A program made the translations under genes and the position numbers. From Candidatus Peribacter sp. (GTDB taxonomy: Bacteria; Patescibacteriota; Gracilibacteria; Peribacterales; Peribacteraceae): 64,000 nucleotides of DNA. Numbering within the stretch: position 1 is the stretch's first letter; the number at the start of each line of letters is the position of its first letter. This document shows, in pieces, positions 1 through 64,000 of the stretch. The stretch is taken from assembly GCA_018652955.1 (NCBI GenBank), contig JABIBA010000011.1, forward strand, positions 1-64,000. The letters are read 5' to 3'. Below the pieces are notes generated by a model. It had not been told where the DNA came from, did no database searches, and worked only from the letters and a program-made list of their open reading frames with translations.

Positions 1-252
1 ACGCACGTGAATGTTCTCGCTCTCAAAATTCTTACTAAATCCCCATTCATTCTTCTCCTCGCTTGGTACTCCGTAGTTTCCAATAAGCGGATACGTAAAC
101 GTAAGAATCTGACCTCTGTAACTGGGGTCTGTCAGACTTTCTGGATATCCAGACATTCCAGTGTTAAAGACAACTTCTCCATCGGAATCTACTTTTGCAC
201 CAAAAGCCTCTCCTTCGAAAATTGTGCCGTCTGAGAGGATGAGCTGAGCCAT
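1..252 (-). CDS. carA: Carbamoyl-phosphate synthase small chain (partial, N-terminal 84 residues)
   Basis: Minus-strand frame opening with ATG at 252 and running off the left edge with no stop. The visible N-terminus has the CarA signature: a [15 protein letters not shown] start, then [20 protein letters not shown] and [15 protein letters not shown]. This is the N-terminal dimerisation domain of the glutaminase subunit, which supplies ammonia from glutamine to CarB for carbamoyl phosphate (pyrimidine and arginine synthesis). The glutamine amidotransferase domain with its catalytic Cys lies outside the window. pyrE at 37138 belongs to the same pyrimidine pathway. The family call is secure from the conserved blocks. 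Confidence 0.95.
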
Positions 253-328
253 AGTCGAACAGAGCTTATAGGAAGGGGCGTAAAATGCAAATTTGTCCTT
301 AAAAAGCTATTTAGAAGTATTCTAGTAA

Positions 329-356
329 TTGACATTTTTGCATAATATGATATTCT
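329..356 (+). promoter_or_regulatory. Candidate sigma70-type promoter for the 530 gene
   Basis: TTGACA at 329-334 and TATTCT at 351-356 with a 16-bp spacer. The leader would be about 165 nt, long for this window, and it contains the 382-400 hairpin. Confidence 0.5.
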
Positions 357-381
357 ACTCCACTAATACAGGGTCTTTAAC

Positions 382-400
382 AGCACTGACAGTGCTTTTT
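382..400 (+). terminator. Short hairpin plus T-run in the leader of the 530 gene (attenuator-like)
   Basis: AGCACT (382-387), a 3-nt spacer, AGTGCT (391-396), then T residues to 400. It lies inside the predicted leader, so it could be a weak intrinsic terminator or attenuator. The loop is very tight, so confidence is low. Confidence 0.3.
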
Positions 401-529
401 GCACTGCTTCCCACGAATACTGGTTCCGAAGAACTGGTCCTCATAGTTTATTAATTTCGACTGTTGGGGAACAAGTCGGAGCTGGTAAAGCGTGGGGGGA
501 AACAATCTACAACCTAAGAGGAGGTCGTT

Positions 530-1156
530 ATGCGACACTTACTGAAACTGAGTATTTTTTGTGCCGTCGTCAGTTCGATGGCTACCGGGTCTTCCGCCCA
601 GGCGGCAAAAAAAGACCCCGTCTACAAGATCGTCATACGACACGGAGCGGTCGGATCCAGTTGGAGCGGTCCGAGCGAAAACGATGGAGCAACCCATGAT
701 GTCGAAGGGAGTTCTATCGAAATTCCAATTGTCGACGGAAAGCTGTTTACAGGCGGTCAAGAGCAACTCAAGCAGTTCGGCAAACGAGTGAGACACAGCC
801 GAACAGAAACCCGTCGCGAAGTCATCGCGAAGGCAGACGCTTACGCCAGTAGTCATCGCAGCACGAAGATCGACAACTACACGCGTACGCACACGACCGG
901 AACGGTGCAGCATAACCACTCCGGTACGGTGAATCACAGAACTACGGCGCAACGATGCGGAAGTATCAGCTGCCACTGCAACGGTGGAACCGCGACAAGA
1001 AGCGTGTACAGTTTGGGAGGTCGTATGTATTACGATTGCCCACACAACGGTCGGGTCTGGAGCAACAGCTCGCTCTGGAGGCATAGTGCCTACCGACCTA
1101 ATTCGTACTATAACCGGCACTACTATTGGTACCGGAATGCGTACGTTTGGCGTTAA
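530..1156 (+). CDS. Secreted hypothetical protein, His/Tyr/Trp/Arg-rich, with a Cys cluster
   Basis: 208 residues. The N-terminus is a clear Sec signal peptide (basic MRHLLK, hydrophobic IFCAVVSSMATG, cleavage near SAQA|AKK). The mature part is polar. Around residues 140-160 there is a CGSISCHC cysteine cluster, and the C-terminal 50 residues are rich in His, Tyr, Trp, Arg and Ser. I recognise no family. The start is fixed by a strong SD (AGGAGGT about 6 nt before ATG), unusual in this window. Base composition is richer in GC than most neighbours (33 of 60 in one counted line, 1021-1080). It is flanked by its own promoter and a strong terminator, so it looks monocistronic. A metal-binding or envelope role is possible from composition only. 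Confidence 0.75.
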   Translation: MRHLLKLSIFCAVVSSMATGSSAQAAKKDPVYKIVIRHGAVGSSWSGPSENDGATHDVEGSSIEIPIVDGKLFTGGQEQLKQFGKRVRHSRTETRREVIAKADAYASSHRSTKIDNYTRTHTTGTVQHNHSGTVNHRTTAQRCGSISCHCNGGTATRSVYSLGGRMYYDCPHNGRVWSNSSLWRHSAYRPNSYYNRHYYWYRNAYVWR

Positions 1157-1186
1157 CTCTTCGAGACTTGCTTCTTGCGAGTCTCT

Positions 1187-1216
1187 GGCGTGGATTGTCC
1201 CCTCCACGCCGTTTTT
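1187..1216 (+). terminator. Rho-independent terminator of the 530 gene
   Basis: GGCGTGGA (1187-1194) pairs perfectly with TCCACGCC (1203-1210) and is followed by GTTTTT. A second 6-bp hairpin (GAGACT/AGTCTC, 1163-1185) lies just upstream. Confidence 0.9.
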
Positions 1217-1253
1217 GTACTTAAAACCATACTTTTAAGCTCTTTTTGTCGTA

Positions 1254-1281
1254 TTGACATAATTTATTGATAGTGTATAAT
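1254..1281 (+). promoter_or_regulatory. Consensus promoter for the 1441 gene
   Basis: Exact TTGACA (1254-1259), 16-bp spacer, exact TATAAT (1276-1281). It predicts a leader of about 150 nt carrying the hairpin at 1320-1368. This is the closest match to consensus seen in the window. Confidence 0.85.
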
Positions 1282-1319
1282 AATAGTAGTTGATCCTTCA
1301 CAATTTGTATTCTCTCTAA

Positions 1320-1368
1320 CTGTACTGCATGGAGCGCATTTTTGACGTGCGTTGTGTATGCAGTACAG
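1320..1368 (+). other. Perfect 11-bp stem-loop in the leader of the 1441 gene
   Basis: CTGTACTGCAT (1320-1330) is the exact reverse complement of ATGCAGTACAG (1358-1368), enclosing an inner CGCA/TGCG hairpin. There is no T-run after it, so it is not a terminator. It may stabilise the mRNA or bind a regulator. Confidence 0.6.
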
Positions 1369-1440
1369 GCGAAAAAGCGGTATTTAGTCGACAAAAGTCG
1401 ACGCCGCAGACTCTAGACACTTGATTGAGGAATTCGAACG

Positions 1441-2337
1441 ATGACTACCCCCGCTACCCCCCTGACCGCAGAAGAAATTGCTGAAGCCGCAGCCACCAAG
1501 AAGGCTCGAAAAGTCCAATGGTGTCTCACAGGCATCGCAGTTGCTCTGTTTGTCCTTGCTATCCTTTTTCCGTACTGGAATCGGGCTACATGGCAAACAG
1601 GCAGTGGTACAGTCCTCGGACTGCTTAAGTCCCTGGAATTGTTCCTGATCATAGGAATTTTCGGCTGTATCGCTGGAATCGGTGGGATCAAAATCACCTC
1701 GAGTGATAAGGCCCACATGGAATGGTACGGATCAGTCCTGTTAGGTTTCGGAGCACTGATGATTGGCGCATTTGCCATGTTCAGACTCGTCGGCATCGAC
1801 GAGTTCGCCTCCTATCGACATCTCGTAACCCCCCGTGGTGCGCGAGCGGTCGTTGAGGAACCGGAGCTGACCGACATGGATTGGGACACAGGAATTATTA
1901 CGTTCAAAGTGGACGAAACGTTCCAGTGGGTCACCGTAAACGTCGATTACTTCGACAACGACCCCATGGCTCGCAAGAGCAAAGTGTTCTACCACGTACC
2001 AACTGATGGTAAGTGGAATGTTCCAGATTTCGAAAGAGCTTCACGCGTAGGCGTGTTCTACGGGACCGGCAACGGACCCAGTGGAGAAGTATTCGATCTG
2101 AACAAAGTCGAAATCGCGAAGAGAGAAGCTGCAGCAGCAGAAGCCTCGTTGGCCGATGCAGATGCAGCAACCGCAAAAGCTGTGGAAGATGCTGTGTCAG
2201 TAGCCGTGAGAGCGGCCGAAGACAAAGCAGCAGAAGAAGCAGCAGCAGCAAAGCTCGAAGCAGCCGAGGCTCTTAAAACAGCCGTTGAAGATGCTTTGAA
2301 GGCGGCAGCGTCTAAACCCGCTGCTCCTACGACGTAG
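1441..2337 (+). CDS. Three-TM membrane protein with Ala/Glu-rich C-terminal coiled coil
   Basis: 298 residues. There are hydrophobic segments near residues 27-47, 66-86 and 97-117. A soluble middle region (about 130-210) includes WDTGIITFKVDETFQWVTVNVDYFD. The last 90 residues are a helical stretch rich in Ala, Glu and Lys, typical of a coiled coil. No family recognised. A GAGGA about 10 nt before the ATG supports the start. It shares the higher GC and SD-led expression of the 530 gene, suggesting these two neighbours have a different history from the rest of the window. An envelope location is inferred from the TM segments only. Confidence 0.75.
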   Translation: MTTPATPLTAEEIAEAAATKKARKVQWCLTGIAVALFVLAILFPYWNRATWQTGSGTVLGLLKSLELFLIIGIFGCIAGIGGIKITSSDKAHMEWYGSVLLGFGALMIGAFAMFRLVGIDEFASYRHLVTPRGARAVVEEPELTDMDWDTGIITFKVDETFQWVTVNVDYFDNDPMARKSKVFYHVPTDGKWNVPDFERASRVGVFYGTGNGPSGEVFDLNKVEIAKREAAAAEASLADADAATAKAVEDAVSVAVRAAEDKAAEEAAAAKLEAAEALKTAVEDALKAAASKPAAPTT

Positions 2338-2370
2338 TCGTGTTTGCTCGCAATGTGCGGCGCAAATTGA

Positions 2371-2440
2371 AGGCCCTGGCACTTGTGCCCGGGCCTACCG
2401 GAACAACCTAAACAGCGTTATCGAAAGATGGCGCTGTTTT
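2371..2440 (+). terminator. Double hairpin terminator after the 1441 gene
   Basis: AGGCCC/GGGCCT (2371-2376 with 2391-2396), followed by AAACAGCG (2410-2417) with CGCTGTTT (2432-2439) running into T. The flanking A and T residues would let the second hairpin also stop the convergent minus-strand transcript ending at 2456. Confidence 0.75.
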
Positions 2441-2455
2441 ACTATGTCCTCTTAC

Positions 2456-5400
2456 TTACTCATCATCTTCTATCTTAGCTGTACCAAATGGGTTAGGCCT
2501 TTGTCTCCCAGTACCTGAGGTAGCAGAACTCGATGGTGAGCCAGTGTTTGTTTTCGGAGCATTAGTAGCTGAGCTTGCAGTAGATCCTGTGTTTCTCTTA
2601 GGAGCATTCGTAGCTGCACTAGATGGTGCAGTAGTTACTTTCTTCGCTCCAGAGGTTGCTGAACTTGATGGTGCAGTAGTTACTTTCTTTGCTCCAGAGG
2701 TAGCAGAACTCGATGGTGCTGATGTTACTTTCTTCGCTCCAGAGGTAGCAGAACTCGATGGTGCTGATGTTACTTTCTTCGCTCCAGTAGTTGCAGCGCT
2801 TGATGGTGAAGAAGTTGTTCTCTTAGCACCTGAAGTTGCAGCACTTGATGGTGAAGAAGTTGTTCTCTTCGCTCCAGTAGTTGCAGCACTTGATGGTGAA
2901 GAAGTTGTTCTCTTCGCTCCAGTAGTTGCAGCACTTGATGGTGAAGAAGTTGCGCTCTTAGCACCTGAAGACGGAATCGAACGTGGGCTAGCAGTACTTT
3001 TTGGAGCTACACTTGGTGCTGGAGCAGCTTTTGGACTTGCGGTCTTGCCCCCCTTAGTACCAGGTGCTGGAGCAGCTTTTGGACTAGCGGTCTTGCCCCC
3101 CTTAGTACTTGGTGCTGGAGCAGCTTTTGGACTAGCGGTTTTACCTCCCTTAGTACTTGGTGCTGGAGCTGCTTTTGGACTAGCGGTTTTACCTCCCTTA
3201 GTACTAGGTGCTGGAGCTGCTTTTGGACTAGCGGTTTTACCTCCCTTGGTACTAGGTGCTGGAGCTGCTTTTGGACTAGCAGTTTTACCTCCTCCTGTAC
3301 CACCTGTTGCTCCTGATCCTCCTGGAGAACCTGCTGGAATATCTGGAGGAACATCACTTCCCCATGAGAAAATTCGCTGCCAAAGACTCGCTTTATTTGC
3401 ACCTTCTGCATCCATAAGAGCCATAGTCTCTGGGTTTCCTTCCATAAAGAACACGTGGTTAAATGGATAACCTGCAGTTGGAATTGTGGACTCGCGTGTT
3501 TCTAAGAATCGAATAAAGAAGAGTAGCGCATCCATATTTTTCTTGCGCTCAGCATCAGTTCCTACTCGGAGTTTTTTAACGAGCTTGAAAATTTCTGGGA
3601 ACTTATTTTTCATTTCCTTGTCTGTCATTACGATATCTCCTTTCATAATTCCTACAAAACTAGGGTCCATAAGTACCTCTCTTTTTACACCCATGTTTTC
3701 TAGGAGACGTTCATGCAATCTATTTTCCATGTACTTCTCTCTGATGTACGCGTATCCCAATCCTGCATCTCCGTACATTCCACCTGGAATATCTAAGTGC
3801 AGCAATTCTCTTTTTGCCATCTGTCCACGCTCTGTAAAGAACTTTTCCATAGTGAGATATAACGCATCTCCTATTTCTTCTTCTGTAGCGTCGTGACCAA
3901 AGTGATTTAGGAATTCGTAATAATCGATAGGAAGCTCTGGTGGATTTCCATCAGGATTATTTCTGTATACTCTCCACTTGTTATAGAAATCTAGCGTCTG
4001 ATCCACAGGAACCTGACCCATAAGAGCAAGCGACAGCTGCTCTTTTTGTGGAGTAAGCTCATCGAACTGTCCTGGGGCACCTTTTACTTCTCGTAGTTCA
4101 CGAAGCCAGTAATTAGCAAGTGTGCGTTCCTTTGGATCTAAGAGTGACTCTCTTCCGAGCATTTTATCGTATGCATCGAGTGCAGAATCCCAATACGCTC
4201 TTCCTTTACTGTGCTGTTGGTACATACCCACTGCAGCACCACCAACAAGGAGGAACTTCCACATTTTCATCTTTCCTTTAAATACACCATTCATCAATCC
4301 ACGTGCAGCAACAATTGCTGTGACCCACATAAGAGAAGATCCAAGTGGATGTGAAGAGAAGTCTTTCATATATTCCCAAGACCCTGACATAAATTCCTCA
4401 GCTTTCTGGGTTACGGTCATGTCTTCTTTAAAGTCTACGATCTGCCTGTTGCTCTCTGTCATAATTGCCTCGTAGTCTGTAAGGCTTTTAGACACTAGAG
4501 CTAGGGCTGCATCGGTATTCTCAATAGACATAAGAGGCTTTGGCTTTCCTTTTGTCTTCTTCTCTTCCGCTGTTAATACGTAATGCCACTCCAGAGATCG
4601 CAAGAAGATAAAGTTAGAGCTCTCGCGCACTGTTGGCATGTGTTCATTCAAAAATACATACGCATCTGCTGGGCGTCTTGGCCATTGAGCAGCAGACGGT
4701 ACAAATGTTACCGGTTCATCGCTTGGCATTACCTTGCCTACGGAATCTCTACGGACACCTGTACGTGAATCGATATATTTCTGACGAGTTTTTTCTCCTA
4801 TCTCAACACCAAATTGACTAAGAGTTTCTGTTGGACCGTATTTAGAGACTGAAATGTCTGTAAAGATACCACCGGTACGCTTGCTTAGACTTCTTTTGTC
4901 TCTCGCCTTCCTTAATAGGTCGGTGTCAGAAGAGAATTTTGCCGCAGTAACATCTTGTGTACCTTGGCTAAGAAGCGTTAAGTATTCCCTTCGTGTAAGC
5001 ACATCGTCTAGTGTTGTTTTTCTTGCTCTATCAGAAGCGAATTCCATTTCTTTGCCTTTCACACGAATTCCAAACCTCTTCATGTCTTTTTGTATTTTTT
5101 GCTGAATATGTCTCATCCAAGCCATGTTTACTACTGCAAAGAGTGAATTATCTACTTCTTTACCAGAACGGAAATTTATTCGTGCATCTCCTACTATTGA
5201 AGAATACCGGCTTCCAAGTTTTTGGACGTAGTTCGGGTCTGTGCCATCATTAGGTAGAATGCTTTCTTGAATTTCTACTGGTAAAAATGACTGGAGAAAT
5301 GCTCCCATCTTTGTAGGATCTGACCCATATTTTTCCATAAATTGGAATGGATCTGCTGGGTCAATATCCTTAAGTTCTATCTTTGAATAATCTGGTGACT

Positions 5401-5692
5401 CTCCAGGCGGGACCTTGGTATCAACCATTCCATTAAGGAGTAGTGCGATCATGTATGGCCTCTCTGGTGACTGGCTCGTAAACTCAGGGAACTGTGTACG
5501 CATTAGTGGCTTATCGTAAAAGTCTAACGCTGCCTGCAAGTCTGTGTTGTTTTCGAGCTTCTCGTGATTGCGTACAACTTCGTACACATCCTTGAGTGAC
5601 TCTGGTCCACTTCCCATTTTTCCTGCAAATCGACATAGTCTCTTCTCAGAGAACATGTTCATTGGCCGGTTATATAGAAAAGTATTTCGCAT
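2456..5692 (-). CDS. Giant hypothetical protein (1078 aa) with two Pro/Ser/Ala tandem-repeat tails
   Basis: Roughly residues 1-770 are ordered and mixed helical, interrupted by a hydrophobic segment near 455-495 (WVTAIVAARGLMNGVF then KFLLVGGAAVGMY). The C-terminal 280 residues are low complexity: six copies of a 16-residue unit (GGKTASPKAAPAPSTK) followed by about ten copies of a 15-residue unit (type RTTSSPSSAATTGAK), then an acidic end. I recognise no family. The start lies 2 bp after the stop of the 746-residue gene upstream, so the two are almost certainly co-transcribed and translationally coupled. The basic Pro-rich tail resembles flexible wall-spanning or nucleic-acid-associated linkers, but its function is unknown. 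Confidence 0.8.
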   Translation of the reverse strand: MRNTFLYNRPMNMFSEKRLCRFAGKMGSGPESLKDVYEVVRNHEKLENNTDLQAALDFYDKPLMRTQFPEFTSQSPERPYMIALLLNGMVDTKVPPGESPDYSKIELKDIDPADPFQFMEKYGSDPTKMGAFLQSFLPVEIQESILPNDGTDPNYVQKLGSRYSSIVGDARINFRSGKEVDNSLFAVVNMAWMRHIQQKIQKDMKRFGIRVKGKEMEFASDRARKTTLDDVLTRREYLTLLSQGTQDVTAAKFSSDTDLLRKARDKRSLSKRTGGIFTDISVSKYGPTETLSQFGVEIGEKTRQKYIDSRTGVRRDSVGKVMPSDEPVTFVPSAAQWPRRPADAYVFLNEHMPTVRESSNFIFLRSLEWHYVLTAEEKKTKGKPKPLMSIENTDAALALVSKSLTDYEAIMTESNRQIVDFKEDMTVTQKAEEFMSGSWEYMKDFSSHPLGSSLMWVTAIVAARGLMNGVFKGKMKMWKFLLVGGAAVGMYQQHSKGRAYWDSALDAYDKMLGRESLLDPKERTLANYWLRELREVKGAPGQFDELTPQKEQLSLALMGQVPVDQTLDFYNKWRVYRNNPDGNPPELPIDYYEFLNHFGHDATEEEIGDALYLTMEKFFTERGQMAKRELLHLDIPGGMYGDAGLGYAYIREKYMENRLHERLLENMGVKREVLMDPSFVGIMKGDIVMTDKEMKNKFPEIFKLVKKLRVGTDAERKKNMDALLFFIRFLETRESTIPTAGYPFNHVFFMEGNPETMALMDAEGANKASLWQRIFSWGSDVPPDIPAGSPGGSGATGGTGGGKTASPKAAPAPSTKGGKTASPKAAPAPSTKGGKTASPKAAPAPSTKGGKTASPKAAPAPSTKGGKTASPKAAPAPGTKGGKTASPKAAPAPSVAPKSTASPRSIPSSGAKSATSSPSSAATTGAKRTTSSPSSAATTGAKRTTSSPSSAATSGAKRTTSSPSSAATTGAKKVTSAPSSSATSGAKKVTSAPSSSATSGAKKVTTAPSSSATSGAKKVTTAPSSAATNAPKRNTGSTASSATNAPKTNTGSPSSSATSGTGRQRPNPFGTAKIEDDE
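2513..2960 (-). repeat. 45-bp coding tandem repeat, about ten degenerate copies
   Basis: Encodes the 15-residue Ser/Thr/Ala/Lys units at the end of the 1078-residue protein. Neighbouring copies are nearly identical at the DNA level, indicating recent expansion or homogenisation. Confidence 0.85.
3015..3302 (-). repeat. 48-bp coding tandem repeat, six copies
   Basis: Encodes GGKTASPKAAPAPSTK units. Copies differ mainly at synonymous sites. Contiguous repeats without spacers and an open frame throughout rule out a CRISPR array. Confidence 0.9.
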
Positions 5693-5694
5693 GA

Positions 5695-7935
5695 TTAGAT
5701 TTCTGAATTAAGGAAGGCCCACGCCCCTTTTCCTACTCCTTTAACTGTTCTTGCAGGATAGGTAATCGGGTTGAGCTTAGAACCTTCTCCAAGGAAGACA
5801 TTTTTTGCACGATTTACGGTAAAGTCTTTTGTCCAATTGTATGTAGCTGCTGTTGCCCTGCGAACTCTGTTACACCTTCCTGCAGCTTCTGCAATTGCAC
5901 TGTTTGCTCTTTCTGTATATGTAGAAGGCACTTCGTTGTGCATAAGTAATCGAAAAAGTCGTTGCTTGCGGTTACGCTCTCCTTGTCCTTTGCGTACTTG
6001 GCGCTGGTCTTCACTTTCTGGTTCTCTTGCGAAGTCTCGCTCCACTTGTTCTGCGTGCTTACTTGTAAGTAAGTTTGTAATAATGCGCATTTGGTTTTGG
6101 TAATACGTTGTATTACGCAAATGGATTGGACTACCAGTGTTATCTTTAAGAGATCGCATTGCTGCGAATGCTGTAATCAATCGAGGGTAAGAAAGCTCTG
6201 ACCACTTTGGAGTAGCATCCCTACCTCGTCCTCCTAACCATTTTATTCTCCGTGTACCTGAGGTTGATGCACCAATAGCATCTGACTCGGCAAGTTTACA
6301 GATAATGCTTTGAGGACTTCCGTGACCAATATTGTGACCAATATTACCTGCCTTCTCTCCAAGTCTCTGATCCCTTCCGATAAGGTCATCAACAGCCTCG
6401 TCTTTTGCATCGTGCTCTTCTTTATTCATTTCGTTTCGTGCATAGCGAGTGTGAGTCGCCTCTTCTGATCTACGAGCATCCAGTCTCTGTACTTGTCTGT
6501 TATGTGTATCAAATACTTTAAGTACTGCTTCGCGACCAGTGAGTTGATCTGGGTTATCTCCAGCATTATCAATCGCTGTTCTTCGTGATGCGATATCCGC
6601 ATCGTATTCACTCGCAGATGAGCGAAGTGTAAGCACTGTTCGCAATTGATTTGCAATAACATCTGGAGTACGTGCTTTAGTAAATGCAGTATCTAGCGGA
6701 GAAACTCCAGCTCCAATTCCACCAGGGAACATGGCAAGAACCTCCATTCCAGAACCAGATGCTTTTCGATCTTCAACAGTACGAATGTCTTCTATAACTG
6801 ATGCCAGAACACTACTATAACGCTGCATTTTTTGATTAATTTCCTCTAACTCTCTTTTTTTATCTCTTAACTGAGCATTAAAGCTCGAAATTTGTGAAGA
6901 TCTTATTGCTGGATCTGCACTAACATCAAAGCCAGTTACTCCAATACTATCCATATTTATAGGTGTACCATTTACTGCAGCAGCAAGGTTAGATATATCG
7001 TCATTTACTCCTGCTATACCTAGAGGCTTTGTTCCAACAGCTCCCCAATCTGCAATACCTCCTAGCTCTGGCATGTCTACCGACTGCAATCTTTCAATAG
7101 CTGCTGCTATATTTTTCTCTTCGACAAGTTCGTTCATTTCTGTCTGTTTCAAACTCGTATCCGGTGGAGCAATAGCCTTACGTACTTCTGCATTTTTTAA
7201 TACCAATTGCGTTGCCTCTTCTACATTTATTGAACTTACTTGCTCATCACTTAGCAGAGTTTTTGTATTATGACGAAGAAGTACCTGCCATAGTTTTTTT
7301 CCAGATGGCGTAATCGAGTCCGCAATAGCTGCTGCATCTGCAGGAGCTAAAGGGTGCGTTGGAAGCTCTGGAGGATGGGTAATTCCCGCCTCTCCGATTG
7401 GCACATTTGTAAGACTTTTAATAAGCTCATCTCTATCTTGAATTCTATTCAACCAAAATGAATGAGAAAGGTCTATCTTACTTTTTCTGTTTGTTGCTCC
7501 AATGTTAATTGTAGGTCTGTGATTAGTTTTTAATAGATCTCGACTTTCATGTACTCGTGCAAAAATATCTGCAGGAATCGCTCTTCGTACTGCTGCAGCA
7601 AATTCTTTAGTCTGTCTCTGCAGACGCTCAGCAGCGCCACCTGCAGGAAGTGCCTCTTCTTGCTTTCTTACTTCTGAAAGTTCAGTAACAAGGTCACCTT
7701 GTATCTGACGCTCAACATCTGCAGCTATCCCTCCATCTAGCTTAGGAGTTAGACCCCTGATTACGTTTCCAGCAACCGTTGCATCATTAGTGGGTCCAGA
7801 AAATAACTGCTGCACATGAGTAGCTGTAATACCAACTATGTTCTTCAGCATTTCAGCTTCTTGCTTTTGCACAACATCAGCTACTCGTGGATCGAGCTTC
7901 TGCCAGTCGCCTTGATTTCCTTCGTTTATAACCAT
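5695..7935 (-). CDS. Large hypothetical cytoplasmic protein (746 aa), helical, middle gene of a three-gene block
   Basis: No family recognised. The sequence is hydrophilic and largely helical. A probable coiled coil lies near residues 345-390 (SSFNAQLRDKKRELEEINQK) and charged helical stretches follow between about 480 and 660. No signal peptide or TM segment is evident. The initiator ATG follows an A-rich leader without an SD. It sits 78 bp after the acidic 440-residue gene and 2 bp before the 1078-residue gene, all minus strand, suggesting one transcript and possibly one complex. Confidence 0.8.
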   Translation of the reverse strand: MVINEGNQGDWQKLDPRVADVVQKQEAEMLKNIVGITATHVQQLFSGPTNDATVAGNVIRGLTPKLDGGIAADVERQIQGDLVTELSEVRKQEEALPAGGAAERLQRQTKEFAAAVRRAIPADIFARVHESRDLLKTNHRPTINIGATNRKSKIDLSHSFWLNRIQDRDELIKSLTNVPIGEAGITHPPELPTHPLAPADAAAIADSITPSGKKLWQVLLRHNTKTLLSDEQVSSINVEEATQLVLKNAEVRKAIAPPDTSLKQTEMNELVEEKNIAAAIERLQSVDMPELGGIADWGAVGTKPLGIAGVNDDISNLAAAVNGTPINMDSIGVTGFDVSADPAIRSSQISSFNAQLRDKKRELEEINQKMQRYSSVLASVIEDIRTVEDRKASGSGMEVLAMFPGGIGAGVSPLDTAFTKARTPDVIANQLRTVLTLRSSASEYDADIASRRTAIDNAGDNPDQLTGREAVLKVFDTHNRQVQRLDARRSEEATHTRYARNEMNKEEHDAKDEAVDDLIGRDQRLGEKAGNIGHNIGHGSPQSIICKLAESDAIGASTSGTRRIKWLGGRGRDATPKWSELSYPRLITAFAAMRSLKDNTGSPIHLRNTTYYQNQMRIITNLLTSKHAEQVERDFAREPESEDQRQVRKGQGERNRKQRLFRLLMHNEVPSTYTERANSAIAEAAGRCNRVRRATAATYNWTKDFTVNRAKNVFLGEGSKLNPITYPARTVKGVGKGAWAFLNSEI

Positions 7936-8013
7936 GTATTTTTTTTGTGTTAAATCTAACTATTGTAGCAGAAAAAGCACTTTTTCTCAATAAGTGTTAC
8001 TAACTACAAATAC

Positions 8014-9336
8014 CTACTTCTTTTTCTTCTCAGCAGGCTTTTTAGGCTTTTCAGCTGTTTTCGCCTTCTTTGCAGCAGGTTTAGCAGGATTCGCTCCATT
8101 TGCAGCAGGTGCAGCGGGTGTATTTCGTGGTGTAGAAGCAGGGGCTGCAGGGTTAGCTGCAGTAGGAGCTGGAGGAGCTGGAGCCTGCACAGGTCCCTTA
8201 AGTGTATTTAGCCCAGCAGCTCGCATAGATCCTGACCCGATATGATCTCTCATCGAAGCAATCTTTGGTGCTTGAGGCAGAGGATTTATTGAAGCGGATT
8301 TTGGTTTGGCACCTTGCCTAGGAGCATTAGGTGCAGGAACAGGTGGCTGAGCAGCAGGCGGACCAGCAGGTGGTGGTATAACTGGTGGCGTCAGTGCACC
8401 TCCAAAATTAGTTGGTGGCTGACTTGATGAAGATCCTGATGAAGATGATGATGCTTTTGATGAAGAACCAGAACCAGCTGGTGGCTGTTGAGATGAAGAT
8501 GCAGAAGCAACTGGTGCTACAGGCCTCATTGTATATCTATCTCTATTCTGCTTGTAAAATCTTTGGTAAGGAACCTCATCATCAAAAGGCCAATCCAAGT
8601 CTTCGTACCGATTCAATGCAGACTTATCTCCTTCAAAAAATATTGTGGCAATATTCCCTTGGACATCTACAGAAAAACTTATTGCATCTTCAAGTATTGG
8701 AAAATTGTCTCTCATTGCAGAGATAACCACACGCTCATGCTCTGGATCTAAGTCTTCAGAAAGCCTTTCGCCTCTGGCTCTAGCCTCTTCTCGATCAGCA
8801 TCAGAACCCCTCTTACTAAATAGCCTTTCGACATCTCTCTGCATTGATTCGCGATGCTCATCTTCCGTTTCTACAGCAGAAACTAACCGTAGATCATCAG
8901 AAAGATCGTCAAAATCCTCTTCAGGTTCATCTAAGTCGATTAGCACTAAGCTATCTCCACTCGTATCACCTTCATCATCTACAATTACAAGTTCACTTTC
9001 GGAGACATCTGTCACTTCTTCATCATCTTGAAGAGGATCGTCAAGGAGCCAGCTATCATCGTCTAGATTTAGTTCTACTCCATCTTCCTCCTTTTCGTCG
9101 TCATCAAAGTCAAAAGTTAATACATCGTCATCAGCAGTATTACTGCTTATTGAATCTATATCAGAAAGCATTTGCTTAAGGTCAGCATCTTCCTCTACCA
9201 CTGGGGTTTTAGGATTTTGCTCATCTGGCTCATCTAGATCTAGATCATCTTCATCAGCAAGTCCGCCAAAATCTTCTAGATTTAGATAACCTTCATCATC
9301 GCCTTCTGTGTCTTTGTTTGTATCTGATTCATTCAT
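8014..9336 (-). CDS. Acidic hypothetical protein with Pro/Ala linker and Lys-rich tail (440 aa)
   Basis: Residues 1-150 are extremely acidic (runs of Asp/Glu). A compact folded segment follows at about 165-275 (ending near LDWPFDDEVPYQRFYKQNRD). Residues 280-415 are Ser/Gly then Pro/Ala rich, and the last 20 are Lys rich (EKPKKPAEKKKK). This acidic-linker-basic layout suggests a scaffold or nucleic-acid-associated protein, but no family is recognised. It is the promoter-proximal gene of the block down to 2456: on the minus strand TATAAT (9344-9349) ends 7 nt before the ATG, predicting an essentially leaderless transcript. Confidence 0.8.
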   Translation of the reverse strand: MNESDTNKDTEGDDEGYLNLEDFGGLADEDDLDLDEPDEQNPKTPVVEEDADLKQMLSDIDSISSNTADDDVLTFDFDDDEKEEDGVELNLDDDSWLLDDPLQDDEEVTDVSESELVIVDDEGDTSGDSLVLIDLDEPEEDFDDLSDDLRLVSAVETEDEHRESMQRDVERLFSKRGSDADREEARARGERLSEDLDPEHERVVISAMRDNFPILEDAISFSVDVQGNIATIFFEGDKSALNRYEDLDWPFDDEVPYQRFYKQNRDRYTMRPVAPVASASSSQQPPAGSGSSSKASSSSSGSSSSQPPTNFGGALTPPVIPPPAGPPAAQPPVPAPNAPRQGAKPKSASINPLPQAPKIASMRDHIGSGSMRAAGLNTLKGPVQAPAPPAPTAANPAAPASTPRNTPAAPAANGANPAKPAAKKAKTAEKPKKPAEKKKK

Positions 9337-9343
9337 TGATTAT

Positions 9344-9349
9344 ATTATA
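9344..9349 (-). promoter_or_regulatory. -10 element of the 9336-2456 block (leaderless)
   Basis: Minus-strand TATAAT with a TG dinucleotide immediately upstream and 7 nt to the ATG of the 440-residue gene. Transcription would begin at or within a base of the start codon. Confidence 0.65.
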
Positions 9350-9366
9350 CAATATTTTACTATTTT

Positions 9367-10929
9367 CTACAATAACCGCTTCCCAGCAAAAACCACCCAT
9401 AGAGCAGACTGAGAAAAAAGAAGTACCCACGGAAGACCAGTTTCTGAAGATGAAGATTGGGGCTGAGGTTGGAAATTTCTGAAGCTATACGAGGAATACG
9501 AGGAAGATGGAGTGTGTGAGGTAGTGATATTTTTATAGCGAATAGGAAGAGTATCTACTGGGTTTTTACTGCTGACTTTAGAGGAGTTTATTGAATACAT
9601 TTTTTGTTCAATCTTTATACTTTTAGAGCTAGAAGATGACACTGAACTTATTGAGCGAGATGTTTCTACCGAACTCTTACTACTACTCTTGCTACTGCTA
9701 CTCTTCAGGTTTTTGTTTTTCTGCAAAACCACAACATCAATCCCCCGCTCTATCTCATTTCCACATCGCGTCGTCACGCGCAATTTTACTTTGTACACTC
9801 CATAGTAATCCCAACTATGCGAAGGTGGATTACATTTTTTTGACGTAGTACCATCTGCAAAATCCCAAAAACACTCGGCGTCTTTTAAAGACCCTTCGGA
9901 AACTTCTGCCTTCAAATTCAGTGTAACTTTTATGTAGTCGGTACTTCTTCCCGACTGAATTTCTATCTGAGGATTGAGCAATTTTTCTGAATTTGGTTCA
10001 CGAGGAGTCGGGACACAAAACGGTCCACGAGAACCGTCTTCTTCTCTGCCGATACTAATTTCTTCCCCAGTTTCTGAAGCATCTAATCTATCGATTTCTT
10101 CCGAAGAATTGCTCAGAGTAATTACTTCTCCAGCGCTTGCTAGAGCGATTCCTGTTTGGTAATGAAAAAACAAAGTATGTTCACCTGGCTCCAAAATATA
10201 TCCCTCTGCATTGCGTGATTCTATGGTATGAGAACGCGAACCATCCGAAAGAATCCAACCAGTTATATCGACAGATTCTTCTCCTAAATTTCCCACCTCA
10301 ATCCACTCGTAGTCTTCGGAAAGTTTAGGGTCGAGCAGCACTTCTGTTATGCGAACATCGAATGTTTCAGTCGGTAAAGTTGGCAGAGGAAGCTCTGGAA
10401 TTTCTGTGTGTTCCCGTGCAGCACGCGGAGTTCCGTCAGAACTTTCCCAATTACTTTTTTCTTCTCCAGATGAATACAGATCGATTCTTTGCATACTCGT
10501 AAAAGGATTTTTCCCACCGGCAAACGGTGCCCCTGTTCCGTCGTCTACGGCATCTATTACCTCACCTTCTGCATCGAGAAGTTGTAAATATAATTTGGAA
10601 TTTGCCAGTGAGACTGCAGTAGAAATCAGATCAGGAGAAACAGTTAGTGTAGAACTTTCTGAATCATAATTAGAGATCAGAAAATACTGGCCAGCCTGTA
10701 TCTGTGTATCTTCTGGAAACGAAATCATCGTAGTATCAGATCCATCTGAGGCACGCTTGGTTATCGTCCAGCCCGCAAGGCTGACAGTCTCCTCAGAAAT
10801 ATTTACGAGCTCCAGCCATTCATCAGCTGTAGAGAGGCTAGATCCTGCCCACAGCACTTCAGATATGACAACCTGAGCGTACGCAGTACACGGAAGAGCC
10901 AAGACAAGACAAAAGATAAGAAATCGCAT
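9367..10929 (-). CDS. Secreted lamin-tail-domain protein with PKD-like domain and C-terminal membrane anchor
   Basis: The start was placed at the internal ATG (10929) because it opens a clean signal peptide (MRFLIFCLVLALPCTAYA|Q); an ATG ten codons earlier would bury it. Two lamin-tail-type beta domains follow: about residues 19-150 (VVISEVLWAGSS...DEWLELVN) and 195-310 (VRITEVLLDPKL...YEWIEVGN). Then comes a PKD-like segment (CFWDFADGTTSKKCNPPSHSW, HSWDYYGVYKVKLRV), a long Ser-rich stalk, and a C-terminal hydrophobic helix ending in GKRLL. The layout is that of a surface-displayed adhesin or binding protein tethered to the membrane. No nuclease domain, often found with lamin-tail domains, is visible. 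Function beyond surface display is inferred. Confidence 0.85.
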   Translation of the reverse strand: MRFLIFCLVLALPCTAYAQVVISEVLWAGSSLSTADEWLELVNISEETVSLAGWTITKRASDGSDTTMISFPEDTQIQAGQYFLISNYDSESSTLTVSPDLISTAVSLANSKLYLQLLDAEGEVIDAVDDGTGAPFAGGKNPFTSMQRIDLYSSGEEKSNWESSDGTPRAAREHTEIPELPLPTLPTETFDVRITEVLLDPKLSEDYEWIEVGNLGEESVDITGWILSDGSRSHTIESRNAEGYILEPGEHTLFFHYQTGIALASAGEVITLSNSSEEIDRLDASETGEEISIGREEDGSRGPFCVPTPREPNSEKLLNPQIEIQSGRSTDYIKVTLNLKAEVSEGSLKDAECFWDFADGTTSKKCNPPSHSWDYYGVYKVKLRVTTRCGNEIERGIDVVVLQKNKNLKSSSSKSSSKSSVETSRSISSVSSSSSKSIKIEQKMYSINSSKVSSKNPVDTLPIRYKNITTSHTPSSSYSSYSFRNFQPQPQSSSSETGLPWVLLFSQSALWVVFAGKRLL

Positions 10930-11230
10930 TGGCCGATCATTACACTCTATATTTAGCAATAATGGATGTATGATTTTTGGCTTACATCAGGGCTAACTGG
11001 GTTTTCCGCTACATAGAGGGCTGTAGAGAGTTCTGCGAAAGTATGGAACTTATGTCGCATTTTCCCATGGGTTGCTCTATTATTGTCCTAGACACCTTCT
11101 GTCACTCTAGGAAAGACGCAGGAAAAGCCTTAATTCGATCTAATAATCTCAAAGAACCGCGACACTACAGATCATAGAATGAATGCACCTAGAGCACAGA
11201 AGTACCTATAGTACTTTCTCTCAACCCATC
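10930..11230. other. 301-bp intergenic region upstream of rny
   Basis: Divergent spacer between the lamin-tail gene and rny. It holds CCTAGA/TCTAGG and AAGTAC/GTACTT (11200-11205 with 11211-11216) inverted repeats, the latter 15 bp before the rny ATG. No convincing coding frame, tRNA or known RNA was seen. It probably contains the two outward promoters. Confidence 0.4.
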
Positions 11231-12793
11231 ATGGATCAACAATATATAATAGTCTTTCTCGGAATGTCTGCAGGAGTAGTTCTCGGCCTTTTGGTTGGCT
11301 TCTTCTGGTTCTCTAAGGGTAAAAAACTTAGTGACAAAGTGCAGCAGCAGATTTCTAATAAGGAACGCGAGCTACACAAAGTAGAAGGCAAAGTAGCGGA
11401 AGCTATGAGCAAAGTTCGCGCAGCAGAAGCGGAAGCTAAAGCCTCTTCTAAAGAGATTATCTCCGAAGCAAAGCTACAAGCTGGTGAGATAGAAGGAAAA
11501 CTAGAGCAGCAATCCGGTCGCCTAGAAGAAAAGGAAAAACAGCTCACAGAAAAAGTAGACGAAGTAGAGCGTCAGCGAGTAGCCGTTGATGCAAAAGGAG
11601 CAGAGGTAGAAACCCTTAAAACAGAACTGACTGATGCCTCTGCTAAGCATAGGGAAGCACTAGAAAGTGTGGCAAAGCTCAGCCAAGAAGATGCAAAAGA
11701 TCAGCTAAAAACAGAGATAGAATCAGAATTTTCTGACTACTTCGCAGGCCAGATAAAGCTAAAAGAAGAAGGCATGGAAGAAGTCCTAGAAGAAAAAGCG
11801 AAGAACATCATGGCAGAAGCGATGCAGCGCTACGCTGCTGAAGTTGCTTCCGAGTCTACTTCTACTATTGTTCAGCTTCCTTCCGATGACATTAAAGGAA
11901 AGATCATTGGTAAAGAAGGACGAAACATCTCTGCATTCGAAGCTGCCACTGGAGTCGATATCATTATCGATGATACTCCAGGTGCCATCATCATCTCTGG
12001 ATATGATCTTGCCCGTCGTTACGTCGCTAAGCTTTCTATGGAAAAGCTGATTAAAGATGGACGTATTCAGCCTGCTCGTATCGAAGAAGTTGTAGAAAAG
12101 ATGAAAAAAGAAGTCGGAAAGATGATGCTAGAGTTCGGTAAGCGTGCAACAGAAGAACTCGGAATTACAGGATTTCCACCAGAGCTTCTTAAGATTATTG
12201 GACGGCTACGTTTCCGCACCAGTTACGGACAAAACATCCTTAAGCACAGTGTGGAAATGGCGAATATCGGACGAGTCATGGCAGAAGAAATCGGTGCAGA
12301 TCCACAGATCGTTGTAGCCGGTTGTCTACTCCATGATGTTGGTAAAGCACTCGACCACGAGGTGTCTGGAACACACGTAGAAATTGGTGTGGAGATCTGT
12401 AAGAAGTTTAAGGTCTCTGACGAAATAACACACTGTGTTGCAGCTCACCACGAAGACATCCCTATCGAGTCTGCAGAAGCCTTTGTGGTTGCTGCTGCCG
12501 ATGCTATCTCTGGCGCTCGCCCTGGTGCTCGCCGAGAATCAATCGAAGCATATATAAAGAGACTTAAAGAGCTTGAGGAAACTGCTAAGAGCTTTGATGG
12601 TGTGCACAGAGCATTCGCTATCTCAGCTGGTCGTGAAATTCGTGTCTATGTAGATACCGATAAAATAAACGACCTCGAGCAAGAAAAGCTTGCTAAGGGC
12701 ATCGCAGAGAAGATCGAAAATGAACTCACCTACCCTGGAGTTATTAAGGTGAACGTTATTCGCGAGCGACGCGTCGTGCATCAAGCGACTTAA
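11231..12793 (+). CDS. rny: Ribonuclease Y
   Basis: 520 residues from the ATG at 11231. An upstream in-frame start would add 16 residues that do not fit before the membrane anchor. The order is canonical: an N-terminal TM helix (IIVFLGMSAGVVLGLLVGFFW), a long Glu/Lys/Ala coiled coil to about residue 200, a KH domain with the GxxG loop in KIIGKEGRN, then an HD domain with HSVEMA, LLHDVGKALDHE and AHHEDI. Membrane-bound RNase Y is a main initiator of mRNA decay, and the HD Asp/His residues bind the catalytic metals. Length matches the family. It stands alone on the plus strand before the surface-protein genes. Confidence 0.96.
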   Translation: MDQQYIIVFLGMSAGVVLGLLVGFFWFSKGKKLSDKVQQQISNKERELHKVEGKVAEAMSKVRAAEAEAKASSKEIISEAKLQAGEIEGKLEQQSGRLEEKEKQLTEKVDEVERQRVAVDAKGAEVETLKTELTDASAKHREALESVAKLSQEDAKDQLKTEIESEFSDYFAGQIKLKEEGMEEVLEEKAKNIMAEAMQRYAAEVASESTSTIVQLPSDDIKGKIIGKEGRNISAFEAATGVDIIIDDTPGAIIISGYDLARRYVAKLSMEKLIKDGRIQPARIEEVVEKMKKEVGKMMLEFGKRATEELGITGFPPELLKIIGRLRFRTSYGQNILKHSVEMANIGRVMAEEIGADPQIVVAGCLLHDVGKALDHEVSGTHVEIGVEICKKFKVSDEITHCVAAHHEDIPIESAEAFVVAAADAISGARPGARRESIEAYIKRLKELEETAKSFDGVHRAFAISAGREIRVYVDTDKINDLEQEKLAKGIAEKIENELTYPGVIKVNVIRERRVVHQAT

Positions 12794-12836
12794 GGTAGCC
12801 AAAACACCGTAGCTATAGAAATTGTGGACAAAAAGT

Positions 12837-12844
12837 GCTATAAT
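12837..12844 (+). promoter_or_regulatory. Extended -10 promoter of the surface-gene run
   Basis: TGCTATAAT, with the hexamer at 12839-12844 and no clear -35. It predicts a leader of about 25 nt before the ATG at 12877. Confidence 0.6.
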
Positions 12845-12876
12845 AATGAGAAATCCAAATTCATACCCACAATCCT

Positions 12877-15800
12877 ATGTCAGACAATCTCCAGAAGCTC
12901 GGTGCTCTAGCATTTGCACTCGTTGCAATTACGGCTAGTGTTACTGCTATTTCTAACACTCTCTCTCCTGAGAGTCGCATTCTTATTCCGATACTCGGAA
13001 ATGAGTCTGTGCTCAGTGGACAAGTTTCCACTTCGAGTATTCCGATTAATGACTACACTGCTTCTCAAACGGCAGCTTCGGTTATTATTAAGGCAGACGA
13101 ACACAACTTCGTTACCTGTAACAATGGAGGATCTGTAGGTACAAGGATACATGACTTTGGGCGTGTTCCTACATGGGCATATGAATTTACAGGAAACGAA
13201 CCTCCGTTTACTGGAGACTTCTGGGTCTCACCTGGAGAACTCGCAAGCAATCCGCAGTACAATTCGATTAATACCTTAAACACGTTTAAAGAAGGTAAGA
13301 GGTATTACATTATGAGTGCAAAGGATTTGCGATATCAGTGTGGTGAAGGCCTTAAGCTTAGCGAGTATTGTGGAGATAGTATTTGTCAAAATAGTGAAGA
13401 CACCAATTCATGTAACGAGGACTGTAACCAATGTGGAGATGGTGTCGTAGGAGGGCTAGAAGCATGTGATGACGGAAATAGTCTTGACCAAGATGGGTGT
13501 AATGCCTATTGCCAAGCAGAACCAGGGTATGGATGTACGGGAAATCCAAGTGATTGTAACTTGCTGATTCCTACTCTTCCTGGACAGGGAGGTAGCAGTA
13601 GCCCCGGTAGCTCATCAAGCACATCAACCTCTCAAGCACAAACCTGTACATACAGTCCTATTGGCTCAAAAGATGACGTCTTTGTGAAAGGAACAGCTAC
13701 CTTCAATGGTCAATCTTCAACAGACTTTTGTGTATCTGACACTGTCCTCGCAGAATACAGTTGTTCATTTGGATTTATGGAAGGACTAACGCACAATTGT
13801 GAATTTGGATGTGCGGATGGTGCATGTAATCGTCCTCCAGATGATATTGCATCTCTTCGTATAAGCATTGATGGACCACAATCTACTACCTACCTCCCAG
13901 GTACACAAAATGCAGTACTTGGAAAAGTAAACTTTGAAAAAGGAGGAAGCCCTATGAACATTGAGAATCTCTTTATTCTCGTTCAGGGTACTACCGAAGA
14001 TTTCAATGCACTAAACGGCAGACGTTCTAGTTCTACAGATGAAATACATGAAATTCTTGAGGGTGTAGAACTTTATAATATGACTACAGGAGAATCGAAA
14101 GCAGGTTCGCGCCTTACTGGATCCCAATCAATGGGACACAAGACAACAGGTTCAGACAAAGGAACATACCAAATCTACCGATTTGATAACATTGTCGTGA
14201 ACCAAAACAGTGAAGACTGGGAATTTAGAACAGACTTCCAAGAAAATATTACTAATGGGGATAAGTTCCGCATTAATATTTGCGGTGAACCTACACATGT
14301 TGCTGAAGGCAATAACGTAATACGAAGTTTTACCAAGTGTGATTTTGGTGGACTCATTGATCCTGTAACAACGTATCAATTGCGTGTAATAGATGACACA
14401 ACAGGTAATCTGATTTCAACTATTTTCCCGCGAGGAAACATAGCCAGCAACTTCCATACCGTTTTTGACGGAAGTGGTGGCAATCCTGGTCCTGGTCCTG
14501 GGCCTTCTGGATCACCAGGAAACCCTGGTCCTGGTCCTGAGACTCACACAGAATGTCGCGATTCCCAATGTGTGGTCGTAAGTGGACTGGGTAATGATCA
14601 ATGTTCAAGTTCTAGTGACTGTAGTGATCTTGTTCCAAAGGCATTCATTACACAAAAGGCAACTGGAACCTCTAATACTGCGACAGAAAATCAAAAAGAT
14701 ATTTCCCTTCTTCGGTTTGAGGCATTTGCAAGCTCAGAAGATCTTCTTATTGCAAAAGCAGAGTTCGAAGAACAGCAAGGTGATCTACGTGATCTTCAAA
14801 ACTACGCGCTATGGGTAGACACTGATGGAAACAACCTTGTTGATACTATTCTCGAAGATGGTGTGACCTTCCAAGGTGGTAGAATTTCCTTTGGCAATCT
14901 TGCTGGAGGCGGATACGTACTCCCTGCCAATCAGGCAATTGCCTTTGAGGTACATGGAGATGTTTCTTCTAGCTTGTCAGAAGACAAGATTCAATTACGA
15001 TTCGAGATAGGACTTGATGACTACCTTCACCTAGAAGCACTTGATGATGGTGAGAATCTCAATGGAATAAAAACAGATGATGGTGCCTGTAGAGGTGGTG
15101 TTTCAGGAGGTTGTGATATTACGGTTAGCACTGTCGACAGCATCGTCTGGAATTTCTCTAGCCAAGGAAGTCTCTTTGTAACGAAAGACAACACTCCACT
15201 GCGCCAACGTCAATTGCTCGGAGGTGAATTGGGTGCAGAAGTTCTTCGTCTAGAGTTCCACGCAGAAGATGAAGACATCGATGTTACCGATATTCGCTTT
15301 ATGAATTCTGTAGTGGTCAATTCTCTCGATCGTCTAGAACTTTACATCGACGGTGGTGTAAAGATTGGAGAAGCGACAAGAGGAGGATGTGCTGGCGCAG
15401 GAGGCAACAATGTATTCTGTGCAAATATGGAAAGTCAGCAGTTTGTTATTCCTAAGGGTGACGATGTAGATCTTCTTGTTCGTCCACTGATAAAAAGAGA
15501 TACCCACGGTGGACGCAGTAATGAAACAATTCAGCTATCACTCTTTAGTCCAAGTAGTAATGCCCCTGCTATAGAAGCACGTGGAGCAAGCTCTTCTAAT
15601 GACCTATCACAAAATAATGGTGATTCTACTGCCAATGGAGAAATATTTATTGGAACTGAATTCCCAGGGCAAAATGGTGATTTTCCAAAAGGAGAAATGA
15701 ATAGTACTGTTCTTGCGAAATTCTCTTCAGTTGAAGGGGTCAAGATACCGGATGCAAATGATGGCACCCCTCCAGCGGTACCAATTGGTGATGATGCGGA

Positions 15801-16314
15801 AATAGGTGCATTTACCTTTACTGCTGCATCACACAATAACTCTGAAAATGGAGATAACGATGCAATTCTTAATGGAATTATCTTTAATGTTAATGCTACA
15901 AATGTCCCTATGAAAGCCCAAACCTTTAGACTCTATAATAAATCTGACGGTTCATTTACGAGCTGTAAGGGCCTCTATCCTGCTGGGCAAGAAGTTGATG
16001 GTACAAATATTAGTGGTAACTTCTTTGTTCAATGTATTGATCTTAGTACATCTACCCTTAACACTGAGATTGATGATGGTAACAGTGAAACATTCACACT
16101 GAATGTAGATATTACTCAAAGCATTGCAACTACATCTAAACTACTACAAGTTTCTCTTCAAGACTTTGACCAAGCGGGTGCAACCCTTTACAGAACATTT
16201 GGATTCAATACATCTCATATTCAATGGTATGATAAGGATCAGTCTTCTACAGAACAATTCAACTGGATCGAGTATCCAGAGACATCAGTTAAATCTACCT
16301 CGTACCGCTCGTAA
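12877..16314 (+). CDS. Large secreted surface protein with Cys-rich (DUF4215-like) repeat
   Basis: 1145 residues. The signal peptide is MSDNLQKLGALAFALVAITASVTA. A Cys-rich part starts at about residue 165 (CGDSICQNSEDTNSCNEDC) and is followed at 186 by a DUF4215/Myxococcus-type repeat (CGDGVVGGLEACDDGN). Ser-rich and Gly/Pro-rich (PGPGPGPSG type) linkers separate several beta-rich extracellular domains. The C-terminal half resembles the C-terminal half of the SLH protein at 45970: both have LFV(T/S)KD(N/S)TPL(R/G)xRQ, an FLNPxxxx-like DGEIF(I/V)GTE block, and a VKST(S/N)YR ending. So it is a modular cell-surface protein whose C-terminal module is reused in this genome. It has no SLH or TM anchor of its own. 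The next gene starts 3 bp downstream, indicating coupling. Confidence 0.85.
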   Translation: MSDNLQKLGALAFALVAITASVTAISNTLSPESRILIPILGNESVLSGQVSTSSIPINDYTASQTAASVIIKADEHNFVTCNNGGSVGTRIHDFGRVPTWAYEFTGNEPPFTGDFWVSPGELASNPQYNSINTLNTFKEGKRYYIMSAKDLRYQCGEGLKLSEYCGDSICQNSEDTNSCNEDCNQCGDGVVGGLEACDDGNSLDQDGCNAYCQAEPGYGCTGNPSDCNLLIPTLPGQGGSSSPGSSSSTSTSQAQTCTYSPIGSKDDVFVKGTATFNGQSSTDFCVSDTVLAEYSCSFGFMEGLTHNCEFGCADGACNRPPDDIASLRISIDGPQSTTYLPGTQNAVLGKVNFEKGGSPMNIENLFILVQGTTEDFNALNGRRSSSTDEIHEILEGVELYNMTTGESKAGSRLTGSQSMGHKTTGSDKGTYQIYRFDNIVVNQNSEDWEFRTDFQENITNGDKFRINICGEPTHVAEGNNVIRSFTKCDFGGLIDPVTTYQLRVIDDTTGNLISTIFPRGNIASNFHTVFDGSGGNPGPGPGPSGSPGNPGPGPETHTECRDSQCVVVSGLGNDQCSSSSDCSDLVPKAFITQKATGTSNTATENQKDISLLRFEAFASSEDLLIAKAEFEEQQGDLRDLQNYALWVDTDGNNLVDTILEDGVTFQGGRISFGNLAGGGYVLPANQAIAFEVHGDVSSSLSEDKIQLRFEIGLDDYLHLEALDDGENLNGIKTDDGACRGGVSGGCDITVSTVDSIVWNFSSQGSLFVTKDNTPLRQRQLLGGELGAEVLRLEFHAEDEDIDVTDIRFMNSVVVNSLDRLELYIDGGVKIGEATRGGCAGAGGNNVFCANMESQQFVIPKGDDVDLLVRPLIKRDTHGGRSNETIQLSLFSPSSNAPAIEARGASSSNDLSQNNGDSTANGEIFIGTEFPGQNGDFPKGEMNSTVLAKFSSVEGVKIPDANDGTPPAVPIGDDAEIGAFTFTAASHNNSENGDNDAILNGIIFNVNATNVPMKAQTFRLYNKSDGSFTSCKGLYPAGQEVDGTNISGNFFVQCIDLSTSTLNTEIDDGNSETFTLNVDITQSIATTSKLLQVSLQDFDQAGATLYRTFGFNTSHIQWYDKDQSSTEQFNWIEYPETSVKSTSYRS

Positions 16315-16317
16315 ATT

Positions 16318-16644
16318 ATGACTAAAACAATTCTTTCTCTCAGCGTACTTCTTACAAGCTTTACAGCAGGAACTGCTCACGCGTACCTCTCTCCGGGAGA
16401 GGTGTTTCCTGAGCTGAAGAGCTTGAAACAAGAGCACGTGCAGGAAGCCCCTGTACAAGAAGCTCAGGTGCAAGAAGCCCCTGTACAGGCACTCCCTGTA
16501 CTGCTTGAGCCTGCAGAAATGCATCGTGCTCCATCTTCACTAGGCTTAGACCTAGCGCTCTTAGGTGGAGGATTTATCGTTGCACTGGGTGTATTCGCAC
16601 TCATCGCACATAAGCGAAATAGGAAGATTGTAGATCAAATATAG
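16318..16644 (+). CDS. Small secreted, C-terminally membrane-anchored protein with AYLSPGEVF motif
   Basis: 108 residues. Signal peptide (MTKTILSLSVLLTSFTAGTA|HA), then the YLSPGEVFPEL motif, then a Gln/Glu/Ala/Pro/Val repeat (units of type QEAPV, about residues 40-60), then a TM helix (LLGGGFIVALGVFALIA) and a short basic tail. The same HAYLSP(G/A)(E/D)VF start appears in the next gene, so the two are paralogues or share a processed N-terminal motif. Begins 3 bp after the 1145-residue gene, so it is probably coupled to it. Likely displayed outside the membrane; function unknown. Confidence 0.8.
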   Translation: MTKTILSLSVLLTSFTAGTAHAYLSPGEVFPELKSLKQEHVQEAPVQEAQVQEAPVQALPVLLEPAEMHRAPSSLGLDLALLGGGFIVALGVFALIAHKRNRKIVDQI

Positions 16645-16648
16645 GTAT

Positions 16649-16677
16649 TTGCCTGATTTAGGTAAAAGTGTTATAAT
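16649..16677 (+). promoter_or_regulatory. Promoter of the 16704 gene
   Basis: TTGCCT (16649-16654), 17-bp spacer, TATAAT (16672-16677) with the extended TGn. Predicted leader about 20 nt. Confidence 0.75.
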
Positions 16678-16703
16678 ATATATAAAGACTAACACTAAAC
16701 CTG

Positions 16704-17519
16704 ATGCTTAAAACTCTACAAAAACTCAGCACTCTTGCCTTTGCGCTTTGCGCAATAGGCTTTAGTGGTTCTGCACATGCGTACCTATCCCCTGCCGATG
16801 TCTTTACAGATCTTGAGGTACCTGGGACCGAAAACACCGACACGGAAGTTGCGCCTGCTCAACAGGATATAAGTGGGGGTCAATCAGCAAAAATTGGTGA
16901 ACCAGAACCTGAGGCTCCACCTCCTGTAAAAGCATCTCCAGTATTTTTTCGTTCTGGAGAAAAGATTGAACGAAGCACTCTTCCGGAAGTAGATACAAAA
17001 TCTAATGACAGTCCTTTTGAAGAAGTTCCTGAAGTACTCATTCCAACACTCCCATCAAATAATAATATTGATAAGGAATCGGAAGCATTACTCGAAGAGC
17101 TACAAAAAGAGGAAGAAGCACTAGAAGAAGGAACAGCTGAGCCTACTCAGGAAGAACAAGCAGAAGAAGAAGTTCAGCGGCCTGCGGCACCTAAAAAGAA
17201 ATCTGTTGCCATGGCACTTCTTGACCGTATGAAATTTCTCGGTGGAGGTGTAATTTTAGCGGGAATTGCATTCGCATTCTTCTTTAAGAAAAAGAAGAAA
17301 TCAGGTCCTGCAGCGGCAGCTACAGAAAGTGCAAACCCACCAATCCCTGCACCAGAAAAAACGCAGCAAGTAGAAGAATCTTCTGAGCGTCTCGAACACG
17401 CACTAGAAGCTATGGGAGAAACCAAAGAGGCTCCTCAAGCGCAAGAACCTACAGATGATGACGCACCTTTAGGTTTTAGCGAGACACCACTTCCTGGGCA
17501 GGAAGAAAAATCACAGTAG
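16704..17519 (+). CDS. Secreted single-TM protein with AYLSPADVF motif and acidic stalk
   Basis: 271 residues. Signal peptide ending ...SGSAHA, then YLSPADVFTDLEV. A long Pro/Glu-rich exported stalk follows (about residues 40-165). Then comes a TM helix (LGGGVILAGIAFAFFF) after a basic MKF, a KKKKK stop-transfer run, and a cytoplasmic acidic tail of about 65 residues. Architecture and N-terminal motif match the preceding 108-residue protein. It may be a cell-surface linker that reports to, or is held by, cytoplasmic partners. No catalytic domain visible. Confidence 0.8.
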   Translation: MLKTLQKLSTLAFALCAIGFSGSAHAYLSPADVFTDLEVPGTENTDTEVAPAQQDISGGQSAKIGEPEPEAPPPVKASPVFFRSGEKIERSTLPEVDTKSNDSPFEEVPEVLIPTLPSNNNIDKESEALLEELQKEEEALEEGTAEPTQEEQAEEEVQRPAAPKKKSVAMALLDRMKFLGGGVILAGIAFAFFFKKKKKSGPAAAATESANPPIPAPEKTQQVEESSERLEHALEAMGETKEAPQAQEPTDDDAPLGFSETPLPGQEEKSQ

Positions 17520-17552
17520 CACTCATACGCACTAACGATCTATACTGAGGGT

Positions 17553-18551
17553 ATGTCCTTCAAAATGCTCATAGCAGCCTTAGCACTTTTTCCGATGTGT
17601 GCATCTGCGCATATTCCTTTGAATATGGGGACAGAAGAACCAGACCCAAACATGCCTGCAATTCCACAGGAATACTCAGCGCCTCCAATGGCAGATATCG
17701 AAACGCAGCAGATGGCTTTGGATATAGAAAATGCAGACTGTGAAAAACTCAATGCTATGGATCACGATGTAAAGCATGCATTTTTGATTACGCATATCTT
17801 TTTACAAAGACCTGGCGCACTCAGCAAAATTGTAGGTCCAGATTGCACTTTTCTTGGTGAGGTAGAAGAAATTGCTGCCATTACTGATGACGCTCTTACG
17901 CTCAGTGCCAAGCGCGAACTTTTGTATTATCTCCCAGAGATGAACGCGTTAATTGTTTCCAATAAAGAAGAAGACACTATTGCGTATGGACTTATTTTGG
18001 ATGAAGAAATCCCACCACTTGAGTATTTCTTAAGCCACAGAAACGAAGCAGAACGCAACGCTGCAATCGCAAGATCATATTCTATTCTTGTTGAAGACAT
18101 AACACTTCCAACATTTGATCCGAACGATGCTCCAGTGCTTCGAGAAGAATCTAACACCGCATCTTCTGCTAAGCCGCGCGCGCAAGCAGTGCGGTCCCGT
18201 TCCCGGGAAGACACGACAAGCTCTTCTGCAGCACCCTTTGTCCCAACTGGTACAGACACACCACCCGGATTTACTCCACCAGAAATAGAGGACTCTGTAA
18301 TACCACCTTCTGATCCAATCGCAAAAGAACAAGATGACTTCGCAGGAATAGGCGACATCGTCTACGTCGATACCCCATCAGACGCTCTTCCAGATATTGA
18401 ACCTCTTGGTCCAGTTCCAGAACCCGAGGAGTCATCACAAGGAATTGGATACTGGATCTTTATGATCTTCTTGGCTCTCATACTTATTGCCACTGGTGTC
18501 GTCGTCATTCGCAGCCAAGCCTCAGCAAAAAAAGGAATGATGGATGAGTAG
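17553..18551 (+). CDS. Secreted single-TM hypothetical protein (332 aa)
   Basis: Signal peptide (MSFKMLIAALALFPMCASA|HIP). An exported domain of about 150 residues carries two cysteines (DCEKLNAMDHD and VGPDCTFLGE) and a segment (LLYYLPEMNALIVSNKEEDTI, shortened: ALIVSNKEEDTIAYGLIL) that looks like a small alpha/beta fold. A Ser/Pro-rich stalk and a C-terminal TM helix (YWIFMIFLALILIATGVVVI) with a basic tail follow. It lies 33 bp after the AYLSP paralogue and shares its type of topology, so it probably acts in the same envelope system. Its stop abuts, without overlap, the stop of the convergent mutY gene. Family not recognised. Confidence 0.75.
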   Translation: MSFKMLIAALALFPMCASAHIPLNMGTEEPDPNMPAIPQEYSAPPMADIETQQMALDIENADCEKLNAMDHDVKHAFLITHIFLQRPGALSKIVGPDCTFLGEVEEIAAITDDALTLSAKRELLYYLPEMNALIVSNKEEDTIAYGLILDEEIPPLEYFLSHRNEAERNAAIARSYSILVEDITLPTFDPNDAPVLREESNTASSAKPRAQAVRSRSREDTTSSSAAPFVPTGTDTPPGFTPPEIEDSVIPPSDPIAKEQDDFAGIGDIVYVDTPSDALPDIEPLGPVPEPEESSQGIGYWIFMIFLALILIATGVVVIRSQASAKKGMMDE

Positions 18552-19511
18552 TTACTCGGCAAGCACAAGCCGTTTGCCTGAAGCCTTAATAAGATTATCT
18601 TTTTTGAGTGCTTCGATAATTCCCTCTAGCCAAGTGGTGTGTTCACTCTTGTCCCAGTCGATACAGATATTCTTTCCGATTTGATTCACACTCAATCCTG
18701 CATCTTCATCTCGGAGCTCTTCGATCACCTTTCCACGAAAAATACGATTTGGGATATATTTGGCCCCGACCATACGTCCAGGTTCTTTTTTGCAAATACG
18801 TCTCTGGGGAGAAATCGTAGGTACTTTATAGGCAGCTTTCATTACTCCTGCCTGTGTCAGCGGGCAAATATCCCACTTTGGACTGCGCTTGGTGCACACC
18901 AATGAGCCATAGTCCATGAGGGCTGCGTGCCAATTCTTCGTGTCACCTCCTTTAAGAGCTTCTTGTAAAGCTGCATCTGCAACCTGTAGTAATTCTTTAT
19001 CACTCATTTTCCATGTACCGTCTGCATTTTCAGGCCCAATAAACACTCTGTGTAAGATTCTTCGGATATTTGTATCAATACAGGGTGTCGGGAGATTGAA
19101 GGCAAAATTTCTGATGGCGCTAGCTGTGTAATGTCCTATACCTGGGAGCGCCTGTATTTCGGCCATTTCTAGCGGAAAACTGTTGTAATTTTTTACAACA
19201 GATTTGGCACTATCACGCAGTCTGATCACACGATTGTTGTAACCCATTCCTCTCCATGCGAGAATAACATCCTTGTTTGATGCGCAGGCAAGATCTTGAA
19301 TTGATGGGAAGCTAGAGAGGAAATTCTTGTACACAATTTTTACTCTCTCTACCTGTGTCTGCTGCAACATAATCTCTGAGACCATTATCTGATATGCCCG
19401 CTGAGTATCCTCCTCTATAAGGAGGTCTCTCCAAGGGAGTTCCCTCTTGTGGCGGCTGTACCACTGCCAGATTTGCTCTGTGAAGATCTGTGTGCGTTCT
19501 TGGCGATTCAT
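18552..19511 (-). CDS. mutY: A/G-specific adenine glycosylase MutY-like, Fe-S loop degraded
   Basis: 319 residues. Recognisable features: LPWRD near residue 25, catalytic Glu46 in SEIMLQQTQVERV, the helix-hairpin-helix LPGIGHYTASAI (122-133) and the Asp146 motif CIDTNIRRILHR. MutY removes adenine opposite 8-oxoguanine. The usual C-x6-C-x2-C-x5-C cluster loop reads C206TKRSPK-W213-DI-C216-PLTQAG222, so ligands 2 and 4 are Trp and Gly and a 4Fe-4S cluster cannot form in the normal way. The C-terminus (about 250-319) looks like a winged helix (VIEELRDEDAGLSV...WLEGIIEALKKDNLI) instead of the NUDIX-like 8-oxoG recognition domain, so substrate range could differ. Minus-strand TATCAT lies 9 nt before the ATG, with GAGAGGA between. 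Confidence 0.85.
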   Translation of the reverse strand: MNRQERTQIFTEQIWQWYSRHKRELPWRDLLIEEDTQRAYQIMVSEIMLQQTQVERVKIVYKNFLSSFPSIQDLACASNKDVILAWRGMGYNNRVIRLRDSAKSVVKNYNSFPLEMAEIQALPGIGHYTASAIRNFAFNLPTPCIDTNIRRILHRVFIGPENADGTWKMSDKELLQVADAALQEALKGGDTKNWHAALMDYGSLVCTKRSPKWDICPLTQAGVMKAAYKVPTISPQRRICKKEPGRMVGAKYIPNRIFRGKVIEELRDEDAGLSVNQIGKNICIDWDKSEHTTWLEGIIEALKKDNLIKASGKRLVLAE

Positions 19512-19576
19512 ATCCTCTCTATGATAAAGATAGGTAAACCTATTGCCTAGCAGGTTTCCTAAGGCAAGATGTCGCT

Positions 19577-19906
19577 ATGTCATATCAAGAATTTGAAGAA
19601 AATGAAGATGGAGTCGACCATGAAATATCTATAGATGGCCAAGGTGATACGTGGATACGATTTCGTATAGAAATTGAAGGTGTGTTAGATGGGGTTGTAG
19701 TAATAGATGGTACAGACTACGTAGATCTTTGTGCTGCCCAGAAAACATTAAAGATTGGAAGTATTCTCGATATATTTAGCACACTATATGCAGAGGCTAT
19801 ATTGCGTAATAATCAAGAAGAAGAGTCCTCAACAGATGTTTCTGAGCCATGGGCAGCTGAATTTGCTTGGGAACCCCCTGATGAATATGGGGAATATGAA
19901 GATTAA
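19577..19906 (+). CDS. Small acidic hypothetical protein (109 aa)
   Basis: Very acidic, ending PPDEYGEYED, with a beta-strand-like core (DTWIRFRIEIEGVLDGVVVIDGTDYV, shortened: RFRIEIEGVLDGVVVIDG) and one amphipathic helix. No signal peptide, TM segment or known motif. It lies divergent from mutY and 23 bp before the tuf promoter. A small regulatory or scaffold protein is possible; function unknown. Confidence 0.6.
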   Translation: MSYQEFEENEDGVDHEISIDGQGDTWIRFRIEIEGVLDGVVVIDGTDYVDLCAAQKTLKIGSILDIFSTLYAEAILRNNQEEESSTDVSEPWAAEFAWEPPDEYGEYED

Positions 19907-19928
19907 AGTATCAATACGAGTAAATATC

Positions 19929-19957
19929 TTGACTCTTTTGGTGTCTCTCACTAGACT
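19929..19957 (+). promoter_or_regulatory. Promoter of the tuf run
   Basis: TTGACT (19929-19934), 17-bp spacer, TAGACT (19952-19957). It predicts a 50-nt leader with a GAGGgtaaCCTC hairpin, one of the few clearly leadered transcripts here. Confidence 0.7.
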
Positions 19958-20015
19958 TTTGCGGCTAGTTGAGGGTAACCTCCTATCGATTTGACCATTT
20001 TTCCAAAACTTAAAC

Positions 20016-21194
20016 ATGGCTGACCAGAAATTTGACCGTAATAAGACTCACGTAAACGTGGGAACCATCGGACACGTAGACCACGGTAAGACAACTCTTA
20101 CTGCTGCTCTCTCTATGAACTTCTCACCTGACAGTGAGAAAAAGGACTTCTCTGCTATCGATAACGCTCCAGAAGAGCGCGAGCGAGGAATCACAATCGC
20201 TACTTCACACGTGGAGTACGAGTCTGAAAAGCGTCACTACGCGCACGTTGACTGTCCTGGTCACGCCGACTACGTAAAGAACATGATTACAGGTGCTGCC
20301 CAAATGGACGGCGCTATCCTCGTTGTATCTGCTGCAGATGGACCGATGCCACAGACACGTGAGCACATCCTTCTTGCACGTCAGGTAAACGTTCCGTACA
20401 TCGTTGTCTTCCTGAACAAGGTAGATATGGTGACAGATCCAGAGCTTCTTGAGCTCGTGGAAGTAGAGGTACGCGAACTTCTCTCAAAATACGAATTCCC
20501 TGGAGACACTACTCCAATCATCATGGGTTCTGCTCTTAAGGCTACAGAAGGAGATGCAGAGCAAATCGAGAAGCTTAAGGAGCTTCTTGCAGCTCTTGAT
20601 ACTCACATCCCAGATCCTAAGCGTGAGATCGAGAAGCCATTCCTAATGCCTGTAGAGGACGTGTTCTCTATTAAGGGTCGTGGAACTGTTGCTACTGGTC
20701 GTATCGATCAGGGTAAAGTAAACGTTAACGATGAAGTAGAGCTTGTTGGTATCGGTGAGACTCGAAAAGTTATTGTTACTGGAGTAGAAATGTTCCACAA
20801 ACTTCTCGATGAAGGTCTTGCAGGTGACAACGTTGGACTTCTCCTTCGTGGTATTGAGCGTGAAGAAATTCAGCGTGGTCAGGTTTTGGCTAAGGCTGGA
20901 TCTATTACTCCTCACACAGAATTCGACGCTGAGGTCTACATCCTTACTAAGGATGAAGGAGGACGCCACACACCATTCTTTAAGGGATACAAACCTCAGT
21001 TCTACATCCGTACTACAGATGTAACTGGTACTGTTGAACTTCCAGAGAACGTAGAAATGGTAATGCCTGGAGATAACGTTAAGTTTAAAGTAACTCTTGG
21101 AGATGCTATTGCTCTCGAAGAAGGAACTCGCTTCGCTATCCGCGAAGGTGGACGCACTGTTGGTGCTGGAGTTGTTACGAAGATCAACAAATAA
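20016..21194 (+). CDS. tuf: Elongation factor Tu
   Basis: 392 residues, standard length. All GTPase motifs are present: G1 GHVDHGKT, switch [18 protein letters not shown]3 DCPGHADY, G4 NKVD, G5 SALK. Domains II and III follow, with [11 protein letters not shown] and the C-terminal [13 protein letters not shown]. It delivers aminoacyl-tRNA to the ribosome. No SD precedes the ATG. Codon choice is strongly biased, as expected for a highly expressed gene. It heads a run with rpsJ, rpmF, nusB and rnc. This is not the usual str operon order, as fusA and rpsG/rpsL are absent. Confidence 0.99.
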
Positions 21195-21201
21195 GCATTT
21201 A

Positions 21202-21219
21202 GGGGACGGCAACGTCCCC
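21202..21219 (+). terminator. GNRA-capped hairpin between tuf and rpsJ
   Basis: GGGGACG (21202-21208), GCAA tetraloop, CGTCCCC (21213-21219), followed by a weak T-rich stretch. It may terminate part of the tuf transcription or protect its 3' end. Confidence 0.6.
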
Positions 21220-21251
21220 AACTTTTATTCCGCTCTTTCATCCCTACCGCT

Positions 21252-21683
21252 ATGACCCCTCCAAAGAAAGAATCATCTGCTAAGAAGAAGTCTTCAAAAA
21301 AAGACTCAAAGGATGATGCTATAGCGGAATCTGCTGTCTCTGGCAGCACAAAGAAAACTAAAAAGGACGACCAAAAAGTTCAGTCTATCCGCATTCGATT
21401 GAGTGCTTTTGACCATATGGTCTTAGATGAGGCTGCAGCAAAGATTCTCGAGACTGCAGAGCGTAGTGGTGCTGTTGTTCACGGCCCTACTCCACTTCCT
21501 ACAAAGATTAAGAAGTTCACTGTGCAGCGTTCTACCTTTAAGCACAAAGATGCACGTGACCAGTTTGAGATGCGAACACACCGAAGACTCATCGACCTTT
21601 CTGAAACTACTTTCAATACCATCGAAAGTCTACAAAGCCTGAGCCTCCCATCAGGTGTAGATATTGAGATTAAGATGGGATAA
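21252..21683 (+). CDS. rpsJ: Small ribosomal subunit protein uS10 with Lys/Ser-rich N-terminal extension
   Basis: 143 residues against about 102-105 in most bacteria. The S10 core starts near residue 43 ([20 protein letters not shown]) and includes [19 protein letters not shown] and [13 protein letters not shown]10 sits in the 30S head and pairs with NusB in antitermination; notably nusB is two genes downstream. The first 42 residues are a disordered Lys/Ser/Asp-rich tail. No later Met lies before the core (the next is inside FDHM), so the extension appears genuine. The gene is outside the classical S10 operon context. Confidence 0.95.
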
Positions 21684-21696
21684 CCCCACATGTTCT

Positions 21697-21882
21697 ATGG
21701 CTAAACGACCTACACCAAAGAAACGGCGAGCAAAGAGTTCCGGAAGGGCTCAGCACAGCGAATACCAGCGAAAGCAGATTCGTAAGCTCAAGAACAAAGC
21801 CAACTCACCTTTCTCTGTAAAGGCTGAATCTAAGAACAAAAAGAGTAAGACCCTCAAGGGTATTACTAAAGTAAAGGCTTAA
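21697..21882 (+). CDS. rpmF: Probable large ribosomal subunit protein bL32, zinc-less form
   Basis: 61 residues from the ATG at 21697. The start MAKRPTPKKRRAKSSGRAQH fits the bL32 pattern of a small basic head (PxPKxxxSxxR) followed by a helix (YQRKQIRKLKNK). The usual C-terminal zinc ribbon (two CxxC pairs) is missing; the tail is Lys/Ser rich instead. Position between rpsJ and nusB-rnc supports the call, since rpmF often lies near rnc. An alternative is another small basic ribosomal or RNA-binding protein. Confidence 0.6.
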   Translation: MAKRPTPKKRRAKSSGRAQHSEYQRKQIRKLKNKANSPFSVKAESKNKKSKTLKGITKVKA

Positions 21883-21896
21883 CCACCCCCTCTCTT

Positions 21897-22304
21897 ATGG
21901 CTAGAAAACGCCACTTATCGCGAATAGCAGTCATGCAGGTGTTATTTGAACGAGGTCGACACAAGGATATGGATATTATGGATGCCCTCGCAAAAAATAT
22001 TGGTGAGCTTGGAGGAGCTGATGAAGAATTTTGTGCAGTGCTTCTTGAAGGAACGATTGCTATGGAAGATGAGCTACAAAAAGATATCGAAACATGTGCT
22101 CCAGAATGGGACTACGAAAAAATGGATCCTATTGCGAGGCCTGTTCTTATGATCGGCGCTTTCGAGCTTTTACATGCTGATGACGCCCCACCTGCTGTCG
22201 TGATGAACGAATGTATCGAAATTGCGAAAGAATACGGTACTGAAGAGACTGGAAAATTCGTAAACGGCGTACTGAATGCCATGGCTAAGAACACAGACTC
22301 TTAA
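21897..22304 (+). CDS. nusB: Transcription antitermination protein NusB
   Basis: 135 residues, all-helical, matching the NusB fold: RIAVMQVLFE at the N-terminus, then MDPIARPVLMIGAFELLHADDAP and VVMNECIEIAKEYGTEETGKFVNGVLN at the C-terminus. It binds S10 and boxA RNA in rRNA antitermination. Located 14 bp after rpmF and 42 bp before rnc. Grouping of S10, NusB and RNase III places antitermination and rRNA processing in one run. Confidence 0.95.
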   Translation: MARKRHLSRIAVMQVLFERGRHKDMDIMDALAKNIGELGGADEEFCAVLLEGTIAMEDELQKDIETCAPEWDYEKMDPIARPVLMIGAFELLHADDAPPAVVMNECIEIAKEYGTEETGKFVNGVLNAMAKNTDS

Positions 22305-22346
22305 GAGGTCTAGCCCAAACGCAAACCCTCATCTACACTACGCGTA

Positions 22347-23036
22347 ATGACAGCTCTTAGTTTCGTTAATCTCGAAAAGACCATAGGCATTATGTTTAAG
22401 AATAAAGACCTGCTTGCGCAGTCTCTCACACACAGAAGTGCTGTAAGAGAAACAAGGTCTCTCGGACATAACGAGCGACTAGAGTTTTTAGGAGATGCCG
22501 TATTAGAACTTGTGACTACTGACTACCTGTTTCATATAGGACAGAAGACAGAAGGAGAAATGACGAACCTTCGCTCTGCTCTCGTTAATCGCGAAAACCT
22601 CTCCTCTGTTGCAAAAGAAATATCGCTAGGAGAATATCTTTATTTGAGCAAAGGAGAAGACCGCAGTGGAGGACGAGACAAAGACTCCACATTATCCAAT
22701 GCACTAGAAGCACTTATCGGAGCATTGTATCTTGACCAAGGTTTCGAAGCTGCCTCACAGTTTTGTAATGAGTTTATTCTCACACGACTTCAAGCATTGC
22801 AAGCAGCTGGAAAACACGTCGATGAAAAAAGCTCATTCCAAGAAAAGGCTCAAGAAACAGAAGGGCTCACTCCGCACTATGAAGTCCTAGAGCAAGAAGG
22901 ACCAGACCACGAAAAAACATTTACCTGTGGAGTCTTCATTGGCGAAGAGAAGATCGCCGAAGGTACAGGCAACAGTAAGCAAAAGGCAGAGACTGCAGCT
23001 GCGGCTGCAGGGCTTAAAGCAAAGGGATGGAATTAG
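22347..23036 (+). CDS. rnc: Ribonuclease III
   Basis: 229 residues. The RNase III signature HNERLEFLGDAVLELV is at about residues 41-56, with the second acidic site in LEALIGALYLD. The dsRNA-binding domain is at about 155-228 (SSFQEKAQETEGLTPHYEVL...GNSKQKAETAAAAAGL). It cuts double-stranded RNA in rRNA precursors and mRNAs. The stop codon overlaps the convergent BI-1 family gene by the 4-nt TTAG, so no terminator separates them. Confidence 0.97.
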   Translation: MTALSFVNLEKTIGIMFKNKDLLAQSLTHRSAVRETRSLGHNERLEFLGDAVLELVTTDYLFHIGQKTEGEMTNLRSALVNRENLSSVAKEISLGEYLYLSKGEDRSGGRDKDSTLSNALEALIGALYLDQGFEAASQFCNEFILTRLQALQAAGKHVDEKSSFQEKAQETEGLTPHYEVLEQEGPDHEKTFTCGVFIGEEKIAEGTGNSKQKAETAAAAAGLKAKGWN

Positions 23037-23722
23037 CGCCTATTTCCATACAACACCAACATGAACCTGAGTACGTAGAGGAACAAGTTGAAGATATCTA
23101 AGTAAAGACTGAGCGCGAGCATAAAGGGGTTCGCCCCCATCTTTCCGAGCTTTGCGATGCGCTGTACATCGTAGGCCGTAAAGATTGCGAAGAAGACGAC
23201 TCCAAATCCTGAGATCGCGAGTTCCATACCTGTAGTTCTGAGAGCTGGAACAAAGAGCTGCAAGAGCGAGAGGCCAATAAGGCCAATAAGACCGAAGATC
23301 ATAGCTTTTCCAAGGCCGCCAAGATCCCAACTCGTAGTCCTAGCAAACACCGCACTTGCCCCTGCCATAAAGACCGTAGAGCTAAATGCATTCATAAGAA
23401 TAGTTCCTCCATTGGCGTATCCTGCAAGTACCGAAAGAATGTACGGCGTGATAGTAAATCCGGAGAGCAGAGGGAAAAGCCCGAATAATACGTAGTTAAG
23501 AGGGCTTTTATCCATCCAAAATCTCGCACTGAATATCAGCCCGAGTTCTGCAATTAGAAAGAAAAAGTGGATACCTGTATTCATAAGCACAGCTGAGAAC
23601 TGTAGTCCTATAAGGATTCCCACACATGTCAAGGCGAGGGCGAGGGCGAATAACCCATAAATTTGGGCTTCTGTGCTCTTATTAAGAGTAATTGGATGAC
23701 TTGGGGCTGTTGTATTTTGCAT
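23033..23722 (-). CDS. Bax inhibitor-1 (BI-1/YccA) family membrane protein
   Basis: 229 residues with seven predicted TM helices. Late-region signature: FGVVFFAIFTAYDVQRI followed by an Asp-containing last helix (LALSLYLDIFNLFLYVLRF). This matches UPF0005/BI-1 proteins, which form pH-sensitive calcium leak channels in structurally studied bacterial members. Minus-strand TACAAT (23731-23736) ends 8 nt before the ATG, so the transcript should be leaderless. Shares its stop with rnc. Confidence 0.92.
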   Translation of the reverse strand: MQNTTAPSHPITLNKSTEAQIYGLFALALALTCVGILIGLQFSAVLMNTGIHFFFLIAELGLIFSARFWMDKSPLNYVLFGLFPLLSGFTITPYILSVLAGYANGGTILMNAFSSTVFMAGASAVFARTTSWDLGGLGKAMIFGLIGLIGLSLLQLFVPALRTTGMELAISGFGVVFFAIFTAYDVQRIAKLGKMGANPFMLALSLYLDIFNLFLYVLRFMLVLYGNRR

Positions 23723-23767
23723 AGGTCGGTATTGTAGCTGGTTATAGCTAGAAACTGCAAATTCTGC

Positions 23768-23773
23768 TATAAT
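23768..23773 (+). promoter_or_regulatory. Extended -10 of the pilin-like pair (leaderless)
   Basis: TGCTATAAT, with TATAAT at 23768-23773 and 8 nt to the ATG at 23782. Confidence 0.7.
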
Positions 23774-23781
23774 AGAGCGAT

Positions 23782-24579
23782 ATGTACAGATATTTAGCTG
23801 TCATTGCCGGAGTCGTTGCTGCAGTAACTGTAGAACCTGCTTTGGCGCAAAATATTAACCCATGCCCTCTTGGAAACCTTAAATGTCCTGGGGATAACAC
23901 GGATCAGTTTATCGCTGGTATTCTTATTTCAGGGTCGAAGTTTGCTTTTGCAGGAATCTTATTTGCCATGCTTATTTACTATGGCTTTAAACTTATTATG
24001 GGAGCAGATAACGACAGTACAATTAGTGAAGTCTACAATGCCTATGCCTATGCAATGATTGGTACCATCCTCGCTGGAGGAGCATTCTTCTTTGCCAATA
24101 CATTCGCTGTTACTGGAATAGTGGTAAACCAAGCACCAACAAATACAATCCTATTTGGAGTAATCACCGCCCTTCGTGTACTCCTATTTAGTGCTCTTCT
24201 CTTTAACATGTTCTACCAAGGATACCGTCTAATATCCTCACAGGATGAATCCCAAGTAGAAAAAGCAAAGAAGCAATTTATCTATGGAATGGTAGGAGCC
24301 GTTATTGTCATACTTGCCGATAGGCTCGTCTTTGCATTCTCAGGTGTTAACATTGGTATTGCCAGCACAGAAGCTGTTGGACTTGCAAACTTCGTTGGAA
24401 CAATCGTCGGTGCATTTGGAGTGATTGCACTCTTTGTAGCGGGGCTTTGGTTGGTATTCGCTGTAGATGAACAGAACGCAGAAAAGGCTAAGAAGATTAT
24501 TATCACTACGTTTATTGTACTTGCTGTGTGCATGATGGCTCTTGCACTCGTAAAACTTACATTCCGTGCTCCATTCTAA
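23782..24579 (+). CDS. Polytopic T4SS-pilin-like (TrbC/VirB2-type) repeat protein 1
   Basis: 265 residues. Signal peptide (MYRYLAVIAGVVAAVTVEPALA|Q), then a short Cys-containing segment (CPLGNLKC), then three repeats of a two-helix hairpin. Each repeat has a glycine-rich TM helix, a short polar loop with Asp/Glu and often EKAKK, and a second TM helix: YYGFKLIMGADNDS, YQGYRLISSQDESQVEKAKK and GLWLVFAVDEQNAEKAKK. This resembles the CPR-associated T4SS pilin family, but several units are fused in one chain. Coupled by a TAATG overlap to the following gene. A transport, DNA-uptake or surface-fibre role is an inference. Confidence 0.75.
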   Translation: MYRYLAVIAGVVAAVTVEPALAQNINPCPLGNLKCPGDNTDQFIAGILISGSKFAFAGILFAMLIYYGFKLIMGADNDSTISEVYNAYAYAMIGTILAGGAFFFANTFAVTGIVVNQAPTNTILFGVITALRVLLFSALLFNMFYQGYRLISSQDESQVEKAKKQFIYGMVGAVIVILADRLVFAFSGVNIGIASTEAVGLANFVGTIVGAFGVIALFVAGLWLVFAVDEQNAEKAKKIIITTFIVLAVCMMALALVKLTFRAPF

Positions 24580-25406
24580 TGACATGTGCACTACTGCTTG
24601 CCGGCCTACTTCTCAACGCTCCTAAAGCGTATGCACTTATTAGTGCGGGTCGTGAAGGTGCTACATATGTAGCTGGAGATTTGGGAGGTGTAGTTACTGG
24701 AGGGTTTGGAGATATTGCAGCATTCATTGCATATAACACTCTCCCCTTTGTAAATGGAGTAGCAATCCTCGTTATTATGATTGCCGGTCTTCTTGCAGTA
24801 GTTGCTCAAGATGAAAACCGTATTGCTAATGCTCGTAAAGTAATTGGAATGTCTCTAATCGGTATCGTAATGATCAATATTGCAAACAGAATTCGCATTG
24901 GATATATGACTGCATTTAACTTCGATGGAGGTGCAAATCCTGTTGGAGGAGCTCAGATTATTGGAAGAGAAGTTCAGGGATTTATTCAGTTTGCAGAAAC
25001 ACCTGCTGCAGTTATCGCAATATTGACTATTTTCTCTTACGGACTAAAAGCCCTTATCGATTACGGTGGTGAACAAGGACAACAGGCATTCCGTAAGGCC
25101 GTAATGTCTGTACTCATGGGTATTTTGATTCTTACTATCAAGTTTATTCTTACAGGAGCTATTCTCTCTGGAAATCCTGAGGGAATTATTAACCCTGCTG
25201 TTGGAGTGATATTTACTATTGTATTCTTCGTGGCACTTATTGCCGTAGTGGTCATAGCTATTGCCGGTATCTATCTTATTATTAATCTTGGAGATGAAAG
25301 CAGAGCAGAAAAAGCAAAAAAGATTATTATCAGTGTTCTTATTGGTTTGATATTTATGCTGGTAATCTCAGGTCTTCTGTCTATTTTGATCGACGGTATC
25401 TTCTAA
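24579..25406 (+). CDS. Polytopic T4SS-pilin-like repeat protein 2
   Basis: The ATG at 24579 shares its A with the upstream stop (TAATG) and opens a signal peptide (MTCALLLAGLLLNAPKAYA); an upstream in-frame start would destroy it. 275 residues with three two-helix repeats like its neighbour: AGLLAVVAQDENRIANARK, YGLKALIDYGGEQGQQAFRK and GIYLIINLGDESRAEKAKK. The pair therefore looks like an internal triplication followed by gene duplication. No ATPase or coupling protein of a secretion system lies next to it. Its stop overlaps folP by CTAA. Confidence 0.75.
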   Translation: MTCALLLAGLLLNAPKAYALISAGREGATYVAGDLGGVVTGGFGDIAAFIAYNTLPFVNGVAILVIMIAGLLAVVAQDENRIANARKVIGMSLIGIVMINIANRIRIGYMTAFNFDGGANPVGGAQIIGREVQGFIQFAETPAAVIAILTIFSYGLKALIDYGGEQGQQAFRKAVMSVLMGILILTIKFILTGAILSGNPEGIINPAVGVIFTIVFFVALIAVVVIAIAGIYLIINLGDESRAEKAKKIIISVLIGLIFMLVISGLLSILIDGIF

Positions 25407-26182
25407 ATCGCTGCTTTAATAGCTGCTACGTCATGCGTTCTAATGTACTGCGCTCCGTTTTTTGCACAGTCTGATGATGCCTTGATGGTAGCTGGTAATC
25501 TTTCCGACGCTGGAAGCTTATTTGGCCCTGCAAGAAATGACTTTCGTGAAGGACTGATAAACACCGGAGCGATCTGCGTAAATTCTGACAAGTGGTCGAT
25601 AATAGCAAAAGAATACTCAGGGATTGCTGATACAAAATGACCCAAGCCTGGGTCGATGATAATACGAGATTGATCTATACCTGACGCAATTGCCTGTGCC
25701 ATACGCCCCTCTAAGAATGTACTGATCGTCATAATGACATCATCATATTTTTGATCACTGACCGTAGTACGTGCTGTCGCATCCTTAGAGTACATCAATA
25801 CATAGTCGACACCTGACTGTGCAATGCTAGAAAACATCTCTGGGTCCCCTCTGCCAGCTGTAATATCATTTACCATGACTACACCCGCATCTATTGCTTT
25901 GCGCGCTACAGCGGACTTGTAAGTATCTATAGAGAGTTTTTGATCGGGGTATGCAGACTTAATCGCCTTAATAATATCGATCGTTCGTGTGATCTCTTCT
26001 TGCTCTGATACATCACTAGATCCAGGCCCCGTCGATTCTCCACCGATCTCGATGATATCTGCACCTTCCTCTATCATCTGAATAGCTCGATCAACAGCAG
26101 ATTCGATTTGATCATAGTTACCGCCATCAAAATAAGAATCGGGAGTGGTGTTGAGTACGCCGACAATGAATACAGGAGACAT
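25403..26182 (-). CDS. folP: Dihydropteroate synthase
   Basis: 259 residues from the ATG at 26182; a start seven codons earlier exists but lies inside the promoter. Motifs: GVLNTTPDSYFDGG (strand 1 and loop 1), IEIGGESTGPGS (pterin-loop region), SIDTYKSAVARKAIDAG and MVNDITAG. The C-terminal phosphate-binding segment is close to SPSRKSFL. It condenses p-aminobenzoate with 6-hydroxymethyl-dihydropterin diphosphate in folate synthesis. Minus-strand TATACT ends 6 nt before the chosen ATG. No other folate gene is visible in the window. Confidence 0.95.
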   Translation of the reverse strand: MSPVFIVGVLNTTPDSYFDGGNYDQIESAVDRAIQMIEEGADIIEIGGESTGPGSSDVSEQEEITRTIDIIKAIKSAYPDQKLSIDTYKSAVARKAIDAGVVMVNDITAGRGDPEMFSSIAQSGVDYVLMYSKDATARTTVSDQKYDDVIMTISTFLEGRMAQAIASGIDQSRIIIDPGLGHFVSAIPEYSFAIIDHLSEFTQIAPVFISPSRKSFLAGPNKLPASERLPATIKASSDCAKNGAQYIRTHDVAAIKAAI

Positions 26183-26188
26183 GAACCT

Positions 26189-26214
26189 AGTATACATGAA
26201 CAAAAAATGTATAC
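26189..26214. promoter_or_regulatory. Divergent folP/phosphomutase promoter with 8-bp inverted repeat
   Basis: GTATACAT (26190-26197), 9 nt, ATGTATAC (26207-26214). The minus-strand reading of 26189-26194 is TATACT, the folP -10. The plus-strand TATACA copies could be the -10 of the phosphomutase gene. The symmetry could reflect back-to-back -10 boxes or an operator. Confidence 0.6.
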
Positions 26215-26272
26215 AGTAATTCCATTCATCTTAGAGATGCACTTCGCACAAAAAATCAGTAAGCTTCCTTCA

Positions 26273-27655
26273 ATGCCACAACTCGACCAACACATCTTTC
26301 GGGCCTATGACATTCGCGGAGTTGCTGACTCTCAGATAACTGAAGAGGCGTGTCTGTGGATTGGAAAGGCCTTTGGTTCTACTGTGCGAGATCTCTATGG
26401 GATTGATAGCCCTACAATTGCTGTTGGGCGTGACGCGAGAACCCACGGACCAAAATTCGAGCAAGCAGTAATTGATGGATTAGTATCTGCTGGATGCTCT
26501 GTTTTAAAAATTGGCCAAACACCAAGTCCCATCAGCTACTTTACTGTATGCAATAAGAAGATAGATGGGAGTGTGCAGATTACAGCGAGCCATAATCCTA
26601 AAGAAGACAACGGTCTTAAGTTACAAATACGCAATGCCGAGGCCTACAGTGGAGACAATTTACAGAAGTTGTACAAAAAAATAGAACAGGAAGATGTGCT
26701 AACTGGAGAGGGATCTGTCGAAGAGACTGATGCAATTACCCCCTACCTTGATCATCTTTCTCAGATGTTTGCTGGAGCAGGTGATGGCATGAATATCGTC
26801 ATAGATTCCGGTAACGGGGTTGCCGGTCCTGTGTACCAAGAAGCACTCACAAAAGTTGGTGCGAATGTAACAGGACTCTTTATAGAACCCGACGGTACAT
26901 TTCCAAACCATGCAGCAGACCCAAGTAAATACGACACTCTAGTAGAGCTTCAAAAAACAGTACAAGACACAGGTGCAGATATGGGACTTGCATTTGATGG
27001 AGACGGAGACCGCGTTGGACTCGTCGATGAAAACGGAGTTATTCGTACAGCAGATGAGATCATGCTACTACTTGCAAAAGACCATCTTAGTCGTCACTCA
27101 GGAAAGTCTGTTGTGTTTACGGTGAGCAATTCTGGAGCATTAGAAACCGAGATCAGTAAGTGGGGAGGTGTGCCTGTTATGACTGTCGTTGGTCACAGCT
27201 TTGTGGAACACGCTATGGTAGAACATGACGCGTTACTTGGAGGAGAGCAGTCTGGACACTTCTTCTGTGGAGAAGACTACTTCGGATTTGACGATGCGCT
27301 TGTTGCCGCTCTGCGCATTATGAAAATCGTGAAAGAAAGCGGACTACCACTCTCTGTTCTCTGCGATGAATTTCCGAAAGTCTATCAAGCTCCAGAACAT
27401 AGGCCTCACTGCCCTGACGATAAAAAAGCAGAGATCGTATCAGCTGTTACTGCGCACTTTGCAAAAGACTATTCTGTGAATGATGCAGATGGTGTTCGCA
27501 TCGACTTTGGCGAAGGAGCATGGGCAGGTGTTCGCCAAAGCAATACTTCTCCTAAACTCTCTATTTGTATCGAGGCACGTAGCCCCGAAAGGCTTGAAGA
27601 AATTCAGAAGATCGTAATGGATCATCTGAAGACCTATCCAGATATCGCTCTATAG
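26273..27655 (+). CDS. Phosphomannomutase/phosphoglucomutase
   Basis: 460 residues from the ATG at 26273, just before FRAYDIRG, where the family begins; ATGs at 26207 and 26237 are alternatives. The alpha-D-phosphohexomutase signatures are present: the phosphoserine loop TASHNPKEDNGLKL, the metal loop DGDGDRVG and the sugar loop GEQSGHFF, plus a C-terminal phosphate-binding region (RQSNTSPKLSICIEAR). It interconverts hexose 6- and 1-phosphates for nucleotide-sugar supply to surface glycans. Substrate preference (Man versus Glc) cannot be set from motifs alone. Divergent from folP. Confidence 0.93.
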   Translation: MPQLDQHIFRAYDIRGVADSQITEEACLWIGKAFGSTVRDLYGIDSPTIAVGRDARTHGPKFEQAVIDGLVSAGCSVLKIGQTPSPISYFTVCNKKIDGSVQITASHNPKEDNGLKLQIRNAEAYSGDNLQKLYKKIEQEDVLTGEGSVEETDAITPYLDHLSQMFAGAGDGMNIVIDSGNGVAGPVYQEALTKVGANVTGLFIEPDGTFPNHAADPSKYDTLVELQKTVQDTGADMGLAFDGDGDRVGLVDENGVIRTADEIMLLLAKDHLSRHSGKSVVFTVSNSGALETEISKWGGVPVMTVVGHSFVEHAMVEHDALLGGEQSGHFFCGEDYFGFDDALVAALRIMKIVKESGLPLSVLCDEFPKVYQAPEHRPHCPDDKKAEIVSAVTAHFAKDYSVNDADGVRIDFGEGAWAGVRQSNTSPKLSICIEARSPERLEEIQKIVMDHLKTYPDIAL

Positions 27656-27701
27656 TAGATTTGACTTATATGTTTTATATTGCATTATAATGTTTTTGCT
27701 G

Positions 27702-27707
27702 TAAAAT
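27702..27707 (+). promoter_or_regulatory. -10 element of the 27714 gene (leaderless)
   Basis: TAAAAT with adjacent TG, 6 nt before the ATG. A second candidate is TATAAT at 27686-27691, 19 bp downstream of a TTGACT. Confidence 0.5.
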
Positions 27708-27713
27708 ATATCC

Positions 27714-27989
27714 ATGTTAGAAAATCCTAGAATACGAGAGTACTGCATTCAAAGGTGGGTACATGACTCCTGGCCTGATCCAGACGCTATGGGTGTTTTT
27801 GCAGATCTTCTTGAAGCAACAGGAGACTCTCGAGCAGAAATAGCTCGTGAAGTAGCACATATTTTACAAATGGATCCAGGTCCTAATCTTGAAACAGTTC
27901 GAAGTGAATATATTTCCCTAAAAAGAAATGAACATATTGAATCAACGTTAGTAAATGCTTACAACAATGTTGCAGAAAGAAATGGGTAA
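27714..27989 (+). CDS. Small protein resembling the repeat-companion domain TIGR02996
   Basis: 91 residues. The segment DPDAMGVFADLLEATGDSRAEIARE resembles the consensus of this domain (DxxxRLVYADWLEExGDPRGExIRL). The domain typically sits at the N-terminus of leucine-rich-repeat proteins. The gene that follows, in the same frame after a single TAA and two codons, looks like exactly such repeats. So this is either the first part of a gene split by a nonsense codon or a natural two-gene version. Family similarity is judged by eye. Confidence 0.6.
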   Translation: MLENPRIREYCIQRWVHDSWPDPDAMGVFADLLEATGDSRAEIAREVAHILQMDPGPNLETVRSEYISLKRNEHIESTLVNAYNNVAERNG

Positions 27990-27995
27990 TTTGGC

Positions 27996-28421
27996 ATGAC
28001 AGACTATGTACGCGATAGCTTGTATGTAGGCCTTCGTTTACAGAAAGACCATTCTGATGAAGTTCTTGAACATGTAGATACCACACAAAGAATTCGATCG
28101 CTATGCTGCTTTGGTAATGAGAATATCACTGTAGCAGGTGTTGAGAATATTGCAGGAATAGAAAAACTGAACAGGGTGGTATTTAGTCAAACCAATGCTG
28201 ATGACGACTGGATGAAACCAGTTTCTCAAATGGATGAGATTAGATATATCAATGCCATTTCTACACGCATTTCAAGTAAGGGCTTGCGAGAACTTGTTGA
28301 TATGCCAGAGCTAGAAAGTGTAGATTTAAACTGTACAAAAGTGTCCAAGAAAGATGCCGAGCGATTTAATGCTATGCGGAATGAAAGAGGCTTGGGAACC
28401 GTGTTTATCACTACTACTTAA
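27996..28421 (+). CDS. Leucine-rich-repeat-like protein (141 aa)
   Basis: Residues 40-125 show LRR-like units: VENIAGIEKLNRVVFSQT, VSQMDEIRYINAISTRIS and LVDMPELESVDLNCTKVS, with the L..L..L.L..T.(V/I)S spacing of bacterial LRRs. No signal peptide. It is in frame with the TIGR02996-like ORF upstream (separated by TAA TTT GGC). If translated separately it has no SD and would rely on reinitiation. Likely a protein-interaction module. Confidence 0.6.
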   Translation: MTDYVRDSLYVGLRLQKDHSDEVLEHVDTTQRIRSLCCFGNENITVAGVENIAGIEKLNRVVFSQTNADDDWMKPVSQMDEIRYINAISTRISSKGLRELVDMPELESVDLNCTKVSKKDAERFNAMRNERGLGTVFITTT

Positions 28422-28484
28422 ATAAACTAGCTCTAGAATGCCAAATTTTGTACCTCAGGCCCTTTATACAAACGAAAATTCCTG

Positions 28485-28490
28485 TAAAAT
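28485..28490 (+). promoter_or_regulatory. -10 element of the 28498 mini-gene (leaderless)
   Basis: TAAAAT preceded by TG, 7 nt before the ATG. The context matches the element at 27702 (both read CTGTAAAATATA). Confidence 0.6.
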
Positions 28491-28497
28491 ATAGAAG

Positions 28498-28665
28498 ATG
28501 TGGCCATTTGATCATTATCGGAAGGAGACAAAAAGCAAGAAGCTTGTTAAGCGTCTTGTGACCGGTCTTATTATTGGTGGAGCTATTGGTTCTGTTGTTG
28601 GGAAAAAGCTCATCGACAAACACGAAGAGGAGATGGGAGATTCAGAAGAAAACTCAACAGATTAA
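28498..28665 (+). CDS. 55-residue small membrane protein with Gly-rich helix (YtxH-like)
   Basis: A basic N-terminus (HYRKETKSKKLVKRL) leads to a glycine-rich TM helix (VTGLIIGGAIGSVVGKKL) and an acidic tail (EEEMGDSEENSTD). This resembles YtxH-type small proteins, which have a GxxxG-rich helix near the N-terminus. The reality of so short a gene is supported by the -10 hexamer 7 nt before the ATG and by the positive-inside topology. Function unknown. Confidence 0.6.
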   Translation: MWPFDHYRKETKSKKLVKRLVTGLIIGGAIGSVVGKKLIDKHEEEMGDSEENSTD

Positions 28666-28823
28666 TCCTAGGTTACATACTATTCAACCGAGTTCGAGTG
28701 GCATGATTTTTTGTATTCATAGAGCCATATAATTGGTACATACATCTATCGCACCCCTCTGTGATTCTGTTTTTTCTGTATAGAGAGATACTGCATTCAT
28801 ACCATTTCTTCCCCCATTACATC

Positions 28824-29012
28824 ATGCCAGCTGACGTACTAGAAATAGATCTAGAAGCACCAGAAACAGTAGCTGTTGCTCCAGTAAAAGCAGAGATCCC
28901 TGTAGAAACTGTAAATCGCATAAGTGCGATGCAAGATGAAGCTCTCGATCAGCTACAACTACAACGGTTTGAAGAATTTATGGATCCTCGCACTAATTCT
29001 AACAACGGTTAG
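28824..29012 (+). CDS. Short acidic hypothetical protein (62 aa)
   Basis: From the ATG at 28824. An upstream GTG would add 21 hydrophobic residues that look like read-through of a leader. Acidic and helical (AMQDEALDQLQLQRFEEFMD). No family. Its stop overlaps the convergent asparaginase-like gene by TTAG, a pattern found at five other gene pairs here, which supports it being a real gene. Confidence 0.5.
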   Translation: MPADVLEIDLEAPETVAVAPVKAEIPVETVNRISAMQDEALDQLQLQRFEEFMDPRTNSNNG

Positions 29013-30001
29013 TCATCTAATTCTCCTACAAGACTCCTCTCCATAAGGTCTCGAATACGTAGCGGGGTTTTGGCTTGTGTTAGGGCCCACATCAGTTTTA
29101 CGAGCGCACATTCAAACGTCATATCCTTTCCAGAGATAATACCCAGCTGCTCAAGCGTGAGCTGCTTGCGGTATTTGTGCAGATCTACTTTTCCTCGCAA
29201 TGCCTGCGATGTAATCACAATAGGAATCTTGCGCTCAGTAACTTGCTGGAGCCATGGGAATAAATCTGCAGATAACATTCCTGGGCCGTACGTTCTGAGG
29301 ACTATCCCATGAGGGCCGGAAGAAAGTACTGCATCGAGGAATGACTGTGGCATACCTGGGTACACCGTAAGAAGATTCACATTTGCATCAAACTCAGGCT
29401 TGTAGTCGAGTGTCCTCTTTCTGCGAACTATCCGGTGATCTGCTGTGTGGATCTCTCTACTAAAATCGATAAGAGGGGCACAGTTTGGACTTTCGAACGT
29501 CTCCATAAACGACGCTTCTACTTTTTTGATACGCGACCCTCTAAAGACATGCGGACCCAGGCAGACACATACTTCTGCGATATCTAATTGGGCAGCTCTT
29601 ATGGCAAAAACAATATTCATTCTTCCATCTCCTACTAAGTCATTAATCGGAAGCAAAGCACCTGTAAGCACGACAGGCTTGCTAAGGCCTTGCAGAGCAA
29701 AGCTTAGTGCTGATGCTGTGTAGCTCATGGTGTTTGTTCCGTGCACTACGACAAACCCGTCAAACTCATTGTAGTTTTCCTTTATGACATGTGCGATTTC
29801 TATCCAATGATCAGAAGTAATTTCAGAAGATCCTACATTTGCTACAGAGAAAAACTGTAGACTGACTTCTTTTTGGAGCTCTGGCAAAAAGCGATGCACT
29901 TCTGACAAAGACTCCAGAGGCTCGATGCGACCTGTTTTTTGGTTCACTTTCATTCCGATGGATCCTCCTACGTAGAGCAATGCTATTTTTGATCTCGCCA
30001 T
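29009..30001 (-). CDS. L-asparaginase-like protein with altered catalytic residues
   Basis: 330 residues, type I asparaginase length and fold. The first signature reads ALLYVGGSIGMK, where TGGTIG is normal, so the nucleophile position holds Ser14. The second reads VVVHGTNTMSYTASAL, where HGTDTM is usual, so the Asp of the Thr-Asp-Lys triad is Asn90. The later PVVLTGALLPINDLVGDGRMN block is retained. The fold is clear, but activity on asparagine is uncertain; it may be a slow or different amidohydrolase, or a regulatory relative. Minus-strand TAGAAT ends 6 nt before the ATG. Confidence 0.85.
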   Translation of the reverse strand: MARSKIALLYVGGSIGMKVNQKTGRIEPLESLSEVHRFLPELQKEVSLQFFSVANVGSSEITSDHWIEIAHVIKENYNEFDGFVVVHGTNTMSYTASALSFALQGLSKPVVLTGALLPINDLVGDGRMNIVFAIRAAQLDIAEVCVCLGPHVFRGSRIKKVEASFMETFESPNCAPLIDFSREIHTADHRIVRRKRTLDYKPEFDANVNLLTVYPGMPQSFLDAVLSSGPHGIVLRTYGPGMLSADLFPWLQQVTERKIPIVITSQALRGKVDLHKYRKQLTLEQLGIISGKDMTFECALVKLMWALTQAKTPLRIRDLMERSLVGELDD

Positions 30002-30032
30002 GTATAGATTCTACAGAAAAGATAAAAAATGC

Positions 30033-30611
30033 CTACCCAAAAATCGCTTTCTCCACCTCTTCTATCGACTCGTCGAGTTTCCCTTCTTTGTTGATAACTT
30101 GCACATCACAATCTGGTGCGTGATCTAATTCATTTTCCATGCTGGCGATACGTCGATTCAACTCTTCTTCGGCAATAGGAGCTCTATCCGTAATGTGAGC
30201 AATAAGCTGTGCCTTACTTTCTGGCAAGATAAAGATGGATTGTAGCTCGTAGCCTGAGTCTTCTTCGCGGAAAAACTTGTGCTTTCGAATGCTATCAAAC
30301 CCCTGAACATCTACTTCTCGCACAACAACCTTACCCTCATCGATAGCAGGGATAATTTCTTCAACCAATGTTCCATACCTCTCCTTGCCGTGGACAACGG
30401 CGTACTCCAATACCTCGCCCTTTTCGATGAGATCATCGAAGCTCTCATCAGAGACAAAATGGTAGAGGTCATCACCCTCTCCCTCTCGTTTATCCCTAGT
30501 TGTAGCGCTTTTTGGGAAGTGCAGCTGGGGGTTCCTTTCCTTCAAAGCTTGGAGGATTACGCTCTTTCCTACGCCACTGGAGCCGATGATGAGTACTAAT
30601 TTGCCTGCCAT
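30033..30611 (-). CDS. gmk: Guanylate kinase
   Basis: 192 residues. P-loop GSSGVGKS at about residues 10-17, the GMP-binding SATTRDKREGEGDDLYHFVS segment, GEVLEYAVVHGKERYGT and the VVVREVDVQGFDSI motif. It phosphorylates GMP to GDP, and so also sits upstream of (p)ppGpp metabolism (compare 60887). Minus-strand TATCAT (30620-30625) ends 8 nt before the ATG. It lies divergent from the structured RNA. Confidence 0.95.
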   Translation of the reverse strand: MAGKLVLIIGSSGVGKSVILQALKERNPQLHFPKSATTRDKREGEGDDLYHFVSDESFDDLIEKGEVLEYAVVHGKERYGTLVEEIIPAIDEGKVVVREVDVQGFDSIRKHKFFREEDSGYELQSIFILPESKAQLIAHITDRAPIAEEELNRRIASMENELDHAPDCDVQVINKEGKLDESIEEVEKAIFG

Positions 30612-30661
30612 TTGCCCTTATGATAGCGCATTTTGGGGTTCCAAATAAGTCGTTTTTGTGA

Positions 30662-30667
30662 TACAAT
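30662..30667 (+). promoter_or_regulatory. Extended -10 promoter of the structured RNA
   Basis: TGATACAAT with hexamer 30662-30667. The expected start of transcription is near 30675. Confidence 0.65.
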
Positions 30668-30674
30668 ATCTAGT

Positions 30675-31058
30675 TCGATCATTAAAAGAATTGTTAACCA
30701 AACTTAACGCAGGGAGAAATGAGAAGTGACGCCTTACAAGCATGGCTGATCTGGCTTTATCGCTCGAAAGGTCCATGTAGGTAGGGTCCCCTTCCCGGGA
30801 CGATGTTCCGGGCTCCGGGTCTCGTATCTGGAGTTCTAGTCACTTCTCGTTCCTCTCTGTTAGTACGGTAAGACCACCGTACAAAAACAAACAAACATAA
30901 ATAACAGGCATTCTGAAGAGCCTTAATCTTTAGAAAAAATACACAAACATAAAAAAGGACTTACGCACCGAATGCGTTGAGAGACAGGGAGAGCAGAGTG
31001 GTCTACTGCAACCTCTAGGGCATCACCCCAGTATTGGGCTGATGCCCTTATTTATTTT
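30675..31058 (+). ncRNA. Orphan structured RNA of about 380 nt, class unknown
   Basis: No protein gene fills the 436 bp between gmk and the DUF389 gene. From a good extended -10, the RNA has a 20-position closing helix (30711-30730 with 30839-30858), in which only 30717/30852 fails to pair. Inside is a 7-bp CCCGGGA/TTCCGGG hairpin. Further hairpins follow: GTACGGT/ACCGTAC (30863-30869 with 30876-30882), ACGCA/TGCGT (30963-30977), and a strong intrinsic terminator. Size resembles tmRNA or RNase P RNA, but none of their conserved sequence blocks is present. The first domain could be 6S-like. A 21-codon ATG frame (30719-30784) with an SD-like GGGAG overlaps the closing helix, so a leader peptide cannot be excluded. 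Confidence 0.65.
31018..31058 (+). terminator. Terminator of the structured RNA
   Basis: GGGCATCA (31018-31025) with TGATGCCC (31040-31047), extended inside by CCCA/TGGG, then TTATTTATTTT. The T-run overlaps the end of the convergent DUF389 gene. Confidence 0.9.
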
Positions 31059-31731
31059 GTACTTTATTGAGTGCTTTCTCTTCTTCGTGTCCTGAATCGA
31101 TAAATCCAAGAATCCAAAAGACTAGGAAGCCAGCCATGCAAATTCCAACAAGGTTTGCGAGAAAGAGTATGGAAGAGTTTTTCATAAGTATTGGCTGACG
31201 AAGTGCCAAGCCTACTCCTACAGCGCAAAGAGGTGGCAACAAGGAGACGGCAACGGCAACACCAGCAACAGAGCTTGAGAGGTTTTCTTTTACCCAAGCA
31301 AACGCAGCGGCAACTCCACTACAAAATGCGATAAAGATGTATACCCCCGTATTAATGCGATCAGGAATCCAGTTTACGACAAGGCCTGCTTCGGCAAGGA
31401 TAGTTGTAAGAATTGCAGACGTACTAATGGTAATGACGATGGAGATCATCAGAATCTTCATCGATCGAATAAATCCTGCAGTGTTTCCAGAGACAAGAGA
31501 GAGTGAGATCGAAAGAAGTGGGATCAGCAGTGGTGCCAAGATCATTCCTCCAATAATAACAGCGACGTTATCCAGAAGAAGCCCAGGGGTTACTATAAGT
31601 GTCGCAAGTAACAGGAGCAGATAGTATCCACTGTGGAATGTCCCTTGAGAGATAAGTCTATCAATAGCATCGTGGCGCTCTTTGCGAGAGGCCTCGAGGA
31701 GAGATGGGTCTTTGTTAAAGAAGGAAAACAT
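31048..31731 (-). CDS. DUF389 family membrane protein
   Basis: 227 residues with about six TM helices. It matches the DUF389/TIGR00341 pattern: an N-terminal polar segment (KERHDAIDRLISQGTFHSGYY), then LLLATLIVTPGLLLDNVAVIIGGMILAPLL and later VAVAVSLLPPLCAVGVGLAL. Function of the family is not established. Minus-strand TATACT (31739-31744) ends 7 nt before the ATG, predicting a leaderless message. Convergent with the structured RNA. Confidence 0.85.
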   Translation of the reverse strand: MFSFFNKDPSLLEASRKERHDAIDRLISQGTFHSGYYLLLLLATLIVTPGLLLDNVAVIIGGMILAPLLIPLLSISLSLVSGNTAGFIRSMKILMISIVITISTSAILTTILAEAGLVVNWIPDRINTGVYIFIAFCSGVAAAFAWVKENLSSSVAGVAVAVSLLPPLCAVGVGLALRQPILMKNSSILFLANLVGICMAGFLVFWILGFIDSGHEEEKALNKVQNK

Positions 31732-31768
31732 TGTTTCTAGTATACAGAGAGTTTGCTCTGGGACTAGT

Positions 31769-33268
31769 TTAAGATTTTATGAGTTTATGTGTCGGGATCT
31801 CAAACTGCTGTATCAACTTCTCGTTGTCACTATTTCGCCTCACGAAAACAATAACCGACTTGTCGACAAATACTGCGGCCCATTCAAAGTCTTGAATAGT
31901 AGATTTCAAAAAGTCCTGCGCCCAGGATGTACGGTCACCGTAATACAACACTATGGCATTAAACTGATGTTCATCGAGCTGTTGCTTCCATATCTTTCTG
32001 TCCTGCATCATGGGAATATAGGTTGTTCTCCAAAAGTCTGAAGGATGCGACTCCGGTCTGTTGTAGATAAATGGCTTATGCTCAGGAAAGAAGTGATAAA
32101 TCATATATCCACCGATATCAAAGTTATTAAAGAATGGCCCTCCTATCTCGTGGTCTTTCATAAACTCAGCGGCGTCGTTTGCCTTCGGCTCAAGGCCTAA
32201 TACAATCCATCGACTTTTTAGATGATTCACCTGTAACCCTGCAACAACAATAAAGACGGTAGTAGCAAGTATCGTGATCCACTTGCGAGATATTGGCCAT
32301 TTAACTTGTGAAAGCGCGATGGCAAACACCGGAATTAACATAAATCCCATCACACTTATGTGCCTCACAGACAGCCATGCCATCATTATACTTAGTGCTG
32401 CAATCATAAGCTGAGGGCGATTATTCTTTAGTTGCTTTGTATACGCCAAAATTCCAGCGCTAAGCAGTGCAAGCACTGTAGAGATTTTGACAAATGTAAA
32501 AGTCCAATTGCTTACGCCGATGGTTCCTAAGAATTTGATCGATTGATTCTCGAATACAGCGTAGCCCGGATCACTTAAGATAGAGAGTGGATAGAGCGCA
32601 CCAGAAATAAACGCTGGATTGATAACCGTGCAAACCACAGATACCACCGATACTTTTAGCAGGAGCATCCTCTGTGCTGACTTTCTAAGGAATGCATCAA
32701 ACGTAAAGAGGAACAATAAACCGACTCCTAAAGGGAATGATGCGTGAACATTCACCCACCCAATAATGATAAGCGGAATCCACCACAGATGCTTTGATTG
32801 TTTATTCTCTAGTAGCCAATAGATCACTCCGAGTGAAAGATATCCTAAATACTCAGGTCGCACTTCGTGGCGATAGGCAACCAGAGGTAATACACAAAGT
32901 GTGACAAGCAGAGCGATACGGGTTGTTGATTTTTTCCGTGCAATATCAACAATAAACCCAAGGGATGCAAGTCCTAATACTATCTGAAATATGTGCAGAC
33001 CTTTCCATCCTGCAATGCTTTTTATAATCCAAAACAATAGCCCTGCAGCCCAGTGGTGATTGATAATCGCAAAGTCTGGTACAGCAAGTGAGTAGAAGTT
33101 TGTACTAAGTAGGGCACTCCTCCATTCAGGATTCCCGAAGAAGATTTTTCCGTCTGCAAGATGTCTTCCGATGTCAGCAGAAATTATGGTTATAGGAAAC
33201 GCAAGCCACGCTACGTATAAACACGTGCTCAAAACTATTCCTAGTACGGTAAGTTTTTTCAGTGACAT
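31769..33268 (-). CDS. Polytopic membrane protein, possible GT-C-type glycosyltransferase
   Basis: 499 residues with roughly ten to twelve TM helices. The first extracellular loop carries acidic and His residues (ISADIGRHLADGKIFF and later FAIINHHWAAGLLF), the position where GT-C enzymes hold their catalytic Asp. After the last helix lies a C-terminal soluble domain of about 110 residues (FNNFDIGGYMIYHFFPEHKP). Similar two-part proteins are common near surface-glycan genes. The family is judged from topology, not a firm motif. A minus-strand TACTAT ends 5 nt before the ATG. Confidence 0.55.
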   Translation of the reverse strand: MSLKKLTVLGIVLSTCLYVAWLAFPITIISADIGRHLADGKIFFGNPEWRSALLSTNFYSLAVPDFAIINHHWAAGLLFWIIKSIAGWKGLHIFQIVLGLASLGFIVDIARKKSTTRIALLVTLCVLPLVAYRHEVRPEYLGYLSLGVIYWLLENKQSKHLWWIPLIIIGWVNVHASFPLGVGLLFLFTFDAFLRKSAQRMLLLKVSVVSVVCTVINPAFISGALYPLSILSDPGYAVFENQSIKFLGTIGVSNWTFTFVKISTVLALLSAGILAYTKQLKNNRPQLMIAALSIMMAWLSVRHISVMGFMLIPVFAIALSQVKWPISRKWITILATTVFIVVAGLQVNHLKSRWIVLGLEPKANDAAEFMKDHEIGGPFFNNFDIGGYMIYHFFPEHKPFIYNRPESHPSDFWRTTYIPMMQDRKIWKQQLDEHQFNAIVLYYGDRTSWAQDFLKSTIQDFEWAAVFVDKSVIVFVRRNSDNEKLIQQFEIPTHKLIKS

Positions 33269-33317
33269 TAAAAATAGTATGCCGAATATGCATTCTGTTA
33301 CACAAGATGTTTTACGA

Positions 33318-33911
33318 CTAGATCCAGCCTAGGAGTATCCCCGTACCGAGGAGCACGAGACCTGCTGATGCAATTTCTTCTTTATAAGGAATCTTCGCGA
33401 TTCGCTCTGCACTCGTCACAACTAGCACTGCTTGTACTAAGGTCATCACAAAGATCCCTAATAGACCGAAGAGTACAAGGTGTGCATCAAGCAAGAAGAG
33501 TGGCAAGAATGCGATTACGTCATCGAGCACTGTTACAAACGACGCGACAAACCCCATACCAAGTAATTTCAAGAAGCGCTCAGTAGATATAGTGTTCAGC
33601 TTCATCAGCTGCTTTTCTGTTTGAGATCGAGGATTGTGCACAAAAACATCGAAATAGATGAGAGCTGCAAGAATAAAGATTACTCCAGTAACAACATACC
33701 GATATTCAGGCACACCATTAACAAACGAAGAAAAGAAGAATGCAATACCCGTCGCAGTCATTACAGCAAGTGTTGATCCTGTTACAAATGCTATTTTACC
33801 CATACGCGTCCTTGTCAGGGCTGCTACAACAGGTACCCTAGTAAGAACATCATCAATCCCTGTAATAAACTTGATGAAGACGCCGAGTAAGAATGCATGA
33901 AGGATTTCCAT
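33318..33911 (-). CDS. Six-TM transporter, CadD/LysE-superfamily-like
   Basis: 197 residues with six TM helices arranged as two related halves. Each half carries an Asp-Asp motif: TGIDDVLTRVPVV in helix 1 and TVLDDVIAFLPLF in helix 4. This duplicated acidic motif is reminiscent of cadmium-resistance (CadD) and related small exporters of the LysE superfamily, in which such residues bind cations. Substrate unknown. Minus-strand TATAAT ends 8 nt before the ATG. Confidence 0.6.
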   Translation of the reverse strand: MEILHAFLLGVFIKFITGIDDVLTRVPVVAALTRTRMGKIAFVTGSTLAVMTATGIAFFFSSFVNGVPEYRYVVTGVIFILAALIYFDVFVHNPRSQTEKQLMKLNTISTERFLKLLGMGFVASFVTVLDDVIAFLPLFLLDAHLVLFGLLGIFVMTLVQAVLVVTSAERIAKIPYKEEIASAGLVLLGTGILLGWI

Positions 33912-34072
33912 TTCTCTCTATTATAGCCTAGATACCATTCTACGTACAGGATCCAGAAAAAGCTGATTCATGTACTAGAACCAGACAAATAAGAATGCTA
34001 CCATTTGCGGGCTTTTTGTGTCTGTAGATTAGCTTGGACACATTTCGCACTATTGCCTCATATTCTCCTCGT

Positions 34073-34150
34073 GCGCTCGTAGCTTAGCTCGGATAAAGCG
34101 TCTGGTTGCGGTCCAGGAGATCGCAGGTTCAAATCCTGCCGGGCGCACCA
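34073..34150 (+). tRNA. tRNA-Arg(GCG)
   Basis: Full cloverleaf: acceptor GCGCTCG/CGGGCGC, D stem GCTT/AAGC, anticodon stem TCTGG/CCAGG with loop TTGCGGT, T stem GCAGG/CCTGC with loop TTCAAAT, discriminator A and encoded CCA. The anticodon GCG (34108-34110) reads CGC and CGT. Most bacteria use ACG edited to ICG for these codons. Confidence 0.95.
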
Positions 34151-34167
34151 TTAGTTCCTTAATACGT

Positions 34168-34244
<77 letters not shown>

Positions 34245-34256
34245 ATCAAAAAACTG

Positions 34257-34262
34257 TATAAT
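34257..34262 (+). promoter_or_regulatory. -10 element of purE (leaderless)
   Basis: TGTATAAT with TATAAT at 34257-34262, 6 nt before the purE ATG and 12 nt after the end of tRNA-Ala. Confidence 0.75.
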
Positions 34263-34268
34263 AAACCC

Positions 34269-34718
34269 ATGAAAGTCACATTCCTTCTCGGCTCCACCTC
34301 AGATCAGGGATTTGCGGACAAAATCGCAGATGTCCTCAAGGAGTTTGATATTCCATCAGAAACCGTTGTAGCGTCTGCTCATAAGGTTCCGGAGATGGTT
34401 GTAGAGGTAATGGATAAGCTGAATGCAGATCCTCAGCCACAGGTAGTTATTACCGTCGTTGGAATGAGTAACGGTCTTGCAGGAGTAGCGGCAGCGAGTC
34501 TTGTTCACCCTGTGATCAACTGTCCTCCATATGAGAATCTTGAAGAATACATGGTCGATATTCACTCGAATATCCGTTATCCATCCGAAGTACCATCAAT
34601 GACTGTGCTCAGTCCAAAAAACGCAGCAATCGCTGCAGCAAAGATTTTAGGAGAATGTGATGAAAGTATTAAACAGAAAGTAAGCGAACGCATCAAAGCT
34701 GTGAAAGCAAAATACTAA
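34269..34718 (+). CDS. purE: Phosphoribosylaminoimidazole carboxylase, class II PurE type
   Basis: 149 residues from the ATG at 34269; longer frames would run into tRNA-Ala. The active-site segments are LLGSTSDQGFADKI, VASAHKVPEMV and VVGMSNGLAGVAAA, followed by HPVINCPPYENLEEYMVDIHS and VLSPKNAAIAAAKIL. The SNGLxxV and VI(N/S)CPP blocks match the AIR carboxylase of animal PAICS and a few bacteria (class II, direct CO2 use), not the AGGAAHLPGM block of the N5-CAIR mutase in most bacteria. If so, no PurK is needed. purM, which makes its substrate AIR, is at 40348. Confidence 0.88.
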   Translation: MKVTFLLGSTSDQGFADKIADVLKEFDIPSETVVASAHKVPEMVVEVMDKLNADPQPQVVITVVGMSNGLAGVAAASLVHPVINCPPYENLEEYMVDIHSNIRYPSEVPSMTVLSPKNAAIAAAKILGECDESIKQKVSERIKAVKAKY

Positions 34719-34742
34719 ATACTCTCTTGGTTCGGGTGGGTC

Positions 34743-34803
34743 CCGCCACCACGGAGGGGTGTTGCGGCCGGCGGAGGGGAATTGGTGGCGGTGGGTTTTT
34801 TTT
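34743..34803 (+). terminator. GC-rich terminator after purE
   Basis: CCGCCACCA (34743-34751) pairs with TGGTGGCGG (34783-34791) around a structured G-rich loop, followed by GTGGG and eight T (34796-34803). Confidence 0.75.
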
Positions 34804-34804
34804 G

Positions 34805-34837
34805 GTACTTTCTTTGGGCGGTAGCCAAAGAAAGTAC
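34805..34837. repeat. 13-bp perfect inverted repeat (GTACTTTCTTTGG type)
   Basis: GTACTTTCTTTGG (34805-34817), 7-nt loop, CCAAAGAAAGTAC (34825-34837), directly after the purE terminator and 21 bp before the udg ATG. It resembles dispersed palindromes of other bacteria and could be a short repeat element. Only one copy is present in this window. Confidence 0.6.
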
Positions 34838-34858
34838 GAACAGATACAATGATCATCC

Positions 34859-35431
34859 ATGGAACTAACTCTCCCCGATCTACAGGAAAAACTAAAATCT
34901 TGGGATGGTTGTGCGCTCAGTAAAAATGCCAACCCTGTTCTTGGAGAAGGGAACCACAATGCAGATGTTCTGTTTATAGGAGAAGCACCAGGTAAGAAAG
35001 AAGATGAACTCGGTCGCCCGTTTGTTGGATCTGCTGGAAAGTTTTTAGATGAATTGATTGAATCGATGGGATGGAAACGTAGCGACGTCTACATCAGCAA
35101 TGTCGTTAAATATCGCCCACCAGATAATCGTGACCCGACCCCAGAAGAAAAGGCAGAGTGTATGCCATGGCTCATGCTGGAGATTGCCATTATAAAACCG
35201 AAAGTCATTGTTCCACTTGGCAGACATAGCCTCGGACACTTCTTCGACAAACTTAGTATTTCCGATGCCCATGGTCACCCTCAACCTCTTACGGATGACG
35301 TAACGATCTTCCCGATTTATCACCCAGCTGCAGCAATGCACAATGGAGGATTACGCCAAGCGCTTCATGATGACTTTGCTCAGCTTAAAATATTCTTAGA
35401 TTCCCAAGGCATAGCCCCGCCAACTGAATAA
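34859..35431 (+). CDS. Family-4 uracil-DNA glycosylase, two Fe-S cysteines missing
   Basis: 190 residues. Family-4 signatures: LFIGEAPGKKEDELGRPFVG (motif A, about 38-57), SNVVKYRPPDNRDPTPEE, IVPLGRHSLGHFF and IYHPAAAM (His155). It excises uracil from DNA. Normal members hold a 4Fe-4S cluster with C-x2-C near residue 15, a Cys in NVVKC and one about 16 residues later. Here these positions are Trp15, Cys18, Tyr85 and Cys101, so two ligands are gone. MutY at 18552 has lost two of four as well. The fold could be stabilised by packing; activity is unproven. Confidence 0.88.
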   Translation: MELTLPDLQEKLKSWDGCALSKNANPVLGEGNHNADVLFIGEAPGKKEDELGRPFVGSAGKFLDELIESMGWKRSDVYISNVVKYRPPDNRDPTPEEKAECMPWLMLEIAIIKPKVIVPLGRHSLGHFFDKLSISDAHGHPQPLTDDVTIFPIYHPAAAMHNGGLRQALHDDFAQLKIFLDSQGIAPPTE

Positions 35432-35443
35432 AAATTTTATACA

Positions 35444-35806
35444 ATGAACACACTGATCTTCGGAATTTCTCTGGCTGCTCTTCTCTCAACAACATCACTC
35501 TTGATCGTACTCTTTCGTGTCAGCCCCCTTCTCGCTCCAGCTCAAGCAGTGTCTGCGTTTTTTCTCAGCATCTTTATGAGCACAGTAACTGTGGGAACGC
35601 TCCTCTTTATGGGGCTCTGGAAATATGTCCCTCATCACACATGGGATACAGGAAAACTCACGTCTATCTCGCTACGCCAAGGCATATTCTTTGGTAGTGC
35701 TACAAGCCTTCTCCTCCTCTTTCACCTCCTTGGACTTCTTACATGGTGGATTGGTGTCATGATTTACGGAGTGTTTGTATTGGTAGAATTAGCACTTGAG
35801 CACTAG
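35444..35806 (+). CDS. Small hypothetical membrane protein (120 aa, three TM)
   Basis: Hydrophobic helices near residues 4-24 (LIFGISLAALLSTTSLLIVLF, shortened: GISLAALLSTTSLLIVLF), 33-55 and 82-112, with a short polar loop (WKYVPHHTWDTGKLTS) between the second and third. No family recognised. It sits 12 bp after the udg gene and 10 bp before pheS, so it is probably part of the same transcript. Confidence 0.65.
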   Translation: MNTLIFGISLAALLSTTSLLIVLFRVSPLLAPAQAVSAFFLSIFMSTVTVGTLLFMGLWKYVPHHTWDTGKLTSISLRQGIFFGSATSLLLLFHLLGLLTWWIGVMIYGVFVLVELALEH

Positions 35807-35816
35807 ACTATCTGCA

Positions 35817-36806
35817 ATGAGCACATCTACTTCTTGGGAGGCTTTTGAAGAGCGCATTGCAGCTGCAGCTTCTTTAAGTGATATCGAAGCTATAGATCAC
35901 GAACTCTTTGGTCGTAAAGCAGGAGCAATGACCGAAGCGCTCAAAGGGCTGAAGGACATACCTAATGAGGAGAAGAAAGCTGCTGCTCAGGAATTAAATA
36001 TGTGGAAGAAGAAATTCGGAGAGATGCTCGATGAAAAAAAGTCTGAGCTTGGCGGAGGAAGCAGTGAAGGGATCGATGTCACATTGGAGCTCCCACAGAA
36101 GCAGCGTGGACATCATCATCTCATTCCTGAATTCATCAGGCAGATAGAAGAAGTATTTGGACGCATGGGTTTTGATACAGCGTACGGGCCAGAGATCGAA
36201 ACCGAAGACCTCAACTTTAATAAGTTAAACATTCCCGACGATCACCCAGCACGCGATGGCCAAGATACGTTCTGGATTAAAGGTGTTAAAAATACCGTGC
36301 TACGCACACACACTTCACCTGTACAGATTCGGTACATGCAAGAGCACAAGCCGCCGTTTCGAATGATCTGCCCTGGAAAGGTCTACAGAAAAGATAGTGA
36401 TGCAACGCACTCTCCAATGTTTCATCAGTTTGAAGGATTGATGATTGGCAAAGACATTACACTCGCAAACCTCAAAGCAGTACTCGTTACCTCACTACGA
36501 GAACTCATTGGCCGCGATGTAGAGTTTCGTTTTCGCACAGGCTACTTCCCGTTTGTCGAACCGGGTATGGAAATGGATATGATGTGGCAAGGAGACTTAG
36601 AAGACAGCCGCGAAGGTAAGTGGCTCGAGATGGGAGGATGTGGAATGGTGCATCCGAATGTATTGCGTAACGTCGATATCGACCCAGACGAGTGGCAAGG
36701 GTTTGCGTTTGGCTTTGGAGTAGAGAGGCCGCTTATGATAAAACACCAGATCCCAGACCTACGAAGTTTCTACGAAGGAGACTTGAGGTTTCTCAGGCAG
36801 TTTTAA
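35817..36806 (+). CDS. pheS: Phenylalanyl-tRNA synthetase alpha subunit
   Basis: 329 residues from the ATG at 35817. N-terminal coiled coil (residues 1-80), then the class II catalytic core: motif 1 region (HHHLIPEFIRQIEEVFGRMGF), motif 2 (RTHTSPVQIRYM and FRMICPGKVYRKDSDATHSP) with FHQFEGLMI, and motif 3 (FAFGFGVERPLMIKHQIPDLR). It charges tRNA-Phe as part of an (alpha-beta)2 enzyme. pheT does not follow and is not in the window, so the subunits are encoded apart. It overlaps the convergent 36793 gene by 14 bp. Confidence 0.97.
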   Translation: MSTSTSWEAFEERIAAAASLSDIEAIDHELFGRKAGAMTEALKGLKDIPNEEKKAAAQELNMWKKKFGEMLDEKKSELGGGSSEGIDVTLELPQKQRGHHHLIPEFIRQIEEVFGRMGFDTAYGPEIETEDLNFNKLNIPDDHPARDGQDTFWIKGVKNTVLRTHTSPVQIRYMQEHKPPFRMICPGKVYRKDSDATHSPMFHQFEGLMIGKDITLANLKAVLVTSLRELIGRDVEFRFRTGYFPFVEPGMEMDMMWQGDLEDSREGKWLEMGGCGMVHPNVLRNVDIDPDEWQGFAFGFGVERPLMIKHQIPDLRSFYEGDLRFLRQF

Positions 36807-37005
36807 TTCGATTTTCACTATCAAGTATCTCAATTAATCTGCTTCTTGCTGAATCAGGATTGCTATTCAAATAATCTAAATAGGCACTGACTCCATCTAT
36901 CCCTTTACCGAAGTCTCCAAAGTCTGCTTTTTCAACAAATTTAAGATCGAGATGATCAATCTCGAGAAATGATCTAAGCACATGTTTTTGTGCATCAATA
37001 TCCAT
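36793..37005 (-). CDS. Small hypothetical protein (70 aa)
   Basis: Acidic-basic mixed helical protein (VLRSFLEIDHLDLKFVEKAD, SAYLDYLNSNPDSARSRLIE). No family. Support for reality: minus-strand TACAAT (37012-37017) ends 6 nt before the ATG, the same geometry as known genes here. It overlaps the end of pheS by 14 bp. Confidence 0.6.
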   Translation of the reverse strand: MDIDAQKHVLRSFLEIDHLDLKFVEKADFGDFGKGIDGVSAYLDYLNSNPDSARSRLIEILDSENRIKTA

Positions 37006-37009
37006 AATA

Positions 37010-37081
37010 CTATTGTACTGGAATCGGCGGGCTTACCTGAATAGGCATAGTCGGAGGTGTGATTTCGATTGGTGTTTCCAT
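37010..37081 (-). CDS. Possible 23-residue Pro-rich microprotein
   Basis: ATG at 37081, stop at 37010; composition rich in Pro and Ile (ITPPTMPIQVSPPIPVQ). Minus-strand TATAAT lies 9 nt upstream. The stop codon lies next to the -10 of the 70-residue gene, so it might be a leader peptide for it. Short frames arise by chance, so this is tentative. Confidence 0.3.
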   Translation of the reverse strand: METPIEITPPTMPIQVSPPIPVQ

Positions 37082-37137
37082 TTATAATATATTATACAAT
37101 AATTACTGTATTTTAGCAATTATCATATCTCCCCTAT

Positions 37138-37770
37138 TTAGGCAGCCCACTCCTTCGGATTCTCAGCAAATGTGGCTATATTCTCGATCTCTTCAGCGCC
37201 TAGCCTTCCTTGCTCGAGTGCTACGTCCAGAAGAGTTCCAAATGTAGCGATAGGATGGAAGTTTACCGATGCACTCTGTGCTTTTTCGGTAGCAACGAGC
37301 ATCTCGTATGTGAATATTGCTACTACATCAGCTGTATGGCTCTCTCCTTCCTCTCTTAGGGCTTCTACGGTAGAAATAGCACTTCCACCAGTAGATATGA
37401 GGTCTTCGACCACCACAACGTCCCATCCAGGCTTCAGATCACCCTCAATACGCTTTTTAGCTCCGTGTTCTTTGGCTTTAGCTCTAACGTACACAAATGG
37501 AAGATCCATTCGGTCTGCTACAAGTGCTGCCCACCCGATAGCGGCTGTAGCTGTTCCCGCGATGCAATCTGGCTCCACGTGGAGAGATTTGATCCTTGAT
37601 ACTAGCGCATCAACAACAATATTTCGTGCCTCTGGGTGTGAATAGATCATTCTGTTATCACAGTAGATTGGAGACTTGATTCCAGAAACCCAAGTAAAAG
37701 GAGGGTCTATCGAAAGCTTTACAGCTCCAATGTCGACCAGAAGTTCTGCGATGCGTTTTCCGTGTGGCAT
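37138..37770 (-). CDS. pyrE: Orotate phosphoribosyltransferase
   Basis: 210 residues. The N-terminal hood (FTWVSGIKSPIYCDNRMIYS) contacts orotate. The catalytic loop is VRAKAKEHGAKKRIEG and the PRPP loop is VVVVEDLISTGGSA. It makes OMP in pyrimidine synthesis (with carA at 1). The 62-bp spacer upstream contains a short tandem TAGTGATT repeat and no clear SD. Confidence 0.95.
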   Translation of the reverse strand: MPHGKRIAELLVDIGAVKLSIDPPFTWVSGIKSPIYCDNRMIYSHPEARNIVVDALVSRIKSLHVEPDCIAGTATAAIGWAALVADRMDLPFVYVRAKAKEHGAKKRIEGDLKPGWDVVVVEDLISTGGSAISTVEALREEGESHTADVVAIFTYEMLVATEKAQSASVNFHPIATFGTLLDVALEQGRLGAEEIENIATFAENPKEWAA

Positions 37771-37832
37771 GATTTTAGTGATTAGTGATTAGTGAATAGC
37801 TTTCTTCCTCTGTAAGCTGGCTCAAGTTTGAC

Positions 37833-38510
37833 ATGACAATTACTGATGATCAACAAAATCGGCTGCGGGAATTGCAAAAAGTATTTCTAGAAGAAAATAC
37901 AAAGCTCAATCTCTCTGCAATTCGCGAACCAGATGCCATTTGGATCGGAAACATTTCTGATTCTCTCGTCGCACTAGATCTAGAAATTTTTCAAGCTTCC
38001 GATCTCAAAGTATTAGATATTGGTACCGGTGGAGGGTTTCCTCTTCTCCCTCTAGCAGTCTGCAAACCAGAATGTAAGTTTTTTGGATTAGACTCAACGC
38101 AAAAGAAACTTGATTCCATCGGACGCATGACCATTGCACTGCACCTAAATAATGTTCGCCTTATTACAGGGCGATGCGAAGAAAAAGGAAGAGATGCGCA
38201 ACATCGTGATAGTTACGACATCGTCACCGCTCGCGCAGTAGCACCGCTCAATGTCCTGCTGGAATACTGTGCACCATTTGTTAAACCTGGTGGCCATCTC
38301 ATAGCCTGGAAAAGTATGAAGATGGATACCGAGATGGAAGAGTCGTTGCTTGCTCGTGCAGAACTCTCCTGTCACTTACAGCAGCAATACGAATACGAAC
38401 TCCCTGATGACTGGGGAAAGAGACAGCTTCTCATCTTTGAAAAAACGAGCGCAACTCATAAGAAGTATCCACGAGAAACTGGAATACCAAAGAAAAATCC
38501 CCTCCTCTAA
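37833..38510 (+). CDS. rsmG: 16S rRNA (guanine527-N7)-methyltransferase RsmG
   Basis: 225 residues. Features: NTKLNLSAIREPD at the N-terminus, SAM loop VLDIGTGGGFPLLPLAV, GLDSTQKKL, DIVTARAVAPLNVLLEYC, KPGGHLIAWKS and the C-terminal KKYPRETGIPKKNPL that closes most RsmG proteins. It methylates G527 in the 530 loop. Four bases separate it from rlmE, so two rRNA methyltransferases are co-transcribed. Confidence 0.95.
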   Translation: MTITDDQQNRLRELQKVFLEENTKLNLSAIREPDAIWIGNISDSLVALDLEIFQASDLKVLDIGTGGGFPLLPLAVCKPECKFFGLDSTQKKLDSIGRMTIALHLNNVRLITGRCEEKGRDAQHRDSYDIVTARAVAPLNVLLEYCAPFVKPGGHLIAWKSMKMDTEMEESLLARAELSCHLQQQYEYELPDDWGKRQLLIFEKTSATHKKYPRETGIPKKNPLL

Positions 38511-38513
38511 TCT

Positions 38514-39089
38514 ATGCCCAAGCGTTACACCCCCAACGACAAATGGTCTCGAAGAGCGGCCGAAGAAGGGTACCGTGCTCGGTCTGTCTATAAACTGATG
38601 GAGATTGATGACCGGTTCCGGCTTCTTAAACCGGGAATGAGCGTGCTCGACCTTGGCGCTGCCCCTGGTAGCTGGTCCCAATATGCTGCTGAGCAAGTAG
38701 GGCCCAAAGGAAAAGTGACTAGCGTAGATCTCTCAGAGATAGAACCAATAGAAGGAGTAACCACATTTGTGGCAGATATAACTGACAACGATGCCCTCGA
38801 TAAGATCCTCCCAGAGATGGTCGGATTAGTTATTTCTGATCTTGCCCCAAAGACTAGTGGAATCCAGGACGTCGATCAGTGGAAATCTATAGAACTGTCT
38901 CAATCTGTACTCGAGACCGTACGCAAAAGACTTAAACCGGGAGGAAAATGTGTTATTAAAGTACTGCGAGGTGCTGACTTTGATGAATTCCTGAAAGAAT
39001 GCAAAGAGGAATGGACCGAGGTAAAAACATTTCAAGCAAGAGCAAGCAGAGACCGCAGCAAAGAGATCTACGTGATCTTAACGAATTGA
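38514..39089 (+). CDS. rlmE: 23S rRNA 2'-O-ribose methyltransferase RlmE (FtsJ/RrmJ)
   Basis: 191 residues. Motifs: WSRRAAEEGYRARSVYKLME with the first catalytic Lys, SAM loop VLDLGAAPGSWSQYA, the catalytic Asp in LVISDLAPKTSG, KPGGKCVIKVLRG with the second Lys, and RDRSKEIYVI with Glu (K-D-K-E tetrad). It methylates U2552 of the A-loop. It follows rsmG by 3 bp. Confidence 0.95.
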   Translation: MPKRYTPNDKWSRRAAEEGYRARSVYKLMEIDDRFRLLKPGMSVLDLGAAPGSWSQYAAEQVGPKGKVTSVDLSEIEPIEGVTTFVADITDNDALDKILPEMVGLVISDLAPKTSGIQDVDQWKSIELSQSVLETVRKRLKPGGKCVIKVLRGADFDEFLKECKEEWTEVKTFQARASRDRSKEIYVILTN

Positions 39090-39095
39090 TCGTGC

Positions 39096-39101
39096 TATAC
39101 T
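39096..39101 (+). promoter_or_regulatory. Extended -10 of the FtsE-like gene (leaderless)
   Basis: TGCTATACT, with the hexamer 39096-39101, 7 nt before the ATG. Confidence 0.7.
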
Positions 39102-39108
39102 AAGGCCC

Positions 39109-39858
39109 ATGATAGAACTGAAGGAAGTATCAAAATCTTACGGAGCGGCGAACGTCCTTACGAATATTTCTCTTACAGTAGAACCTGGAGAGTTTGTCTG
39201 TATTACTGGTCCTTCTGGTGCTGGAAAATCTACTCTCCTCCATCTTCTTACGGGGGCTGAACAAGTAGATAGCGGAACGATTGAAATTGATGGTGTGGAT
39301 CTTCGAATTGTTCCCCCACGTGCGTTGCAAATATTTAGACAAAGACTTGGAATAGTGTTTCAGGACTATAAGTTACTTAAAAATTTAACAGTCGCAGAAA
39401 ACATCGCCTTTCCGTTGGAGGTATGCGGCATAGATGATGCACAAATAGAACGAACTGTACGAGCAGTTCTCGACCGTATGGAACTCGAAGCCCAAGCAAA
39501 CACACTGCCGAATGTACTTTCTGGAGGACAGAAAGCACGCACTGCTATTGGAAGAGCTGTTGCACATGACCCACTCATTCTTCTTGCAGATGAGCCAACC
39601 GGAAACATCGACCCCGATCAATCTGCCATCATCATGCAGTTATTTAAAGAAATAAACGCAAGCGGAACCACCGTCATCATTGCTACACATGACACAGGCC
39701 TAGTCGATGCATTGCAAACACGCGTCGTGGAACTACGCGATGGGAATATAGCTCGCGATAGTAAAGGTGGCTACAGTGCAGCGAAAGCTCCTCTAAAAAA
39801 AGTTGTCTCTGCAGCTACAGATAAGAAAAAGGTGAAGATAACAGCCCTTCGCTCTTAA
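39109..39858 (+). CDS. ABC transporter ATP-binding protein, FtsE-like
   Basis: 249 residues. Walker A GPSGAGKST, Q-loop FQDYKLL, signature LSGGQKARTAIGRA, Walker B LLADEPTGNID, switch His in IIATHD. The QDYKLLKNLTVAENIAFPLEV block is typical of FtsE and LolD-type ATPases that drive envelope remodelling. The last 35 residues form a basic tail not common in FtsE. No FtsX permease is adjacent, so the partner must lie elsewhere. Its stop overlaps the next convergent gene by TTAA. Confidence 0.85.
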   Translation: MIELKEVSKSYGAANVLTNISLTVEPGEFVCITGPSGAGKSTLLHLLTGAEQVDSGTIEIDGVDLRIVPPRALQIFRQRLGIVFQDYKLLKNLTVAENIAFPLEVCGIDDAQIERTVRAVLDRMELEAQANTLPNVLSGGQKARTAIGRAVAHDPLILLADEPTGNIDPDQSAIIMQLFKEINASGTTVIIATHDTGLVDALQTRVVELRDGNIARDSKGGYSAAKAPLKKVVSAATDKKKVKITALRS

Positions 39859-40292
39859 AGTTCGTCAGGTAATTCTTCGACGACCTCCGCAGCTACCTCT
39901 ACAGGTACTTCTGGTTCCTTCTTTTTCTTTTTTACAGGGAACCACCGAACGAGTGCGGTAGACATTACAAGGAAGTAGATCAGTTCTGGAACTATGGATT
40001 GCCACATCATTTGTCCACGAGCAAGTACGATGACATCGATCAAGAAGATCATAAAATGCATCAGTAGAAGCATAATAATGATGCTCCAGTATTTTACGGG
40101 TCGAAAGAATGCGAGCAGTGCTCCAAGACCAAATACCGAGAGAAGTGCTCCGATAATCATCGTAAGAAACCGGTGTGTATTATCTATAGGGGGCAATGTG
40201 TACCAAATACCAATAATCTCCGGAGTCATAAAGAATAGGTACGCAGCGTAGAAATTCGCTGCAGCAACGACGGCAAGAAGTATTCGGATCAT
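39855..40292 (-). CDS. Four-TM hypothetical membrane protein (145 aa)
   Basis: Helices near residues 4-24, 42-62, 68-90 and 98-112, then a cytoplasmic tail that is first basic (FPVKKKKKEP) and then acidic (EVAAEVVEELPDEL). The order resembles small DUF4345-like membrane proteins but no firm motif is seen. Convergent with the FtsE-like gene and sharing its stop. Confidence 0.65.
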   Translation of the reverse strand: MIRILLAVVAAANFYAAYLFFMTPEIIGIWYTLPPIDNTHRFLTMIIGALLSVFGLGALLAFFRPVKYWSIIIMLLLMHFMIFLIDVIVLARGQMMWQSIVPELIYFLVMSTALVRWFPVKKKKKEPEVPVEVAAEVVEELPDEL

Positions 40293-40335
40293 AAGAAAAG
40301 CATAGAGGATAGTGGATAGTGGATAAAGACCTCTT

Positions 40336-40341
40336 TATACT
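40336..40341 (+). promoter_or_regulatory. -10 element of purM (leaderless)
   Basis: TATACT, 6 nt before the ATG. Confidence 0.65.
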
Positions 40342-40347
40342 AAATGC

Positions 40348-41400
40348 ATGACTACCTACAAAGACTCCGGCGTCGACATCGAAGGCGGAAACGCCGCTTC
40401 ACGCATTGCCTACGAACATGCTAAAAAGACATTTTCTAGCAGGTCAGGGAAGATTGGAGAGCCTGTGAGTGACGATGGTGGCTTTGCAGGGCTTCTGGAT
40501 ATGGGTGATTTTTACCTTGTTCAGAATGACGATGGAACAGGATCCAAGATGGAGTTGGCCGTTGCTATGCAGAAATTTGATACGATTGGCGCCGATCTCG
40601 TAGCGATGGTGGCAGACGATGCTATTTGCACAGGAGCTGAGGTTATTTCTCTTAGTAACACCTTAGACGTTGCAGGAATAGATCAGCAGATGATAGATGC
40701 CTTACTCGGAGGACTCTCTACTACCTGCCAAGACCAGAAGATTGTCATGCCAGGTGGAGAGATTGCCGAAGTGCCAGGGGCAGTAAACTCCCCTGTTTGG
40801 AATGCAACATCAGTTGGAGTTGTCGCGAAAGACCGCGTCATTGATACCAGTGCTATTTCTGAAGGTGATGTGATCATCGCTCTGCAGTCTGGCGTTGCCC
40901 GTAGTAACGGATTTAGTTTGATCCGAAAAATTTTGAGCGATGCCCACGGTACAGACTGGCATGCTAATGAATGGAAAGACGGAATAAGCTGGGGAGAGAT
41001 AATGCTAACGCCTAGTGTTATTTATCACGGTGCACTGCTTTCCCTTTTGGGACGACACGGAGAAGATCGAGCAGTAAACATCAAAGGTCTCGCGCACATT
41101 ACTGGAGGAGGAATTGCAGAAAATCTAAAACGCACACTTAAAAAATCTGGTTGTGGTGCAAACTTGTCTGATTTGTTTGAGCCACACGATGCAATTAAAG
41201 ATTTGATTGCGCTAGGAAATATAGAAACAGAAGAAGCCTACCGCACATGGAACATGGGAAATGGAATGCTGATGATCGTTTCTGAAAGTGACAAAGACGC
41301 CTCTCTTGCTGCACTGAAGTCAGCCGGAGTAGAAGCTAAAGTTGCAGGTAAAGTTACTGCAGATAGCGAAGTAGTCGTTGCTACTTTTGATGGCAAGTAG
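40348..41400 (+). CDS. purM: Phosphoribosylformylglycinamidine cyclo-ligase (AIR synthetase)
   Basis: 350 residues. Typical start YKDSGVDIEGGN, the FSSRSGKIGEP and GGFAGLLDM segments, DDGTGSKMELA, the MVADDAICTGAEVIS core and GLAHITGGGIAENLKR. It closes the imidazole ring to make AIR, the substrate of PurE (34269). Monocistronic and probably leaderless. Confidence 0.95.
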   Translation: MTTYKDSGVDIEGGNAASRIAYEHAKKTFSSRSGKIGEPVSDDGGFAGLLDMGDFYLVQNDDGTGSKMELAVAMQKFDTIGADLVAMVADDAICTGAEVISLSNTLDVAGIDQQMIDALLGGLSTTCQDQKIVMPGGEIAEVPGAVNSPVWNATSVGVVAKDRVIDTSAISEGDVIIALQSGVARSNGFSLIRKILSDAHGTDWHANEWKDGISWGEIMLTPSVIYHGALLSLLGRHGEDRAVNIKGLAHITGGGIAENLKRTLKKSGCGANLSDLFEPHDAIKDLIALGNIETEEAYRTWNMGNGMLMIVSESDKDASLAALKSAGVEAKVAGKVTADSEVVVATFDGK

Positions 41401-41443
41401 AACGCTATTGCAATACACACTTCTTTGGGGGTAGCATTCATCT

Positions 41444-42478
41444 ATGCTTAACAGTTTACTTCGCAAGTTTCAAAGAAGTAACAAAGCGCCCAAATTAGAA
41501 CTGACAGGATTAGAAATTAAGAAACAACAAGAAAGCAGGAGACGCTTTATGAAAAAGCTTTTTTTTCTCGGAGCAACTACCGTAGTAACGGGTATAGAAA
41601 TGAGTCAGCCTGCAGAGTCTGAAGCTGAGCGCAACAAGCACCCGTCTCCAAAACTCGGAGCAGTGTTGGACATTTTAAAAGAAGAATTTCCAGATATTGT
41701 TATTACATATGAAGGCAACGAAGAAGTACAACACCCTGCGTATCCATCTATGATTCCACAGAGAAGAAAGTCTATCTCGGCAGCTCCAAAAGTAGAGAAA
41801 AAACGCGTTCAGCCAGATAATGTGATGCAAGTAGCCGAAAGGGTGTATCACTACGTGGCTGATCCTAAAGCATCTTCTACAAATGATGGAGGAGGGTTAG
41901 AAAGTCCAATATCGTATGCAGCTACCTATCGACGATCCAAAGAGGATTCGAAAAGTACTCCCCAAGAAGATTTGGATTGTAACGACCACGCGAACTGGGC
42001 CTGTGAACTTCTGGATGAACATCACGTTCCTGTCTACACCATAAGTACGTGGGCAAATAGTCCAGATAAAGGATTTAAACATTGGCATATTTTTACGGTG
42101 TGCAAAGTACACGATAGTAAATTTTTAATTATTGATAATTCAGCCAAGGCTACGGTGTGGGAAGGATGTCTTTCAGATTTCATTGCCCAATATGGAGGTG
42201 TAGAGGAAGGCGAAGATCCCAATGTACGTGTAGTCCCCTATGGCATGTCGAGGTACGTAAAACCGAAACACAATTGCCCGGTTTCGAAAATGCTCGTACA
42301 GCTTTCGCATACTATTAATGATGAAAGTGAAATGAAAAGCATTGGGGAAGAACCAGCATTCCTCGGTCCTATTGCTTGCAAGCAAGAGGCTACCCAATCC
42401 ATAGCGCAAGCTTCTCAAGAGCTCTCTATGAAAATTTCTTCTTGGATGAAAAATCTTCAAGTAGCTGCTGGTCAATAA
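41444..42478 (+). CDS. Exported transglutaminase/cysteine-peptidase-like protein with Tat-type motif
   Basis: 344 residues. A 30-residue cytoplasmic lead ends in SRRRFMK, which fits the twin-arginine consensus SRRxFLK, before a hydrophobic core (LFFLGATTVVTGIEM). The mature domain at about 160-260 has the order Cys (DLDCNDHANWACELL), His (KHWHIFTVC) and Asp (LIIDNS), as in transglutaminase-like and NlpC-like cysteine enzymes. It may cut or crosslink wall or surface proteins. No neighbouring tat gene is present. The triad is inferred from order and context. Confidence 0.6.
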   Translation: MLNSLLRKFQRSNKAPKLELTGLEIKKQQESRRRFMKKLFFLGATTVVTGIEMSQPAESEAERNKHPSPKLGAVLDILKEEFPDIVITYEGNEEVQHPAYPSMIPQRRKSISAAPKVEKKRVQPDNVMQVAERVYHYVADPKASSTNDGGGLESPISYAATYRRSKEDSKSTPQEDLDCNDHANWACELLDEHHVPVYTISTWANSPDKGFKHWHIFTVCKVHDSKFLIIDNSAKATVWEGCLSDFIAQYGGVEEGEDPNVRVVPYGMSRYVKPKHNCPVSKMLVQLSHTINDESEMKSIGEEPAFLGPIACKQEATQSIAQASQELSMKISSWMKNLQVAAGQ

Positions 42479-42535
42479 AAAGTTTGCATCAGAGAAACTC
42501 TGGGTTACACTGTGCTCGTGATTCAACTTATCGCA

Positions 42536-42584
42536 ATTACCGCTTACTCTCGCTGCACCAAGATGGTGTCGGCAGGGCGGTAAT
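42536..42584 (+). other. Stem-loop structure in the 278-bp spacer before the 42757 gene
   Basis: ATTACCGC (42536-42543) pairs perfectly with GCGGTAAT (42577-42584) and encloses a CACC/GGTG hairpin. No T-run follows. Together with the hairpin at 42667 it makes the spacer 42479-42756 RNA-structure rich; no coding frame is convincing there. Confidence 0.45.
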
Positions 42585-42666
42585 GTAGAAAGTATTTAGT
42601 TAATTCTTCCGCCCTCTCGACTACAGAAGGTGTTTTTGTTCATTTACATTTTCGTTCCCAAGCTCA

Positions 42667-42721
42667 AACAGGGTGGCCTGTAGGCTCTTATTAAAAACAA
42701 AAGCCTGTAGTCCTCCCTGTT
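42667..42721 (+). promoter_or_regulatory. Long imperfect leader hairpin before the 42757 gene
   Basis: 42667-42686 pairs with 42702-42721 in about 16 of 20 positions (core AACAGGG/CCCTGTT and AGGCT/AGCCT), loop A-rich. It lies 35 bp before the ATG, so it could control translation or mark a processing site. Confidence 0.45.
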
Positions 42722-42756
42722 GGACCCCCAATTCTATTACTTTAGGAGTACTGAAC

Positions 42757-43035
42757 ATGTTACATGACCGTTACAGCTTTTGCAGCCCAGAACCAAGAAG
42801 AGACTATCCTACGCCCCCTATCGAACAGCGTCTTAAATGGTGGTTTGAAAAAGCATCAAAACACTCTGCGTTTATGCGAGATTCAAAACACCAAACGCAC
42901 ATGAACCTTCGAAAGGGTATTGCCGCAACACTTGGGCTTAAATCTGCCCGTGTCACCATTGAGCAGCGTGAAAACTCTGTCGTTCTACTGTCTACCGAGC
43001 GGGACAGCCCGTTGGCTGAACTCTCAACTACTTAA
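42757..43035 (+). CDS. Small SD-led hypothetical protein (92 aa)
   Basis: ATG at 42757 with AGGAG at the right distance, one of few clear SDs in the window. The N-terminus is aromatic and Pro rich (RYSFCSPEPRRDYPTPPIEQ), then a basic amphipathic helix (RLKWWFEKASKHSAFMRDSK) and a possible small beta unit (ARVTIEQRENSVVLLSTERD). No family. It has its own structured leader and strong terminator, so it is an isolated unit, possibly acquired. A DNA- or RNA-binding role is conceivable from its charge. Confidence 0.6.
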   Translation: MLHDRYSFCSPEPRRDYPTPPIEQRLKWWFEKASKHSAFMRDSKHQTHMNLRKGIAATLGLKSARVTIEQRENSVVLLSTERDSPLAELSTT

Positions 43036-43095
43036 AAGACTACTACTCTACTTACTGCTTACGTCCAACACTGGGAACGGAATTCCAACGAGAAA

Positions 43096-43122
43096 GGCTT
43101 CACAGACGTGTGAGGCCTTTTT
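43096..43122 (+). terminator. Terminator of the 42757 gene
   Basis: GGCTTCACA (43096-43104), GACG loop, TGTGAGGCC (43109-43117), then TTTTT. Confidence 0.9.
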
Positions 43123-43148
43123 CTAATTGTATACATTTTTTATTCAGT

Positions 43149-43445
43149 CTACACCGCATTAACAAGCAGTTGCATCAACAAGAAAGCGATGAGCGGGATA
43201 GCACTACTAAGAACAGATACCACGTAACGCTTTTTCTTGAAATACCGAACCGCATAGTACATTGCAGATACAAGTAGCAATATACAAATAGTGGCTATCG
43301 TAGCAAACATACCCCAAGCTCCAGCAGATTCTCCCGCATCAAAGATCATCACACTCATAGCGACAACGACAGAAAGTATAGCCGCCGAGAAGCAGATAAG
43401 CGCTATATCAAGCAGTATTACGATGATGGGAATAACCTTGCGCAT
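43149..43445 (-). CDS. Small three-TM hypothetical membrane protein (98 aa)
   Basis: Start chosen at the ATG 43445 (MRKVIPIIVILLDIALICFS), because minus-strand TATAGT lies 16 nt upstream and longer starts would run through it. TM helices at about 5-35, 45-65 and 76-96, with a basic loop (RYFKKKRY) between the last two. No family recognised. Confidence 0.6.
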   Translation of the reverse strand: MRKVIPIIVILLDIALICFSAAILSVVVAMSVMIFDAGESAGAWGMFATIATICILLLVSAMYYAVRYFKKKRYVVSVLSSAIPLIAFLLMQLLVNAV

Positions 43446-43606
43446 AAGAGAAGTTGTATTTACTATACAGGTAATGCAGCTCTTCAGCACTAGTAAGAAG
43501 ATGATGAAGAAGACCGCCCTAACGGGAAGGTAGGCCGCTAGAAACTTGAAACTACAAAGCCCCTTCTCACCGAAAGGGTTTTCTTTTATTCATTCCCATT
43601 TCTCTC

Positions 43607-43921
43607 ATGGAAGCAACAGTATTGCAACCAGCTGCATATGAATCGCCAGTACACACGTCTGGAACGAAGATTTTTAATGAAATTCGAGAGAAGCAAGGGA
43701 TGTACTACTTTATCGTTCGTCACAATCCAGATGATGATTTCATCGCAAGTCATCTACGAGCATCTTCTGCGACAAGTAGTGGAATATTTTGGGTAAATAG
43801 ACACGATGTCTCCGGTGTACAGCTTCCACTGCGCAATGTAACACAAGAGGCTGTTTCTGCTGCTCGAGCAAAAATTAGCGAATTAGGATTCGAAATTACC
43901 GAGGAATATCAGCTGATATAG
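43607..43921 (+). CDS. Small hypothetical protein (104 aa)
   Basis: Mixed alpha/beta soluble protein (GTKIFNEIREKQGMYYFIVR, SGIFWVNRHDVSGVQLPLRN, ARAKISELGFEITEEYQLI). No signal peptide or family. A short CCCTT/AAGGG hairpin followed by T residues (43561-43585) precedes it. It lies 61 bp before tRNA-Gln. Confidence 0.6.
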   Translation: MEATVLQPAAYESPVHTSGTKIFNEIREKQGMYYFIVRHNPDDDFIASHLRASSATSSGIFWVNRHDVSGVQLPLRNVTQEAVSAARAKISELGFEITEEYQLI

Positions 43922-43982
43922 CTAAAAGCGAGAAATCACTTGGATAAAGCGCTCTAGACACTATAATCTGTTGCAGCACTAT

Positions 43983-44056
43983 TGGGGCGTCGCCAAGTGG
44001 TAAGGCACTGGTTTCTGGTACCAGCATCGGGGGTTCGAATCCCTCCGCCCCAGCCA
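43983..44056 (+). tRNA. tRNA-Gln(CUG)
   Basis: Acceptor TGGGGCG/CGCCCCA starting with the U1:A72 pair typical of Gln, anticodon stem CTGGT/ACCAG with loop TTCTGGT, T loop TTCGAAT, discriminator G and encoded CCA. Reads CAG only, so a UUG isoacceptor must exist elsewhere. Confidence 0.95.
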
Positions 44057-44108
44057 TTTATTCAAATACATCAAATACCCGTATATTCCATTATATAGGG
44101 CTTTATGG

Positions 44109-44114
44109 TATAAT
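44109..44114 (+). promoter_or_regulatory. Extended -10 of the 44141 gene
   Basis: TGGTATAAT with hexamer 44109-44114. Predicted leader about 20 nt. Confidence 0.6.
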
Positions 44115-44140
44115 AATGAGTGATACACACATAAAAAAAC

Positions 44141-45973
44141 ATGGGAATCGAACGCAAAGAAGCACCGGCATTTCGCTCAGAATTCCTTAATACGGTAAAA
44201 GCAAAAGCGGAGGAAGGAAAAATGGAAGAACTAAAGGCCTACGTGCAAGCAGCGATTGAAGATAAGAAAAAGATCAGGGATGTTGAAAATATCCTTACAT
44301 TAGAGTCTTTAGAGGTTATTGAATTAGTACTACCAGCAATTGTAGAAAGTGGGATTGATAGAAAAAGCAAACAACTGCTGGCGTTAGCCGCTATGCAAAA
44401 CCCTATTATAGAAGTTGCGGACTACGCTGCTGGTGAAATGGCGAAGACCGGATTGCATGTTGGGTTGATCGGTACGTTTGATGCTGATCCTTCTTTCTTA
44501 AATAGAGATCTTATAAAGGCTCAAGCACGTACTATTGCGCTTACGTCTCCTACTCTTCCAAAAAAAGTATTAGATTATATGGCTACTAAAGAAGGAGCAA
44601 GTGACTATATCTTGACCAATATTCTTATTAAGAATGCACGAAAAGATTTAGACATCGATATTCACCTTGATGGGTCTGGCATTAGAAGGAGTATTGACTC
44701 TGACCAAAAAGAAGGCCTTATCAAGATGCATGGTAATGCTGTAGATCTCTTGCGAGAGAATGCAATTAATAAAGCAATGGCAGAATCTAATATTCCGGAA
44801 GAGCACCGAGAAAAAATACTCAAACGCTTGGCTGAAGCAGATGTTTCCGTAAAGGAATTTCGTCAAAATAAAGTAAGGGCAATGGAAAAGCTAATAGGAT
44901 ATGAATCTACATTAGATGCTAAAGATCAGTTATCCGATGAGGCATTTCTAAGCGTCAATACAATAGCATTTGTCCTACATACAGATATAAAGTCTGTAGA
45001 TGAAATTCGCGAGCATAAGATTATGAAAAAGCTCTTGGATGTATCTGATAAAACTTACTACATAGCATATGCAGATGCATATTCAGACGATTCCCTTACA
45101 GATGCGCAACGAGGAAAATTGCTAAGAAAAATTCTAACAGAAGCTATCTCGAGCGAAGCTCTGGAAGGACGTCTAGATCTAGGAAGATACATGTTAACTG
45201 AAACCAAAGACCGTGTAACCAGCTCTATTACAGATGTAGCTACAAATCTGCCTCAATCAGTTCAGAACGTAGCAAAAGTAGCTACTGTCGTTACTGCTGC
45301 CAAAGCCATAGAGGTACTGACTGTTGACGATAGTAAAGAAGCAGGCGCAATAGCCCCTGTAACCAATACAATAAGCCAAAAGATGAAAAGTGCTATTATT
45401 GCGAACAACGCTTCTAAAAAAGAACTTAGTAATGGAGACGTACAAGTTACCATCGAAAATCACCCTGTTATCTTTTCTGTTAAAAACAATGAACTCGTAG
45501 CTTCTGTAAGCTCGTCTAGGGATAACAAGTCATTTACGCTCCCAGAGCTGACTATGGCTGCACTGGAGAAAGTAGTGGCAATAGATGTTATTCAATACGA
45601 TATGCGACAGTCGATCTGGAAAGATGATTACAACGATGCTCAACTATTAAAATACGTGTTTAACATAAACCCCGATGACAAACAGATGGCAGACATGACG
45701 CAATACAAAGATCAACTATCTGCAATGCCCTTCTCTGGAGAAAAGGTAAAAGAGCTTTATAAGAAATTGGGAGTGATCAATCCTGATCTCTCTATCAATC
45801 GAAAGCGAGCTATTCGAACTGGCACACTATTTACGTATCTTGAAGCAGTTATGGGTCTAGATTTAGTAGAAATAGATGACCTAGAAGCACTTGCAGAAGT
45901 ATGGAAAGCCACTGGCAAGGCAGACCTAATGACACCAGATACAGCCAAAGAGAGGATAAGGAATATAGCTTAG
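44141..45973 (+). CDS. Hypothetical helical protein (610 aa)
   Basis: No family recognised. Mostly helical and soluble; the first 200 residues look like irregular helical repeats (LESLEVIELVLPAIVESGID, QLLALAAMQNPIIEVADYAA), followed by charged helices and a smaller beta part at about 425-465 (DVQVTIENHPVIFSVKNNEL). No signal peptide. It shares style with the unknown block at 2456-9336 but no clear sequence identity was seen. Its stop overlaps the SLH gene by TTAG. Confidence 0.75.
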   Translation: MGIERKEAPAFRSEFLNTVKAKAEEGKMEELKAYVQAAIEDKKKIRDVENILTLESLEVIELVLPAIVESGIDRKSKQLLALAAMQNPIIEVADYAAGEMAKTGLHVGLIGTFDADPSFLNRDLIKAQARTIALTSPTLPKKVLDYMATKEGASDYILTNILIKNARKDLDIDIHLDGSGIRRSIDSDQKEGLIKMHGNAVDLLRENAINKAMAESNIPEEHREKILKRLAEADVSVKEFRQNKVRAMEKLIGYESTLDAKDQLSDEAFLSVNTIAFVLHTDIKSVDEIREHKIMKKLLDVSDKTYYIAYADAYSDDSLTDAQRGKLLRKILTEAISSEALEGRLDLGRYMLTETKDRVTSSITDVATNLPQSVQNVAKVATVVTAAKAIEVLTVDDSKEAGAIAPVTNTISQKMKSAIIANNASKKELSNGDVQVTIENHPVIFSVKNNELVASVSSSRDNKSFTLPELTMAALEKVVAIDVIQYDMRQSIWKDDYNDAQLLKYVFNINPDDKQMADMTQYKDQLSAMPFSGEKVKELYKKLGVINPDLSINRKRAIRTGTLFTYLEAVMGLDLVEIDDLEALAEVWKATGKADLMTPDTAKERIRNIA

Positions 45974-48294
45974 TCGAGCCGGTAGTTCGTCGACTTTACG
46001 TTGGTCTTCCCAATATCCACCCAACCAAAGCTTGTTTCTCCATCACTCCAGTTAATCGTCCCTGTAATACCTGGGTTACTGAGGTTTTGCAGACTCGCCT
46101 GTAAGATACTCACTCCCGGAGATACTTGTGCATTTAAAATTGTCCCATGCAATGAGAGGTTTAATGTTCCTCCGCGAGAAATAAATGTACTAACGTCTTC
46201 TGCATCGAGTCCATCACACGTCAATGTTATGGTTCCAGTTGTCGCACTCTCTGTACACTCCGCGATTGTTCCGGAGTTAAGTGCATTAAAGATATAGAAA
46301 GAACCAGAGGTAAATTCCATGTTTACTGCACTTACTGTAAAAGTAAGTTTTGTAATCTCTACGTTGTTAAATCCATCTGCAGAATTTTCGTGGTCTGCAG
46401 CACGGAAGGCAAACTGCCCAAATGTCATAGCGCCTGTCGTGATAATAGAATCATCAGGGTCTGTATTGCTGTTAGTAATATCAACAATCTTTGCGAGGAC
46501 TACCGTATGGCTTGGTGCTGCAATTAAACTATTACTTGCTATAGATTCTGTGCCAACAAAAATTTCTCCATCTCCAGACGCATTTCCGTCGTTTTGTAGT
46601 AACTGCTGCCCAGAATAATACCCTTCCGCAGTAACTGCGACATTTCCAGATGTTACTGCACTTACAGAAAGCGCAACGGTTTGGCCAGATACCGCGCCAG
46701 TATCATCTGGTTTGAGTACTGCTTTTACGACAATGCTCTTTTCGCCATTCTGTGGAACAATAAACTCGTTATCACTACAAAATCTTCCAGTGACGACACT
46801 GCCACAGTTCACGAGGCGTGCTGTAGCGAACGAAGAGGGGCTTGTAGACTCAAAGAGGAGTAAGTGATCGACGCTACTAGGAATGCCCTCTATCGCTAAT
46901 TCTTTTACCTTAACGTCCTCTGCATCAGAACGAAATTGTAGCAATAGAAGTGACGGTGTCTCTGTACTTGCGATAATTTGTCTGCTTCCGAGTGGCGTTG
47001 AATCTTTAGAGACAAACAAGTTTCCCTGTGTGCGGATTGTTACCGTCTGATCATCGTCTGTAATAACGGTTATCCAACAAATAGAATCTAGTGTGCAATC
47101 ATCATCGTTTAACTTAATTCCTGTGACATCTTCTCCGTCAATTTTGTCTACACCTTCTACGAAATCTAGCTGTGTTGTATCAAAGGCCAACGCAATGCTA
47201 CTTGCAGATTGTGTTGTATCGATATCAGCCCACAGTTCTACCGCGATGTACGCACCATCACGCACAAGAATGTTTTGATTGGCAAAGGTAAGCGTCTCTC
47301 CACTAGGAGTTGCACGGCCAAATAACGTTTCTACTGTGCCGTCTCCATCTGCATCTATCATCAAGCGATAGTTTTCTGCAAATCCTAGCGACCCTACAGA
47401 ACTTTTAAGCTTCAGTGTCGTAATGTAGATATCTTGCCTTCCTGCTATAGCAGTAAATTTAAACAACGGAACATCCACGTTTCCAGAGGCCTGTGCACCA
47501 CTGGAGATCGGCTGCTGTTCTAAGCGCAATGCTCCATGACGAATAGGTTCCGAAACCAAAATACATAACCTGCTACATCCATCTCCGTCTTCTGTGTTTC
47601 CATCATCGCACTGTTCTGTCCCCTCTTTGTAACCGTTACCACACACCGCTATGTTTGTAGGAGGAAACTTTACCGCTACAAATTTTACACCACTCGGGTC
47701 TGGAGCATCTCCACTGAGAGTCGCTATGGGCTCTCCCATCATAGTGAGTAGTAACGCCATCTCCCCTCTTGTCAGTTGGTAATCTGGAGTAAATGGAAAC
47801 CGCCTAAAGATTCCTAGAGGCGCTGCTGCATCCATATACCGCTGAAACCACGGACGATTAGGATCATCACGACCAATTGTTACTTTCCATGCCTCAAAGC
47901 TCATCTTTAAAGCCTCTGCAAGAATAATAGTATCCTCTCCACGGAAAGAACCGTCAGGATGCCCATGAATTATCCCGAGCATCTTTGCCGTACATGCAAA
48001 CGCCCAGTACCACTCATAGTTTCCCGTAAAATCTGTAAAACATCGCTCACTTCCTCCTTGATACGCCTGTTCTCCGTACACAGAAAGCATCAGCAACTTT
48101 AAAAACTCTGCACGGTTTATTGCTTTGTATGGACGAAACGAACCATCCGGATATCCATTGATAATTCCGCGCGCTTCTAACAAATTGACTGAGCTTTTGT
48201 GTTCGTAATGTTCGACGTCGTTAAGTTCTGCGTGTGATGTGACAGGCACAAGAAGTAGACAAGCAATTAGTGACCAACGGCGAAAAGTTTTCAT
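45970..48294 (-). CDS. SLH-domain surface (S-layer-like) protein with Cys-rich repeat
   Basis: 774 residues. Signal peptide (MKTFRRWSLIACLLLVPVTSHA). Three SLH units at about 24-70 (LLEARGIINGYPDGSFRPYK), 85-135 (MLGIIHGHPDGSFRGED) and 148-187, which bind the cell wall. A DUF4215-type repeat spans Cys218-Cys244 (CGNGYKEGTEQCDDGNTEDG), followed by about 520 residues of beta-rich extracellular domains. The C-terminal half resembles that of the 1145-residue protein at 12877, ending VKSTNYRLD. So one paralogue carries an SLH anchor and the other does not. Minus-strand TATACT ends 6 nt before the ATG. Confidence 0.9.
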   Translation of the reverse strand: MKTFRRWSLIACLLLVPVTSHAELNDVEHYEHKSSVNLLEARGIINGYPDGSFRPYKAINRAEFLKLLMLSVYGEQAYQGGSERCFTDFTGNYEWYWAFACTAKMLGIIHGHPDGSFRGEDTIILAEALKMSFEAWKVTIGRDDPNRPWFQRYMDAAAPLGIFRRFPFTPDYQLTRGEMALLLTMMGEPIATLSGDAPDPSGVKFVAVKFPPTNIAVCGNGYKEGTEQCDDGNTEDGDGCSRLCILVSEPIRHGALRLEQQPISSGAQASGNVDVPLFKFTAIAGRQDIYITTLKLKSSVGSLGFAENYRLMIDADGDGTVETLFGRATPSGETLTFANQNILVRDGAYIAVELWADIDTTQSASSIALAFDTTQLDFVEGVDKIDGEDVTGIKLNDDDCTLDSICWITVITDDDQTVTIRTQGNLFVSKDSTPLGSRQIIASTETPSLLLLQFRSDAEDVKVKELAIEGIPSSVDHLLLFESTSPSSFATARLVNCGSVVTGRFCSDNEFIVPQNGEKSIVVKAVLKPDDTGAVSGQTVALSVSAVTSGNVAVTAEGYYSGQQLLQNDGNASGDGEIFVGTESIASNSLIAAPSHTVVLAKIVDITNSNTDPDDSIITTGAMTFGQFAFRAADHENSADGFNNVEITKLTFTVSAVNMEFTSGSFYIFNALNSGTIAECTESATTGTITLTCDGLDAEDVSTFISRGGTLNLSLHGTILNAQVSPGVSILQASLQNLSNPGITGTINWSDGETSFGWVDIGKTNVKSTNYRLD

Positions 48295-48314
48295 AACGTA
48301 AGTATACAGTACAT

Positions 48315-48713
48315 TTACCCAGGCTCTGGTGTCGTTTCTTCGCTTGCAAGATCTTGCTTCGCTTCTTCTCTCTGTATCTGAGCATCAGCATCAAAATCTT
48401 CATGTGCATCTTGCTCTAGTGCTTCTTCGCGTTCTTTTAGTGTTTTTGTTTTTGGTGTAGTGCTTTCTTCTTTAGCTTGCTCCTGTGCATCTTCTTTACG
48501 CTTTGTTTCCTCATCACTTTTCCCAGCAAGTTGATTTTTAAGTTGTTGCAAATCCATATCTGCTTTGAGATCTACTTTTTGCATATCTGACTGCTTTTCC
48601 ATACCCGTTGTTTTCTTGATCTGCTTTTTGAGCGCATCTCTCTTCCCTCCATCTGCCCTATCTAATCTTCGTGAAGAAGATGATAGCCCGTCTTTGTCAT
48701 CTTTTAAGCTCAT
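48315..48713 (-). CDS. Highly charged hypothetical protein (132 aa)
   Basis: Lys/Glu/Asp-rich, predicted disordered to helical, with no hydrophobic core (EETKRKEDAQEQAKEES, EQDAHEDFDADAQIQREEAK). No family. Minus-strand TATACT lies 6 nt before the ATG. It is 20 bp upstream of the SLH gene, which keeps its own -10. Confidence 0.6.
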   Translation of the reverse strand: MSLKDDKDGLSSSSRRLDRADGGKRDALKKQIKKTTGMEKQSDMQKVDLKADMDLQQLKNQLAGKSDEETKRKEDAQEQAKEESTTPKTKTLKEREEALEQDAHEDFDADAQIQREEAKQDLASEETTPEPG

Positions 48714-48743
48714 ACAGTAAGTATAATTGATCGATTTAGATTA

Positions 48744-48820
48744 TGGTACCCGCGGAGGGACTCGAACCCCCAACCCTCGGTTCCGAAGACCGATGCTCTA
48801 TCCAGTTGAGCCACGCGGGC
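48744..48820 (-). tRNA. tRNA-Arg(UCG)
   Basis: On the minus strand: acceptor GCCCGCG/CGCGGGT, anticodon stem TCGGT/ACCGA with loop CTTCGGA, T loop TTCGAGT, discriminator A and encoded CCA. The anticodon UCG reads CGA and, by wobble, CGG. Complements tRNA-Arg(GCG) at 34073. Confidence 0.95.
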
Positions 48821-48868
48821 ACGCGCCTAGTATATCTATATCTACAGAAAAAACCTGAAAAAGATCAA

Positions 48869-48902
48869 AAATACCCACCAGAGTTGCCTCGGGCGGGTAT
48901 TT
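48869..48902. terminator. Bidirectional terminator between the H1-like gene and tRNA-Arg
   Basis: AAATACCC (48869-48876) pairs with GGGTATTT (48895-48902), with A/T tracts on both sides. It would end the minus-strand transcript of the H1-like gene. Confidence 0.8.
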
Positions 48903-48930
48903 GATTACGCAACAAGATCTTGTAGCGATA

Positions 48931-49362
48931 TTATCGGCGCTTTCGAGCTGTCTTACGCTTGGCTGGCTTACGCTTTGTAGCCTTGCGCTTTGTAGCCGTC
49001 TTGCGTTTTGCAGTCTTTCGAGCTGGCTTACGCTTTGCTGGCTTACGCTTTGCAGCTGTCTTACGCTTTGCTGGCTTACGCTTTGTAGCCGTCTTGCGCT
49101 TAACAGTCTTGCGCTTAGCTGGCTTACGCTTAGCTGGCTTACGCTTAGCAGCTGTTTTCTTCTTAGCTGGCTTGCGCTTTGCAGCTGTCTTACGCTTAAC
49201 AGCTTTCTTAGCTGGCTTGCGCTTTGCAGGCTTACGCTTAGCTGTCTTGCGCTTAGCTGGCTTACGCTTAGTAGCAGTCTTACGCTTAACAGCTTTTCGA
49301 GCTGGCTTACGCTTTGCTACCTTACGCTTTTTAGTCGCTTTCTTTTTTTTGCGAACTGGCAT
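48931..49362 (-). CDS. Histone H1-like lysine-rich DNA-binding protein
   Basis: 143 residues from the ATG at 49362 (MPVRKKKKATKKRKVAKRKP). Almost entirely Lys, Arg, Ala, Pro and Thr in a degenerate KRKPAKRKTA-type repeat. This composition is that of the C-terminal tail of histone H1 and of bacterial H1-like proteins (Chlamydia Hc1/Hc2, AlgP-like). It should bind DNA non-specifically and may compact the nucleoid. The underlying DNA is a repeat with variable copy number. A 311-bp AT-rich stretch lies upstream. Confidence 0.85.
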   Translation of the reverse strand: MPVRKKKKATKKRKVAKRKPARKAVKRKTATKRKPAKRKTAKRKPAKRKPAKKAVKRKTAAKRKPAKKKTAAKRKPAKRKPAKRKTVKRKTATKRKPAKRKTAAKRKPAKRKPARKTAKRKTATKRKATKRKPAKRKTARKRR

Positions 49363-49398
49363 AGCACGGGTGGGTAATAAATAAGAAGGGTTGTTCAC

Positions 49399-49709
49399 TA
49401 TGTTACGTGGTTAAAATTATTCGTGAAGTTCTTTCGTAAAGCGTAAAAATGAATTTATGTTTTTGTGTAAAAACTACTTTTTGCATCAAAGTTCTGTTTT
49501 TGTTTTACAAGAGAGAAAAACTCGCTACATTTTTGTACAAATTAAAACACGCAAAAATGCAAAAAATGTGTTCAACTTTTTGGGCATTCTCTTACCGTTT
49601 TTATGAAATTGCGTCTTTTGTGTTCATGTTTGTGTTTTTTACATGTTTTGTTGGGGTACTTAAAACGAAAAACATTCACGTTTGTTACACACAAATTTTT
49701 ACAAACGCG
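49399..49709. other. AT-rich 311-bp intergenic region between ribBA and the H1-like gene
   Basis: Markedly AT-rich and dense in TTTTTG/CAAAAA tracts (for example around 49540-49580 and 49640-49700). A plus-strand frame crosses it but has an implausible composition (Phe/Cys/Lys-rich), so no gene is called. It may be a bent-DNA regulatory region for the H1-like gene. No DnaA-box cluster was seen. Confidence 0.5.
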
Positions 49710-50915
49710 TTACATGATGTGTCCCATCTTTTCTTTTTTTGTTTGTAAATATTTTTTTTGTTTCTCACTTTTAATTTCAGTGTGCAACGGAACTTGTTCG
49801 ATAAGATGTAAACCGTACCCTTCGAGTCCCACAACTTTTTTTGGATTGTTTGTCATAAGTAATATATGTCCGACGCCACAGTCTTTTAAAATTTGCGCAC
49901 CGATACCATACGTTCGCAGGTCCATTGGAAAGCCGAGCTTCTCATTTGCTTCTACAGTATCAAGCCCTTGCTCTTGTAAGTTGTATGCACGTACTTTGTT
50001 TGTAAGTCCTATACCACGTCCCTCCTGTCGCATATACACCACAACTCCTGCTCCTTGTTTTTCTATCTGTTGCATAGCAGCATCCAGCTGGTCACCACAA
50101 TCACAATGTACAGATCCAAATGCATCACCAGTTAGACATTCACTATGTACTCTTACAAGTGTCGGTGTCATTGGTTTAACATCTCCTTTTATAAGTGCAA
50201 CGTGTTCTGAGTTTTGAATAGTTTCTTTGTAGACGCGCATCGTCCACTCTCCTGTTTGCGTTTCTAAAATAGTTTCCGCTTCTTTGCGAATGAACGTTTC
50301 GTTTTTTCTGCGATACGCAATAAGGTCTGCAATCGATACCAATGGAATATCGTGTTCCTCAGAAAACTTTTGTAAGTCAGGAACACGCATCATTGTTCCG
50401 TCTTCGTGCATAAGTTCAGAGATCACTGCACCTTTTTGTACGCCAGCAAGTTTACAAAGGTCTACCGATGCTTCTGTGTGCCCTGCACGCACAAGTACTC
50501 CACCGTCCTGCGCTCGCAACGGGAACACGTGACCAGGTCGACTAAGGTCTTCTGGGATTGCTACAGGGTTAATTGCAGCGGCAACAGTTGTTGCACGATC
50601 TTTTGCAGAAATTCCTGTCGTGACATTGCTTGCAGCTTCAATACTTTCTGTGAACGGTGTTCCACGTGCAGAGGTGTTGCGTTCAACCATCGGGGGAAGT
50701 TCCAACTTGTCCGCAATTTCATTGCTGAGAGAAAGACATACCACTCCACCCGTGTGCCGAATAAAGAAGGCCATCTTCTCTGTTGTCATATGCTCGGCAG
50801 CTACCACTAAGTCCCCCTCGTTTTCTCGCTGCTCACCATCAACAACAATGATCATCTCACCTTGTCTAACATGCTCTAGCGCCTGAGGAATTGGAACAAA
50901 GATATTCTGCTTCAT
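49710..50915 (-). CDS. ribBA: Bifunctional DHBP synthase / GTP cyclohydrolase II
   Basis: 401 residues. RibB half (1-200): MIIVVDGEQRENEGDLVVAA with the acidic metal loop, SARGTPFTESIEA and RPGHVFPLRAQDGGVLVRAGHTEA. RibA half (205-400): the zinc cysteines in VHSECLTGDAFGSVHCDCGD, and RQEGRGIGLTNKVRAYNLQ. The two halves start the two branches of riboflavin synthesis, from ribulose 5-phosphate and GTP. Minus-strand TATAAT ends 7 nt before the ATG, so it has its own promoter, separate from ribE-ribH. Confidence 0.97.
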   Translation of the reverse strand: MKQNIFVPIPQALEHVRQGEMIIVVDGEQRENEGDLVVAAEHMTTEKMAFFIRHTGGVVCLSLSNEIADKLELPPMVERNTSARGTPFTESIEAASNVTTGISAKDRATTVAAAINPVAIPEDLSRPGHVFPLRAQDGGVLVRAGHTEASVDLCKLAGVQKGAVISELMHEDGTMMRVPDLQKFSEEHDIPLVSIADLIAYRRKNETFIRKEAETILETQTGEWTMRVYKETIQNSEHVALIKGDVKPMTPTLVRVHSECLTGDAFGSVHCDCGDQLDAAMQQIEKQGAGVVVYMRQEGRGIGLTNKVRAYNLQEQGLDTVEANEKLGFPMDLRTYGIGAQILKDCGVGHILLMTNNPKKVVGLEGYGLHLIEQVPLHTEIKSEKQKKYLQTKKEKMGHIM

Positions 50916-50950
50916 CGGCTATATTATAGTGTGATTTTATGTTTCAGCTC

Positions 50951-52351
50951 TTATTTTGCCAATTTAATCGTGTAGCTCTGCTGTGCGTCCATTGGAGCCT
51001 TTCGTCCAACAGCAATGTAATACGTTCCTGCAGGGTACAAGAAGCTTTGGTTACACTGTGGCCCAGAGAAGCTTGCGAGGTCTACATCGCTCATTGCGTA
51101 CACAATGCAACGAAGCTCTATAGGATTTTGTACTTCTACATTGAGTCTCTGCTCAGAAGTAAGCGAGAAGGTGTACCAGTCTTCGAGATCAGAAGCTCCT
51201 AGGATATCTGCTCGCTCCGCATTTGCAGCAATAGGACGTGCATTGCGGAATCCATCGTTTCCATCACCTGTTCCTTCTGCTGCTTCTACCATAAATGTTG
51301 TATCTTTCTGTGATGGCTGTACCTGTACTTGGTAGGTTCCTGGATTAAGCGTTGCGTTGATATGGCAATTGCTTCCCTCTTCAAATCCGAGGAAGTATTC
51401 ATCAGAGAAACCAGACTCTTCTACAAGGTACAAACGACACGTAATGGATCCTGGTTGTCCAGATTGCAAACTTGCTTCTATCTGTACGTTTTTTGCACTA
51501 CTGACTTCAAACTTGTATGAAACAGATTGCTTGAGGTTGAATTTACCACTGCGATCGAATGGAAGAGACTCTTCAAATACACCGGCTACCGTATCGTCAC
51601 TGTCGTCGTTATCGTTATTGGATTCTGTAGAAGAAGTAGTGTCTGCAGCTTGGCTACTATAAGAAGAAGCTTCCGATTGGCTGCTTTCGCTACTGCGCTG
51701 TCCTTGATTTCTCACCGCCATAAGGTCTGCATGCAATGCATTAAAGATATACGCTGCAGATTCTCCTCGGGTCAAGTTAACGTCTGGACCAAAGTGTGCA
51801 CCAGTTTGACCAGGAATTGGGAGGATCTGTGTGTTGTACGCAGTAAGGAGATACTGTGTGTACCATGCAGATAGTGAAACATCTGCAAAGTTTACGATCT
51901 CTCGGTTATCTTCGTTAATGATTTCAAGTGGAATATCAAACACCGTCATGATCATCTTGAGTGCCTCTACACGATTAACTGATACATTCGGACGGAATGT
52001 TCCGTCGGCGTATCCGTTTACGTATTTTCGTGCAGCAGCATCACAAACATACGGTTCGTACCAGCTTCCAATCTCTACGTCAGGGAAACAGCGAACACTA
52101 AGAGGGTCTGGTGTTTTTCCTTTTGCTTTATAAAGCATCTTTAACATGGCAGCACGGTTCACATCGTTATCCGGCTGAAATGTGCCATCAGGGTTTCCAC
52201 CAATAACATCTGCACGAACAAGTTCTTCTACTGCCTCTTGGAACAAATGTCCTTGTGGAACATCTGGAAATACTGATGCAGCAACTGCAACAGATGTAAG
52301 TCCGAGAGCAATACTCAGAGCCGAAGAAGCGATGATAGTTAGTCTATTCAT
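50951..52351 (-). CDS. SLH-domain protein with C-terminal PPC-like beta domains
   Basis: 466 residues. Signal peptide (MNRLTIIASSALSIALGLTSVAVA). Three clear SLH units: 28-75 (VFPDVPQGHLFQEAVEELV, GNPDGTFQPDNDVNRAAMLK), 88-140 (GYADGTFRPNVSVNRVEALK) and 150-205. A Ser/Asp-rich linker follows at about 215-255. Then come two beta-rich domains resembling bacterial pre-peptidase C-terminal (PPC) domains (SYKFEVSSAKNVQIEASLQ... and EDWYTFSLTSEQRLNVEVQN). No peptidase domain is present, so it is probably a structural wall protein. It lies between ribH and ribBA on the same strand. Confidence 0.9.
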   Translation of the reverse strand: MNRLTIIASSALSIALGLTSVAVAASVFPDVPQGHLFQEAVEELVRADVIGGNPDGTFQPDNDVNRAAMLKMLYKAKGKTPDPLSVRCFPDVEIGSWYEPYVCDAAARKYVNGYADGTFRPNVSVNRVEALKMIMTVFDIPLEIINEDNREIVNFADVSLSAWYTQYLLTAYNTQILPIPGQTGAHFGPDVNLTRGESAAYIFNALHADLMAVRNQGQRSSESSQSEASSYSSQAADTTSSTESNNDNDDSDDTVAGVFEESLPFDRSGKFNLKQSVSYKFEVSSAKNVQIEASLQSGQPGSITCRLYLVEESGFSDEYFLGFEEGSNCHINATLNPGTYQVQVQPSQKDTTFMVEAAEGTGDGNDGFRNARPIAANAERADILGASDLEDWYTFSLTSEQRLNVEVQNPIELRCIVYAMSDVDLASFSGPQCNQSFLYPAGTYYIAVGRKAPMDAQQSYTIKLAK

Positions 52352-52400
52352 GGAGGGTTACCATAGATCATACCCTTAACCTTATGTGCTTCACAAGGTG

Positions 52401-52880
52401 TCAAGACTGTAGGCTTGCAAGTTGCGCAAGCGAATGTAGAACACTGATCGCCGCCTCCTCTCCTTTATAGAGTCGCTTTTTTGCGAGCTCAAGAGAGTCT
52501 ACGTACAACACTTCGTTGGCAAACGGTATTGTGTATTGTGTCTGCACATCCATGAGTCCGCGTGATACGTTTTCCGCTACTAGTCGCGCATGATGCGTTT
52601 GTCCATCAACAATAATCCCCAATCCGATAAGTGCATCAACACTACCCTTCTTTGCAAGGGCAGCTCCAACAAGTGGAATCTCAAAAGAACCCGGTACTGG
52701 ATACGAACTAATGTTTGCCTCCTCCATACCTACTGCTTTTAATGTTTCGACTGCACCGCTTAGCATTTGTTCGATCTCTTCCTTATAGAAAGAAGAATAC
52801 ACAATGCCAACTCTCCATGCAGGCCGCATAGACATCTCTATGAGTTCTGTAATATCAGTTTTGGAGGGCAGTTTCTTCAT
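52401..52880 (-). CDS. ribH: 6,7-dimethyl-8-ribityllumazine synthase
   Basis: 159 residues from ATG 52880, which overlaps the end of ribE by 26 bp. Motifs: VGIVYSSFYKEEIEQML, VPGSFEIPLVGAAL and DALIGLGIIVDGQTHHARLVAENVSRGLM, which has the catalytic His pair at the end of the DGQTHH segment. It joins the two precursors into lumazine. Family members assemble into pentamers or capsids. Confidence 0.94.
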   Translation of the reverse strand: MKKLPSKTDITELIEMSMRPAWRVGIVYSSFYKEEIEQMLSGAVETLKAVGMEEANISSYPVPGSFEIPLVGAALAKKGSVDALIGLGIIVDGQTHHARLVAENVSRGLMDVQTQYTIPFANEVLYVDSLELAKKRLYKGEEAAISVLHSLAQLASLQS

Positions 52881-53436
52881 GGGTGAATGCGTAAAGATAC
52901 CGACCAACAATATCGGTCTCTATATTGATAGGATTTCCAGAAGCTATGGAGCCTAATGTCGTGTGCTCCAATGTATGAGGAACCAGTGCAACACTAACGA
53001 GGTTTTTTTGTGTATCTGCAATCGTCAGTGATACTCCATCTAATGCTATTGATCCTTTTTGTACAAAAAATTTGTTCAACTCTTCTGGTACAGAAACTGT
53101 CAGTACATTGTCTGCAAAAGAAATACACTCGCCCACTCCTTCGCAGTGCCCCTGCACTACGTGTCCATCTAAACGAGAGTCTGCAAGACATGCTCTTTCG
53201 AGATTTATAAGATCTCCTTCTTGTAATGATCCTAACTTTGATTTTTTCCATGTCTCTTCTACAACATCGAATGTCATAGAGTCTTCATCAAAAGAGATAA
53301 CAGAGAGGCACACACCAGATACAGCAATACTTGCCCCAATGGTGATGTCTGCAAAAAGCTCTGGCCGCGCTACTAGTAGCTGCGAATCGGTCTTTGAGAG
53401 CACGGGTGCCGTTGCTTCGATAATTCCTGTAAACAC
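52855..53436 (-). CDS. ribE: Riboflavin synthase alpha chain
   Basis: 193 residues beginning with GTG (MFTGIIEATAPV). Two lumazine-synthase-type barrels in tandem: GASIAVSGVCLSVISF and later GSIALDGVSLTIADTQ, with GHVVQGHCEGVG between them. Dismutates lumazine to riboflavin. No ribD (pyrimidine deaminase/reductase) is adjacent and no FMN riboswitch is recognisable in the 55 bp upstream. Minus-strand TAGAAT is 4 nt before the GTG. Confidence 0.95.
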   Translation of the reverse strand: MFTGIIEATAPVLSKTDSQLLVARPELFADITIGASIAVSGVCLSVISFDEDSMTFDVVEETWKKSKLGSLQEGDLINLERACLADSRLDGHVVQGHCEGVGECISFADNVLTVSVPEELNKFFVQKGSIALDGVSLTIADTQKNLVSVALVPHTLEHTTLGSIASGNPINIETDIVGRYLYAFTHEETALQN

Positions 53437-53491
53437 ACCACTATTCTACGGTACTACCCTTCAAAATCCTCCTTTTTGATGGAATATTCCT

Positions 53492-53701
53492 CTAACTTGA
53501 TTCTAAATCCGAATCTGGCTGAGCTTCTATTGCTCTCTGCAATTGTACTCTACAGGGTGAATCTTCTGGTTCCTGAAAAAGGATAATCTGAATATCTCCA
53601 CGTGATGTAACTTCTACATCAACTCCACCTTCTTTAAATTTAGCTGCTACGAGTTCCGCCTCTATTAGTGATCCCTTAAAGGAAAGATGTGATTTTGCCA
53701 T
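53492..53701 (-). CDS. Small hypothetical protein (69 aa)
   Basis: Soluble alpha/beta protein ([35 protein letters not shown]). No family. Minus-strand extended -10 TGGTACTAT (hexamer 53710-53715) lies 8 nt before the ATG, which supports it being a real gene. Upstream of, and co-oriented with, ribE. Confidence 0.6.
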
Positions 53702-53821
53702 CGGTCATAATAGTACCAACATTCACACCCTAACCCTAGACAGAACGGCTTTATCTTGCTAAGCTCAGCCCGTAAGGCGGCGCGGACGCGCGGCTTTTTT
53801 TTATATATATACGTTTTTTGT

Positions 53822-56725
53822 ATGGAAAAAATTGTTGTAAAAGGTGCCAAAATGCACAACCTCAAGGGGATTGACGCAGAAATACCGCGAAACAAGCTTA
53901 CGGTTGTAACAGGGCTTTCGGGTTCTGGTAAGTCTTCTCTTGCCTTCGATACGATTTTTGCCGAAGGACAGCGTAGATATGTGGAATCTCTCTCTGCATA
54001 CGCTCGCCAATTCATCTCTCAGATGGAAAAGCCAGAAGTAGAGAGTATAGAAGGGCTTAGTCCTGCTATTTCTATCGATCAAAAGACCGCACCGCGAAAT
54101 CCACGTTCTACGGTAGGTACCGTGACAGAGATTTATGACTACATGCGTCTTCTATGGGCAAAAGCAGGACACGTACACTGCCCAGACTGTAATGGAGAAC
54201 TTACGAAGCAAACTCCATCACAAATTGTCGATATCATCGCAGATATGGAGGAAGGCACAAAGATTTTCCTTCTTGCACCTGTAGTACGAGGAAGAAAAGG
54301 GCAACACATGAAGATTATTGATGCGATCCGAAGAGAAGGATTTGTGCGTATGCGTATCGATGGAGAAATTGTTACTGTTGATGAAGAAGTTGAGCTGGAT
54401 CCAAAGAAATCACACGATATCGAAATTATTATCGATCGTATGATTGTACGAGACTTAGAAATGAAAGACGGAGAAGCAAACCCCAACCGTACAAGGCTTG
54501 CAGACTCCACAGAGCTTTCGCTTAATAAGGGAAGCGGCTTGATGATGGTAATGAACGCAGATACAAATGATGTCCGTCAGTTTTCTGAAGATTACGTCTG
54601 TCATGACCACCCAGAATGTTCTATTCCAGTTATCGAACCACGAAGCTTCTCCTTTAACTCACCACACGGTGCATGTGAAATCTGTCATGGACTAGGATCT
54701 ATTTTGCAGGTGGAAGAAACCAGTGTTGTTCCAAACACAAAGCTTTCTATTGCAGAAGGTGCTATTCATCCGTGGGCAACCTCTGCGAGTCGCATGGGAT
54801 TCATGATGAAAATTTTAGAGGCGCTTGCGAAGAAAAAGAAAATCGATCTCCAAAAGCCATGGAACAAACTTCCAGAAGAGACACGTGACCTTATCTTAAA
54901 TGGTTGTGACGAAGAGCTTAGTGTTAACTGGGACTCTAATAAGTTTGAAGGAGAATACCAAACTACCTATGAAGGAGTGATCCCTAACCTCCAACGCCGA
55001 CACCGCGAAACCGATAGTAGCTACATGCGTAGCCAAATTGAGGGGTACATGCTTGAACTTCCTTGTAACGACTGTCAGGGAAAGAGGCTCAAGAAAGAGA
55101 TTCTTGGTGTAAAAGTTGGAAACATGAATATTGTTGATGCAACGAGCATGAGTATTAACGAAGCTAAGCAATTCTTTGTCGCACTCACGCCTAAAAAGGA
55201 ACGAGAGAAAGGCGATACTCCAATGAAAGACATTACGGAGCTTACGCAGTACGAATACACAATTGTGAAGAAAGTACTAAAAGAAGTGATCTCTAGACTA
55301 TCGTTTCTAGAAAACGTTGGTCTTACCTACCTCACGCTCTCTCGTAGTGCAGCAACTCTCTCTGGTGGAGAGGCTCAGCGTATTCGACTAGCTACTCAAA
55401 TAGGTTCTGCGCTTCAGGGTGTTCTCTATGTCCTTGATGAACCAAGTATCGGTCTACACCAACGTGATAACGCACGTCTTATTGCTACACTCAACAACCT
55501 CCGTGACCTTGGAAATACGGTGATCGTTGTAGAGCATGACGAAGAAACAATCGAAGCGGCAGATTATCTTCTTGAGATTGGACCAGGTGCTGGAAAATAC
55601 GGAGGATCAATCGTTGCCCAAGGAACTCCCGCGCAACTGATTAAGAATCCGGATTCTGTTACAGGGCAATATCTCAGTGGAAAGAAATCGATTCAAATTC
55701 CAAGTGAACGCCGTAAAGGAAACGGAAATACTATCGAAGTAACAGATGCACATCACCACAACTTGCAACATGTCGATGTGTCATTCCCGCTTGGGACATT
55801 CATTGGTGTAACAGGAGTATCAGGTTCTGGAAAATCCAGTTTGATTCACGGAATACTCGGACCAGAACTTCAACGCACATTAAACAAAGCAAAATCAAAG
55901 CCACAGAATGTCGGAAGCATCAGTGGACTTGAACACTTAGACAAAGCCATTGTTATCGACCAATCCCCTATTGGAAGAACGCCACGCTCTAACCCCGCTA
56001 CGTACACAGGAGTATTTACCGATGTCCGAGATATGTTTGCAGCCACACCAGAGGCAAAGCTTCGTGGTTACAAAGCTGGGCGCTTTAGTTTTAACGTAAA
56101 AGGAGGTCGCTGTGAGGAGTGTGAAGGAGACGGTCTCAAGCGTATCGAAATGCACTTCTTGCCTGATGTGTTTGTAACATGTGAAGCGTGTAAAGCAAGA
56201 CGCTACAACCGCGAGACACTCGAGATTACTTACAAAGGAAAAACCATTGCTGATGTACTAGAGATGACTATTAACGAGTCTCTAAAATTCTTTGATGCTA
56301 TCCCTTCTATTAAAAAGAAACTTCAGACACTACAAGATGTAGGACTCGGATACATTCACCTCGGACAAAGCGCTACAACGCTCTCTGGTGGTGAGGCTCA
56401 GCGTGTAAAACTTGCAACAGAGCTTACCAAGCGTGCAACAGGAAAGACGTTCTACATCTTAGATGAACCGACTACAGGTCTTCACTTTGACGATATTCAA
56501 AAGCTTCTCGATGTACTGCAGCGTCTTGTTGGAAAAGGAAACACCGTACTGGTTATCGAACATAACCTCGACGTGGTGAAGTCCGTCGACCACGTGATTG
56601 ATATTGGTCCAGAAGGTGGTAGTGGTGGTGGAAAGATTATTGCAGTAGGTACGCCAGAAGAAGTAGCGAATGCCAAAGGAAGCTTTACGGGCGACTATCT
56701 CCAGAAAGTGCTGAAGAAGAAGTAA
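53822..56725 (+). CDS. uvrA: Excinuclease ABC subunit A
   Basis: 967 residues from the ATG at 53822; the upstream extension is rich in basic and aromatic residues and covers a T-rich promoter. Two ABC units: Walker [10 protein letters not shown] and GVSGSGKSS, signatures [16 protein letters not shown] and [19 protein letters not shown], Walker [14 protein letters not shown] and [13 protein letters not shown]. Zinc modules are at CPDC and [10 protein letters not shown] in the first half and [10 protein letters not shown]...[10 protein letters not shown] in the second. It recognises bulky lesions in nucleotide excision repair. uvrB and uvrC are not in the window. No LexA-type box was recognised upstream. 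Confidence 0.98.
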
Positions 56726-56730
56726 AAAAA

Positions 56731-56752
56731 AGCCCCAACAGAAGTTGGGGCT
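56731..56752. terminator. Terminator between uvrA and the 56772 gene
   Basis: AGCCCCAAC (56731-56739), AGAA loop, GTTGGGGCT (56744-56752). Seven or eight A before it give a strong U-run on the minus strand; the plus-strand U-run is weaker. Confidence 0.85.
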
Positions 56753-56771
56753 CGATTTCCTCCTTTCGAAA

Positions 56772-57083
56772 TCAGGCTTCTTTTTCCTCTTCTAATTTCT
56801 CATACGCTTCTTCAGTAATGTCTTTGTAGAAGATGGAAATGGTAACCCATGGAAAACGATTGGTACGACTCTCGAACATTCCTTGTGTCTGCTGAATGCT
56901 GACAATCTCGAGGTACTCGTGATTGTAGAGCCATTTCGCTACTTCGGTCTCGATGATGCTGATGTCGAACCTTCGGACGACATCACCTACATACGTCGTT
57001 CGCTCGTTTGTATCACGAGCGGAAAGATTCGAAAACATCTTTACTGAAACAAAACGGTGGTCGATTTCTGGTCGCGTGGTCAT
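56772..57083 (-). CDS. Small hypothetical protein (103 aa)
   Basis: Start at ATG 57083 with an AGGAA upstream; an in-frame TTG at 57128 is an alternative. Alpha/beta, with FDISIIETEVAKWLYNHEYL and VTISIFYKDITEEAYEKLEE. No family. Ends against the bidirectional terminator of uvrA. Confidence 0.6.
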   Translation of the reverse strand: MTTRPEIDHRFVSVKMFSNLSARDTNERTTYVGDVVRRFDISIIETEVAKWLYNHEYLEIVSIQQTQGMFESRTNRFPWVTISIFYKDITEEAYEKLEEEKEA

Positions 57084-57202
57084 GAGCTGGGTTCCTTGCT
57101 GATTTCGGTGGTGGAAATGAACGATCAACTCGACTGAGCTGATGTCTGTACTTTACTTATTATGTAATTATGGTCAAACAGCATTTACGTGCATAGCCAT
57201 AC

Positions 57203-57232
57203 TTGGACTTTATTGGCTGATTCATGTATAAT
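57203..57232 (+). promoter_or_regulatory. Promoter of the TrmB-type regulator gene
   Basis: TTGGAC (57203-57208), 18-bp spacer, TATAAT (57227-57232) preceded by TG. Predicted leader about 27 nt. Confidence 0.65.
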
Positions 57233-57266
57233 TTAATTGTAAAAATATTTTGACAAATCTACTCTT

Positions 57267-58070
57267 ATGAGCGAAAACCAGACAATTTCGGGTGAAAACG
57301 TCTTCAAAGAGCGATCAATACGAAGCATCCTTGAGCGTCTAGGATTAGACGACAGAGAGGTAGAGGTCTATCTCGCTCTCCTTCATATGAAGATTGGTCG
57401 TGTTAGCACTATTGCGAAAGCTGCAAAGCAGCCACGAACCCTGACATACGTTCTTCTAGAGAAGCTACAGAAGCGTGGAATCGTCTCGGAGATAGAGAAA
57501 GGAAAGATGCAGAACTTCGTAGCAGAATCTCCGCAGAGGCTTCTCTCGTATGCACGAGATCAAATGAACGAACTCGAAGAGGTAGAAGAGATGCTAGAAG
57601 GCGCTATCCCCTATCTTGAATCACTCACAAGTCCGCTTGCAGGAAAGCCACGTGTCACCATGCTGCATGGGATAGAAGGAATGAAGCAAGTGTACAGAGA
57701 TGTGTTACAACAAGAATTTGTAGGTGTGTTTAATACAGAAGCGATGTACAAAGCATTTGGAGAAAACATTGTAACCAAGCTCTACGGAAAAAACGTGAAG
57801 TTAAAAGGAAGAGATCTTCTTGTAGACAATGCTGGAGGACGATCATTTATGAAAGAAGTGCAACAACACCCAGGGTACGAGATACGACTACTCCCGCAAT
57901 CTACGATTCTAGAAACCGATACAATGGTATTCGGAGATACTATCGCCTTGTTTTCGTACGACGACGAACAATCTATTGTACGAATAGAAAATAGAAACCT
58001 AGCCAACACCTTTCGTAGTTGGTTTGAGATGATGTGGAACTTGAGTGAAAAAACATCTGGCTCGAAGTAG
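57267..58070 (+). CDS. TrmB-family transcriptional regulator
   Basis: 267 residues. The N-terminal winged helix (about 15-85) has the TrmB pattern: ILERLGLDDREVEVYLALL, then KIGRVSTIAKAAKQPRTLTYVLLEKLQKRGIV. A linking helix follows at 95-120. The C-terminal domain (130-260) resembles the sensor part that in TrmB binds sugars. The family is best known from archaea but is common in CPR. Overlaps the metallophosphoesterase by 1 bp if that starts at its GTG, so the two are one transcript. Confidence 0.85.
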   Translation: MSENQTISGENVFKERSIRSILERLGLDDREVEVYLALLHMKIGRVSTIAKAAKQPRTLTYVLLEKLQKRGIVSEIEKGKMQNFVAESPQRLLSYARDQMNELEEVEEMLEGAIPYLESLTSPLAGKPRVTMLHGIEGMKQVYRDVLQQEFVGVFNTEAMYKAFGENIVTKLYGKNVKLKGRDLLVDNAGGRSFMKEVQQHPGYEIRLLPQSTILETDTMVFGDTIALFSYDDEQSIVRIENRNLANTFRSWFEMMWNLSEKTSGSK

Positions 58071-59056
58071 TGCTGGACTCTACAATCGGTGGGATGTTCC
58101 TCCTCAACACTGACATCTTCTTCTGGGATCTAGCGATATTGCTGATCATGACTATTACCCTATCCATAGGGATAGGAAGCTTGGTTGTTGCGCGCAGGAA
58201 ACAAAAAAAGTTCTTCGGGTTCCTTAGTCTGCTCGGGTTTCTAGGATTTATGATTATTACGTACGCGTCGTTTATAGAACCACAGATCATTGTGGTTACA
58301 AAAGTATCTGTCACACATCCGAATGCGCAGAAGTTAAAGATTGCTATTGTGTCCGACCCGCACGTTGGGCCTTATAAAGATGATGCATTTTTAGAACGCG
58401 TTGTATTAAAACTCAATGGACTCCTTCCAGATATAGTCTTAATGCCGGGTGACTTTGTATTCACAAGATCTGCAGACCCCATTCATCTCGCACCATTTGC
58501 AAAGATCAATGCTCCACTTGGTGTGTTTGCAGTCCTTGGTAACCATGATGTTGGGCAGTACCTTTCTCCAACAGGAGAACGCTATTCTGGAAAAGACCGT
58601 GGAGAAAACATCGCTCAAAAACTTGAGCAGTTTTCTGTAAAAGTCCTACGTAACGAACACAAACTCTTGCCACTGACCCATGCGAACATTGCCGTCGCTG
58701 GTATTGATGACTTGTGGACAGGGCACCACAATCTTCCTGCAAGCCTGCAAGATATTCCACCTGATACCTACACGATACTTCTCTCTCATAATCCCAGCGT
58801 AATCGATGAACTAGAGAGTGCTGCTGCTGACTTGATTGTGAGTGGCCACACGCATGGTGGGCAACTGCGCATCCCTAGCTATGGGCCGCTTACAGAGCTG
58901 CCTACAAGCCTTGGTCGAAGTTTTGATCAAGGTCTTTTCCCACTTGAAGATGGCCGTACCCTCGCAATTACCCGAGGAATTGGCGAAAGCGGTGCACGAA
59001 GCAGGCTTCTTGCTTGGCCTGAGATTTTAGTTGTTGAGCTATCTCCTACAAGGTAA
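58070..59056 (+). CDS. Membrane-anchored metallophosphoesterase (YkuE-like)
   Basis: 328 residues from a GTG overlapping the upstream stop; an ATG at 58094 is an alternative. Two N-terminal TM helices, then a calcineurin-type domain: VSDPHVGPYKDDAF, LMPGDFVF, VLGNHDVGQY, LLSHNP and SGHTHGGQLRIP, which supply the two-metal site. The order TM-TM-phosphoesterase matches YkuE-type lipid or sugar-phosphate hydrolases of the cell surface. Substrate unknown. Confidence 0.9.
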   Translation: MLDSTIGGMFLLNTDIFFWDLAILLIMTITLSIGIGSLVVARRKQKKFFGFLSLLGFLGFMIITYASFIEPQIIVVTKVSVTHPNAQKLKIAIVSDPHVGPYKDDAFLERVVLKLNGLLPDIVLMPGDFVFTRSADPIHLAPFAKINAPLGVFAVLGNHDVGQYLSPTGERYSGKDRGENIAQKLEQFSVKVLRNEHKLLPLTHANIAVAGIDDLWTGHHNLPASLQDIPPDTYTILLSHNPSVIDELESAAADLIVSGHTHGGQLRIPSYGPLTELPTSLGRSFDQGLFPLEDGRTLAITRGIGESGARSRLLAWPEILVVELSPTR

Positions 59057-59068
59057 GCTTTCTTTCCT

Positions 59069-59722
59069 ATGAAAAACCTATTCCTTGCGCTTAGCGCACT
59101 ATCTCTTTGTGCCTGCTCTATCGATACCGAAGAGCTTAATGCACTTGTAGACTCTATTTCTCTTCTAGAAGAGGTAACCGTAGAAGGTATAACCTGCCGC
59201 GCAGAAGGAGAGTACCCAAGTATCTCTGGTCTTTCCTCTCGTCAGATAGAGATAAATATTAATAGCTATTTTGATAAATTCGCACACCAAATCCAAGAAG
59301 AAATACGCAATTGCAAAGAGCAATATGCATCTCTCATAGAAGAAGGAACCGAACTCTTAGAAAATACCACTGTGAGCTTCCGCGTTACACACCTTGATGA
59401 TCAATACTTAAGCGTACTACTTCTGAAATCTAAGTACTTTGATGGGGCTGCGTATCCAAATAATACTATTGATACATTTGTATTTGATCTCTCTACGGGA
59501 CAACCGTTACAGATTGAAGATATTACTTCTACAGATCTTCTTCCTTTCGTTCAGGAACAATTTACCAAAGCACATTTGGGTGAATATCCGTCAGAAACGA
59601 GTAATCCCATCGAGAAGTTCTACCTAACAGATGATGCATTGGTTCTGGTAGATCTCTTCATGGTACATGCGATGCAAGGAGTAGAAGTTGAAGTTCCCCT
59701 AGCGGAAATAACTGATCAATAA
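59069..59722 (+). CDS. Probable lipoprotein with RsiV/DUF3298-type domain
   Basis: 217 residues. Signal sequence with a lipobox-like end (LSALSLCAC, Cys16 as the likely lipid anchor, Cys at -2 unusual). A DUF4163/DUF3298-like fold is suggested by REIEININSYFD-type helices, NTTVSFRVTHLDDQYLSVLL and the tell-tale TFVFDLSTGQPLQIEDI. Related domains occur in the anti-sigma factor RsiV and in PdaC, but no such effector domain is fused here. Twelve base pairs after the phosphoesterase, so probably co-transcribed. Confidence 0.7.
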   Translation: MKNLFLALSALSLCACSIDTEELNALVDSISLLEEVTVEGITCRAEGEYPSISGLSSRQIEININSYFDKFAHQIQEEIRNCKEQYASLIEEGTELLENTTVSFRVTHLDDQYLSVLLLKSKYFDGAAYPNNTIDTFVFDLSTGQPLQIEDITSTDLLPFVQEQFTKAHLGEYPSETSNPIEKFYLTDDALVLVDLFMVHAMQGVEVEVPLAEITDQ

Positions 59723-59732
59723 ATTTGATCAA

Positions 59733-60293
59733 CTAAGCCGCTACACCCGCCTTCCACTTTATAGAACATCCGATAGCATGCTCTTCGTGGTTTGCAGGTT
59801 CTTGATGCTCTTCTAGAGCCTGAATTGCATCGTGCAAGTTATGCTCTGTCACCTCTTGCGCGTGCTCCCAGTTATCGTCGATGCGTCCTTTGTATTTAAG
59901 GTTGCGCTCGATATCAAACACGAAACAGTGTGGTGTGCAGAGAGCTCCAAAGCTCTTGGCTACTTCTTGAGATTCATCGAAGCAGTACATTCCCGGCCAA
60001 CCTGCCTCTTCTTTTTTTACTTTCATACGGTCGAAACTATCTTCTGGGTACTCCGACGCATCGTTACTATTGATAAGAATAAATTGTGTCTGCTCAAACT
60101 GCTCCATCATAACCTTAAGCCTTTCTTCATACGCTTGAGCATATGGACAGTGGTTACAAGTAAATACGACTGAAAGAACAGGGTCTTTGATCATGGATGA
60201 ATCAACTTCTAAACCATCCGTCGCGGGCAAGCTAAAGTGTGGAAGATTATCTCCGATAGAAAGGACTGATGAGTTATCATTGATGAGTACCAT
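59733..60293 (-). CDS. Thioredoxin-fold protein (AhpC/TSA-like)
   Basis: 186 residues from ATG 60293; longer frames add 51 unrelated residues. Motifs: GDNLPHFSLPATDG, the redox site VVFTCNHCPYAQAYEERL (CxxC), NSNDASEYPEDSFDRM, the cis-Pro region GALCTPHCFVFD, LKYKGRIDDNW and the C-terminal GCSIKWK. These are the landmarks of a widespread family of thioredoxin-like or peroxiredoxin-like cytoplasmic proteins. No signal peptide. Divergent from the NUDIX gene. Confidence 0.88.
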   Translation of the reverse strand: MVLINDNSSVLSIGDNLPHFSLPATDGLEVDSSMIKDPVLSVVFTCNHCPYAQAYEERLKVMMEQFEQTQFILINSNDASEYPEDSFDRMKVKKEEAGWPGMYCFDESQEVAKSFGALCTPHCFVFDIERNLKYKGRIDDNWEHAQEVTEHNLHDAIQALEEHQEPANHEEHAIGCSIKWKAGVAA

Positions 60294-60341
60294 GATATAA
60301 AGTGGAAAGTGCAAATTGGAATGGAAGTATATCACAGATTT

Positions 60342-60821
60342 ATGAAAAGACATTTCACAGCAACGGCCTTTATCGTCGATTCGAGCAATCGCACTCTTCT
60401 TCTTTGGCATAAGAGACTCCAAAGATGGATGCCACCAGGTGGTCATACCGACCCAGATGAATTACCCGAAGAAACTGCCAAGCGTGAATGCAAAGAGGAA
60501 ACGGGCTTAGATGTAGAGATCGTTGGAGGAGCATCTGAAGATCTTTTTGCAAGCTGCCCACGGGAAGGCCAAATGCTTAAAATTCCAATAGCCATGCTGC
60601 TCGAAAATATCCCCGATTGCCCAGAAAGAGACGAGCCTGCCCACCAGCATATGGACTTTCTCTTTCTTGCACGTCCAATAGATGAAGCTCAAGACCTCGT
60701 TTTAGCTGAAGAAGAGGGTGAGGACATAAAATGGTTTACCAAAGCCGATATCGAGGCTTTGGACCAAGAATCAGAGATTTTTGGAAATGTGAAGGCGTAT
60801 ATTCTTCAAATCCTCGAATAG
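60342..60821 (+). CDS. NUDIX hydrolase
   Basis: 159 residues from ATG 60342 (60321 is an alternative). Perfect NUDIX box: GHTDPDELPEETAKRECKEE followed by TGL, that is G-x5-E-x7-REUxEExGU. PPGGH immediately before and a C-terminal EDIKWFTKADIEAL are common in nucleoside-diphosphate-linked pyrophosphatases. Substrate cannot be set. Sixty-five bases upstream of the RelA/SpoT homologue. Confidence 0.9.
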   Translation: MKRHFTATAFIVDSSNRTLLLWHKRLQRWMPPGGHTDPDELPEETAKRECKEETGLDVEIVGGASEDLFASCPREGQMLKIPIAMLLENIPDCPERDEPAHQHMDFLFLARPIDEAQDLVLAEEEGEDIKWFTKADIEALDQESEIFGNVKAYILQILE

Positions 60822-60869
60822 ACCGCAAAAACAAGCCAAGAACAGCTGTTCTATAGATGTAAAACAGCG

Positions 60870-60875
60870 TATACT
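60870..60875 (+). promoter_or_regulatory. -10 candidate of the RelA/SpoT-EamA gene
   Basis: TATACT, 11 nt before the ATG. Predicted leader of only a few bases. Confidence 0.4.
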
Positions 60876-60886
60876 TCGTCTTCGTT

Positions 60887-63664
60887 ATGCAGTGGAATGA
60901 GCTCAAAAGCCACCTTCGGCACCTTAGCAGTGCGGACCACAAGCGAATCCAGCATGCCTTTGAACTTGGAAAAGAATCACACGGAGAACAGAAGCGTAAA
61001 TCTGGAGAGCCTTATTTTATGCACCCTATTGCTGTCGCTCATATTCTTGCCGATATGGGAGCAGATTCAGATACGCTGATTGCTGCTCTTCTGCATGACA
61101 CAGTAGAAGATACGAATCTCACACTTAAAGAGATTAACAAAGAATTTGATGGAGATGTATCAGCTCTTATCGATGGCGTAACAAAGCTCGAACCAGAAGA
61201 TGTAGCTGCGCATCCCACCATGGATGAGCAGATTGAAACATTGCGAAAAATGTTCGATCTTATCGAAAATGATGTTCGTGTTATTACCATTAAACTCGCA
61301 GACAGGTTGCATAACATGCAAACCATTGAACATCTCACTCCAGAGAAGCAGCGAATTATGGCGCAAGAGACGATGGATATTTATGTAAAAATTGCAGACC
61401 GTCTAAGTATGCAAGACATGCGTGACGAACTGGAAGCGCTGTGCATTTCTATTCTAGAAAAAGATCGATTTTCAAAACTGAGTGCCCAGCAAGAACGCAA
61501 CGAGCAAAGGTCTATTCGTGCCGTTAAAGTCCTTGGCGACAAGCTCGACGCACATAATCCAAAACTCATGGATAAGACAGAGATGCTCTACGAAGCTCAG
61601 TCTTGGGGAAAGATCTCTACTCAGGTAAATGTTGGACAGAAAAAAGTAACAGGTATCCCAGACATGGTCATCGTGTTTCTTTGTAAGGAAGTGTCACAGT
61701 GTTACCAAATTCTTGGAGCTCTACACCAAACTCATCCACGAGAGACCACATCATTCCAAGATTTTATTAATGCGCCGATGATCAATGGATACCGCGGCTT
61801 GCACACAACAATAATTTTGGAGAAAGGTACGCGTGTACGCTGTAAAATTCGTACAGAAGAAATGGATGAATACGCGCACTTCGGTATTGCTACCCATTGT
61901 TTCGACAACTTGGCTGGAGGAATTATGGATTACCTTCTTCCGTGGACAGGGCAAATTTCCTCACTCTCCAAAGACACAAAAATGCAAAGTGAAGCGTATT
62001 GGGAAAGCCTGCAAAACGATATATTAGGAGAATCCATTGTGATTCACGGTACAGATGACCGTCACGTACTACTTCCAAAAGGTTCCTCAGCTCTTGATGG
62101 AGCTTTTTACTGTTACGGAAATAAGGCGCTGTTTATTCAGTCTATTCAGATCGATGGTATAGAGGTTCCATTTCATACCCCTCTGCATAATGCGGTATCG
62201 CTTAGTGTGACTACTGGTAAGCAGAAAACGGTATCACTAGAATGGCTGCATTGGATTAGCTCGGGGCTAGCAACAGCAATGATTCGCAGCTCTCTCGCAC
62301 AACTCTCTGGGACAAAAAGACGAGTAATTGGAAAAGAGCTTCTACAAAACTTCCTCACCGCCCACAAAAAAGGATACATCGAAGAATTTAACAAGCAGTC
62401 ACTGCTCGATGCCCTACAAAAAGTTGGATATACTTCTTTGAACCAAGCTTATGAAGGAATAGCCGATGGGCACTTACAACCATCTGATGTATACGAATCG
62501 CTCTTTGCTATTTCTAAGAAAGGATCAAAAGATATTGTAACGCGCATCAAAACCAAAATATGCTTTACGATGAATTTTGATGACTACGACTCTGTAACAA
62601 AGACGCTAGACGTATATAAATGTTACGGAATTTCTCTACGCAGTGTGCGGTTCCGTCCATTTGCTATGAGCCGCGGAAACATCTGCGTTGTGCATCCATT
62701 TACACCAAAAGAGCAGCAATCTATCTCAAGAGACTTGGAAGCTGCTGGAGTAGAAAATGTGCACGTCGTCGCTGCGAACTCTCGAATGAAATTCTTATTT
62801 GGTGCTGGGTTCCTTCTACTAGTATGGGGATTTGACCCCGCTATCGCTTATCATATTATTCATGAGTTCGATGTATCGCCTGTTGACCTTACTCTGCTGC
62901 GCTGTTGGGCTCTCACTGTGCTCTCTGGACTGACACTCCTATGGCAGAGAATGACAAAAAAAGACCAGTACATTTCTATCCCTATTCGCAATCTATCGCT
63001 GTGGATATCTGTACTACTCATGATTTGTATCTCCCTTACGTCCTACATTGCCCTACAAGGAACCCAACCTGCACACTATTCTATTCCAATGACTGCTGCA
63101 GGTATTTTGCTAACGACTATTGTAAATAGAAAGCACTGGATAGTACTGATTTTCACATGGTTACTCCTGTTTATTGGTGTAGCTCTTGTTGCTCTATTCA
63201 CTCCGGTTTGGGATCTAAGTAGTATGATATTTATGCTTCTTGCAGTAATAGCCTTCTCTCTATTCTCCGTCGTTTCTGAAGCGTACAAAAAAGAGGTTAA
63301 CATTGGCGCTCGCGCTATTCAGTACTTCTTTGCACTCAGTCTACTGTGTACCATTCTTACAGCGCCTCTTTTGCTTATTTCAACAATTGACTCATTGCCA
63401 AGAGAGGCAATAGTAGAAATAGTTCTCTTTAGCGTCTTCATCGCAGGACTTCCTTACTACATGTACTACTCTCTGCTCTCGTATAAGCAAATCGACTTTG
63501 TACTGCGGTATTCATTCCTCATTATCTTTACGACAATATTAGGGCAGATGCTCTTTGCACCAAGTGCCCCACAGGTAAGTGGTCTCACACTCGTAAGCGG
63601 GCTTATCGTAACGGTCGGAGCTTTGCTTCCGATTGTCTTTAAAAAACGTACAGTAGAAGCTTAA
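60887..63664 (+). CDS. RelA/SpoT homologue fused to a 10-TM EamA-like membrane domain
   Basis: 925 residues. The HD hydrolase (about 15-175) keeps the metal and catalytic set: His46 (FMHPIAVA), His70-Asp71 and Glu74-Asp75 (LLHDTVEDT), Asp139 (LADRLHNM). The synthetase region (about 215-335) keeps Asp259 and NGYRGLHTT (300-308), but the usual EVQIRT reads RCKIRT, replacing the catalytic Glu with Arg318, and the RxKxxxS ATP-binding stretch is not recognisable. A weak TGS-like part (380-445) and an ACT-like part (545-632) follow. From Met634 there are about ten TM helices with the EamA/DMT look. This predicts a membrane-bound (p)ppGpp hydrolase linked to a transporter-like domain. The fusion is one uninterrupted frame. 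Confidence 0.85.
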   Translation: MQWNELKSHLRHLSSADHKRIQHAFELGKESHGEQKRKSGEPYFMHPIAVAHILADMGADSDTLIAALLHDTVEDTNLTLKEINKEFDGDVSALIDGVTKLEPEDVAAHPTMDEQIETLRKMFDLIENDVRVITIKLADRLHNMQTIEHLTPEKQRIMAQETMDIYVKIADRLSMQDMRDELEALCISILEKDRFSKLSAQQERNEQRSIRAVKVLGDKLDAHNPKLMDKTEMLYEAQSWGKISTQVNVGQKKVTGIPDMVIVFLCKEVSQCYQILGALHQTHPRETTSFQDFINAPMINGYRGLHTTIILEKGTRVRCKIRTEEMDEYAHFGIATHCFDNLAGGIMDYLLPWTGQISSLSKDTKMQSEAYWESLQNDILGESIVIHGTDDRHVLLPKGSSALDGAFYCYGNKALFIQSIQIDGIEVPFHTPLHNAVSLSVTTGKQKTVSLEWLHWISSGLATAMIRSSLAQLSGTKRRVIGKELLQNFLTAHKKGYIEEFNKQSLLDALQKVGYTSLNQAYEGIADGHLQPSDVYESLFAISKKGSKDIVTRIKTKICFTMNFDDYDSVTKTLDVYKCYGISLRSVRFRPFAMSRGNICVVHPFTPKEQQSISRDLEAAGVENVHVVAANSRMKFLFGAGFLLLVWGFDPAIAYHIIHEFDVSPVDLTLLRCWALTVLSGLTLLWQRMTKKDQYISIPIRNLSLWISVLLMICISLTSYIALQGTQPAHYSIPMTAAGILLTTIVNRKHWIVLIFTWLLLFIGVALVALFTPVWDLSSMIFMLLAVIAFSLFSVVSEAYKKEVNIGARAIQYFFALSLLCTILTAPLLLISTIDSLPREAIVEIVLFSVFIAGLPYYMYYSLLSYKQIDFVLRYSFLIIFTTILGQMLFAPSAPQVSGLTLVSGLIVTVGALLPIVFKKRTVEA

Positions 63665-64000
63665 GACACACTGCCATCGATTGTAGTACCACGGATTCTT
63701 TCAGCTTCAATTGCCTTTTCGTCTAAATCTTCCATAAGCTCAATTGCTGCTTCCTTATTTTCTTGAGCATCTGCATGGGCAACACTCCAAATAACGTTGA
63801 GAGCAACCACCCTTGAACCTTGAGTTTCTCGTGCAGCTAAATTATTCGGGTTCGTAGATTGTCCAACGCGACTGTATCCCAGTTTCTTAAAGAATGCTCT
63901 ACTAGCTTCGTTTTCATCTTCTCGTGATACGCGCTTGTCCTCTCTATCTGTTGGCCATACCTGAATAAATCCCCCGAAGCGGCTTAAATGCCAGTCTGTA
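63661..64000 (-). CDS. Possible GNAT-family acetyltransferase (partial, C-terminal part)
   Basis: 113 residues are visible, running off the right edge. The segment SRAFFKKLGYSRVGQSTNPN has the RxFYxKxGF pattern that closes the acetyl-CoA-binding fold of GNAT enzymes. Before it is WHLSRFGGFIQVWPTD, and after it a helical tail (AIELMEDLDEKAIEAERIRG). Shares its stop with the RelA/SpoT gene through TTAA. The family call rests on one motif. Confidence 0.45.
   Translation of the reverse strand, partial: TDWHLSRFGGFIQVWPTDREDKRVSREDENEASRAFFKKLGYSRVGQSTNPNNLAARETQGSRVVALNVIWSVAHADAQENKEAAIELMEDLDEKAIEAERIRGTTIDGSVS

Follow-up and report, generated by a model that had tools for sequence, protein, structure and literature searches.

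Long RelA/SpoT homologs (RSHs) are known as soluble proteins that sense starvation through ribosomes or soluble partners. The locus described here raises the question of why one of them should continue, within a single reading frame, into a polytopic membrane module related to transporters, and what a protein built in this way might do. It lies near the end of the window, by which we mean the whole 64,000-nucleotide stretch of Candidatus Peribacter DNA that was analyzed. A preliminary description of this DNA had reported one frame joining an HD hydrolase, a synthetase and a membrane part, and both the coordinates and the length were exact: on the forward strand, 60887-63664 is open from ATG to stop without interruption and encodes 925 aa (Table 1). 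The HD, synthetase and transmembrane (TM) parts had been named correctly, but the TGS, helical and ACT-like regions had been overlooked. By its domain order (HD, synthetase, TGS, helical), the window protein is a long RSH; the TIGR00691 model is collinear with aa 24-550 at 369 bits, with its whole-protein cut-off of 499 not reached, and long RSHs from the PDB align to aa 13-541. Two other identities were ruled out, namely a small alarmone hydrolase (HD only, ~200 aa), given the 925 aa and the further RSH domains, and a bifunctional Rel, given a synthetase site that is not intact. One explanation for such a join is an assembly or frameshift artefact that fused two separate genes, one for an RSH and one for an EamA protein. 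The same join is found, however, in 57 independent homologs from other assemblies, including single-contig and few-contig genomes, and it is open in the 41 and 16 members of the two forms described below (a few are cut by contig ends), which leaves a vanishingly small chance that a sequencing error joined two genes.

Table 1. Positions of the RSH-EamA gene, its parts and its upstream neighbor (numbering of the window; aa, residues of the encoded protein).
Feature	Position	Strand	Remarks
RSH-EamA fusion gene, 925 aa	60887..63664	+	hydrolase-only long RSH with C-terminal 10-TM module (predicted)
HD_4 (p)ppGpp-hydrolase domain, aa 24-174	60956..61408	+	Pfam 143 bits
Pseudo-synthetase domain, aa 236-340	61592..61906	+	Pfam RelA_SpoT 54.8 bits (match aa 252-337)
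RCKIRT, aa 318-323, at EVQIRT site	61838..61855	+	conservation of at least 90% in family at all six positions
Inter-domain segment, aa 341-385	61907..62041	+	position corresponds to Core of hydrolase-only SpoT (compared with PMC9974481)
TGS-like region, aa 386-445, and helical AH region, aa 446-550	62042..62536	+	TIGR00691 collinear
ACT-like region, aa 554-629	62546..62773	+	aligns with Pfam ACT_4 in related RSHs
10-TM EamA/DMT-related membrane module, aa 634-915	62786..63631	+	group A of four; hydropathy, hhalign
NUDIX hydrolase, directly upstream of RSH-EamA gene	60309..60821	+	Pfam NUDIX 59.7 bits

Profile searches recovered both catalytic domains in the N-terminal part, and their residues indicate which activity has been kept. 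The metal and catalytic residues of the HD domain that had been listed earlier (His46, His70-Asp71, Glu74-Asp75, Asp139) are all intact, together with R37 and N143, and these eight residues are invariant in 57 of 57 membrane-fused homologs. In the synthetase domain, motif tables bore out the replacement of the catalytic Glu of EVQIRT by Arg (RCKIRT) and the loss of the ATP-binding stretch: R241/K243/K251 and D264 (RelSeq numbering), residues of the ATP and metal sites, are gone, and ten reference positions read EQKQ-YHRKR as compared with RKSKDYHEQR in an intact synthetase. The catalytic Glu and the full ATP-binding Arg/Lys set are absent from all 41 proteins of the 10-TM form, none of whose alignments has a Glu at that position, and by the same residue comparisons the synthetase is dead in 57 of 57 membrane-fused proteins. 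It could be argued that the synthetase nevertheless works weakly despite these substitutions, which would make the protein bifunctional in the manner of E. coli SpoT, since the nucleotide pocket retains N300, Y302 and H306 and the domain is highly conserved; set against the residues missing throughout the 10-TM form and a complete synthetase encoded elsewhere in the genome, we regard this as very improbable.

The degraded domain nevertheless persists. Mean identity is 56% for the pseudo-synthetase versus 62% for HD, and dN/dS is 0.06-0.12 for the former and at or below about 0.12 for the latter, values that indicate that the dead synthetase is under purifying selection and is not decaying. The segment that follows it (aa 341-385) is also conserved across the family (LPW, DT, W..L..DIL). 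In the SpoT of A. baumannii, a retained pseudo-synthetase, the Core and TGS scaffold the hydrolase (PMC9974481), and by analogy we infer that the pseudo-synthetase, the Core-like segment and TGS scaffold HD here.

Loss of synthesis in the fusion, as the residues support, is explained by a second RSH with the opposite loss in the same genome. The window genome, 99% complete and in 17 contigs, encodes two RSHs in all, and the other, on contig C9 (L002), is a 649-aa soluble Rel in which the synthetase residues RKSKDYHEQR are intact and HD is broken (HH for HD, EQ for ED). The same HD break was present in 30 of 30 family orthologs of this Rel that were examined, whereas the membrane-fused proteins have the opposite pattern (41 of 41 and 16 of 16). 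By its motifs, the membrane protein appears to be the sole predicted (p)ppGpp hydrolase of the window genome. In seven of 25 genomes checked (G000, G069, G137, G176, G196, G208, G254), HD_4 matched just the fusion and the synthetase-only Rel, so that the fusion is the only intact hydrolase found there, and two family members without the fusion (G062 and G243) encode in its place a small HD protein in which the hydrolase motif is present. In G243, which belongs to the genus of the window genome and is 92% complete, no long hydrolase RSH was found besides the synthetase-only Rel and the small HD protein, here of 167 aa; the lack may reflect a real loss or a gap. A third RSH of about 475-530 aa, forming its own clade, with an intact synthetase and a partly lost HD (RHHDVHHD type), occurs within the same family (L092-L101, L104, L108, L110-L113, L117, L119, L123, L124) and is absent from the window genome.

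The regions behind the catalytic domains fit this division. The TGS His reads the tRNA end in Rel and RelA and has been lost from hydrolase-only SpoT (PMC9974481). Of the synthetase-only proteins, 30 of 32 have this His, versus one of 41 10-TM proteins; in the window protein it is Tyr. Such a distribution is consistent with a synthetase linked to ribosomes and a hydrolase that works independently of them. Pfam RelA_AH_RIS scored above its cut-off in relatives of the window protein. Pfam ACT gave no match in the window protein itself; aa 554-629 align, with great divergence, to relatives that bear ACT_4. This region would be expected to serve as the relay; it is less conserved than any other part of the fusion (19% identity) and has a weak strand/helix pattern in a low-confidence AlphaFold2 model. 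It had been proposed that regulation by TGS and ACT, normal elsewhere, gives way here to a tie to the membrane. The membrane part of that proposal is supported and the replacement is not: as judged from the alignments, the membrane module is added behind the TGS/ACT architecture, not in place of it.

What, then, is the membrane module? TM helices were counted by hydropathy scan, which revealed ten hydrophobic peaks behind the ACT-like region. Positive charges lie almost only in the even loops (sums of 1.6-3.8 inside and 0.1-0.8 outside), and this positive-inside alternation predicts an N-in/C-in topology that keeps the enzyme half in the cytoplasm. The earlier assignment of about ten helices from residue 634 to the EamA type is right, although a direct profile search with the window protein did not establish it, because the window copy scored 10.6 bits against a Pfam EamA cut-off of 28.2. 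Relatives did exceed the cut-off (L033, L036, L037, L041, L049, L050; up to 58 bits). In addition, an hhalign profile of 41 TM parts matched the three stand-alone EamA proteins of the genome (96.3%, E 1.5e-9, 276 columns), to which shuffled and reversed control profiles gave no match, and the 10-TM profile matched the EamA part of the longer, 13-14-TM form (98.3%). We conclude from the relatives above cut-off and the profile-profile comparison that the membrane part is EamA-related. A PDB profile search of the TM part returned a weak match to 5i20 (E 0.34), and a potassium-channel match of the 13-14-TM set was dismissed as chance-like. AlphaFold2 models of the full-length protein and of the TM part, made with only the window protein and L003 as input, had pLDDT values of 37-40.

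To place the fusion among its relatives, we used 288 genomes of the same class, with one genome per species. Full-length matches (residues 1-900 or more) came from about 30 of the family's 57 genomes, at 38-48% identity, a named relative being a Candidatus Peribacteria MAG (L003), and from five other families of the class, at 27-32% identity; among the matches listed for 380 genomes of the phylum, full-length ones came only from the window's class. The suggested search of CPR genomes for the same fusion yielded 57 membrane-fused proteins, 41 of the 10-TM form and 16 of a 13-14-TM form (1083-1269 aa) with four more TM helices ahead of the EamA part. These homologs and the anatomy of the protein support the earlier view of a breakdown of alarmone that would be coupled to the membrane. 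In a tree of the enzyme half, the 57 proteins form one group (SH-aLRT 97) that adjoins soluble hydrolase-only relatives. Bifunctional Rel proteins with ACT and a 4-TM tail were also found (13 proteins, in several other families of the class), and this ACT and 4-TM tail matched the longer fused form (98.5%, E 3.8e-15). By this similarity, a bifunctional Rel with a 4-TM tail is a likely precursor, and the history may have run from a membrane Rel, through loss of synthesis and gain of EamA, to loss of the four TM helices in the 10-TM form. One of these loci, L045:7305-10616 (+), encodes a 1103-aa Rel with 4 TM and an extra C-terminal domain of ~300 aa (residues about 800-1103) that has no Pfam match and contains a glycine-rich ALIGCGPEPG, by eye reminiscent of a methyltransferase.

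Comparison of the two halves of the fusion suggests that the EamA part is a swapped input module, exchanged repeatedly between relatives. The enzyme halves of L018, L021 and L023 are 74-77% identical (76% for L018 versus L023), yet the TM half of L018 shares only 20-21% identity with those of L021 and L023, the fall occurring at about residue 600-650. TM parts formed four groups (A-D; support 98-100), and mapping these groups, taken from the TM tree, onto the enzyme tree required at least 15 changes as compared with a minimum of 3. When each group was held together as a clade on the enzyme tree, an AU test rejected it, with p values of 0.038 (A), 2e-7 (B), 6e-6 (C) and 0.001 (D). Because both are quick trees with many weak branches, the figure of 15 changes is rough; the rejection of groups B and C is firm. 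L033 joins an enzyme half of the 10-TM type to a 13-TM membrane part, and several swapped genes retain the same NUDIX neighbor, which indicates that the module was changed in place. Each TM group has its own conserved membrane residues, some of them polar. Recurrent substitution of distant modules that share one fold, each having its own conserved residues, resembles the swapping of input domains in signaling proteins.

Another possibility is that the EamA part is a mere anchor or scaffold, with regulation left to the TGS/ACT regions that remain or to gene expression. Conservation of 90% or more is confined to about 3% of TM columns, identity between TM groups is low, and some genomes have a soluble HD-only RSH near the same neighboring genes, so that membrane attachment is dispensable for the lineage. 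(Gene fission to an adjacent EamA gene was rejected at these soluble loci, where no multi-TM neighbor of such size was found.) Anchoring, however, does not need a ten-helix transporter fold and would require neither group-specific conserved polar residues nor the repeated exchange of one module for others with that fold. Nor would it require a dN/dS near 0.1, and the TM part, at about 0.09-0.12 where dS is not saturated, is by this measure under purifying selection. Swapping and purifying selection together make a plain anchor less likely, and we consider it an unlikely account; it is mainly the swapping that would favor sensing over anchoring. Alternatively, the module could be a working EamA transporter whose uptake or export is controlled by (p)ppGpp level or hydrolysis. 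EamA/DMT proteins are transporters, the fold and the 10-TM topology are kept, and the module groups could differ in the substrate carried, but this arrangement leaves unexplained why the hydrolase half is strongly conserved and the dead synthetase retained while the TM half is replaced, and we think it quite unlikely.

The neighboring genes offer a further point of contact with nucleotide metabolism. The nearby NUDIX gene had been mentioned earlier as no proof of a link; the association is stronger than was claimed, as NUDIX is the adjacent upstream, co-directional gene at 23 of 41 10-TM genes, with gaps of 1-195 bp. NUDIX and RSH-EamA are candidate partners in one transcription unit, and the NUDIX protein is a possible second step in alarmone breakdown. 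Family-wide, the NUDIX gene shows 55-75% identity; it is convergent to several soluble or 13-TM hydrolase genes. Between uvrA and the RSH gene, many relatives retain the gene for a membrane-linked calcineurin-like phosphoesterase (58070-59056 in the window). Downstream, a convergent gene (63661-63999 in the window; L001:4275-5624 (-)) encodes a protein of about 449 aa with no Pfam match, a relative of which is found at the same place in L006/L137.

Taken together, we consider it probable that the window protein is an integral-membrane, hydrolase-only long RSH with a SpoT-like role, serving as the sole off-switch, with the EamA module most likely its input domain. Building on the architecture, motifs, split of activities, topology signal, module exchange and selection read from the sequences, we infer catalysis, direction of control and ligand as follows. 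The cytoplasmic N-terminal HD domain would remove the 3'-pyrophosphate of (p)ppGpp, and the disabled synthetase, the Core-like segment and TGS would hold HD in its active form, as in the hydrolase-only SpoT of A. baumannii. Alarmone would be made by the soluble, hydrolase-dead Rel encoded on the other contig, probably on starved ribosomes; a bifunctional Rel would thus have been split into two one-way enzymes, of which the membrane enzyme alone is predicted to switch the alarm off. A small molecule that binds to or passes through the EamA module, or the state of the membrane, would change the rate of hydrolysis through the ACT-like and TGS regions. More tentatively, at slightly under an even chance, the modules may be membrane receptors or transceptors, that is, exchangeable sensors of the EamA fold on a hydrolase-only RSH that set (p)ppGpp turnover directly, with the soluble Rel as an on-switch only. 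If so, these host-dependent bacteria would adjust their stringent response to various metabolites outside the cell or in the membrane.

The repeated exchange of the module suggests an uncharacterized membrane sensor that sets the alarm level, and a polytopic RSH whose transporter-like domain can be swapped would link the membrane directly to the stringent response. It would also mean that a RelA/SpoT division of labor evolved independently in a lineage with very small genomes. The natural chimeras, with nearly the same enzyme half, make module-specific sensing or transport directly testable. No membrane RSH is described in a survey of RSHs (PMC3153485), and we found nothing direct in the open-licence literature on a bacterial RSH with an EamA or TM module or on ppGpp in Peribacteria.

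Among known systems, the hydrolase-only SpoT of Moraxellaceae (A. baumannii, PDB 7qpr; PMC9974481) is alike in its active HD, its disabled synthetase that serves as a scaffold, the presence of Core and TGS, the loss of the TGS His and the pairing with a RelA-like synthetase. It differs in being soluble, with a C-terminal ZFD and RRM where the window protein has an ACT-like region and then the 10-TM EamA module, and the tree points to a separate origin of the latter within the window's class, with its own synthetase-only paralog. The RelA/SpoT pair of beta- and gammaproteobacteria (PMC3153485) likewise represents a duplicated Rel resolved into a dead-HD synthetase and a hydrolase, but in another lineage, whereas here the hydrolase is predicted to lie in the membrane and to be fully synthetase-dead. 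For Arabidopsis RSH1, putative C-terminal TM stretches were once proposed (PMC5633626); these are two in number, GFP fusions were found in chloroplasts, and there is no transporter-like module. EamA/DMT transporters (PF00892; YddG, PDB 5i20) share ten TM helices, the N-in/C-in topology, profile similarity, and a conserved W-G-D-P in TM1 and Arg in TM2, but the window module is fused to an enzyme and is very divergent, and any transport by it is putative. Also related are the bifunctional-looking Rel proteins of other families (L156-L166, also L170 and L045:7305-10616), which have a membrane tail behind ACT; the four TM helices of this tail in L156-L166 are homologous to the extra four of the 13-14-TM form, but both catalytic sites look intact and the EamA module is absent.
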